From NCBI GenBank assembly GCA_919902045.1, contig CAKKSP010000046.1, positions 1 through 34,751 on the forward strand: DNA of 34,751 nucleotides, in the 5' to 3' direction. Shown in pieces: positions 1 through 34,751 of the stretch. The stretch comes from Omnitrophica bacterium GWA2_41_15 (lineage in GTDB: Bacteria; Omnitrophota; Gorgyraeia; Gygaellales; Profunditerraquicolaceae). The notes beneath the pieces were generated by a model. The model had not been told where the DNA came from, did no database searches, and saw only the letters and a list, made by a program, of their open reading frames with translations. The first letter of the stretch is position 1. Each line of letters begins with the position of its first letter. Made by a program: the position numbers and the translations under genes.

Positions 1-2
1 AC

Positions 3-75
3 GCGGGAGTGGCTCAGTTGGTAGAGCGCAACCTTGCCAAGGTTGATGTCACGGGTTCGAACCCCGTCTCCCGCT
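3..75 (+). tRNA. tRNA-Gly (GCC anticodon)
   Basis: Cloverleaf: acceptor GCGGGAG/CTCCCGC, D-arm GGCTCAGTTGGTAGAGC, anticodon loop TTGCCAA, T-arm GGGTTCGAACCC. Confidence 0.97.
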
Positions 76-77
76 TA

Positions 78-108
78 GAATTTCCCCTAATTTACTGTTG
101 GGAAATTC
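78..108 (+). repeat. Inverted repeat directly after the tRNA (GAATTTCCC ... GGGAAATTC)
   Basis: Perfect 9-bp arms at 78-86 and 100-108; no T-tract, so terminator function is uncertain. Confidence 0.6.
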
Positions 109-117
109 ATCCCGAAG

Positions 118-224
118 CTAGCGCAGAGGCGCACACCAGCGCATCCTATAAAGCTGGGTGCTGCGAAATAAATTATCGAGCCGTCTGGACAAAGGCCGAC
201 GGTGAAATAATTTATGAGCGCTTA
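118..224 (+). promoter_or_regulatory. Candidate multibranch structured leader RNA upstream of ptsN
   Basis: Hand-folded: P1 AGCGC(120-124)/GCGCT(218-222); P2 CACCAGC(134-140)/GCTGGGTG(153-160); P3 ATAAATTAT(168-176)/ATAATTTAT(207-215); P3b CCGTC(181-185)/GACGG(198-202). Single copy, so no covariation test. Confidence 0.5.
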
Positions 225-268
225 CGCGAGGGGGTAGAATAAATAAACTCCAGGAGGTATTCCTTAAC

Positions 269-739
269 ATGAAAATCAGCGAATTTCTTTCCGAGAAAGC
301 AATATTCACCGATATCAAAGCTACTAAAAAGGAAGATGTGCTTAAAGAGCTGGTAGAGTTGCTTGGGAATTCAGGCGAAATCGATAAGCGTTGTACTACA
401 AAAATTCTTACTGCTCTTATGGCTAGAGAATCTCTAGGTTCAACTGCCATCGGACAGGGGGTTGCTATTCCGCATGCTAAAGTTGACTGTGTATCAAAGC
501 TTATTGCGGCTTTCGGCCTTTCCCGCAAAGGAGTAGAGTTTGATTCCTTAGATGGTGAACCGGCATACATTTTTTTTCTTTTGGTTGCGCCTCAAGATTC
601 CGCCGGCCCGCATTTAAAAGCTTTGGCGCGCATCGCCCGTCTTTTAAAAGATAAATACTTCCGGGATAGCCTGCGCTCATGTCAGGATGAAAAATCTGTT
701 ATAAAGATTGTCACCCAGGAAGATGAAAAAAAATTTTAA
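269..739 (+). CDS. ptsN: PTS EIIA domain protein (fructose/nitrogen-regulatory type, PtsN-like)
   Basis: GVAIPHAK active-site His motif; 156 aa; SD GGAGG upstream. Confidence 0.88.
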   Translation: MKISEFLSEKAIFTDIKATKKEDVLKELVELLGNSGEIDKRCTTKILTALMARESLGSTAIGQGVAIPHAKVDCVSKLIAAFGLSRKGVEFDSLDGEPAYIFFLLVAPQDSAGPHLKALARIARLLKDKYFRDSLRSCQDEKSVIKIVTQEDEKKF

Positions 740-1988
740 ATTTCAAGAGATTTATTCCCATCTAAACGGAATTTTTAAATGGCTTTACCCGGGGATCGGG
801 ATTAAACGCTGGATAGGCCTTGCTAGTTTTGGCGTATTGCTGATTGCTTATGGATCGAGCCGTTTACACAGCGAGGATTTTTGGGTTATCCAGATACTTG
901 ATGGATTAGTAGTTTTTTCAGGATTAGTGCTTTTGATCCTTGGCGTAAAACACATGGTACGATCTTTTGTGATGGCGATCTCGCCTGTTTCAAAAGATAC
1001 CGGCCTTGTCGATATATTAGTACAGAGAAAACATTTAAGCCGTGGCTCACGTATAGCGGTAGTTGGCGGCGGTACAGGGCTTTCGGTACTTTTAACCGGG
1101 CTTAAGGAATATACTTCAAATATTTCTGCGATTGTGACTGTTGCTGATGACGGAGGATCATCTGGCAGGCTTCGCCAGCAATTTGATATATTACCTCCGG
1201 GAGATATTCGTAACTGCCTGGTCGCCTTAGCAGATGCGCCGGTTTTGTTGCGTGATCTTTTTCAGTTCCGTTTTGATAAAAGTTCTGAGCTTTCCGGGCA
1301 CAGTTTCGGAAATCTTTTTATTACTGCAATGACCCGGGTTACCGGAGATTTTGAAAAGGCGATCAAAGAAACCAGCCGGGTATTAGCTTTACGCGGGGAA
1401 GTTATCCCCTCAACTTTAACCAATGTAGTTTTAGAGGCGCTCCATAAGGATGGTACGGTTACAGTAGGGGAAGAAAAAATACCTAAGGCGCACAAGCCTA
1501 TTGATCGGGTAATGCTTAAGCCGCAGCATCCTCAGGCAACACCTGAAGCAATCAGGGCGATTGAAGAAGCGCAATTGATTGTGCTTGGGCCCGGATCTTT
1601 ATATACAAGTATTATACCGAATCTACTTATTAAAGAAATTACCGAAGCAATAGTGGCTTCCAGTGCTCTTAAAGTATATATATGCAATGTCATGACTCAG
1701 CCCGGAGAAACCGATAATTTAAGTGTTTCCGGGCATATTAAAACGCTGATTAATCATAGCCATCCAAGGATTTTTGATTATTGTATAGTAAATACCGGAG
1801 AGATATCTCAGGAGATTTTAAAAAAATATGCCCAGGATGGTTCTTTTCCGGTAACAAATGATGCCAAAAGAATTGAAGGAATGGGGTATAGGGTGATAGG
1901 AGAAGATATTATACTTACAGAGGATGTGGTGCGTCATGACCCGCTTAAACTTGCCAAGATAATCGTTGGTTTTATAGAAGAGATATAA
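723..1988 (+). CDS. yvcK: YvcK/CofD-like UDP-GlcNAc-binding family protein with N-terminal transmembrane helices
   Basis: VVGGGTGLSVLLTGLK, VTVADDGGSSGRLR, PPGDIRNCLVALA and LGPGSLYTSIIPNLL motifs. Start set to ATG 723; track ORF starts at 708. Confidence 0.92.
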   Translation: MKKNFKFQEIYSHLNGIFKWLYPGIGIKRWIGLASFGVLLIAYGSSRLHSEDFWVIQILDGLVVFSGLVLLILGVKHMVRSFVMAISPVSKDTGLVDILVQRKHLSRGSRIAVVGGGTGLSVLLTGLKEYTSNISAIVTVADDGGSSGRLRQQFDILPPGDIRNCLVALADAPVLLRDLFQFRFDKSSELSGHSFGNLFITAMTRVTGDFEKAIKETSRVLALRGEVIPSTLTNVVLEALHKDGTVTVGEEKIPKAHKPIDRVMLKPQHPQATPEAIRAIEEAQLIVLGPGSLYTSIIPNLLIKEITEAIVASSALKVYICNVMTQPGETDNLSVSGHIKTLINHSHPRIFDYCIVNTGEISQEILKKYAQDGSFPVTNDAKRIEGMGYRVIGEDIILTEDVVRHDPLKLAKIIVGFIEEI

Positions 1989-2007
1989 TTTGATGGAAGG
2001 TAATAAT

Positions 2008-2271
2008 ATGCCGTTGGTACGAAAAGAAGTAATAGTTAAAAATAAGCAGGGCCTGCATGCCCGGCCAGCTGCATTATTTGTGCAGGTGGCAAATAAATTT
2101 GATTCTCGTATTGTTGTGCGCCGGGAACAGGAAGAAGTAAACGGAAAATCCATTATGGGAATCCTTACTTTAGGCGCAGAGCAGGGGAGTATGATAATTA
2201 TTGAAGCAGATGGTGATGATGCTAGTAATGCAGTATTGGAACTTGAAAAAATTATAAATAGCGAGGAATAA
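2008..2271 (+). CDS. ptsH: Phosphocarrier protein HPr
   Basis: KNKQGLHARPAALF (active His) and NGKSIMGILTL (regulatory Ser). Start set to ATG 2008 behind GGAAGG. Confidence 0.93.
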   Translation: MPLVRKEVIVKNKQGLHARPAALFVQVANKFDSRIVVRREQEEVNGKSIMGILTLGAEQGSMIIIEADGDDASNAVLELEKIINSEE

Positions 2272-2277
2272 AAAGAA

Positions 2278-4008
2278 ATGCTTAAGTTTAAAGGAATTGC
2301 TGCTGCTCCTGGTATCAGCGTAGGAAAAGCCTTACGTATTGATAAGGAAGATTTGATTGTCCCTAAAACCGCTATAAGGCAAGAAGACGTCCCTTTCCAA
2401 ATACAGCTTTTTGAAGAAGCCCTGATACAGACCCGCAGAGAGATTATTGAATTACAAAAGCGCATTGCCACCGAGATGGGCCAGGATCAGGCGCAAATTT
2501 TTGATGCGCATCTTTTGGTCCTTGAGGACCGCATGCTTATTGAGGAGGTTATCTCTCGCCTTAAAAATGAACTCTTAAACGTTGCTTATATATTCCATGA
2601 AGTGCTAAAAAAATATATAGATGTATTCTCAAAGATCGAGGATGAGTACCTTAAAGAGCGCATGGCTGATGTTAATGACGTGGGCAAACGCGTTCTGCGT
2701 AGCCTATTAGGGAAGAAGCGCACACTGCTTGATGATGTGAAAGAAAAAGTAATTGTTGTGGCCCATGACTTATCACCGTCTGATACTGCCTCAATGCATA
2801 AGAAAAATGTTGCCGGGTTTGTAACTGACATCGGAGGTAAGACATCTCACACCGCAATTATGGCAAAGTCCCTTGAAATCCCGGCAGTAGTCGGTATAGA
2901 CGATATTACTGCCCGAGTAAAAAGCGGTGATTTGCTTATTATTGACGGCAGCATGGGAATGGTTATTCTTAATCCCGATGAAGAAACATTATCAGAATAT
3001 CAGCAGGAAGAAATTAAGTTAAGAGGTATTGCCGAGCGTTTTCTTACTGTCAAGGACCTTCCTGCGGTTACTACTGACGGTAAAGAAATAGAATTAAACG
3101 CTAATATTGAACTACCTGATGAGATCCCTTCGATCAAGCTGCATGGGGCTAAAGGTGTAGGGCTTTACCGTACGGAGTTTTTTTACATGAATCGCCGTGA
3201 TCTTCCTACCGAGGAAGAACATTATCAGGAATATAAATATGTTGCCGAGCAGATGGGGGATGGGCAGGTAGTTATACGTACCCTGGACTTAGGAGGAGAC
3301 AAATTTCTTTCTCAGTTTGAAATTCCGCGTGAGATGCAGCATTTCCTGGGATGGAGAGCAATCCGTTTTTGTCTTGCCCGCCCGGAAATTTTCAAAGTGC
3401 AATTAAGGGCGATTTTAAGGGCTTCTGTGCATGGCAAGCTTAAGCTTATGTATCCGATGATTTCCGGAATTGAAGAATTAAGGCAAGCGAATAAAATTTT
3501 AGAGGAGTCAAAAGAGGAATTGCGCAAGGAAGGAATACCTTTTGATAATAATATTGGAGTAGGAGTGATGATCGAGATTCCTTCGGCTGCGATTACCGCA
3601 GATATTTTAGCCAAGGAAGCGGATTTTTTTAGTATTGGTACAAATGATCTTATTCAATATTCGTTGGCAGTGGATAGGACTAATGAAAAAGTCGCCTATC
3701 TTTATGAGCCGGCGCATCCGGCAGTTTTACGCATGGTAAAAAATATTATTGATTCTGCTCATAGCGCAGGTATTTGGGTGGGCATGTGCGGTGAAATGGC
3801 TAGTGAGTCAGCTTTAGCCTTGATTCTCCTGGGATTGGGCTTAGATGAGTTTAGTATGCCTCCTGCGGCTTTACCGGAACTTAAATATATTATTCGTTCT
3901 GTAAGCCTGGTTCAGGCACAGGAGATCGCGCGAAAAGCCATGACATTTTTAACAGGAAAAGAAGTAGAAGAATTTTGTCAGTTAAAACTAAGAGAAATCT
4001 TAAGATGA
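2278..4008 (+). CDS. ptsI: Phosphoenolpyruvate-protein phosphotransferase (EI)
   Basis: GGKTSHTAIMAKSLEIPAVVG, GIGLYRTEFFYM-like and IGTNDLIQYSLAVDR motifs; 576 aa. Confidence 0.95.
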   Translation: MLKFKGIAAAPGISVGKALRIDKEDLIVPKTAIRQEDVPFQIQLFEEALIQTRREIIELQKRIATEMGQDQAQIFDAHLLVLEDRMLIEEVISRLKNELLNVAYIFHEVLKKYIDVFSKIEDEYLKERMADVNDVGKRVLRSLLGKKRTLLDDVKEKVIVVAHDLSPSDTASMHKKNVAGFVTDIGGKTSHTAIMAKSLEIPAVVGIDDITARVKSGDLLIIDGSMGMVILNPDEETLSEYQQEEIKLRGIAERFLTVKDLPAVTTDGKEIELNANIELPDEIPSIKLHGAKGVGLYRTEFFYMNRRDLPTEEEHYQEYKYVAEQMGDGQVVIRTLDLGGDKFLSQFEIPREMQHFLGWRAIRFCLARPEIFKVQLRAILRASVHGKLKLMYPMISGIEELRQANKILEESKEELRKEGIPFDNNIGVGVMIEIPSAAITADILAKEADFFSIGTNDLIQYSLAVDRTNEKVAYLYEPAHPAVLRMVKNIIDSAHSAGIWVGMCGEMASESALALILLGLGLDEFSMPPAALPELKYIIRSVSLVQAQEIARKAMTFLTGKEVEEFCQLKLREILR

Positions 4009-4751
4009 AGGCTTTAATTTTAGCTGCTGGCTATGCCAGGAGATTGTACCCGTTGACCAAGTATTTTCCTAAGCCGCTACTTTGTGTCGGCCATCAGCCG
4101 ATCATCAATTATATTATTGATAAACTGGTAAAAGTTAAAGATATAGACGAGATCATTATTGTCACTAACTCTAAATTTATTGGCCGCTTCCGGCAATGGA
4201 GGAAAAGTTTAGCAGGTTCTATCCCTATAAAACTAGTTGATGACCTGACTAAGGATATAGAGCACCGCCGGGGCGCAATCGGGGATATTAATTTTGTCAT
4301 AAAAAGGCTCCGCTTAAAAGATGATCTTTTAGTTATTGGCGGAGATAATATCTTTGACGGTGATTTAGAAAAATTTTTAACCTTTTCTAAAACAAAAAAA
4401 CCGCATCCTGTCATGGGTGTGTATGATATTAAGAGTTTAGTTAAAGCTCGTGAATATGGGGTAGTGAAGCTTAATAAAAATTTACAATTAGTAGAATTTT
4501 TTGAAAAACCCAAAAAGCCAGAATCAAAATTAGTGGCAATGTGTTTATATTATTTTCCCAGGCAAAAATTAAATCTGGTGAGTGACTATTTAAAAAGTAA
4601 AGTTAATAAGCATGATGCTACAGGTTTTTATATAGAGTGGCTTAAAAATAGAGAGCAGGTTTTTGGGTACGTATTTTCCGGCCGCTGGTATGATATTGGC
4701 CGTAAAGAGTTTTACAATAAGGCAAACCGGGATTTTAAAAAAGTTGTTTAA
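4005..4751 (+). CDS. Sugar nucleotidyltransferase (RmlA/GlmU N-terminal-like)
   Basis: LILAAGYARRLYPLTKYFPKPLL motif; ATG 4005 overlaps ptsI stop (ATGA). Confidence 0.88.
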   Translation: MKALILAAGYARRLYPLTKYFPKPLLCVGHQPIINYIIDKLVKVKDIDEIIIVTNSKFIGRFRQWRKSLAGSIPIKLVDDLTKDIEHRRGAIGDINFVIKRLRLKDDLLVIGGDNIFDGDLEKFLTFSKTKKPHPVMGVYDIKSLVKAREYGVVKLNKNLQLVEFFEKPKKPESKLVAMCLYYFPRQKLNLVSDYLKSKVNKHDATGFYIEWLKNREQVFGYVFSGRWYDIGRKEFYNKANRDFKKVV

Positions 4752-4756
4752 CTAAT

Positions 4757-4801
4757 ACACCCGACACAAGCGGAATATGTGTCGGTGTTGTCTAACTGAC
4801 A
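4757..4801 (+). promoter_or_regulatory. Two-hairpin RNA element, metK copy
   Basis: ACACC C GACACA-AGCGGAATA-TGTGTC GGTGT TGTC-TAACT-GACA; ends 19 nt before ATG 4821. Confidence 0.8.
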
Positions 4802-4820
4802 AAAAAGGGGAGGAATGGAA

Positions 4821-5990
4821 ATGCCAGCACGTAAGCATTTTTTTACTTCGGAATCTGTAGGTGAAGGGCATCCGGATAAGGTCTGCGATCAGATATCTGA
4901 TGCGATATTAGATGATGTTTTGCGTCAGGATCCTTATGGCCGTGTTGCCTGCGAAACTTACGTAACAATGGGGCTTTTAGTTGTTGGTGGTGAGATTACA
5001 ACCACAGGTTATGTTGATGTGCATAATCTTTGCCGTAAAGTCCTTGAAGATATCGGTTATACGCATCCAAAATACGGATTTGATTACCATACCTGCGCGA
5101 TAATTAATACAATTCATAGCCAGTCTCCTGATATCTCTCAGGGTGTAGATAAGGGAGGAGCAGGTGATCAGGGTTTTATGGTCGGATATGCTTGCAAAGA
5201 AACCGAAGAGTTAATGCCGCTTCCGATAATGCTTTCGCATAAATTGGTTGCGCGTTGTGCCCAGGTACGTCGCGAGGGGATTTTAAAATATCTTGGCCCG
5301 GATTGTAAATCACAGGTAACAGTAGAATACCATGATGGGGTGGTAAAACGCATTGATTCGGTAGTTATCGCTTGTCAGCATACCGAAGAAGTGCTCGATC
5401 AAACCGGCCAGATGATTACTAAAAAAGCGCGTCAGGAAATTATTGATCAGGTTGGGATGCCGATTATTAAAAAATACGCTGACAAACAAACTAAATTCTA
5501 TGTGAATGAGACGGGAAAATTTTTGATCGGAGGACCGCAATCCGACACCGGAATGACCGGAAGAAAAATTGTAGTAGATACATACGGTGGAGTCGCTGCA
5601 CCCGGTGGCGGAGCTTTTTCCGGTAAAGATCCGACTAAGGTTGATCGTTCCGCAGCTTATATGGCCCGATATGTGGCAAAGAATATTGTCGCAGCCGGCC
5701 TTGCGGAAAAATGCCTTATCCATGTTGCTTACGTTATCGGAAAAGCGGAGCCGCTTGCAGTAATGGTGGACACTTTTGGCACTAGTAAATATTCTGAAAC
5801 GCAATTGATTAAGCTGATCAATGATAATTTTGATCTTACTCCTCGCGGGATGATCAAAACATTAGACTTACTCAGGCCTATATATAAGAAGACTGCTTGT
5901 TACGGCCATTTCGGCAGGACTGAAGCGGAATTCAGCTGGGAGAATACGGATAAAGCTGTGACATTAAAGAAACAGGCGGGAAAATTATGA
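4821..5990 (+). CDS. metK: S-adenosylmethionine synthetase
   Basis: [31 protein letters not shown] and [23 protein letters not shown] motifs. ATG 4821 has better SD spacing than 4815. Confidence 0.97.
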
Positions 5991-7243
5991 ATTACGATAT
6001 CAAAGATATTAAATTAGCTGATAAAGGTAAATTGCGCATTGAATGGTCGCGGCAGAATATGCCGGTACTTGAGCTTATTTATGCGCGTTTTAAAAAAGAG
6101 ACTCCGCTTAAAGGATTAAAGATCGCTTGTTGCCTGCATGTTACTACTGAGACTGGTGCGTTAGCCGCAGTATTGCAGGTAGGCGGAGCAGAAACTTATA
6201 TTTGTGCTTCTAATCCGCTTTCAACACAAGATGATGTAGCAGCATCTTTAGTCAAACACTATAAAATCCCGACTTTCGCCATTAAGGGGGAAGATACCAA
6301 GACGTATTACCGGCATATTCAGGCAGTGCTTGCGGTTAAACCCGATATTACTATGGACGATGGTGCGGATTTAGTAAGCACTATTCATCATGCAACTCCG
6401 GATGTTTATCCGAATATCATCGGGGGCACAGAAGAAACCACAACCGGTGTTATCCGGTTACGCGCCTTAGCCAAAGAAGGAAAATTACGTTATCCGATTA
6501 TCGCGGTTAATGACGCAATGACCAAACATTTTTTCGATAATCGATATGGTACAGGCCAATCCACTATTGACGGTATAATCCGGGCTACAAATAAATTAAT
6601 TGCCGGAACAAATTTTGTCGTTTGTGGTTATGGCTGGTGCGGAAGAGGCCTTGCTATGCGGGCACAAGGAATGGGCGCCAATGTAATTGTTACCGAAATT
6701 GATCCACTTAAAGGCTTAGAAGCGGTTATGGACGGATATCGTGTAATGCCTATCGCTGAGGCAGCAAAAATCGGAGATATTTTTGTTACAGTAACCGGCG
6801 ATATTAATGTTATACGCAGAGAACATTTTAACGTAATGAAAAATGGCGCGATCATTTGTAATTCAGGGCATTTTAATGCGGAGATTGAAATTCCGGCATT
6901 AGAAAAGATGGCAAAATCCAAAAGGACGATCCGTGATTATACGGTTGAGTATGTATTAGGAAGCGGAAGAAAAATATACTTATTAGGAGAAGGCCGTTTG
7001 ATCAATCTTGCGGCTGCCGAAGGCCATCCGGCGCAGGTAATGGATATGTCTTTTGCAAATCAGGCCTTAGGTGTAGAGTATATGGTAAAAAATGCAGCTA
7101 AGTTAAATAAGGATGTTTATAAGGTTCCTGAGGATATTGATGCTAAGATCGCAGAGTTAAAGCTTAAATCTATGGGTATACGTATTGATACCCTGACTGC
7201 CGAACAAAAGAAATATCTTTCTAGTTGGGAAGCAGGAACGTAA
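5987..7243 (+). CDS. ahcY: Adenosylhomocysteinase
   Basis: [35 protein letters not shown] and [27 protein letters not shown] motifs; overlaps metK by ATGA. Confidence 0.97.
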
Positions 7244-7248
7244 TTTAA

Positions 7249-8214
7249 ATGGAAATTAAAAAAATAGCTATTATAACTGCCGGAGGAGATGCTCCGGGGA
7301 TGAATGCTGCTATCCGCGGCGTAGTTCGGTATGGATTAGCGAAAAAATTAGAGGTAATGGGAGTTTTTCGCGGATGGTGGGGCCTTATTAATGAAGAGCT
7401 TAAGAGCTTTGATCATCGGTCAGTGTCCGGAATCATTAATCAGGGAGGGACTATTTTGAAAACTGCCCGTTGCCCGGAATTCTTTACAGAAGAAGGAAAG
7501 CAGCGCGCATTTAATACCGTAAAAAAATACGGTATTGATGCTTTGGTTGTAATCGGCGGTAACGGAAGTTTTGGCGCAGCGCATGCTTTTTATAAAAGCC
7601 ATGGGATTCCCTCGATGGGAATTCCCGCCTCCATTGATAATGATATAAATGGGATTGATGAAACTATCGGCTGGGATACTGCGATAAATACCGCTTTAAA
7701 TGCAATTGATAATATCCGCGATACCGCTACTTCCATGGAAAGGGTGTTTGTGGTTGAGGTTATGGGCAGAGACTGCGGCCTTATAGCTTTAACTGTGGCG
7801 CTTGCCGGCGGTTGTGAAGAGGTTCTTATACCCGAACGTAAATTTAGCATAGAAAATATTTGTCATGAGATCGTAAACGGAAACCTTCGCGGGAAAATCA
7901 GCTGGATTTTGGTAGTTGCCGAAGGCACAGGAAAAGCCGAAGATATTTCCCGTCAGATTACCGAATTAACCACTCTTGAAACCAGGCAGGTTGTTTTAGG
8001 ACATATTCAACGCGGGGGCCGTCCTACTGCAGCAAGCCGCGAGCTTGCATTGCGTTTAAGTAAAGAATCTATAGATTGTCTTCTGGCAGGGCAAATAAAT
8101 AAAGTAGTTGGCTTATGTTGTAATAAGATTGTCGCGATACCATTAGAGACGGCAATTCAGAAAAAAGAAATCGATGTGGAAGGTATGTATCATTTAATAA
8201 AAACTTTAACCTAA
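7249..8214 (+). CDS. pfkA: 6-phosphofructokinase
   Basis: TAGGDAPGMNAAIRG, GGNGSFGAA, ASIDNDINGIDETIGWDTAINTAL, EVMGRDCG and GHIQRGGRPTA motifs. Confidence 0.93.
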   Translation: MEIKKIAIITAGGDAPGMNAAIRGVVRYGLAKKLEVMGVFRGWWGLINEELKSFDHRSVSGIINQGGTILKTARCPEFFTEEGKQRAFNTVKKYGIDALVVIGGNGSFGAAHAFYKSHGIPSMGIPASIDNDINGIDETIGWDTAINTALNAIDNIRDTATSMERVFVVEVMGRDCGLIALTVALAGGCEEVLIPERKFSIENICHEIVNGNLRGKISWILVVAEGTGKAEDISRQITELTTLETRQVVLGHIQRGGRPTAASRELALRLSKESIDCLLAGQINKVVGLCCNKIVAIPLETAIQKKEIDVEGMYHLIKTLT

Positions 8215-8228
8215 GGAGCAATTTTAAA

Positions 8229-9557
8229 ATGGGACGAAGACCGGTTGATATGGATAAGGTAGTAATGGAATTGATCAATACCGACGATGCCGCAAAAAAG
8301 AAAGAAATTGCAAAAAAAATCTTGGATATTGCATATAAGAGGGGTGCTTACCCTTCAAGTATAAACGAGCTTTACCAGGCCCGCGGTAAGGGGGAAGTTC
8401 CGGGAGGTTTTACGGTACCTGCGATGAATTTACGCGTGCTTACTTATGATTTGGCTAAAGCGATCTTTCGTGTTGCCAAAAAAAATGATGCCGGAGCTTT
8501 TATATTTGAAATTGCAAAATCAGAAATGGGTTATACCAACCAGCCGCCGGTAGAATATGTAGCAGTGATTTTAGCAGCTGCGGTTAAAGAAGGTTTTACG
8601 GGCCCGGTTTTTGTACAAGGTGACCATATACAGGTAAATGCTAAAAAATTTAAAGAGAATCCCGAAAAAGAGCTTGATGGGCTAAGGGCGCTTATTCAGG
8701 AAGCAATTGAAGCAGGTTTTTTTAATATTGATATTGATTCTTCAACTTTGGTTGATTTAGAGAAAACAGATATTAAGAAACAACAACTTTTAAATTATGA
8801 TACTTGCGCAAAACTTACGCAATTTATTCGTCAGATCCAGCCGCGCGGAGTAGAAGTATCAGTCGGCGGTGAGATCGGAGAAGTAGGGACAAAAAATTCT
8901 ACTCCCGAAGAGTTGAGGGTATTTATGCAGGGGTATAATGACAGATTACGTAAGGGTAGGGCCGGTATCAGTAAAATTAGCATACAGACCGGGACTTCTC
9001 ATGGAGGCGTAGTTCTTCCTGATGGAAAAATAGCGCAGGTAAAAGTTGATTTTGAAACTTTAAAAGTACTCTCAAAGATTGCCCGCGAGGAATTTGCTAT
9101 GGCAGGAGCAGTCCAGCACGGAGCTTCGACACTGCCTGCTGAAGCTTTTAATAAATTCCCTGAAACAGATACTGCCGAAGTGCACTTGGCAACCGAGTTC
9201 CAGAATATGGTTTATGAAAGCCGTCATTTTCCGCAAGAGTTAAAAACAAAGATTTATGAATGGTTGAAAGTTAATGCCGCAAGCGAGCGTAAAGAAGGCG
9301 AAACTGACGAGCAGTTTTTCTATAAAGCGCGTAAGAAGGCGCTCGGGCCTTTTAAGAAAGAGATTATGGGGCTTCCCCAAACAGTACGCGATGCAATTGC
9401 AAAAGAATTAGAAATAAGATTTGATTTTCTTTTTAAACAGTTAAACGCCGTAAACAATAAAGTTTTAGTTGATAAGTATATTACCTTAAAAAGAGTGATC
9501 AGCCGTAAGCGTCAGGAAAATGCTGCGGTTGTGCATGATGGAGAAGGCGCGGACTAA
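8229..9557 (+). CDS. fba: Class II fructose-bisphosphate aldolase, long form (442 aa)
   Basis: VQGDHIQVNAKKF, GGEIGEVGTKNSTPEE and QTGTSHGGVVLPDG motifs. Confidence 0.87.
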   Translation: MGRRPVDMDKVVMELINTDDAAKKKEIAKKILDIAYKRGAYPSSINELYQARGKGEVPGGFTVPAMNLRVLTYDLAKAIFRVAKKNDAGAFIFEIAKSEMGYTNQPPVEYVAVILAAAVKEGFTGPVFVQGDHIQVNAKKFKENPEKELDGLRALIQEAIEAGFFNIDIDSSTLVDLEKTDIKKQQLLNYDTCAKLTQFIRQIQPRGVEVSVGGEIGEVGTKNSTPEELRVFMQGYNDRLRKGRAGISKISIQTGTSHGGVVLPDGKIAQVKVDFETLKVLSKIAREEFAMAGAVQHGASTLPAEAFNKFPETDTAEVHLATEFQNMVYESRHFPQELKTKIYEWLKVNAASERKEGETDEQFFYKARKKALGPFKKEIMGLPQTVRDAIAKELEIRFDFLFKQLNAVNNKVLVDKYITLKRVISRKRQENAAVVHDGEGAD

Positions 9558-9563
9558 AATTTA

Positions 9564-9635
9564 GTCATTGCGAGCGAAGCGAAGCAATCTAATAAAAAGA
9601 TGTGATTGCTTCACCCCTTCGGGGTTCGCAATGAC
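9564..9635. repeat. MITE-like palindromic repeat (GTCATTGCGAGCGAAGCGAAGCAATC ... GATTGCTTC...TTCGCAATGAC)
   Basis: Terminal inverted arms 9564-9589 and 9604-9635; right arm carries extra hairpin ACCCCTTCGGGGT. Confidence 0.85.
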
Positions 9636-9648
9636 AGCGAGGTGTAAT

Positions 9649-11301
9649 ATGAGATCAGACAATATTAAAAAAGGCTTAGAGCGAGTTCCGCATCGGGCGC
9701 TGTTACATGCCACAGGCCTTAGCAGAAAAGATTTGGAGCGCCCATTTATCGGGGTAGCCACTTCTTTTACCGATCTTATCCCGGGCCATATTGGAATGCG
9801 GGATTTAGAGCGCTTTATTGAGCGCGGTGTTTGTTACGGCGGAGGGGTTCCTTTCTTTTTTGGGGTTCCAGGAATTTGTGATGGGCTTGCTATGGGGCAT
9901 TTAGGGATGTGTTATCCGCTAGCTCTGCGTGAGATCATTGCCGATACTATTGAATCCGTTTGTAACGCTCATAGCCTTGATGGTATTGTTTGCCTGACTA
10001 ATTGCGATAAGATCACTCCCGGTATGCTTATGGGAGTGGCGCGTTTAAACATTCCTGCGATCATTGTTACTGCCGGGCCGATGTTATCCGGCCGTTTTAA
10101 TCAGAAAAAACTTGCCTTTGTGCATGATACGTTTGAGGCTTTGGCGCGTGCCAAAAAAGGAGAGATTTCAGAAAAAGAACTAACTTGTCTTGAAATGGAG
10201 GCATGTCCCGGCGCTGGTTCTTGCCAAGGATTATATACCGCAAATACAATGGCTTGCCTTACTGAAACAATGGGGATGTCTTTGCCGGGTTGTGGCACCG
10301 CTTTAGCGGTGTCTGCAAAGAAGCGTCGTATTGCCCAGGAAAGCGGTGAACGTATCCTAGAATTAGTGAAAAAAGATATAAAGCCACGCGATATTATCAC
10401 GAAAAAATCTTTAGAAAATGCGATTTTAGTCGATATGGCTTTAGGCGGCTCAAGTAATACTGTTTTACATCTTATGGCAATTGCGCATGAGGCAGGGATT
10501 AATCTTGATTTAAAAACTTTTGATATATTAAGCCGGAAGGTCTCGCATATTACTAATATAGAGCCGGCAGGCCCGCATTTTATGGAGGATGTTGAGTATG
10601 CAGGCGGGATTCCGGCAGTTTTGAAACGGCTTAAAAGCAAAATTAATGATACGCCTACTTTAAGCGGAAAAACTACTTATGAGATTGCAGATCAGGCGCA
10701 GATTTTTGATGAAGAGGTAATTCGTGATTTTAGCCGTGCCTATCATAAGGAAGGCGGGATTGCGGTTTTATACGGCAATCTTGCACCTAGCGGAGCAGTA
10801 GTTAAGCAAGCTGCGGTATCTCAAAAGATGATGAAATTTTCAGGCCGCGCGCGGGTGTTTAATCGCGAAGAAGAGGCGATGAAAGCGATTTTAGGCGGAA
10901 AGATTAAAAAAGGTGATGTTATAGTTATCCGTTATGAAGGCCCTGCCGGCGGGCCGGGGATGCGTGAGATGCTTGCGCCTACTTCGGCAATCGTAGGTAT
11001 GGGTTTAGCTGATGATGTGGCACTAATTACCGACGGACGTTTTTCCGGCGGTACAAAAGGCCCTTGTATAGGCCATGTTTCACCTGAGGCTTCAGCAAAA
11101 GGGCCGATTGCTGCGTTAAAAAACGGCGACATAATTGATATTGATATTACTAAAAGAAAATTAGAAGTTAAATTATCCGCGCAGGAGATTAAAACCAGGT
11201 TAAAAAATCTAAAGCCTATCCCGCCAAAAATCACTACCGGGTATTTGGCGCGTTATTCTAAATTAGTTAGTTCGGCGGACAAAGGAGCGATTTTAAAATG
11301 A
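9649..11301 (+). CDS. ilvD: Dihydroxy-acid dehydratase
   Basis: [29 protein letters not shown] and [21 protein letters not shown] motifs. Start corrected to ATG 9649; track ORF 9568 reads through the repeat. Confidence 0.96.
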
Positions 11302-12962
11302 TTGGTGCGCAAATATTAATTGAATGTTTGAAACGTGAAGGGGTAGAGGTTATTTTTGGTTATCCCGGGGGGCAAGTTTTACCGATTTTTGACCGCCTTT
11401 ATGATGCTGAAGTAAAATTTATCCTTACTCGCCATGAACAGGCAGCAGCACATGCTGCAGATGGTTTTGCCCGCGCCACTGGCAAGGTCGGAGTTTGTCT
11501 TGCTACTTCAGGGCCTGGTGCGACAAATTTAACTACCGGTATTGCTAATGCCTATATGGATTCTATTCCGATGATTGCAATTACCGGACAAGTAAAGACC
11601 TTCTTAATTGGTAATGACGCGTTCCAGGAAGCAGATGTTACCGGGATTACGCGGCCGATTACAAAACATAATTATTTAGTCAAGGATGTTAAGGATCTGG
11701 CAAAAGTTGTTCGGGAAGCCTTTTATATTGCTACAAGCGGCCGTCCCGGCCCTGTGCTTATTGATATTCCTTCAGATGTTCAGCTTGCGGATACAGATTT
11801 TATCTGGCCTGAAACTGTGAATATCCGTAGTTATAATCCGACATCTTTTGGCCATCCTGGACAGATTAAAAAAGCAGCTAAGTTTATCGCTAGCGCGCGT
11901 AAACCTGTGATCTATGCCGGCGGAGGAGTGATTTCTTCTGATGCTAGTAGTGAGTTATTTGAATTAGCAGAGAAAATTCCGGCTCCGGTAACCTGGACAA
12001 TGATGGGAATCGGTTGTTTCCCCACAACACATAAATTATCCCTAGGAATGCTTGGTATGCACGGGACAGCTTACGCAAATCATGCGATTATGGAGTCAGA
12101 TTTGATCATTGCGGTGGGCGCGCGTTTTGATGATCGCGTAACGGGCCGCATTGATGCCTTTGCCCCTAATGCCAAGGTTATTCATATTGATATTGATCCG
12201 TCATCTATAAGTAAAAATGTGCGCGTGGATATTCCGATTGTCGGAGATGCCAAAAATATTCTTATCGAGCTTAATAGCCATATTAAAAAATCTTCTGATA
12301 CTACGGATTGGCTTAAGACTGTTACTGGTTTTAAGCGTAAACACCCTTTACGTTATAAGGAAGGCGATAAGATCAAGCCGCAACATGTTATTGAGCAGAT
12401 CTACGAAGCAACTAACGGGGAAGCGATTATTACTACTGAAGTAGGACAAAATCAGATGTGGGCATGTCAGTGGTTTAAATACTCTTCTCCGCGTACTTTT
12501 ATTTCTTCAGGCGGCTTGGGGACTATGGGTTTTGGTTTCCCGGCGGCAATGGGAGCAAAAGTGGGTTTTCCGGATAAGGTTGTTTTTGATATTGCAGGAG
12601 ATGGCTCTATACAGATGAACATACAAGAGTTGGCTACTTGCGTTAGCAATAAAATTAATGTGAAGGTTGCGATTTTAAATAACGGTTATTTAGGTATGGT
12701 GCGCCAGTGGCAGGAACTTTTCTATAAGAGGCGTTATTCCCAGGTAAATATAACAAGTCCGGATTTTGTTAAGCTTGCTGAAAGTTATGGCGCAGTGGGT
12801 ATTAAGATTACTAATCCAAAAGATGTAAGGCCAGCTATTGATAAAGCCCTGGCTATTGATAATACCGTGTTTTTAGATTTTCATATTGAACCGGAAGAAA
12901 ACGTTTATCCGATGGTTCCGGCAGGAGAGGCACTTAACCGGATGATTGAGGGGTTAGCATAA
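11298..12962 (+). CDS. ilvB: Acetolactate synthase large subunit
   Basis: [32 protein letters not shown] and [14 protein letters not shown]...[12 protein letters not shown] (ThDP motif). Confidence 0.97.
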
Positions 12963-13435
12963 TGAGACACACAATTTCAGTTTTAGTAGAAAACAAACCC
13001 GGTGTATTAGCAAGAGTAGCGGGGCTTTTTAGCGCGCGCGGTTATAATATCTCGTCTTTGGCAGTTTCAGAAACGCTTGATCCGACAGTTTCTTATATAA
13101 CGATGGTGATCGAGGCAAAAGATGAGAAGGTCTTAGAGCAGATCAAGAAACAGCTTAATAAACTGATTGATATTATTACAATCACGGATTTTACTAAGAA
13201 AGAACACGTAGATAGGGAGCTTATTTTAGTAAAGATTAATTACAGTTCTAAGAGTAAAGCCAAATTAGATTCGCTTTTAGATAAACAGGTAAGCAAAATC
13301 ATTTATTCTAAAGGTGATTCTGCGATTATTGAGGTAGTGGGAGAGCAGGAGCCGCTTAAGCAGCTTTTAGTAATACTTAATGAACAATTTGGGATAAAAG
13401 AGTTAGTGCGTAGTGGTAGAATCGCGATGGGGTGA
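12962..13435 (+). CDS. ilvN: Acetolactate synthase small subunit
   Basis: ACT domain HTISVLVENKPGVLARVAGLFSARGYNISSLAV; 1-nt overlap with ilvB. Confidence 0.96.
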   Translation: MRHTISVLVENKPGVLARVAGLFSARGYNISSLAVSETLDPTVSYITMVIEAKDEKVLEQIKKQLNKLIDIITITDFTKKEHVDRELILVKINYSSKSKAKLDSLLDKQVSKIIYSKGDSAIIEVVGEQEPLKQLLVILNEQFGIKELVRSGRIAMG

Positions 13436-13454
13436 TTAAATTAACTAATTGATT

Positions 13455-13499
13455 ACACCCGGCGCAATCTGATTGTGCGCCGGTGTTGTCTATCTGACA
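13455..13499 (+). promoter_or_regulatory. Two-hairpin RNA element, ilvC copy
   Basis: ACACC C GGCGCA-ATCTGATTG-TGCGCC GGTGT TGTC-TATCT-GACA; abuts SD AAGGAGG of ilvC. Confidence 0.8.
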
Positions 13500-13511
13500 A
13501 GGAGGACTAAA

Positions 13512-14504
13512 ATGCCTAAGATTTACTATGATAACGATGCAGATTTAAACTTGTTAAAAGGGAAAACTATTGCCATTATCGGCTACGGAATTCAGGGCCG
13601 CGGGCAATCTTTATGCCTGAGGGATTCCGGATGTAACGTAGTAGTTTCCGAAGTAGAAGGGACCCCAAATTACGAACAGGCTATTAAAGACGGGTTTAAA
13701 CCAATGAGCGCATCCGATGCTGCTAAGGCTGCAGATGTAATTCAGATTCTTACTCAGGATCATGTGCAGGCAAAAGTTTACAATGAGAGCATCAAGCCTA
13801 ACCTGCGTAAAGGTAAAGCTATATGTTTTTCTCACGGGTTTAATATCCGTTTTAAGCAGATCAAACCGGCAAAAAATATTGACGTTTTTATGGTAGCACC
13901 TAAAGGCCCGGGCGCTTTAGTGCGCAGGATGTATGAAGAAGGAAAGGGCGTACCTTGTTTGATTGCAGTATATCAGGATGCTACAGGTCAGGCCAAACAA
14001 CTCGGCCTTGCTTTTGCAAAAGGAATCGGCGGTACCCGCGCCGGAGTTATTGAGACGACTTTTGAGGAAGAAACAGAAACCGATCTTTTTGGCGAACAGG
14101 CAGTGCTTTGTGGTGGAGTCACCGAGCTTATTAAAGCAGGTTTTGATACTCTGATAGCTGCCGGATATCAGCCGGAGATCGCTTATTTTGAAGTTTTACA
14201 TGAGTTAAAACTTATTACAGATTTAGTGCAGGAAGTCGGCATCGGCGGAATGCGCCGTAAAGTTTCAAATACTGCCTGTTACGGTGATTTGACCCGCGGC
14301 CCGCGTATTATCACGGCGAAAACCCGTAAAGAAATGCAGAAGATATTAAAAGAGATCCGTAACGGAAAATTTGCCAAAGAGTGGATAAAGGAAAATGAGG
14401 TTGGTAGGCCTAATTTTGACCGTCTCTTAAAAGAAGGAGACGAACACGCGATTGAAAAAGTAGGAAAGCAATTAAGAGATATGATGCCGTGGATGAAAAA
14501 ATAA
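13512..14504 (+). CDS. ilvC: Ketol-acid reductoisomerase
   Basis: [21 protein letters not shown] and [27 protein letters not shown] motifs. Start corrected to ATG 13512. Confidence 0.97.
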
Positions 14505-15994
14505 TTATTTTCGATACAACATTACGCGACGGAGAGCAGGCGCCGGGAGCTTCTTTAAACCAGAAAGAGAAGCTTGAGATCGCAGAGGCGCTTGAGAATC
14601 TGGGCGTAGATATAATTGAAGCAGGATTTCCTGTTTCCTCTGAAGGAGATTTTGAGTCAGTTAAGGCAGTAGCGAAAGCCGTTAAGAAGGCTACTATCTG
14701 CGGCTTGGCACGCGCCAAACATGAGGATATTGACGCAGTAAGCGAAGCGCTAAGTTTAGCCCGTCGGCCGCGCATCCATGTGTTTTTGGCGACCTCAAAA
14801 ATCCATATGCAATATAAATTAAAAAAAGCAGAGGATGAAATTTTACGCCTTGCAATCTGGGCAGTTAAATACGCGCGCAATAAATGTTCTGATATAGAGT
14901 TTTCTCCGGAAGATGCATCTAGAACCGAACAAGGATTTCTCTTTAAAGTCGTTGAAAAAGTAATTGAAGCAGGGGCAACTACGGTAAATATTCCCGATAC
15001 TGTCGGCTATGCCCAGCCTGAAGAATATGGGAATTTAATTGCTTCTATAAAGAATAATGTCCCGAATATAAATAAAGCAGTAATCTCTGTGCATTGTCAT
15101 AATGATTTGGGGTTAGGAGTGGCAAATTCTCTTAGTGCGATTAGAAATGGCGCCCGCCAGGTGGAATGTACGATAAACGGGATCGGTGAGCGTGCAGGGA
15201 ACGCTTCGCTTGAAGAAATTGTCATGTCTTTACGCACCCGGCATGATCTTTTTAAGGGCGTATCTACAAATATCAAAACCGAAAAGATTTATAAAACTTC
15301 TCGTCTAGTTAGTAAATTGACCGGATTTGTGGTAGCGCCCAATAAAGCGATTGTCGGAGGTAATGCTTTCCGGCATGAGTCAGGAATTCATCAGGATGGC
15401 GTGCTTAAAGAGCGTACAACTTATGAAATTATCCGTCCCCAAGACGTAGGATATTTTGAAAGTGGTATAGTACTTGGAAAACATTCCGGCCGCCATGCTT
15501 TTGGAGATCGCCTTAAATCTTTAGGTTTTCATCTGAACGTTCAGGAGCTTGATAAGGCGTTTGTACGCTTTAAGGAGCTTGCGGATAAGAAAAAACATAT
15601 CTTTGATGAAGATTTAATGTCTATAGTTGAAGAAGAGATCAAAGTTGTAAAGCCGATTTGGTTTTTAGATAGCTTTGAAGTTAATTCCGGAACAAAGATC
15701 GCGCCAAAGGCAAAAGTATTTTTAAAGAAAAAACAGAAATTATTTTCTGCTGAAGCTACAGGAGACGGCCCGGTAAATGCCTGCTATAAAGCCATAGATA
15801 AGATTACCGGTTCAAAGCCTGTACTTTTAGATTATCGCCTGGAAGCGGTTACATCCGGAGATGACGCATTAGGTGAAGTAAACCTTAAACTCCGCGTTAA
15901 GGGGAAAACTGCCTCTGGCCGCGGCTCAAGCACGGATATTGTGGAAGCTTCAGTGCGGGCTTACATAGCCGCAATAAATAAACTTCAGAATTAA
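14489..15994 (+). CDS. leuA: 2-isopropylmalate synthase
   Basis: [30 protein letters not shown] and [26 protein letters not shown] start, 16-nt overlap with ilvC. Confidence 0.96.
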
Positions 15995-16012
15995 CATCCT
16001 TCTATTAATCTT

Positions 16013-16948
16013 ATGCCCTCGTCGTTACTATTCGGGCTCATCGGGTATCCTGTAAAACATAGCTTTTCCGCTGCTATGCACACTGCGGCGTTTAAAAAGC
16101 TAAACATCAATGCCGAATATCGCCTTTTTGAGGTTCCGCCGAAAGATCTAGAAGGTTTCCTACTCGGAAAGATTAAAACCAATGATGTAAAAGGAAAAGA
16201 ATTTTTGTCTTCGGGTATTTCTTTTTTTAATATTACGATTCCCCATAAAATTAGAGCTAAAGAGATTCTGGAAAAAAATTTCCCGGTCCAAGAAACGCAG
16301 ATTACATTAAAAGATTTTTATTATGTTAAGCTTTCCGGAGCAATTAATACAATTAAAAAAACCTGCGGAGAAACCAAGTATTACAATACCGATGCCTGGG
16401 GTTTTTTGAAGTCATTAGAGGAGGATCTAAAATTTGATCCTAAGGGCAAAGAAATATTTGTTAATGGATGTGGTGGCGCAGGCCGGGCAGTTATTGCTGC
16501 CTTAAGCTGGAGTAATGTCGGAATAAAAAAAATCTACGTAAATGATATTAATGAGCAAGCGATTGATTCTGCAAAAAAACATTTTTCTCATTTACCGCAA
16601 TGGAGCGAGTTAAAAGATAGATTGCAGTTTATTTCTAAAGATAGAATCCAAGACTTTATTAATAAGGCTCAGTTGTTTGTAAATGCTTCTCCTATCGGCA
16701 TGAAAGAGGTAGATATCCCGGCAGTAAAGAAAGATTGGCTGCATAGAGATCTTTCTATATATGATGTTGTATATAATCGCGTTACTGAACTGGTCAAATT
16801 CGGCAAAGAATTAGGTATTCCCGCTACGGGAGGTTTAGGGATGCTCTTGTATCAGGGAGCTGCTGCGTTTGAGATTTGGACCGAGAAACCGGCTCCGATA
16901 GAGGAGATGCGTTATGCGCTTAAGGAGGAAATGAATAAATGTCATTAA
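16013..16948 (+). CDS. aroE: Shikimate dehydrogenase
   Basis: GLIGYPVKHSFSAAMHTAAF, FNITIPHK, GAINTI, GCGGAGRAV and NASPIGM motifs. Confidence 0.94.
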   Translation: MPSSLLFGLIGYPVKHSFSAAMHTAAFKKLNINAEYRLFEVPPKDLEGFLLGKIKTNDVKGKEFLSSGISFFNITIPHKIRAKEILEKNFPVQETQITLKDFYYVKLSGAINTIKKTCGETKYYNTDAWGFLKSLEEDLKFDPKGKEIFVNGCGGAGRAVIAALSWSNVGIKKIYVNDINEQAIDSAKKHFSHLPQWSELKDRLQFISKDRIQDFINKAQLFVNASPIGMKEVDIPAVKKDWLHRDLSIYDVVYNRVTELVKFGKELGIPATGGLGMLLYQGAAAFEIWTEKPAPIEEMRYALKEEMNKCH

Positions 16949-17754
16949 TAGCTAATATATTTGTTTTCTTTTTTGGTTCTATTGTCGGGAGTTTTCTTAA
17001 TGTTTGTATTTATCGCATACCGCGTAATGAATCAGTAGTCTGGCCGCGTTCGCATTGCCCGCTTTGCAATGCTAATATCAGAGGCTATGATAATATACCA
17101 TTTATTAGTTACCTGGTTTTACTTGGCCGTTGCCGCTCCTGTAAAAAACCTATCTCACCGCGTTATTTTACTATTGAGTTCTTGACCGCTTTATCAGCAT
17201 TGTGGTTGTATAGATCTTTTGGCCTAAGTTTTGATTTCTTTTTTTATTTTGTATTTTTAAGCGGATTGATTATCGCTACTTTTGTAGATATCAGCCACCG
17301 GATAATTCCCGATGAAGTTTCTATAGGCGGAATCGGAGTAGGTTTACTGCTTAGTTTAGCGCGTGGATTACATTTTCCCGGGCCTTCGTTTAATGCCCGG
17401 CCTTTTATTGATTCGTTTCTTGGCACGATAGTTGGCGGAGGGATAATTTATCTGACCGGATTTATTTTTGATATGGTTTATTTTAAGCTGCTAAAAAAAC
17501 CTCCTGTGCAAGGAGAGACTACTTCTATGGGGGGTGGAGACGTAAAACTTCTGGCTATGATCGGCGCATTCTTAGGCTGGAAAAAAGCCCTGGTTGTTTT
17601 TTTTATTTCGCCTTTTTTTGGGGTAGTAATCGGGTTAATAAATTTAATAGTAAAAAAGGATCATGTTATCCCTTATGGCCCGTTTCTTTCGCTTGCGGCA
17701 GTGCTTTCAATATTTTGGGCGGATAAAATTTTAGTTTTATTTTTTCTACGTTAA
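16939..17754 (+). CDS. Type IV prepilin peptidase / leader peptidase
   Basis: GSFLNVCIYRIPR, paired CxxC motifs (CPLCNANI, CRSCKKPI), ATFVDISHRIIPDEVS and MGGGDVKLLAMIGAFLGWK. Confidence 0.95.
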   Translation: MSLIANIFVFFFGSIVGSFLNVCIYRIPRNESVVWPRSHCPLCNANIRGYDNIPFISYLVLLGRCRSCKKPISPRYFTIEFLTALSALWLYRSFGLSFDFFFYFVFLSGLIIATFVDISHRIIPDEVSIGGIGVGLLLSLARGLHFPGPSFNARPFIDSFLGTIVGGGIIYLTGFIFDMVYFKLLKKPPVQGETTSMGGGDVKLLAMIGAFLGWKKALVVFFISPFFGVVIGLINLIVKKDHVIPYGPFLSLAAVLSIFWADKILVLFFLR

Positions 17755-17758
17755 TTTT

Positions 17759-19585
17759 ATGCTACCAGAAGAACTAGCTCAACAGCTCCTACATTCAAAA
17801 TCTGCTTCTGCCTGGAAAAAATTTAAGGTTAAGCGCAGGGCCGGGGTTTTAGTGCCGTTATTTTCAGTCCATTCCAAAAATAGTTGTGGTATCGGCGATT
17901 TTAAAGATTTACATCTGGTGATTGACTGGGCAAAAAAAACCGGGAACAGCATTGTTCAGCTTCTTCCGATGAATGAGATGGGAGGAGGAATTTGTCCCTA
18001 TGATTCTATTAGTTCTTTTGCGCTTGAGCCGGCCTATCTTTGCCTGTCTGATTTAATTAAAGAAGAAGGGAAAGAATTCCTTTCGGAAATAGAATCGCTT
18101 AAAGAAAAATTTGCCTTAAATAATAAAGTGCATGTTGATTACCGCATAAAACAGGAAAAACTCAGCCTTCTTAAAAAGATTTATTTAAGCCAGAATAAGA
18201 AAGCGCAGAAGAAGCTGGAAAGTTTCCTCTCCCAGCATGAATATTGGCTGCGTGATTTTGCGCTTTTTAAAGTGATAAAAAGGCATCAAGAGTTAAAACC
18301 ATGGTATGAATGGGAAGCGGATTTAGAGCATCGTAAGAAGCAACTGCTTGAAGAATTTGTTTTTGCCAATAACGAAGAGTTTTGGTTTGAAGTATGGCTG
18401 CAGATGCAGTTAAGCTTACAGTTTGGCGCAGCTAAAACTTATGCAGAAAAAAATAATATCCTGCTTAAAGGTGATCTTCCTATTCTGGTATCACGCGATA
18501 GCGCAGATGTCTGGGCTCATCCGGAATTTTTTAAACTTGATTTTGCATCGGGTGCCCCTCCTGATATGTACTGTGCTAAAGGGCAGCGTTGGGGAATGCC
18601 GCCATATCGATGGGATAATATTGCTTCAGGAGGATATCTTTACCTTAAAGAAAAACTTAAGTTTGCGCAGAATTTCTACGATATTTTACGTGTTGACCAT
18701 GTTGTAGGGTTATTTCGGATTTGGAGCATACCATTCCATGAGCCGACTGTTAATCAGGGCCTCAACGGTTTTTTTGATCCCAAAGAAGAATCGTTATGGA
18801 TGCAGGGGCGTGAAATAATTTCCACAATGCTTTCGGCCACGCATATGCTTTTGTGTGCTGAAGATCTTGGCGTAATTCCTCTGATATGCACTAACACTCT
18901 TAAGGAATTTGGGATTCCCGGTAATGATGTGCAGCGCTGGGTTAAAGATTGGAATAATCGGCATGATTTTCTTCTTCCTGAAGAGTACCGTAAGATCGCA
19001 GTAGCCATGCTTTCAACCCATGATACGACGAATTGGGCTGCCTGGTGGGAAGACGAAGCAGGAACTGTTGATGAGGGATTATTCTGGCGTAAATGCACAA
19101 GTAGAAATCTTGATTTTGCATTTTTAAGAGAAAAACTTTTTGATCCGGCGCGTTCGCTTTATGGCAGGCTGCGTTGGAGGGAAGAGATTGATTCAAGCTT
19201 TAAGTTTGTTGAGCTGCTTGGAAAACGTTGGGAAGAAGTAGGCGATTTTGTGGAGTTATATGAGAATAGTTTCCGTGAAAAAGAAAAACTTTGGGCGCAT
19301 TTTGGCTTAGCCTCGCCGATGCAAGAACAAGCAAGCGCGGAATTAGCCAAAAAAGCCCTTGCCTGGAACCTTAATTCTTCGGCGGTATTCTGTATTGAAA
19401 CTATTTTTGACTGGCTTTGTTCTTATGGGTTCATTAAAGGAGAATTTTACGCCTATCGGTTGAATAAACCGGGGACTGTCGGGGCGCAAAATTGGTCGTT
19501 ATTGGTTCCGCTTGCGCTTGAAGATTTGCTTACGCATGCAAGTTCTGCCAAGATCAAAAAAATGATCACAGCCAGCCAAAGGTAA
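17759..19585 (+). CDS. malQ: 4-alpha-glucanotransferase
   Basis: RRAGVLVPLFSVHSKNSCGIGDF, RVDHVVGLFRIW, CAEDLGVIP and MLSTHDTTNWAAWWEDE motifs. Confidence 0.93.
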   Translation: MLPEELAQQLLHSKSASAWKKFKVKRRAGVLVPLFSVHSKNSCGIGDFKDLHLVIDWAKKTGNSIVQLLPMNEMGGGICPYDSISSFALEPAYLCLSDLIKEEGKEFLSEIESLKEKFALNNKVHVDYRIKQEKLSLLKKIYLSQNKKAQKKLESFLSQHEYWLRDFALFKVIKRHQELKPWYEWEADLEHRKKQLLEEFVFANNEEFWFEVWLQMQLSLQFGAAKTYAEKNNILLKGDLPILVSRDSADVWAHPEFFKLDFASGAPPDMYCAKGQRWGMPPYRWDNIASGGYLYLKEKLKFAQNFYDILRVDHVVGLFRIWSIPFHEPTVNQGLNGFFDPKEESLWMQGREIISTMLSATHMLLCAEDLGVIPLICTNTLKEFGIPGNDVQRWVKDWNNRHDFLLPEEYRKIAVAMLSTHDTTNWAAWWEDEAGTVDEGLFWRKCTSRNLDFAFLREKLFDPARSLYGRLRWREEIDSSFKFVELLGKRWEEVGDFVELYENSFREKEKLWAHFGLASPMQEQASAELAKKALAWNLNSSAVFCIETIFDWLCSYGFIKGEFYAYRLNKPGTVGAQNWSLLVPLALEDLLTHASSAKIKKMITASQR

Positions 19586-19590
19586 TTGTA

Positions 19591-20259
19591 TTGAAGAAAA
19601 TTTCCAGAAATATAGAAGCGGTGATCTTTGATATGGATGGAGTGATAATTGATTCCATGCCGTATCATTTTCTTGCCTGGTATGAGGCGTTGAGGCCTTT
19701 TGGGATAAGGGTGAGTTGTTTTGATGTTTACGCAAAAGAAGGCGAACGTTGGGATAAAAGTTTAAAATTTTTTTTAGATGATGCGGGGATTAAGCCAACA
19801 AGAAAACTTTTGAAACAGATTTTTTCCCTGCGTCAAAAGATCTTTAAAAAATATTTTAAACGATTTATCTTTAAAGGAGCAGGGGAGTTTATAGTTTGCC
19901 TTAAAAATAGAGGATATAAACTGGCTTTAGTAAGCGGAACTCCTACGGAAGAGGTAAAAAAAATTCTGCCGCCTAAGCTTTGGCGGCTTTTTGATTGCAT
20001 AGTTGCAGGTGATAATGTGAAAAAAGGAAAACCTCACCCTGAACCGTATCTTCAAGCGGTTAAGAAGTTGGGTGTAAATAAATCTGCTTGCGTAGTTATA
20101 GAGAATGCTCCTTTTGGTATTGAGTCAGCAATTAAAGCCGGGCTATTTTGTTTTGCGGTCACTACAAGCTTGCCTAAAGAATATTTACGCGGGGCAGATG
20201 TTATCGTAGATTCACTTGATGAGATTACCGGAGTGATCAATAAAAAATGCGCTATCTGA
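19591..20259 (+). CDS. HAD-superfamily hydrolase (beta-phosphoglucomutase-like)
   Basis: AVIFDMDGVIIDSMPYHFLAW, ALVSGTP and KGKPHPEPYLQAVKKL...VIENAPFGIESAIKAG; TTG start. Confidence 0.88.
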   Translation: MKKISRNIEAVIFDMDGVIIDSMPYHFLAWYEALRPFGIRVSCFDVYAKEGERWDKSLKFFLDDAGIKPTRKLLKQIFSLRQKIFKKYFKRFIFKGAGEFIVCLKNRGYKLALVSGTPTEEVKKILPPKLWRLFDCIVAGDNVKKGKPHPEPYLQAVKKLGVNKSACVVIENAPFGIESAIKAGLFCFAVTTSLPKEYLRGADVIVDSLDEITGVINKKCAI

Positions 20260-20269
20260 TTTTAAGACA

Positions 20270-20989
20270 ATGGCATTCTTAGAAGGCCCGGGATTTTATC
20301 TTTCTAAGCGCGTTGGCCGCGCGATGACAGATTATAAGATGCTTGAAGACGGCGACAAGGTCGCTGTTGCGGTTTCCGGCGGAAAAGACAGCCTGGCCTT
20401 GCTTAAAATATTAAAAGAAAGGCAGAGTTTTGTCCCTATAAAATATTCTCTTATTGCCCTACATATTGATTTAGGCCATCCCCGGTCGTTGGCCGTTCCT
20501 TTGCGCAGGTATTTTGAAAAAGAAAAAATCCCTTTCCATATCGTTAAAGTTGATATTTTAAAAAAAACAAAGAAAAAGGATATTGATTGTTTTTGGTGCT
20601 CCTGGAACAGGCGAAAAAGTTTATTTGAAACCGCAATCCGCCTTGGTTGCCGTAAGGTTGCATTAGGCCACCATAAAGACGACATTATAGAAACTATGCT
20701 TTTAAATCTTTTTTTTCACGGTGAGATTTCCGCGATGTCTCCGAAGCAAGAGCTTTTTAAAGGAAAAATCCTGCTTATCAGGCCGCTTGCGCATGTTGAA
20801 GAAAGTTTGATCAAAAAATTTGCCAAAGAAAATAAGCTCCCTGTTCAGGATTGCAGGTGTCCGCAAAGCTTGATTTCAAGCCGCCAGAAGATGGCTCGGA
20901 TCATTAGTGGTTTAAAACGCAGTTGTCCCGACGTAAAAACAAATATTTTCCGTAGTATCCAACGGATTAAAACTGAATATTTACCGTAA
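20270..20989 (+). CDS. PP-loop ATPase, TtcA/TilS-like tRNA-modifying enzyme
   Basis: VAVSGGKDSLALLKIL (PP-loop), CFWCSWNRRK, LGHHKDDIIETMLLNLFFHGE. Confidence 0.83.
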   Translation: MAFLEGPGFYLSKRVGRAMTDYKMLEDGDKVAVAVSGGKDSLALLKILKERQSFVPIKYSLIALHIDLGHPRSLAVPLRRYFEKEKIPFHIVKVDILKKTKKKDIDCFWCSWNRRKSLFETAIRLGCRKVALGHHKDDIIETMLLNLFFHGEISAMSPKQELFKGKILLIRPLAHVEESLIKKFAKENKLPVQDCRCPQSLISSRQKMARIISGLKRSCPDVKTNIFRSIQRIKTEYLP

Positions 20990-21664
20990 ATGCTCAAAGA
21001 CGGCTATATCGTAGTAAATAAACCCAAAGCTGTGACATCGCATGATGTGGTAGATCTCATTCGACGTAAATTTAAATTAAAAAAGGTAGGGCATGCCGGC
21101 ACCCTTGATCCGATGGCTACAGGAGTACTAGTGATTCTTTTAGGGAATTGTACGAAACTATTTGATAAATTTTTAACTTTTGAAAAAGAATATTGCGCCT
21201 GCCTTCATTTGGGCTCAAGGACGTCAACCGGAGATATAGAAGGCGAGGTTCTTGAAACCAAAAGTTATGAATTTCTAACAGAAGAAGCAGTGCTTAAAGC
21301 GATGTCGGGTTTTGTTGGTGAGGTAATGCAAGTTCCGCCGATGGTTGCAGCGATAAAATATAAAGGCAAGCCTCTTTATGAGCTGGCGCGAAAAGGTATT
21401 GAAGTTCCGCGTAAAGCGCGTAAAATTATGATTAAGGAGCTAAAACTTTTGAGCTATTGCCTTCCTGACATTCGTTTTTATCTTAAATGCTCACGCGGTA
21501 CTTACGTGCGTCAGTTAGGAGACGATCTGGCGCAGAAACTTGAGACTTCAGGCTGTATCAGCGAAATTGAACGTGTGGGTGTGGGAAGATTTAAATTAGT
21601 TGACGCGCTGAAGCTTGAAGAGATAACAGAAAAATCTGTCAAGCCGTGGGTTGAGATTTGTTAA
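20990..21664 (+). CDS. truB: tRNA pseudouridine(55) synthase
   Basis: GYIVVNKPKAVTSHDVV, GHAGTLDPMATGVLVILLG and CSRGTYVRQLGDDL motifs. Confidence 0.95.
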   Translation: MLKDGYIVVNKPKAVTSHDVVDLIRRKFKLKKVGHAGTLDPMATGVLVILLGNCTKLFDKFLTFEKEYCACLHLGSRTSTGDIEGEVLETKSYEFLTEEAVLKAMSGFVGEVMQVPPMVAAIKYKGKPLYELARKGIEVPRKARKIMIKELKLLSYCLPDIRFYLKCSRGTYVRQLGDDLAQKLETSGCISEIERVGVGRFKLVDALKLEEITEKSVKPWVEIC

Positions 21665-21694
21665 ATCTCTTGTCAATTCTGCTCGCTCAGGTAG

Positions 21695-21720
21695 GAAAAC
21701 TAGGGGACGCTTCGGTAGTT
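21695..21720. repeat. Short dispersed repeat copy 1 (GAAAACTAGGGGACGCTTCGGTAGTT)
   Basis: 22-nt identity GAAAACTAGGGGACGCTTCGGT with 33941-33962; AAACTA...TAGTTT terminal pairing. Confidence 0.7.
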
Positions 21721-21746
21721 TTTGTCACTTGTTACGTTATTACCTT

Positions 21747-22676
21747 ATGATTATATTATTGATTGTTATTCTATTTCTGGTTATCGGAGCATCGTTAATT
21801 ATTTTCTTTTTTAAGATTTCATCTTTACTTAATGAGCGGATTGCTAAGATGGAAAGTGCTTTAAAAGACGCGCAGTCAGCTATCAGTAGCGGGTTAGGTA
21901 ATGCTACAGGCGTATTCGGCTCGGTACAGAGTTCTCTTGGCCGGCTTGAAGAGACTAACCGTCAGATTCATGAAGTGGCAAAAGATATCTCAAGCCTGCA
22001 GGAACTTTTGCGTGCGCCGAAAATGCGCGGTCAAATCGGAGAAACCCTGCTTGAGAATTTTTTAAGCCAAATCCTGCCCAAAGCATATTATTTGATCCAA
22101 CACCGTTTTAAGAATGGCGAAACGGTGGACGCAGCGGTAAAACTTGGTGAAAAGCTCGTGCCGATTGACGCGAAATTCAGCCTGGAAAATTTTAAGCGTA
22201 TACTGGAAACTCAGGATGAGCAGGAAAAAAATTCTTTCCGCAAAAAGTTTTTTCAAGATGTGAAAGCGCGTATTGATGAGATCGCCTCAAAGTATATCTT
22301 ACCTCAGGAAAATACCTATGATTTTGCCCTGATGTATGTGCCGGCAGAAAATGTTTATTACGAAATCATCACAAGCAATGAAATTTTTGTTTATGGAATG
22401 AATAAAAAAGTTTTGGCCGTTTCTCCCAATACATTTTATGCGTATTTACAGGTGGTCTGCCTTGGCTTAAAAGGCTTAAAAGTCGAGGAGAATGCTAAAG
22501 AAATTTTGCGTAGTTTAAGCGCTTTGTCGGTTGAAATGACGAAATTTAAGGATGATTTTTCTGTTTTAGGGGTTCATATTTCAAATGCCGGAAAAAAATT
22601 TGAAGAGAGCCAGAAGCGGATTGAAAAAGTAACTGATAGATTGCAGAATATTCAGGAAACAAAGGTCATTGAGTAG
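21747..22676 (+). CDS. rmuC: DNA recombination protein RmuC
   Basis: N-terminal TM, coiled coil, LLRAPKMRGQIGETLLENFLSQILP, VPIDAKFSLENFKRIL. Likely start ATG 21747; track ORF 21651 runs through the repeat. Confidence 0.9.
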   Translation: MIILLIVILFLVIGASLIIFFFKISSLLNERIAKMESALKDAQSAISSGLGNATGVFGSVQSSLGRLEETNRQIHEVAKDISSLQELLRAPKMRGQIGETLLENFLSQILPKAYYLIQHRFKNGETVDAAVKLGEKLVPIDAKFSLENFKRILETQDEQEKNSFRKKFFQDVKARIDEIASKYILPQENTYDFALMYVPAENVYYEIITSNEIFVYGMNKKVLAVSPNTFYAYLQVVCLGLKGLKVEENAKEILRSLSALSVEMTKFKDDFSVLGVHISNAGKKFEESQKRIEKVTDRLQNIQETKVIE

Positions 22677-22899
22677 GATGATGCGCATTAATATCCGCGT
22701 TGTTCCTAAGGCAAGCCGTGCTTTGGTAAAAGATGAAGGGCAAGGTTTAAAGGTTTACTTAACCAAACCTCCCCAAGATAATCAGGCAAACATGCAGTTA
22801 GTGGAAATTTTGGCCAAACACTTTGGAGTAAAAAAGAGCGCAGTAAATATTTTACAGGGGGAGAAATCCCGGAATAAAGTAGCGGAAATTAAGTTATGA
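22669..22899 (+). CDS. DUF167/YggU family protein
   Basis: INIRVVPKASRALVKDEG...VYLTKPPQDNQANMQLVEILAKHFGVKKSAVNILQGEKSRNKVAEI. Confidence 0.88.
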   Translation: MSRMMRINIRVVPKASRALVKDEGQGLKVYLTKPPQDNQANMQLVEILAKHFGVKKSAVNILQGEKSRNKVAEIKL

Positions 22900-23651
22900 A
22901 AAAGTTACGAGGTTTAAAAGAAGAGCTTTTTTTAGTGCGGGTTTTTCCTGAATTTCCCGATGTTAGCGCAGGCTTTAGCCATCGGCCACAAGGGAATATG
23001 TCGTTACATCATGCGGATAGCCAAAATGCACTCCGTGACCGCAGATTTTTTATGAATCAGCTGGGTATAGATTTTAAAAGGCTTGTTTGCGCAAAACAAG
23101 TGCATAAAGATAGAGTTGTTTGCGTAAGCGAAAAAGATGTGGGACAGGGTGCGTTGGAATACTCTAAGTCTCTTGATGATACTGATGCTTTAGTAACTGA
23201 TATAAGGCGTTTACCTGTGGGGGTGTTTACTGCTGATTGCCTTAGTATTTTTTTCTATGATCCGAAAACTCCGGCAATAGGCATAGCGCACGCTGGTTGG
23301 CGTAGCAGCACGCATAAAATCGCCATTAAGACGCTGGTAGCCTTACAGAAAAATTTCGGGACTCTTTTTAGGGATGTTTTAGTTTCTTTTGGGCCGTTTT
23401 TAGGGCCATGTTGTTATGAGGTAAAAGAAGATGTTCGTGAAGTTTTTCCGCAATATACGCATTCCCGCGGCGGGAAATGGTTCCTAGATTTAGCCGCAGT
23501 AAATTGCGATCAATTGCTTAATGTCGGAGTAAGAGCGGAAAATATATTTATTACCGGAAGCTGTACCTCTTGTAATCACGCGCGTTATTTTTCTTTCCGC
23601 CGCGAGGGCAAGGTTTGCGGCCGGATGCTTTCGGTAATTATGTTAAGATAA
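22896..23651 (+). CDS. pgeF: Peptidoglycan editing factor PgeF / YfiH (laccase-domain) protein
   Basis: FTADCLSIFFYDPKTPAIGIAHAGWRSS, GPFLGPCCYEV and HARYFSFRREGKVCGRMLSVI. Confidence 0.93.
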   Translation: MKKLRGLKEELFLVRVFPEFPDVSAGFSHRPQGNMSLHHADSQNALRDRRFFMNQLGIDFKRLVCAKQVHKDRVVCVSEKDVGQGALEYSKSLDDTDALVTDIRRLPVGVFTADCLSIFFYDPKTPAIGIAHAGWRSSTHKIAIKTLVALQKNFGTLFRDVLVSFGPFLGPCCYEVKEDVREVFPQYTHSRGGKWFLDLAAVNCDQLLNVGVRAENIFITGSCTSCNHARYFSFRREGKVCGRMLSVIMLR

Positions 23652-23654
23652 ATT

Positions 23655-23924
23655 ATGCCAAGTTATTATTTAGAATTTATTCTTTGTGCACGAAAAGAAG
23701 ATATCCAAGCGATAAAAGATACTCTAAAAGATTATGTTCGTAGTATAGAGGTACAACACTCAGAATCCTGCGATCAGGCTAGCGATGAATTAAAAGTAAC
23801 GCTTGAGGCTCCGGACCCTACTTTGATTTTTGATCTGTGCCGGGAATTCGGGAAAATGAAGTCAGTAAAGGTTGATGAGATCCATGCGCCTTATTGTAGT
23901 AGGCCACAAAAAGACGATATTTAG
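23655..23924 (+). CDS. Hypothetical protein (89 aa)
   Basis: Tight spacing to pgeF (3 nt); alternating strand/helix pattern; no family recognised; stop lies in the following palindrome. Confidence 0.6.
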   Translation: MPSYYLEFILCARKEDIQAIKDTLKDYVRSIEVQHSESCDQASDELKVTLEAPDPTLIFDLCREFGKMKSVKVDEIHAPYCSRPQKDDI

Positions 23925-23997
23925 GGACACTTTTTAAAATTTAAACTGCATGTTAAAAAGTGTCCCTGTAAGATGGGCATGAAATGTCCCTGACAGA
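23923..23997. repeat. REP-like palindrome (AGGGACACTTTTTAA ... TTAAAAAGTGTCCCT) with degenerate half copy
   Basis: 15-bp perfect arms at 23923-23937 and 23953-23967, 15-nt loop; half copy ATGTCCCTGACAG follows to about 23997. Confidence 0.88.
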
Positions 23998-24006
23998 AAG
24001 GTTTGT

Positions 24007-24318
24007 ATGTATATAGTAGTATTTGTAACCGTCCCTTCAAAAGAAGAAGCGCACATGATATCGCGTAAGCTGCTTGAAGAAAAGCTCTGCGCGTGCGTGA
24101 ATATAATCGAGGGTGTAAATTCTTTTTTCTGGTGGGAAGGAAAAATCGATAATGCAAATGAGTTGCTTCTTGTGATAAAAAGCAGCAAGGCAAAGTTAGC
24201 TAAACTTATTAAGACCGTTAAAGCTAATCATAGCTATACTGTGCCGGAGATTATCGCTTTGCCGATCATCGGAGGTAATAAGGAGTATCTTGACTGGATC
24301 AATTCTTCTATCAGGTAA
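24007..24318 (+). CDS. cutA: CutA-family divalent cation tolerance protein
   Basis: VVFVTVPSKEEAHMISRKLLEEKLCACVNIIEGVNSFFWWEGKID...HSYTVPEIIALPI. Confidence 0.95.
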   Translation: MYIVVFVTVPSKEEAHMISRKLLEEKLCACVNIIEGVNSFFWWEGKIDNANELLLVIKSSKAKLAKLIKTVKANHSYTVPEIIALPIIGGNKEYLDWINSSIR

Positions 24319-24973
24319 TTGGCAGGATTATATCCTAGTTTTTTTAGGCGGGGTGGGGGTGAGTTTTTCACCTTGTGTATATCCGTTACTTCCTGTAACC
24401 GCAGGTTTAATAGCAGCAGAGGCCGCTACATCGCGCTTTAAAGGTTTTCTTTTAAGTTTAATTTTCGTAACAGGTATAGCTTTTACTTATGTTATATTAG
24501 GCATTATCGCTTCTTTTACTGGTTCGCTTTTTGGTATAATAAGTGCGCATCCTGTTACTAACATAATAGCAGGTTTAATTATTGTTTTATTTGGATTATC
24601 GTTTTTAGGATTGTTTTCTTTGCCGGTTTTAAATTTAGGCAAGGTTTCTTCTCCTGGTAAAAAAAATGGTTATTGGGGCGTATTTCTTTTAGGCTTAGAT
24701 TCGGGTTTAATTATTGGGCCTTGTGTTACGCCTGTACTTGGCAGCATTCTAACTTATCTGGCAGCGCGGAAAAATATTTTTTATGGCGGCAGCCTTTTAC
24801 TTGTTTTTGCTTATGGGCTTGGATTTACTCTGATTCTGGCAGGAACTTTTAGCGGTTTTATTAGCAGCCTCCCCAAATCCGGGAGATGGTTAGATATGAT
24901 TAAGAAATTAGGCGGAGTGATACTTTTAGCAATGGGAGCATACTTTATTTTTATTGGCATAGGGAGGATATAG
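24290..24973 (+). CDS. ccdA: Cytochrome c biogenesis CcdA/DsbD-like membrane thiol transporter
   Basis: FSPCVYPLLPVTAGLIAA and LIIGPCVTPVLGSILTYLA; multiple TM segments; TTG start overlapping cutA. Confidence 0.88.
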   Translation: MTGSILLSGNWQDYILVFLGGVGVSFSPCVYPLLPVTAGLIAAEAATSRFKGFLLSLIFVTGIAFTYVILGIIASFTGSLFGIISAHPVTNIIAGLIIVLFGLSFLGLFSLPVLNLGKVSSPGKKNGYWGVFLLGLDSGLIIGPCVTPVLGSILTYLAARKNIFYGGSLLLVFAYGLGFTLILAGTFSGFISSLPKSGRWLDMIKKLGGVILLAMGAYFIFIGIGRI

Positions 24974-24974
24974 C

Positions 24975-25442
24975 ATGCCTAAAAAATCAATTTTTTTAGT
25001 TTTTTTTATTTTGACGTTTTTTTCTTCGGTTATGGCTCAGGAATTATCTGCGCCAAATTTTGCGCTTAAGGATTTAAATAATAACGCGGTAACATTAAGC
25101 TCTTTTCGCGGGAAACAAGCAGTAATACTTTTTTTCTGGACTACCTGGTGCCCATATTGCCGGATTGAAATTAATAAGTTAAGTAAGAGAACTCAGCAAC
25201 TAAAAGAAGCAGGGACAGAAGTTTTGCTTATAAATGTAGCAGAAAAACAGAAAAAAGTAGAAGAATTTTTAAAAAAATATACATTAACTCAAAAAGTACT
25301 TTTTGACGGAGATGGTACGGTATCGGATTTATATGGGGTATCGGGACTACCTACTTATTTCCTAATTGACAAAGAAGGCAAGCTGCGTTATGAAGGTCAT
25401 TATTTTCCTGATGCCGAATATAAACAACTTTCCCCTAAGTAG
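24975..25442 (+). CDS. TlpA-like exported thiol-disulfide oxidoreductase
   Basis: N-terminal signal peptide; FFWTTWCPYCRIEINKL active site; GLPTYFLIDKEG. Confidence 0.9.
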   Translation: MPKKSIFLVFFILTFFSSVMAQELSAPNFALKDLNNNAVTLSSFRGKQAVILFFWTTWCPYCRIEINKLSKRTQQLKEAGTEVLLINVAEKQKKVEEFLKKYTLTQKVLFDGDGTVSDLYGVSGLPTYFLIDKEGKLRYEGHYFPDAEYKQLSPK

Positions 25443-25459
25443 AATTTATTAGTAATCCA

Positions 25460-26086
25460 ATGGAAGAAAAAATAATAAAGATTTTAGATAACTGGAAAAA
25501 GCGTAATATTGAAGGGGTTTATTGTCCGGATAAAGTTGCTGCGCAGGAAAAGATAATTTCACTTATTCCGGAAACTTCTTCCGTGGGTATTTCTGGCTCA
25601 AAGACGCTCGATGAATTAGGTGTAGTTTCCGAATTAGAAACTCGGGGGAGTTTAGTGTATAATCAATACAAACAAGGTTTGAGCCGGGATGAAAGCCTTA
25701 TGTTGCGTAACAAGGGCGCGCAGGCAGATTTTTTTCTATCATCAGCCAATGCAGTAGCAGAGAGTGGTGAGCTTATTTTTTTGAGCGCTTTTGGGCACAG
25801 AATAGCAGGTATAGCTAACGCCAAAAGATGCATACTGGCGATAGGAAAAAATAAAATTACATCAGATTTAAACCTAGCGTTTAAACGGGCAAGAAATTAC
25901 GCCACTCCTTTAAATTGTAGAAGGTTGAAATATGCTTCAGCTTGCGCGGAAGATTCGGTTTGTCATTATGATCAGTGTCTGCCTTCTGATTACAAAAGGA
26001 TGTGTTGTCAGCTGTTAGTAATAGAAGCTGAAATTTCACCGGGTAGGTTAACGGCAATAATAGTAGGAGAAGAACTAGGATTTTAG
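25460..26086 (+). CDS. LUD-domain protein (LutC/YkgG, DUF162 type) with Cys-rich C-terminus
   Basis: VGISGSKTLDELG, DFFLSSANAVAESGELIFLSAFGHRIAGIANAKRCILAIGKNKI; CRRLKYASACAEDSVCHYDQC...MCC. Confidence 0.82.
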   Translation: MEEKIIKILDNWKKRNIEGVYCPDKVAAQEKIISLIPETSSVGISGSKTLDELGVVSELETRGSLVYNQYKQGLSRDESLMLRNKGAQADFFLSSANAVAESGELIFLSAFGHRIAGIANAKRCILAIGKNKITSDLNLAFKRARNYATPLNCRRLKYASACAEDSVCHYDQCLPSDYKRMCCQLLVIEAEISPGRLTAIIVGEELGF

Positions 26087-26095
26087 GAGGTTTTC

Positions 26096-26395
26096 GTGTT
26101 TGTACTTTCCAATTTTATGATTGCTATCGCAAATGTGCTTGATACGGCGTTTAATATTTTTTACTGGCTGATTCTTATTCGGGCGCTTATTAGTTGGGTA
26201 AATCCTGATCCATTCAATCCGATTGTGCAGTTTTTATACGCTGCTACCGAATGGCTCCTGGCGCCGCTTCGAAAACTTATACCTACCTGGCGCATAGGTA
26301 TAGATCTATCGCCGATAATTGCATTTTTGTTACTGATATTTTTAAGATCGTTTTTAGTAATGACGCTGCAGCAATTAGCACTAAGGTTGCGATAA
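26096..26395 (+). CDS. YggT family membrane protein
   Basis: LILIRALISWVNPDPFNPIVQFLYAATEWLLAPLRKLIP. Confidence 0.92.
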   Translation: MFVLSNFMIAIANVLDTAFNIFYWLILIRALISWVNPDPFNPIVQFLYAATEWLLAPLRKLIPTWRIGIDLSPIIAFLLLIFLRSFLVMTLQQLALRLR

Positions 26396-26408
26396 CGGAG
26401 GAAAATCA

Positions 26409-26702
26409 ATGTTTGACAAAATGAAATCCTTAATGGATATGCAGAAAAAGATGTTGGATATGAAACGGGATTTGGATAATACTACTTTTGAAATTGCCAG
26501 TTCCTGCGGCCTTGTGAAAATAAAAATGAACGGTTCGCAGGAGCTCAAAGAGATTTTTATCGAAGGAGAGTTGTCTGTGATTCCAAAAGATAAACTTGAG
26601 CGTGCCTTAAAAGATGCAATTAGCCGCGCTATTAAGCGCTCGCATGATCTGGGAGCGCAAAAGATGAAAGAGCAGATTGGTTTCAAGTTACCTGGACTAT
26701 GA
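26409..26702 (+). CDS. YbaB/EbfC family nucleoid-associated protein
   Basis: MFDKMKSLMDMQKKMLDMKRDL...KIKMNGSQELKEIFIEGEL; about 97 aa. Confidence 0.8.
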   Translation: MFDKMKSLMDMQKKMLDMKRDLDNTTFEIASSCGLVKIKMNGSQELKEIFIEGELSVIPKDKLERALKDAISRAIKRSHDLGAQKMKEQIGFKLPGL

Positions 26703-27736
26703 AAGAACCAAGTTTAAAGGGCCTTGCAACTGGAATCGGCAGCCTGCCTCTAGTAGATGCAGAAAAGGCTGTTGATTTGGTATTAAAATACCTTCCTGAA
26801 ATTCCTTTTTGGCCGCAACTTCCCAAAAAAGATCCGCGCGAAGGTATGACTACACAGTTTAGCCAAAATCTTCCTCTGCTTAAGCTTACCTCCGAAGGTT
26901 TAGTTTTTAATCCTGAAAATAAAGAGAAACAGCTCGAGCTTTTTTATGAACGGATAATTTCTTCAGATACGGATTATTTTGGGCTTTCGCCTGAATACGC
27001 AAGTGGTTTCTGGGAATTTTACAAGCGGCTTAAAAAAATCGATTTATCAGGAATAAAATTTATAAAATGCCATATTACCGGGCCTTTTACTTTTGCTGCT
27101 TCATTAACGGACGAAAATGGTTCTTCTTGGATGAACGATCCTGTGCTTTTTGAAGTAGTGCAAAAGGGGTTGTTATTAAAAGCTAAATGGCAGATTGATA
27201 AATTAAAAGAGTTTAAAAAGCCGCTAATTTTATTTTTAGATGAGCCTTACCTTGGTTGTTTTGGCTCTGCCTACACTCCTTTAAACCGTGAGCAAGTTGT
27301 GTGTGCTTTAGAAGACTTTAGCATTTCTTTAAAAGAGGATGGCCTTAAAATAGGTATACATTGTTGCGGGAATACTGATTGGTCAATTTTTACCGAAACA
27401 AAAGGCATTGATATTATTAACTTTGACGCATTTGGCTTTGCAGAGAAAGTTTTCCTTTATGCGCCTCAATTAAAAGAATTTTTTAAAAGAGGCGGTTTGC
27501 TCTGCTGGGGGATTATCCCTACCCAGGATTTTGATAGTGAAACCGATGTTGAATTTTTATTTTCACATTTGCAAAAGGGTATAGAAATTTTGACTAAAAA
27601 GGGGTTAGATATAGCTGTTATTAAAGAACAGATGCTGTTAAGCCCTAGTTGCGGATTAGGCACTTTGTCTGCTGAAAAAGCAGAGGGGATTTTAACCACC
27701 TTAAAACAACTTAGCTATAAAGTAAATGCTTTATGA
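26699..27736 (+). CDS. MetE C-terminal-like (cobalamin-independent methionine synthase core) methyltransferase family
   Basis: ATGIGSLPLVDAEKAVDLVLKYLPEIPFWPQLPK, HCCGNTDW, LSPSCGLGTLS (zinc-ligand-like His/Cys); 345 aa, no N-terminal MetE half. Confidence 0.78.
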   Translation: MKEPSLKGLATGIGSLPLVDAEKAVDLVLKYLPEIPFWPQLPKKDPREGMTTQFSQNLPLLKLTSEGLVFNPENKEKQLELFYERIISSDTDYFGLSPEYASGFWEFYKRLKKIDLSGIKFIKCHITGPFTFAASLTDENGSSWMNDPVLFEVVQKGLLLKAKWQIDKLKEFKKPLILFLDEPYLGCFGSAYTPLNREQVVCALEDFSISLKEDGLKIGIHCCGNTDWSIFTETKGIDIINFDAFGFAEKVFLYAPQLKEFFKRGGLLCWGIIPTQDFDSETDVEFLFSHLQKGIEILTKKGLDIAVIKEQMLLSPSCGLGTLSAEKAEGILTTLKQLSYKVNAL

Positions 27737-28589
27737 AGTAAGTTTTGCGCTACCCGTAAACCAATCGTTAAAAGCTGAAATTTTAATTCGGGTAATTAAT
27801 AATTCAGGAATTCCCGCAACAGAAATTACTGAAACTGTCCAAAAAAACCAGATCCGCATCGCTTTTTATATTTCAGGGAAAAACCGCGCGCTGAAGATAA
27901 AGAAAAATATTCATTTCAGAATCAAAAAGCTTCCTTCCTCTGAATGGTTGACTAAATGGAAAGAGTTTTTTATTCCGTTTAATTTTACTAAGGGGTTACG
28001 GCTTATTCCATTTGGGCAAAAAGATACAAAAAAGGATAACACGCGCCAAAAGATATATATTGATACTTCCGTTGCTTTTGGCAGCGGCTTGCATGCCACT
28101 ACCCAGCTTGTGGCGCAGCTTATTGAGGACGAAACCGGTAATTTTAAGAGTTTTCTTGATGTAGGAACTGGTAGCGGTATACTAAGCATTGTAGCGGGTA
28201 ATTCCGGAGCAGAAAAGATTTTGGCAGTAGATTTCGATGAAAAGGCGATTATTACAGCCAAACGTAATTTCAGGCTTAATAAAGTTCAAGGCGCTTGTTT
28301 AAAAAAAGGTGATATCTTGGCATTTCCCATAAAAGACAGGTATGATTTTGTGGCCGCCAATCTTCTTACCGAGGAGTTGATTTTAGCAAAAAAAGCGGTG
28401 ATTGGTTTTGTTAAGCCGGAGTATTATTTAGTAGTTTCCGGAGTTTCGCTTCTAAACCTTAACCGCTTTCGGAAGGTTTTTGAGGCAAAAAGTCGCTTGA
28501 GGCTGTTAAAGTTAAAACAAAAGCGCGGCTGGGTAGCGTTATTATATGAAAAAAGAAATCATTTGACAAAACACCCAAAAAAAGTATAA
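27726..28589 (+). CDS. prmA: Ribosomal protein L11 methyltransferase-like (PrmA)
   Basis: FGSGLHATTQLVAQLIE...FLDVGTGSGILSIVAGNSGAEKILAVDFDEKAI and VAANLLTEELI motifs. Confidence 0.85.
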   Translation: MLYEVSFALPVNQSLKAEILIRVINNSGIPATEITETVQKNQIRIAFYISGKNRALKIKKNIHFRIKKLPSSEWLTKWKEFFIPFNFTKGLRLIPFGQKDTKKDNTRQKIYIDTSVAFGSGLHATTQLVAQLIEDETGNFKSFLDVGTGSGILSIVAGNSGAEKILAVDFDEKAIITAKRNFRLNKVQGACLKKGDILAFPIKDRYDFVAANLLTEELILAKKAVIGFVKPEYYLVVSGVSLLNLNRFRKVFEAKSRLRLLKLKQKRGWVALLYEKRNHLTKHPKKV

Positions 28590-28590
28590 T
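28563..28590 (+). promoter_or_regulatory. Sigma-70-like promoter for the por operon
   Basis: TTGACA (28563-28568), 16-nt spacer, TATAAT (28585-28590); both hexamers match consensus exactly. Confidence 0.85.
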
Positions 28591-28619
28591 GAATTTCGCT
28601 TTTTTCACTAGGTAAAAAA

Positions 28620-29165
28620 ATGAGAGAAATCAGAATCCACGCCCGCGCCGGCCAAGGCGCCATAACTACCGCTTCCCTTTTAGGGCATACCTATTTCCAT
28701 AAAGGGATGTATCCTTATGCCTTCCCGCACTTTGGGGCTGCCCGTATGGGAGCGCCGATGAATGCTTTTGTGCGGGTTGACGATAGGCCGGTACGCCTAC
28801 GTAGTCAGATATACGCGCCGGATTATGTGATTGTAGTAGATGCTACCTTAATGCGTGGTTTTAACTGCTTCTCCGGATTAAAAGAGGACGGCATTGCGAT
28901 AATCAGTCAGCGTGAAGGTGTGGAAATACCTAAATTTAAAGGAAAGCAAAAAGCTTATGTTGTCCCGGCTAATGAGATTGCCATGAAACATATTGGCAGG
29001 CCGTTGGGTAACACAGCGCTTCTTGGCGCGTATGCGGCAGCTACAAAAGATATTGGTTTAGATAACCTGCTTGAGGCGATCAAAAATCGTTTTAGCGGTA
29101 AAGCTCAGGAAGCGAATATCAAGGCAGCGACAGAGGGATACGAATTTATAAATAAGTTAAAATAG
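28620..29165 (+). CDS. porC: Pyruvate/2-oxoacid:ferredoxin oxidoreductase gamma subunit
   Basis: REIRIHARAGQGAITTASLLG...GAARMGAPMNAFVRVDDRPV. Confidence 0.92.
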   Translation: MREIRIHARAGQGAITTASLLGHTYFHKGMYPYAFPHFGAARMGAPMNAFVRVDDRPVRLRSQIYAPDYVIVVDATLMRGFNCFSGLKEDGIAIISQREGVEIPKFKGKQKAYVVPANEIAMKHIGRPLGNTALLGAYAAATKDIGLDNLLEAIKNRFSGKAQEANIKAATEGYEFINKLK

Positions 29166-29172
29166 GGGATAG

Positions 29173-29217
29173 ACACCCAGCGCAAGCGGAATATGCGCTG
29201 GTGTTGCCTAACTGGCA
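29173..29217 (+). promoter_or_regulatory. Two-hairpin RNA element, porD copy
   Basis: ACACC C AGCGCA-AGCGGAATA-TGCGCT GGTGT TGCC-TAACT-GGCA; ends 1 nt before ATG 29219. Confidence 0.8.
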
Positions 29218-29218
29218 A

Positions 29219-29482
29219 ATGTTCGGACCTTTGATTTGTAAACCAGGCTCAAGTAAGAATAACAAGACCGGTTCTTGGCGGGTTGAGGTAAAACCTAAAT
29301 TCCTGCAAAAGAATTGTATAGCTTGTAAGATGTGTTTAGTTATCTGCCCTGAAGCCTGTATAACCGGAAACGAAAAAAATACCTATATCTGCGATTATCA
29401 GTATTGCAAGGGTTGTGGTAACTGCGCGGCAATCTGCCCTAAGCAGGATATTGTGATGATCAAAGAAGATTCTAAGGAATAA
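29219..29482 (+). CDS. porD: Pyruvate/2-oxoacid:ferredoxin oxidoreductase delta subunit (2x 4Fe-4S)
   Basis: CIACKMCLVICPEAC and CKGCGNCAAICP. ATG 29219 preferred over the GTG 29201 in the track, which lies inside the RNA element. Confidence 0.88.
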   Translation: MFGPLICKPGSSKNNKTGSWRVEVKPKFLQKNCIACKMCLVICPEACITGNEKNTYICDYQYCKGCGNCAAICPKQDIVMIKEDSKE

Positions 29483-29483
29483 A

Positions 29484-30662
29484 ATGAAAGAATTTCAAGA
29501 AGGATCCTTAGCAGTAGCTGAAATTGTAAGAATGTGTAAGCCCGGGGTAGTTTCTGCGTATCCGATTACTCCCCAGACTCATATTGTAGAAGAGCTTGCC
29601 CAGATGGTGGCAAACGGGGATCTCAAGGCGCAATGTATCAACGTAGAGTCAGAACATTCTGCAGCTTCTGCGGTATTTGGCGCATCTGCTGCCGGAGTGC
29701 GATCTTACACTGCTACTAGTTCCCAAGGGCTTTTTTATATGGCAGAGGTGCTTTTTAATATCGCAGGCGTGCGCCTTCCTATTGTAATGACTTGCGCAAA
29801 TCGTGCGATTTCTGCCCCGATTAATATCTGGAATGACCAGCAGGATGCGGTATCTTTGCGTGATTGCGGTTGGGTGCAAGTTTATGCTGAAGATGTCCAG
29901 GAAGCCGTAGATTTACATATGATCGCTTATCGTCTTGCTGAAGATAAAAATATAATGCTTCCTGTTATGGTAAATATGGATGGTTTTGTGCTTACGCACG
30001 GGATAGAAACCGTAGATATGCCTTCGCAGGAGCAGGTTGATAAATACCTTCCGTCCTACACTCCTTTATATAAACTTGATATTAAAAATCCGATGACTAT
30101 AGGGCCTTTAGTGGATCCGGATTATTATATGGAAACTCGTTACGCTATCCAGGAAACGCATAAGAGTGTTTTGGGGATGCTTCCGAAGCTTACCGAAGAA
30201 TTTTCTAAAGTTTTCGGCAGGACTTATAATGGTTTAGTAGAAGGATACCGCCTTGATGACGCAGAGAAAGCTTTTGTGGCGATGGGTTCGGTTTGCGGTA
30301 CGACCAAAGAAGCAATAGATTCCATGCGTAAGAAGGGCAAAAAAGTCGGGTTGCTGAAGATTTCCTGCTACAGGCCTTTCCCGCACCAGGCAATTTATGA
30401 AGCTTTAAAAAATGTAAAAAAAGTAGCAGTTCTTGACCGCGCTTTATCTTTAGGATCATATGCTCCGTTAGCATCAGAGATTAAATCGGTATTTTTCGGT
30501 AAGAAAAAAGGCCCGCAGACTATTTCCAGTTTTATCGTCGGCCTTGGCGGTCGCGATATCACCGTGCATTCTATAGAAGAAGCTTACAAGCTTATAGGTA
30601 AGAAAGAAACTTGTGAATTCATTGATTTAAAACCTGAACTTTTAAAGGAAAATTATGCCTGA
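29484..30662 (+). CDS. porA: Pyruvate/2-oxoacid:ferredoxin oxidoreductase alpha subunit
   Basis: VVSAYPITPQTHIVEELA, ESEHSAASAVFGASAAGVRSYTATSSQGL. Confidence 0.94.
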   Translation: MKEFQEGSLAVAEIVRMCKPGVVSAYPITPQTHIVEELAQMVANGDLKAQCINVESEHSAASAVFGASAAGVRSYTATSSQGLFYMAEVLFNIAGVRLPIVMTCANRAISAPINIWNDQQDAVSLRDCGWVQVYAEDVQEAVDLHMIAYRLAEDKNIMLPVMVNMDGFVLTHGIETVDMPSQEQVDKYLPSYTPLYKLDIKNPMTIGPLVDPDYYMETRYAIQETHKSVLGMLPKLTEEFSKVFGRTYNGLVEGYRLDDAEKAFVAMGSVCGTTKEAIDSMRKKGKKVGLLKISCYRPFPHQAIYEALKNVKKVAVLDRALSLGSYAPLASEIKSVFFGKKKGPQTISSFIVGLGGRDITVHSIEEAYKLIGKKETCEFIDLKPELLKENYA

Positions 30663-31524
30663 GCATCTTTTTACTAGCGGTCATACAGCGTGTTCCGGTT
30701 GTGGCCAATCATTAGCCGCGCGCCTGGTTATTGATACTGCTGGCCCGAATACGATTGTGGTGAATAATACCGGATGCCTGGAAGTATTTTCTACTAAATA
30801 TCCTGAATCTGCCTGGCAGGTTCCTTGGGTTCATTCGCTTTTTGAGAATGCTGCTGCAGTTGCTTCCGGAGTTGAAGCAGCGCTTAAATATTTAGGAACA
30901 AAAGATACGATTAATATTATTGCCCAAGCTGGAGACGGAGGAACCGCGGATATCGGCTTGCAGGCGCTTTCCGGCATGCTTGAGCGTGGACATGATATTC
31001 TTTATGTTTGTTATGATAACGAAGCCTATATGAATACCGGTGTGCAGCGCAGCGGTTTAACACCGTTTGATGCTAATACTACCACTAGTCCGATCGGAAA
31101 TAATTCTAAGGGTAACCCTAGGCCGAAAAAACCGCTTCCTGAAATTGCGCTAGCTCACGGGATTCCTTACGTAGCTACGGCTTCAGTAGGTTTTCCTCAG
31201 GATATACAGCGTAAAGTTAAAAAAGCCCTTTCAATAAAAGGCCCTAAATATATGCAGATCCATGTGCCCTGTCCTTTAGGGTGGAGGCATGAGCCGCAGT
31301 TGACTTATGCAATAGCTAAACTTGCTGTTGAAACCGGGCTTTATCCTTTGGTGGAGTTTGAGAACGGAGTAAAATCTGCACGCCAGATTAAGCCAAAGCC
31401 CGTAGAAGAATATTTAAAAACCCAGGCAAGATTTAAGCATCTGATAAATAATCCCGAAGAGCTTAAGCGCGTTCAGGCAGTTGCAGACAGCAATATCGAA
31501 CGCTATAATTTGAAGTTACAGTAG
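30655..31524 (+). CDS. porB: Pyruvate/2-oxoacid:ferredoxin oxidoreductase beta subunit
   Basis: GHTACSGCGQSLAARLVID, GDGGTADIGLQALSGMLERGHDILYVCYDNEAYMNTGVQRS. Confidence 0.95.
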   Translation: MPEHLFTSGHTACSGCGQSLAARLVIDTAGPNTIVVNNTGCLEVFSTKYPESAWQVPWVHSLFENAAAVASGVEAALKYLGTKDTINIIAQAGDGGTADIGLQALSGMLERGHDILYVCYDNEAYMNTGVQRSGLTPFDANTTTSPIGNNSKGNPRPKKPLPEIALAHGIPYVATASVGFPQDIQRKVKKALSIKGPKYMQIHVPCPLGWRHEPQLTYAIAKLAVETGLYPLVEFENGVKSARQIKPKPVEEYLKTQARFKHLINNPEELKRVQAVADSNIERYNLKLQ

Positions 31525-31556
31525 ATAATTGTATAAAAGTGCGCTAGGCGCAATCG

Positions 31557-31601
31557 GCGCCCGGCGTTAATTGGAATTACGCCGGCATGCGCTAACTGCG
31601 C
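31557..31601 (+). promoter_or_regulatory. Two-hairpin RNA element, ferritin cluster copy 1 (divergent)
   Basis: GCGCC C GGCGT-TAATTGGAATT-ACGCC GGCAT GCGC-TAACT-GCGC; same 45-nt geometry, weaker outer stem. Confidence 0.65.
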
Positions 31602-31604
31602 AAA

Positions 31605-31628
31605 TGTGCGCTGGTGTTGCTAACTGTC
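31605..31628 (+). promoter_or_regulatory. Two-hairpin RNA element, ferritin cluster copy 2 (truncated)
   Basis: TGTGCGCTGGTGTTGCTAACTGTC matches only the 3' part of the porD copy. Confidence 0.55.
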
Positions 31629-31673
31629 ACACCCGCTGCAAGCGGAATATGCAGCGGTGTGTGCTAACTGCAC
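31629..31673 (+). promoter_or_regulatory. Two-hairpin RNA element, ferritin cluster copy 3
   Basis: ACACC C GCTGCA-AGCGGAATA-TGCAGC GGTGT GTGC-TAACT-GCAC; abuts SD AAGGGGG. Confidence 0.8.
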
Positions 31674-31684
31674 AAGGGGGTAAT

Positions 31685-32164
31685 ATGGGAAAACAAGGAC
31701 GTGCTATTGCGGAAGTCAGCCTGAAAGAGCTTATTAAGGATCTTCAGAAAGCATATGCTGATGAGTGGCTAGCTTTTTATCTTTATTGGTATATGGCCCA
31801 GACAGTTTCCGGCCGCGCTTATGAAGACATGAAAGAGATGCTTGAAAAAGTTGCTAAAGATGAACTTGAGCATGCAAAAGAATTAGCGGATTTGATTACA
31901 AAATTAGGGGATGTTCCTCCGGCAAATCCTATGGAGCTTGAAAAGAATGCCAACGCACCTTATGTATTACCGCCGAAGAATACCGCGGATATCAATCGTA
32001 TTATTCGCATAGTTACCGAGGCAGAAGCGCAGGCAATCGAAGTTTATCATAAGATAGCTAAAAAGACTCAAGGTAAGGATCATGTAACATATCAGTTAAT
32101 TACGCATATCCTCTCGGAAGAAGTGTCGCATGAGGAGATGTTTGAGAATTTACAGGAACGTTAA
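31685..32164 (+). CDS. Ferritin-like diiron protein (bacterioferritin/rubrerythrin-like)
   Basis: YADEWLAFYLYWYMAQ...AKDELEHAKELADLI and TEAEAQAIEVYHKI...EEVSHEEMF (E/ExxH patterns). Start ATG 31685; track ORF 31571 includes the RNA elements. Confidence 0.85.
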   Translation: MGKQGRAIAEVSLKELIKDLQKAYADEWLAFYLYWYMAQTVSGRAYEDMKEMLEKVAKDELEHAKELADLITKLGDVPPANPMELEKNANAPYVLPPKNTADINRIIRIVTEAEAQAIEVYHKIAKKTQGKDHVTYQLITHILSEEVSHEEMFENLQER

Positions 32165-32177
32165 TTAGGGGGTTTTT

Positions 32178-32360
32178 ATGGCAAAAGTTACAGTTGATGC
32201 TTCAACTTGTGTTGGTTGCGGTTTATGTGAACAAGAGTGTCCGGAAGTTTTTCAGGTACAAGGAGACGGCCTGGCTCATATAAAGGCGCAATCTTGCGCG
32301 ACGCATAATCTTCAGGATATTGCCGAGCAGTGTCCGGTAAGCGCGATTGTAGTAGCGTAA
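32178..32360 (+). CDS. Small 4Fe-4S ferredoxin (60 aa)
   Basis: VDASTCVGCGLCEQECPEVFQVQGDGLAHI...AEQCPVSAI. Confidence 0.93.
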   Translation: MAKVTVDASTCVGCGLCEQECPEVFQVQGDGLAHIKAQSCATHNLQDIAEQCPVSAIVVA

Positions 32361-32385
32361 TTGTTACAGTAATAGATTAAGTACT

Positions 32386-32419
32386 AAAAAGCCTAAGGAT
32401 AATTTCCTTAGGCTTTTTT
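32386..32419. terminator. Bidirectional intrinsic terminator between convergent genes
   Basis: AAAAAGCCTAAGGATAATTTCCTTAGGCTTTTTT: GC-containing hairpin with A-tract and T-tract. Confidence 0.93.
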
Positions 32420-33844
32420 CTTTAGCTCGTTTAAGAATTTCAGGAATTGTTCTTGTTTTTTGTTTTCGGTAACTTTCTGCCGGAAGGATTCTTTGTCTTT
32501 TGAAAATTTCTCTTTATCATAGGGTGTTTTTTCTTTGCGCCAGACAATATAGAAATTGTCTTCTGTTTCTAAGGTTTTGCTTGGTTCGTTATCTTTAAGC
32601 GCTTCAATAGTATTCCAGAAAAGGCTTGAAGCGCCTATTCCTTCGATATAACTTCCGAATTTAAAGAGAGCAGTTTCTCCTGATTTCAGGCCAAATTCTG
32701 TTAGATAATTTTGTGCTTGGATTAATTCATTTGGGGTAAGGTTAAAATTATCTTTTAATTTTTTAGCACAACTATCAATTTTTTCTTTGGCTATTTTTTT
32801 TGCCTTTTCTTTACTAGAAGCATTAATGGCTTCAGTTTTTGCTTCTTCAAACTGCGGGATATAGGCTTCACGGCGTTCTTTTATCCGGATTGCATAGTAA
32901 GCTTTATCAACAAGCACAGGGCCGATTATATCAGTAGGTTTGCTTTTATTAAGCTTTAAAATAATATCCTGTGACCATCCGATTTGCGGTATTGCTTCTC
33001 CGTAAGAAAATAATCCGGTTTCTTTTAATTCTAACCCTAAATCCGCGGCGATTTTATTTAGATCTTCTTTTGCTGCAATCTTTTTCCCAAGGGCTTCTAC
33101 CTGGGTATTAAGAGCGGTTTTGTCTTCTATTTCTGTTTTGATCATCAGGTATTCCAGATTAAACGAAAGCGGTTTGCGGAAAGAGTTAGGATTTTGATTG
33201 AAGTATTTCCTGGCTTCGTCTTCGTTTGATGTTATGTCTTTTGCAAAATCTTGGTTTAAAGCTGTCAGGTAATACATGCTTACCTGCTCATTTTCCCGGA
33301 GGTATTCATTCTTGGCTTCTTCATCCGTAGCGTATACCGGATTAGTAATTACTGTGTATAATTTTGAGATTATAATATCTTGCCGGGTTTGTTCTTCAAA
33401 TTGCCGGGGTTTTAGGTGCAGGTCATAGTAAAGAGTGCGCTCGTAAAGCGTTTGGTTAAAGGCGTTATTTTTTTTGAAGAACCCATAGCTTTGGATTACA
33501 TTAATTACTTCCTGGTCATTAGCGCGGATTCTTCTGTGCTTTGCCTCTTCAAGTAATATTAATCGGTCAACGGCCTGGTCTTGAAAATTTATATAATTTT
33601 TTATTTCTTCAAGCTTCTCTCCATATTGCATACTGGCCTGAAACATTACTGCCTGGTAGGCTTCGCGGAATTCATTGATGGTAATATTCCTGCCGAAGAG
33701 TTTCAAACTAAACTGTTTTCCTGCTTCTTTTTTCCCGCTTGTGTAGCTTCCCGCTCCCCAGAGTATAAAAGAGGGGACGATAATACAAGCTAGGGTTATC
33801 CAAATTTTTCTGCTAGTCTTCCTGTCGCGTAGGAATCTCAACAT
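32408..33844 (-). CDS. SurA/PpiD-like membrane-anchored periplasmic chaperone / peptidyl-prolyl isomerase family
   Basis: N-terminal TM anchor (KIWITLACIIVPSFILWGAGSYT), SurA_N-like segment (EFREAYQAVMFQ...LILLEEAKHRRI). Start ATG at 33844; 33877 is the alternative. Confidence 0.75.
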   Translation of the reverse strand: MLRFLRDRKTSRKIWITLACIIVPSFILWGAGSYTSGKKEAGKQFSLKLFGRNITINEFREAYQAVMFQASMQYGEKLEEIKNYINFQDQAVDRLILLEEAKHRRIRANDQEVINVIQSYGFFKKNNAFNQTLYERTLYYDLHLKPRQFEEQTRQDIIISKLYTVITNPVYATDEEAKNEYLRENEQVSMYYLTALNQDFAKDITSNEDEARKYFNQNPNSFRKPLSFNLEYLMIKTEIEDKTALNTQVEALGKKIAAKEDLNKIAADLGLELKETGLFSYGEAIPQIGWSQDIILKLNKSKPTDIIGPVLVDKAYYAIRIKERREAYIPQFEEAKTEAINASSKEKAKKIAKEKIDSCAKKLKDNFNLTPNELIQAQNYLTEFGLKSGETALFKFGSYIEGIGASSLFWNTIEALKDNEPSKTLETEDNFYIVWRKEKTPYDKEKFSKDKESFRQKVTENKKQEQFLKFLNELKKKA

Positions 33845-33910
33845 AAATTTTCTCTGCCTTTCTTGTCGGAAAATCACCTTCCTATTTTTTTAGGTTTAAC
33901 TCTATCTAAG

Positions 33911-33938
33911 ATTATATAGAAAGAGCTAAACTTTGCAA
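33911..33938 (-). promoter_or_regulatory. Sigma-70-like promoter for the minus-strand chaperone gene
   Basis: Minus strand TTGCAA, 16-nt spacer, TATAAT (+ coordinates 33933-33938 and 33911-33916). Confidence 0.65.
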
Positions 33939-33940
33939 TA

Positions 33941-33966
33941 GAAAACTAGGGGACGCTTCGGTGGTT
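33941..33966. repeat. Short dispersed repeat copy 2 (GAAAACTAGGGGACGCTTCGGTGGTT)
   Basis: 22-nt identity with 21695-21716. Confidence 0.7.
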
Positions 33967-34019
33967 TCCGAGGATTCTGGTGAGGCTCCGAAGAATTAGA
34001 GGAAGTAAGAAATTCCAAC

Positions 34020-34048
34020 TTGACATACTTTCATACAAATGGTAGACT
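34020..34048 (+). promoter_or_regulatory. Sigma-70-like promoter for the toxin-antitoxin pair
   Basis: TTGACA (34020-34025), 17-nt spacer, TAGACT (34043-34048), then GGAGG and ATG 34068. Confidence 0.65.
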
Positions 34049-34067
34049 TTCTTTGGAGGTGGCAAAG

Positions 34068-34331
34068 ATGACTATCACAAAACTTAAGGCAAAGAATCAG
34101 GTAACTATCCCAAGTATTATTATGAAGCGGCTGCGTTTAAAGCCAAATGAGCTTTTTGCAGTGGATGTTGAGGAAAATTTTATTAAGCTTATACCTGTCA
34201 AAGTAGAACCGAAATACACCGCAGAAGAGCTTAAAGCAGTAGACAAGATTGTGGCGCAGGAAAAATCCAGAGGAAAAACAGTCAAAGCCGGTAAGGATTT
34301 CTCGCATTATCTCAAGAAGGTTTCTGGTTAA
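34068..34331 (+). CDS. AbrB/MazE-type (SpoVT-AbrB fold) antitoxin
   Basis: MTITKLKAKNQVTIPSIIMKRLRLKPNELFAVDVEENFIKLIPV; SD GGAGG. Track ORF 34020 starts upstream in the promoter. Confidence 0.87.
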   Translation: MTITKLKAKNQVTIPSIIMKRLRLKPNELFAVDVEENFIKLIPVKVEPKYTAEELKAVDKIVAQEKSRGKTVKAGKDFSHYLKKVSG

Positions 34332-34612
34332 TGAAAAAGATCGTTATACTGTCTTCTTTTGAGCGCTCTCTTAAGAAGCTTTCCCCGCAAGATAAGAAAC
34401 AAACTGCCGAAAGTTTAGAATCTTTTAACTCCATGTTAGTTTCCGGCTCTTTCCCCGCAGGATTAGGTTTCAAAAAGATTAACCATGATAAATACGAACT
34501 ACGCGTTAATATCCGCCTGCGCGTAATTATTAAGTCAGAAGGGGATACTTATTATTTAGTTTTAGTCGGCAGCCATGATGATGTAAGAAGGTATTTAAGA
34601 GATTATAGATAA
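34331..34612 (+). CDS. RelE/ParE-superfamily toxin
   Basis: 93 aa; SFERSLKKLSPQDKKQ...LRVNIRLRVIIKSEGDTYYLVLVGSHDDVRRYL; 1-nt overlap with antitoxin. Confidence 0.82.
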   Translation: MKKIVILSSFERSLKKLSPQDKKQTAESLESFNSMLVSGSFPAGLGFKKINHDKYELRVNIRLRVIIKSEGDTYYLVLVGSHDDVRRYLRDYR

Positions 34613-34703
34613 GTATTATATTTGCAACTCTTTGATTTTTATGGCGGTTGTATAAAGCGTCTTGTAACTTTGCAATTTGCGACTTCAAGTTTTAGGATAT
34701 ATA

Positions 34704-34748
34704 AAAAGGGGCCAGGCACTTTTTTTCAAAAAGAGCCAGGCCCCTTTT
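34704..34748. repeat. REP-like imperfect palindrome (AAAAGGGGCCAGGCACTTTTT ... AAAAAGAGCCAGGCCCCTTTT)
   Basis: Arms pair with two symmetric A.A mismatches; located at the window end. Confidence 0.8.
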
Positions 34749-34751
34749 ACC

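Follow-up and report, generated by a model that had tools for sequence, protein, structure and literature searches.

Organization of the leader of the ferritin-like gene

The window analysed here is a stretch of 34,751 nucleotides of Omnitrophica bacterium GWA2_41_15, a metagenome-derived genome (G000) of 1.14 Mb in 51 contigs that is 82% complete. Towards its end, the interval 31539-31680, between porB and a gene with a ferritin-like/rubrerythrin domain, holds every piece that a first-pass annotation of the sequence had named there: two full copies of a short element (its copies 1 and 3), a 3'-half 'remnant', and a GGCGC-AATCG-GCGCC palindrome at 31547-31561. The window as a whole carries five clear copies, one each before metK, ilvC and porD and two before the ferritin-like gene (Table 1). 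The porD copy (29173-29221) has no Shine-Dalgarno sequence (SD) between its second hairpin and the ATG, unlike nearly all other copies. At 34074-34612 there is a two-gene unit resembling a toxin-antitoxin pair, whose first gene is MazE-like, just under the Pfam cut-off, and whose second has no Pfam match.

Table 1. Copies of the two-hairpin repeat in the window, with the elements of the ferritin-like leader.
Feature	Position	Strand	Remarks
Divergent copy	116..164	-	37.6 bits; 3' of tRNA gene, antisense to the tRNA
Simple copy before metK (SAM synthetase, ATG ~4815)	4757..4801	+	followed by GGGGAGG
Simple copy before ilvC (ketol-acid reductoisomerase)	13455..13499	+	followed by AAGGAGG
Simple copy before porD	29173..29217	+	H2 ends 1 nt from ATG 29219
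Outer copy, 5' half	31539..31557	+	GTGCGCTA-GGCGCAATCGG; GGCGCAATCGG = 31547-31557
Inner copy (copy 1 of the first-pass annotation)	31558..31602	+	covariance model R2, 54.9 bits
Outer copy, 3' half (the 24-nt 'remnant')	within 31603..31629	+	AATGTGCGCTGGTGT + H2 TTGCTAACTGTCA
Simple intact copy (copy 3 of the first-pass annotation)	31629..31673	+	covariance model R2, 64.3 bits
SD AAGGGGG	31674..31680	+	directly after H2 of copy 3; start codon ATG 31685
Ferritin-like/rubrerythrin-domain gene	31685..32164	+	PF00210 1.2e-25; PF02915

Structure and distribution of the repeat

The repeat unit is non-coding, about 45-48 nt long, and consists of two hairpins, H1 (~32 nt) and H2 (~13 nt). H1 has the form ACA-C-CNNNNNN ... 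NNNNNNG-TGT, with a bulged C and with GGAAU within the apical loop; H2 has four base pairs around a 5-nt loop, and the SD comes next. When 55 copies of the family, taken from a wide range of genera, are aligned, 97.4% of the cells are paired; the covariation score is 0.516, as compared with 0.174 for shuffles and at most 0.099 for slid partners, and two-sided changes are found in 12 of the 14 pairs (122 such cells vs 25 when shuffled). The loops, on the other hand, are variable across the family, with H2 loops such as TAACT, TTTCT and TTGT, and with 8-12 nt in the H1 loop. An Rfam search of the window returned a tRNA as sole match, the two-hairpin repeat having none, and no papers on Omnitrophota repeats were found in the literature available to us.

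Approximately 41 copies are present in the 1.14-Mb genome (covariance model R2, E < 1e-5), and the repeat occurs in 32 of 58 near genomes and in 43 of 193 genomes sampled from the phylum, 26 of the 43 belonging to the same family. A DNA pattern of the core, which includes AAGGAG and is thus uninformative on SD adjacency, recovered at least 80 loci, all of them Omnitrophota among the matches listed; so far the repeat family has been found only in this phylum. The same pattern gave no match in IMG/VR, and a phage origin was discarded on this ground.

A second subgroup of the repeat, GCACCCAGCTTTATAGGATGCGCTGGTG...GCGCTAGCTKCGGGAT, with conserved flanks, is represented by the divergent copy of the window (116-164, minus strand) and by copies at loci L041 (1318-1367), L043 (1462-1512) and L040 (1342-1392); in the window and in L041 it lies antisense just 3' of tRNA genes, and the longer repeat surrounding the L043 copy has no Rfam match. 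Two copies, at L001 (C12:19604) and L019 (C48:7344), are enclosed by longer inverted sequences, GGGGCACT...AGTGTCCC (GACACTT...AAGTGTC), which may represent a further family of repeats in the genome. In contig C2 of this genome an element copy has a run of N close by (L030, just before position 1501).

A copy nested within a copy

The inner copy of the ferritin-like leader folds into an H1 at 31559-31586, with GGAAT in the loop, and an H2 at 31588-31602 (TGCGC TAACT GCGCA). It is flanked by segments that can pair with each other, GGCGCA (31547-31552) with TGCGCT (31607-31612). The leader can be written as GCGCTAGGCGCAATCGG / CGCCC...GCGCA / AATGTGCGCTGGTGTTGCTAACTGTCA, followed by the simple copy that abuts the SD. 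In this simple copy H1 spans 31629-31660, with the bulged C at 31632, and H2 spans 31661-31673; it abuts the preceding element on one side and adjoins the SD on the other. The first-pass annotation regarded the 24-nt segment as a truncated copy akin to that of porD, and the palindrome as an additional hairpin in competition with copy 1. The likeness to porD holds, with 17 of 18 positions of the segment agreeing with the porD 3' half; its H2 is short by one base. Homology with the rplL leader and with two other loci of the same arrangement, however, shows that palindrome and remnant together make up a single outer copy, its 5' and 3' halves being separated by copy 1, which sits in the outer apical loop between ATCGG and AATG; the layout is shared with rplL, C11:38726 and C12:79.

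Four such nested composites were recognized in this genome (ferritin-like gene, rplL, C11:38726 and C12:79), and others in G147, G121 and G214. C11:38726 has the layout ACACCCAGCGCAATCGG / TAGCCCGGCGCCTATAGGAATTACGCCGGCATGCGCTTTTGCGCA / AATGTGCGCTGGTGTTGTCTAATTGACA, a complete outer copy with a full inner copy in its apical loop, in which the outer copy is intact across the insert (ACACCCAGCGCAATCGG / insert / AATGTGCGCTGGTGTTGTC); C12:79 is built alike but differs in its outer loop, and both retain an intact ACACC foot. The rplL leader (C20:1969) reads ACGCTAGGCGCAATCGG / CGCCC...GCGCA / AATGTGCGCCGGTGTTGACTAACTGTCA, and here ACGCTA stands in place of the usual ACACC foot, as GCGCTA does before the ferritin-like gene. 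This common alteration suggests that copying involved the composite as a unit. Composites are also found at tuf of G121 and at smc of G214, while smc of G147, in another genus, has a composite, a simple copy and the SD in the layout of the ferritin-like leader. In a general test of complementary flanks around copies the count was 17 against 12.7 for shuffles, and only the composites have such flanks. The minimum-energy fold of the ferritin-like leader takes a shifted register; since all arms contain GCGC, folding leaves the register undecided and the assignment of the outer copy rests on homology.

An array of this kind might also be produced by misassembly, given that the genome is a metagenome assembly (82% complete, 51 contigs) in which repeats are readily collapsed or joined. 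We consider an artefact at this locus highly improbable: the three copies are not identical in sequence, rplL carries the same composite, and a composite with a simple copy occurs at smc of another genus.

Filled and empty sites

How the repeats are distributed among close relatives can be seen in genus g13, whose ten species carry from 2 to 51 copies. At tuf, the site is filled in four of the ten species (G123, G190, G172 and, with a nested copy, G121) and empty in the other six (G134, G147, G188, G012, G181, G214). As an example, the empty site of G134 reads AAAAAAACAGGAGGATAAGAAATG and the filled site of G123 reads AAAAAAACA-CACCCC...GGGGCA-AGGAGGATAAGAAATG, which places the insertion, in sense orientation, immediately 5' of an AGGAGG that the empty site also contains. 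The rpsH and smc sites of this genus are also patchy, with sets of species that differ from gene to gene. Elements at orthologous sites have a mean identity of 0.77, as compared with 0.905 between an element and the most similar other copy of its own genome, and the ortholog is the closer of the two in only 5 of 43 pairs; copies therefore spread within genomes.

No target duplication could be detected: among 157 copies there is no excess of 2-4 nt flank matches, and the filled/empty pair at tuf shows none, with at most 1-3 nt of microhomology. The target site duplication that marks a classical MITE, moved by a DDE transposase, is thus missing in these data.

Among 29 other genomes of the family in which the leader of the ferritin-like gene was read, only G012 and G013 have the element there, as a single copy in each; the array of composite and simple copy is private to the genome of the window. 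A single copy without remnant in sister genomes is what the first-pass annotation had named as evidence against its reading. For the array this is indeed the state of the relatives, but we take it as supporting mobility rather than as a refutation. The proposal that the element can duplicate or recombine is borne out by the species-specific filled and empty sites, by the nested and tandem copies, and by the similarity of copies within a genome.

Placement at the Shine-Dalgarno sequence

Of 171 copies, 127 lie in sense orientation ahead of an SD and start codon, and 2 are antisense. The SD starts -1 to +2 nt from H2 in 114 of the 127 sense copies, a figure to be read with the caveat that the covariance models were built mostly from SD-adjacent copies and may slightly favour these. 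Many copies adjoin the stop codon of the preceding gene. The AAGGGGG of the ferritin-like gene is taken as the host's own SD because the empty sites of other genes keep theirs.

The genes that follow the repeat are unrelated, and include ribosomal proteins, tuf, smc, acpP, metK, ilvC, yqeY and phoU, among others. This mixture bears directly on the first-pass suggestion of tandem riboswitches, and on a link with iron or ferredoxin. A riboswitch sensing an iron- or redox-related ligand, in tandem or with dose dependence, would agree with the strong covariation, with the position in the 5' UTR, and with the presence of several Fe-S or ferritin genes nearby in the window. The same element, however, precedes metK, ilvC, rplL, tuf, rpsH, smc and acpP, so that no coherent pathway emerges; the loops are variable, unlike an aptamer core; copies also occur antisense inside the arms of riboswitches; and there is no Rfam match. 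Gene content and loop variability led us to reject this reading, which we judge very unlikely. Specificity for iron or ferredoxin was likewise rejected, the element being absent from the ferritin-like leader in 27 of 29 relatives read.

In several Omnitrophota genera, FMN riboswitches contain the element within their variable arm, in antisense orientation (L052, L057, L058, L061, L063, L064), the copy of L058 being a tandem duplicate. Locus L064 also starts with a group I intron fragment (1-184). L030, from the genome of the window, resembles the element-bearing FMN riboswitches, with no Rfam call there.

A different possibility is that the repeat is a functional cis-acting 5' leader, selected as an RBS insulator, a translation enhancer or a protein-binding site, which spreads because its carriers are favoured, mobility only supplying the copies. 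Most copies are indeed in sense orientation with precise SD spacing, and the same genes recur across genera: acpP, metK, yqeY, phoU and rplL, as well as genes whose products start with MAYGGPDRRK / MSKEYAGPEKRK and with MAExGYCVKCK. Comparing the 31 downstream genes of this genome with the 60 of g13, six are in common against approximately 1.4-2.1 expected (P 0.004-0.02), which may reflect either a function retained at particular genes or a common preference for strong SDs. In predicted folds of 122 leaders the probability that the SD is unpaired is 0.558 with the native element, 0.552 with the element deleted and 0.469 with the element shuffled; in 93 of 122 cases the SD is more open beside the native element than beside a shuffled insert (p 3e-9). 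The SD is therefore no more open than if the element were deleted, and on these models the plainest reading is that of a self-contained insert that spares translation, with an active role, for example as insulator or enhancer, being possible. Against selection as a leader it can also be seen that most orthologs have no element, including tuf and rpsH within one genus and the ferritin-like gene in 27 of 29 relatives, that no pathway is common to the downstream genes, and that a target preference for SD-like sites predicts the same picture. Overall, we regard a selected leader function as rather unlikely.

Search for a mobilizing enzyme

REP elements mobilized by a RAYT (Y1 transposase) were considered because the repeats are palindromic and without target duplication, and because Y1 genes are present in 43 of 58 relatives, with seven in this genome. 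REPs and REPINs with RAYTs are palindromes tagged with GTAG or CGTC (PMC3733652, PMC3116915). In the Omnitrophota repeat such a tag lies next to either end in only 5 of 171 copies. The 33 Y1/RAYT loci of other genomes, searched over ~1.5 kb on each side, gave one weak 16-bit match only, the seven genes of this genome having been compared with the element positions by coordinates only; several multi-copy genomes, such as G020 and G030, have no Y1 gene in their (incomplete) assemblies. Furthermore, REPs are mostly downstream of genes (PMC3733652), whereas the repeats described here are upstream, at the SD. With neither tags nor linkage to Y1 genes found, membership of the REP/RAYT system was rejected, and mobilization of this kind is improbable.

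Comparison with known repeats

The two-hairpin repeat is a non-coding mobile repeat, neither a riboswitch nor an iron control element. In form it comes nearest to the mitochondrial double hairpin element, which we use as a working analogy and not as a statement of descent. The double hairpin and repetitive hairpin-forming elements of fungal and sponge mitochondria (PMC2800124) are likewise short multi-copy hairpin repeats, including double-hairpin forms, whose numbers vary in close relatives and which occur in tandem arrays and in variable parts of structured RNAs; two adjacent stem-conserved hairpins, multiple copies and a patchy presence in close relatives are all found here. The likeness drawn here is one of form. 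The present repeat resides in an Omnitrophota chromosome, has a sense-biased placement at the SD edge, and nests in itself, always at one point in the apical loop. REPs and REPINs resemble it as small palindromic, non-coding, multi-copy and putatively mobile repeats; the present unit differs from them in having two unequal hairpins, an upstream position at the SD, and neither a GTAG/CGTC tag nor RAYT linkage. Correia, BOX, RUP, ERIC and RU elements (PMC2229807, PMC3049150) are also non-autonomous, mostly intergenic and hairpin-capable small repeats, whereas the unit described here is much shorter, lies at the SD edge and has no target duplication that we could find. In Beggiatoaceae, TAACTGA repeats occur a few nt upstream of the start codon in unrelated genes, those for ribosomal proteins among them (PMC4679880). 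Those are 7-nt direct repeats, while TAACT is here the H2 loop in the genome of the window; since the H2 loop has many other sequences across the family, the likeness is probably due to chance.

Origin of the array and implications

On the evidence of these comparisons, the ferritin-like leader has probably received a mobile two-hairpin repeat of 45-48 nt at least twice, and any regulation of the gene would be at most a side effect. An ancestral composite of outer and inner copy, as before rplL, would have come first, and a fresh simple copy would then have been placed between the composite and the SD; the gene has no same-genus relative to compare, and the order is thus inferred. Nesting could also have arisen by recombination between copies instead of insertion. 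The absence of target duplication suggests that movement proceeds through single-stranded hairpin DNA copied by an unlinked enzyme. The persistence of the copies may be due to the self-folding of their hairpins, by which the SD stays as accessible as in a leader that lacks them. More tentatively, the insertion machinery might recognize the sense-strand SD edge, either as ssDNA directly or via RNA, so that the repeat would install itself as a self-folding leader on tens of genes, with its own apical loop as a second recurrent target giving rise to the nested copies.

Bacterial small mobile repeats are commonly regarded as residents of spacer DNA, in many cases on the downstream side of genes. 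The Omnitrophota repeat has moved into the sites of translation initiation of core genes such as tuf, rpsH, rplL, metK and smc, at tens of genes in one genome, with a single orientation and near-fixed SD spacing. The filled and empty sites of sister species make both the effect on expression and the rule of insertion directly testable, and the nested copies provide a record of the order of events.
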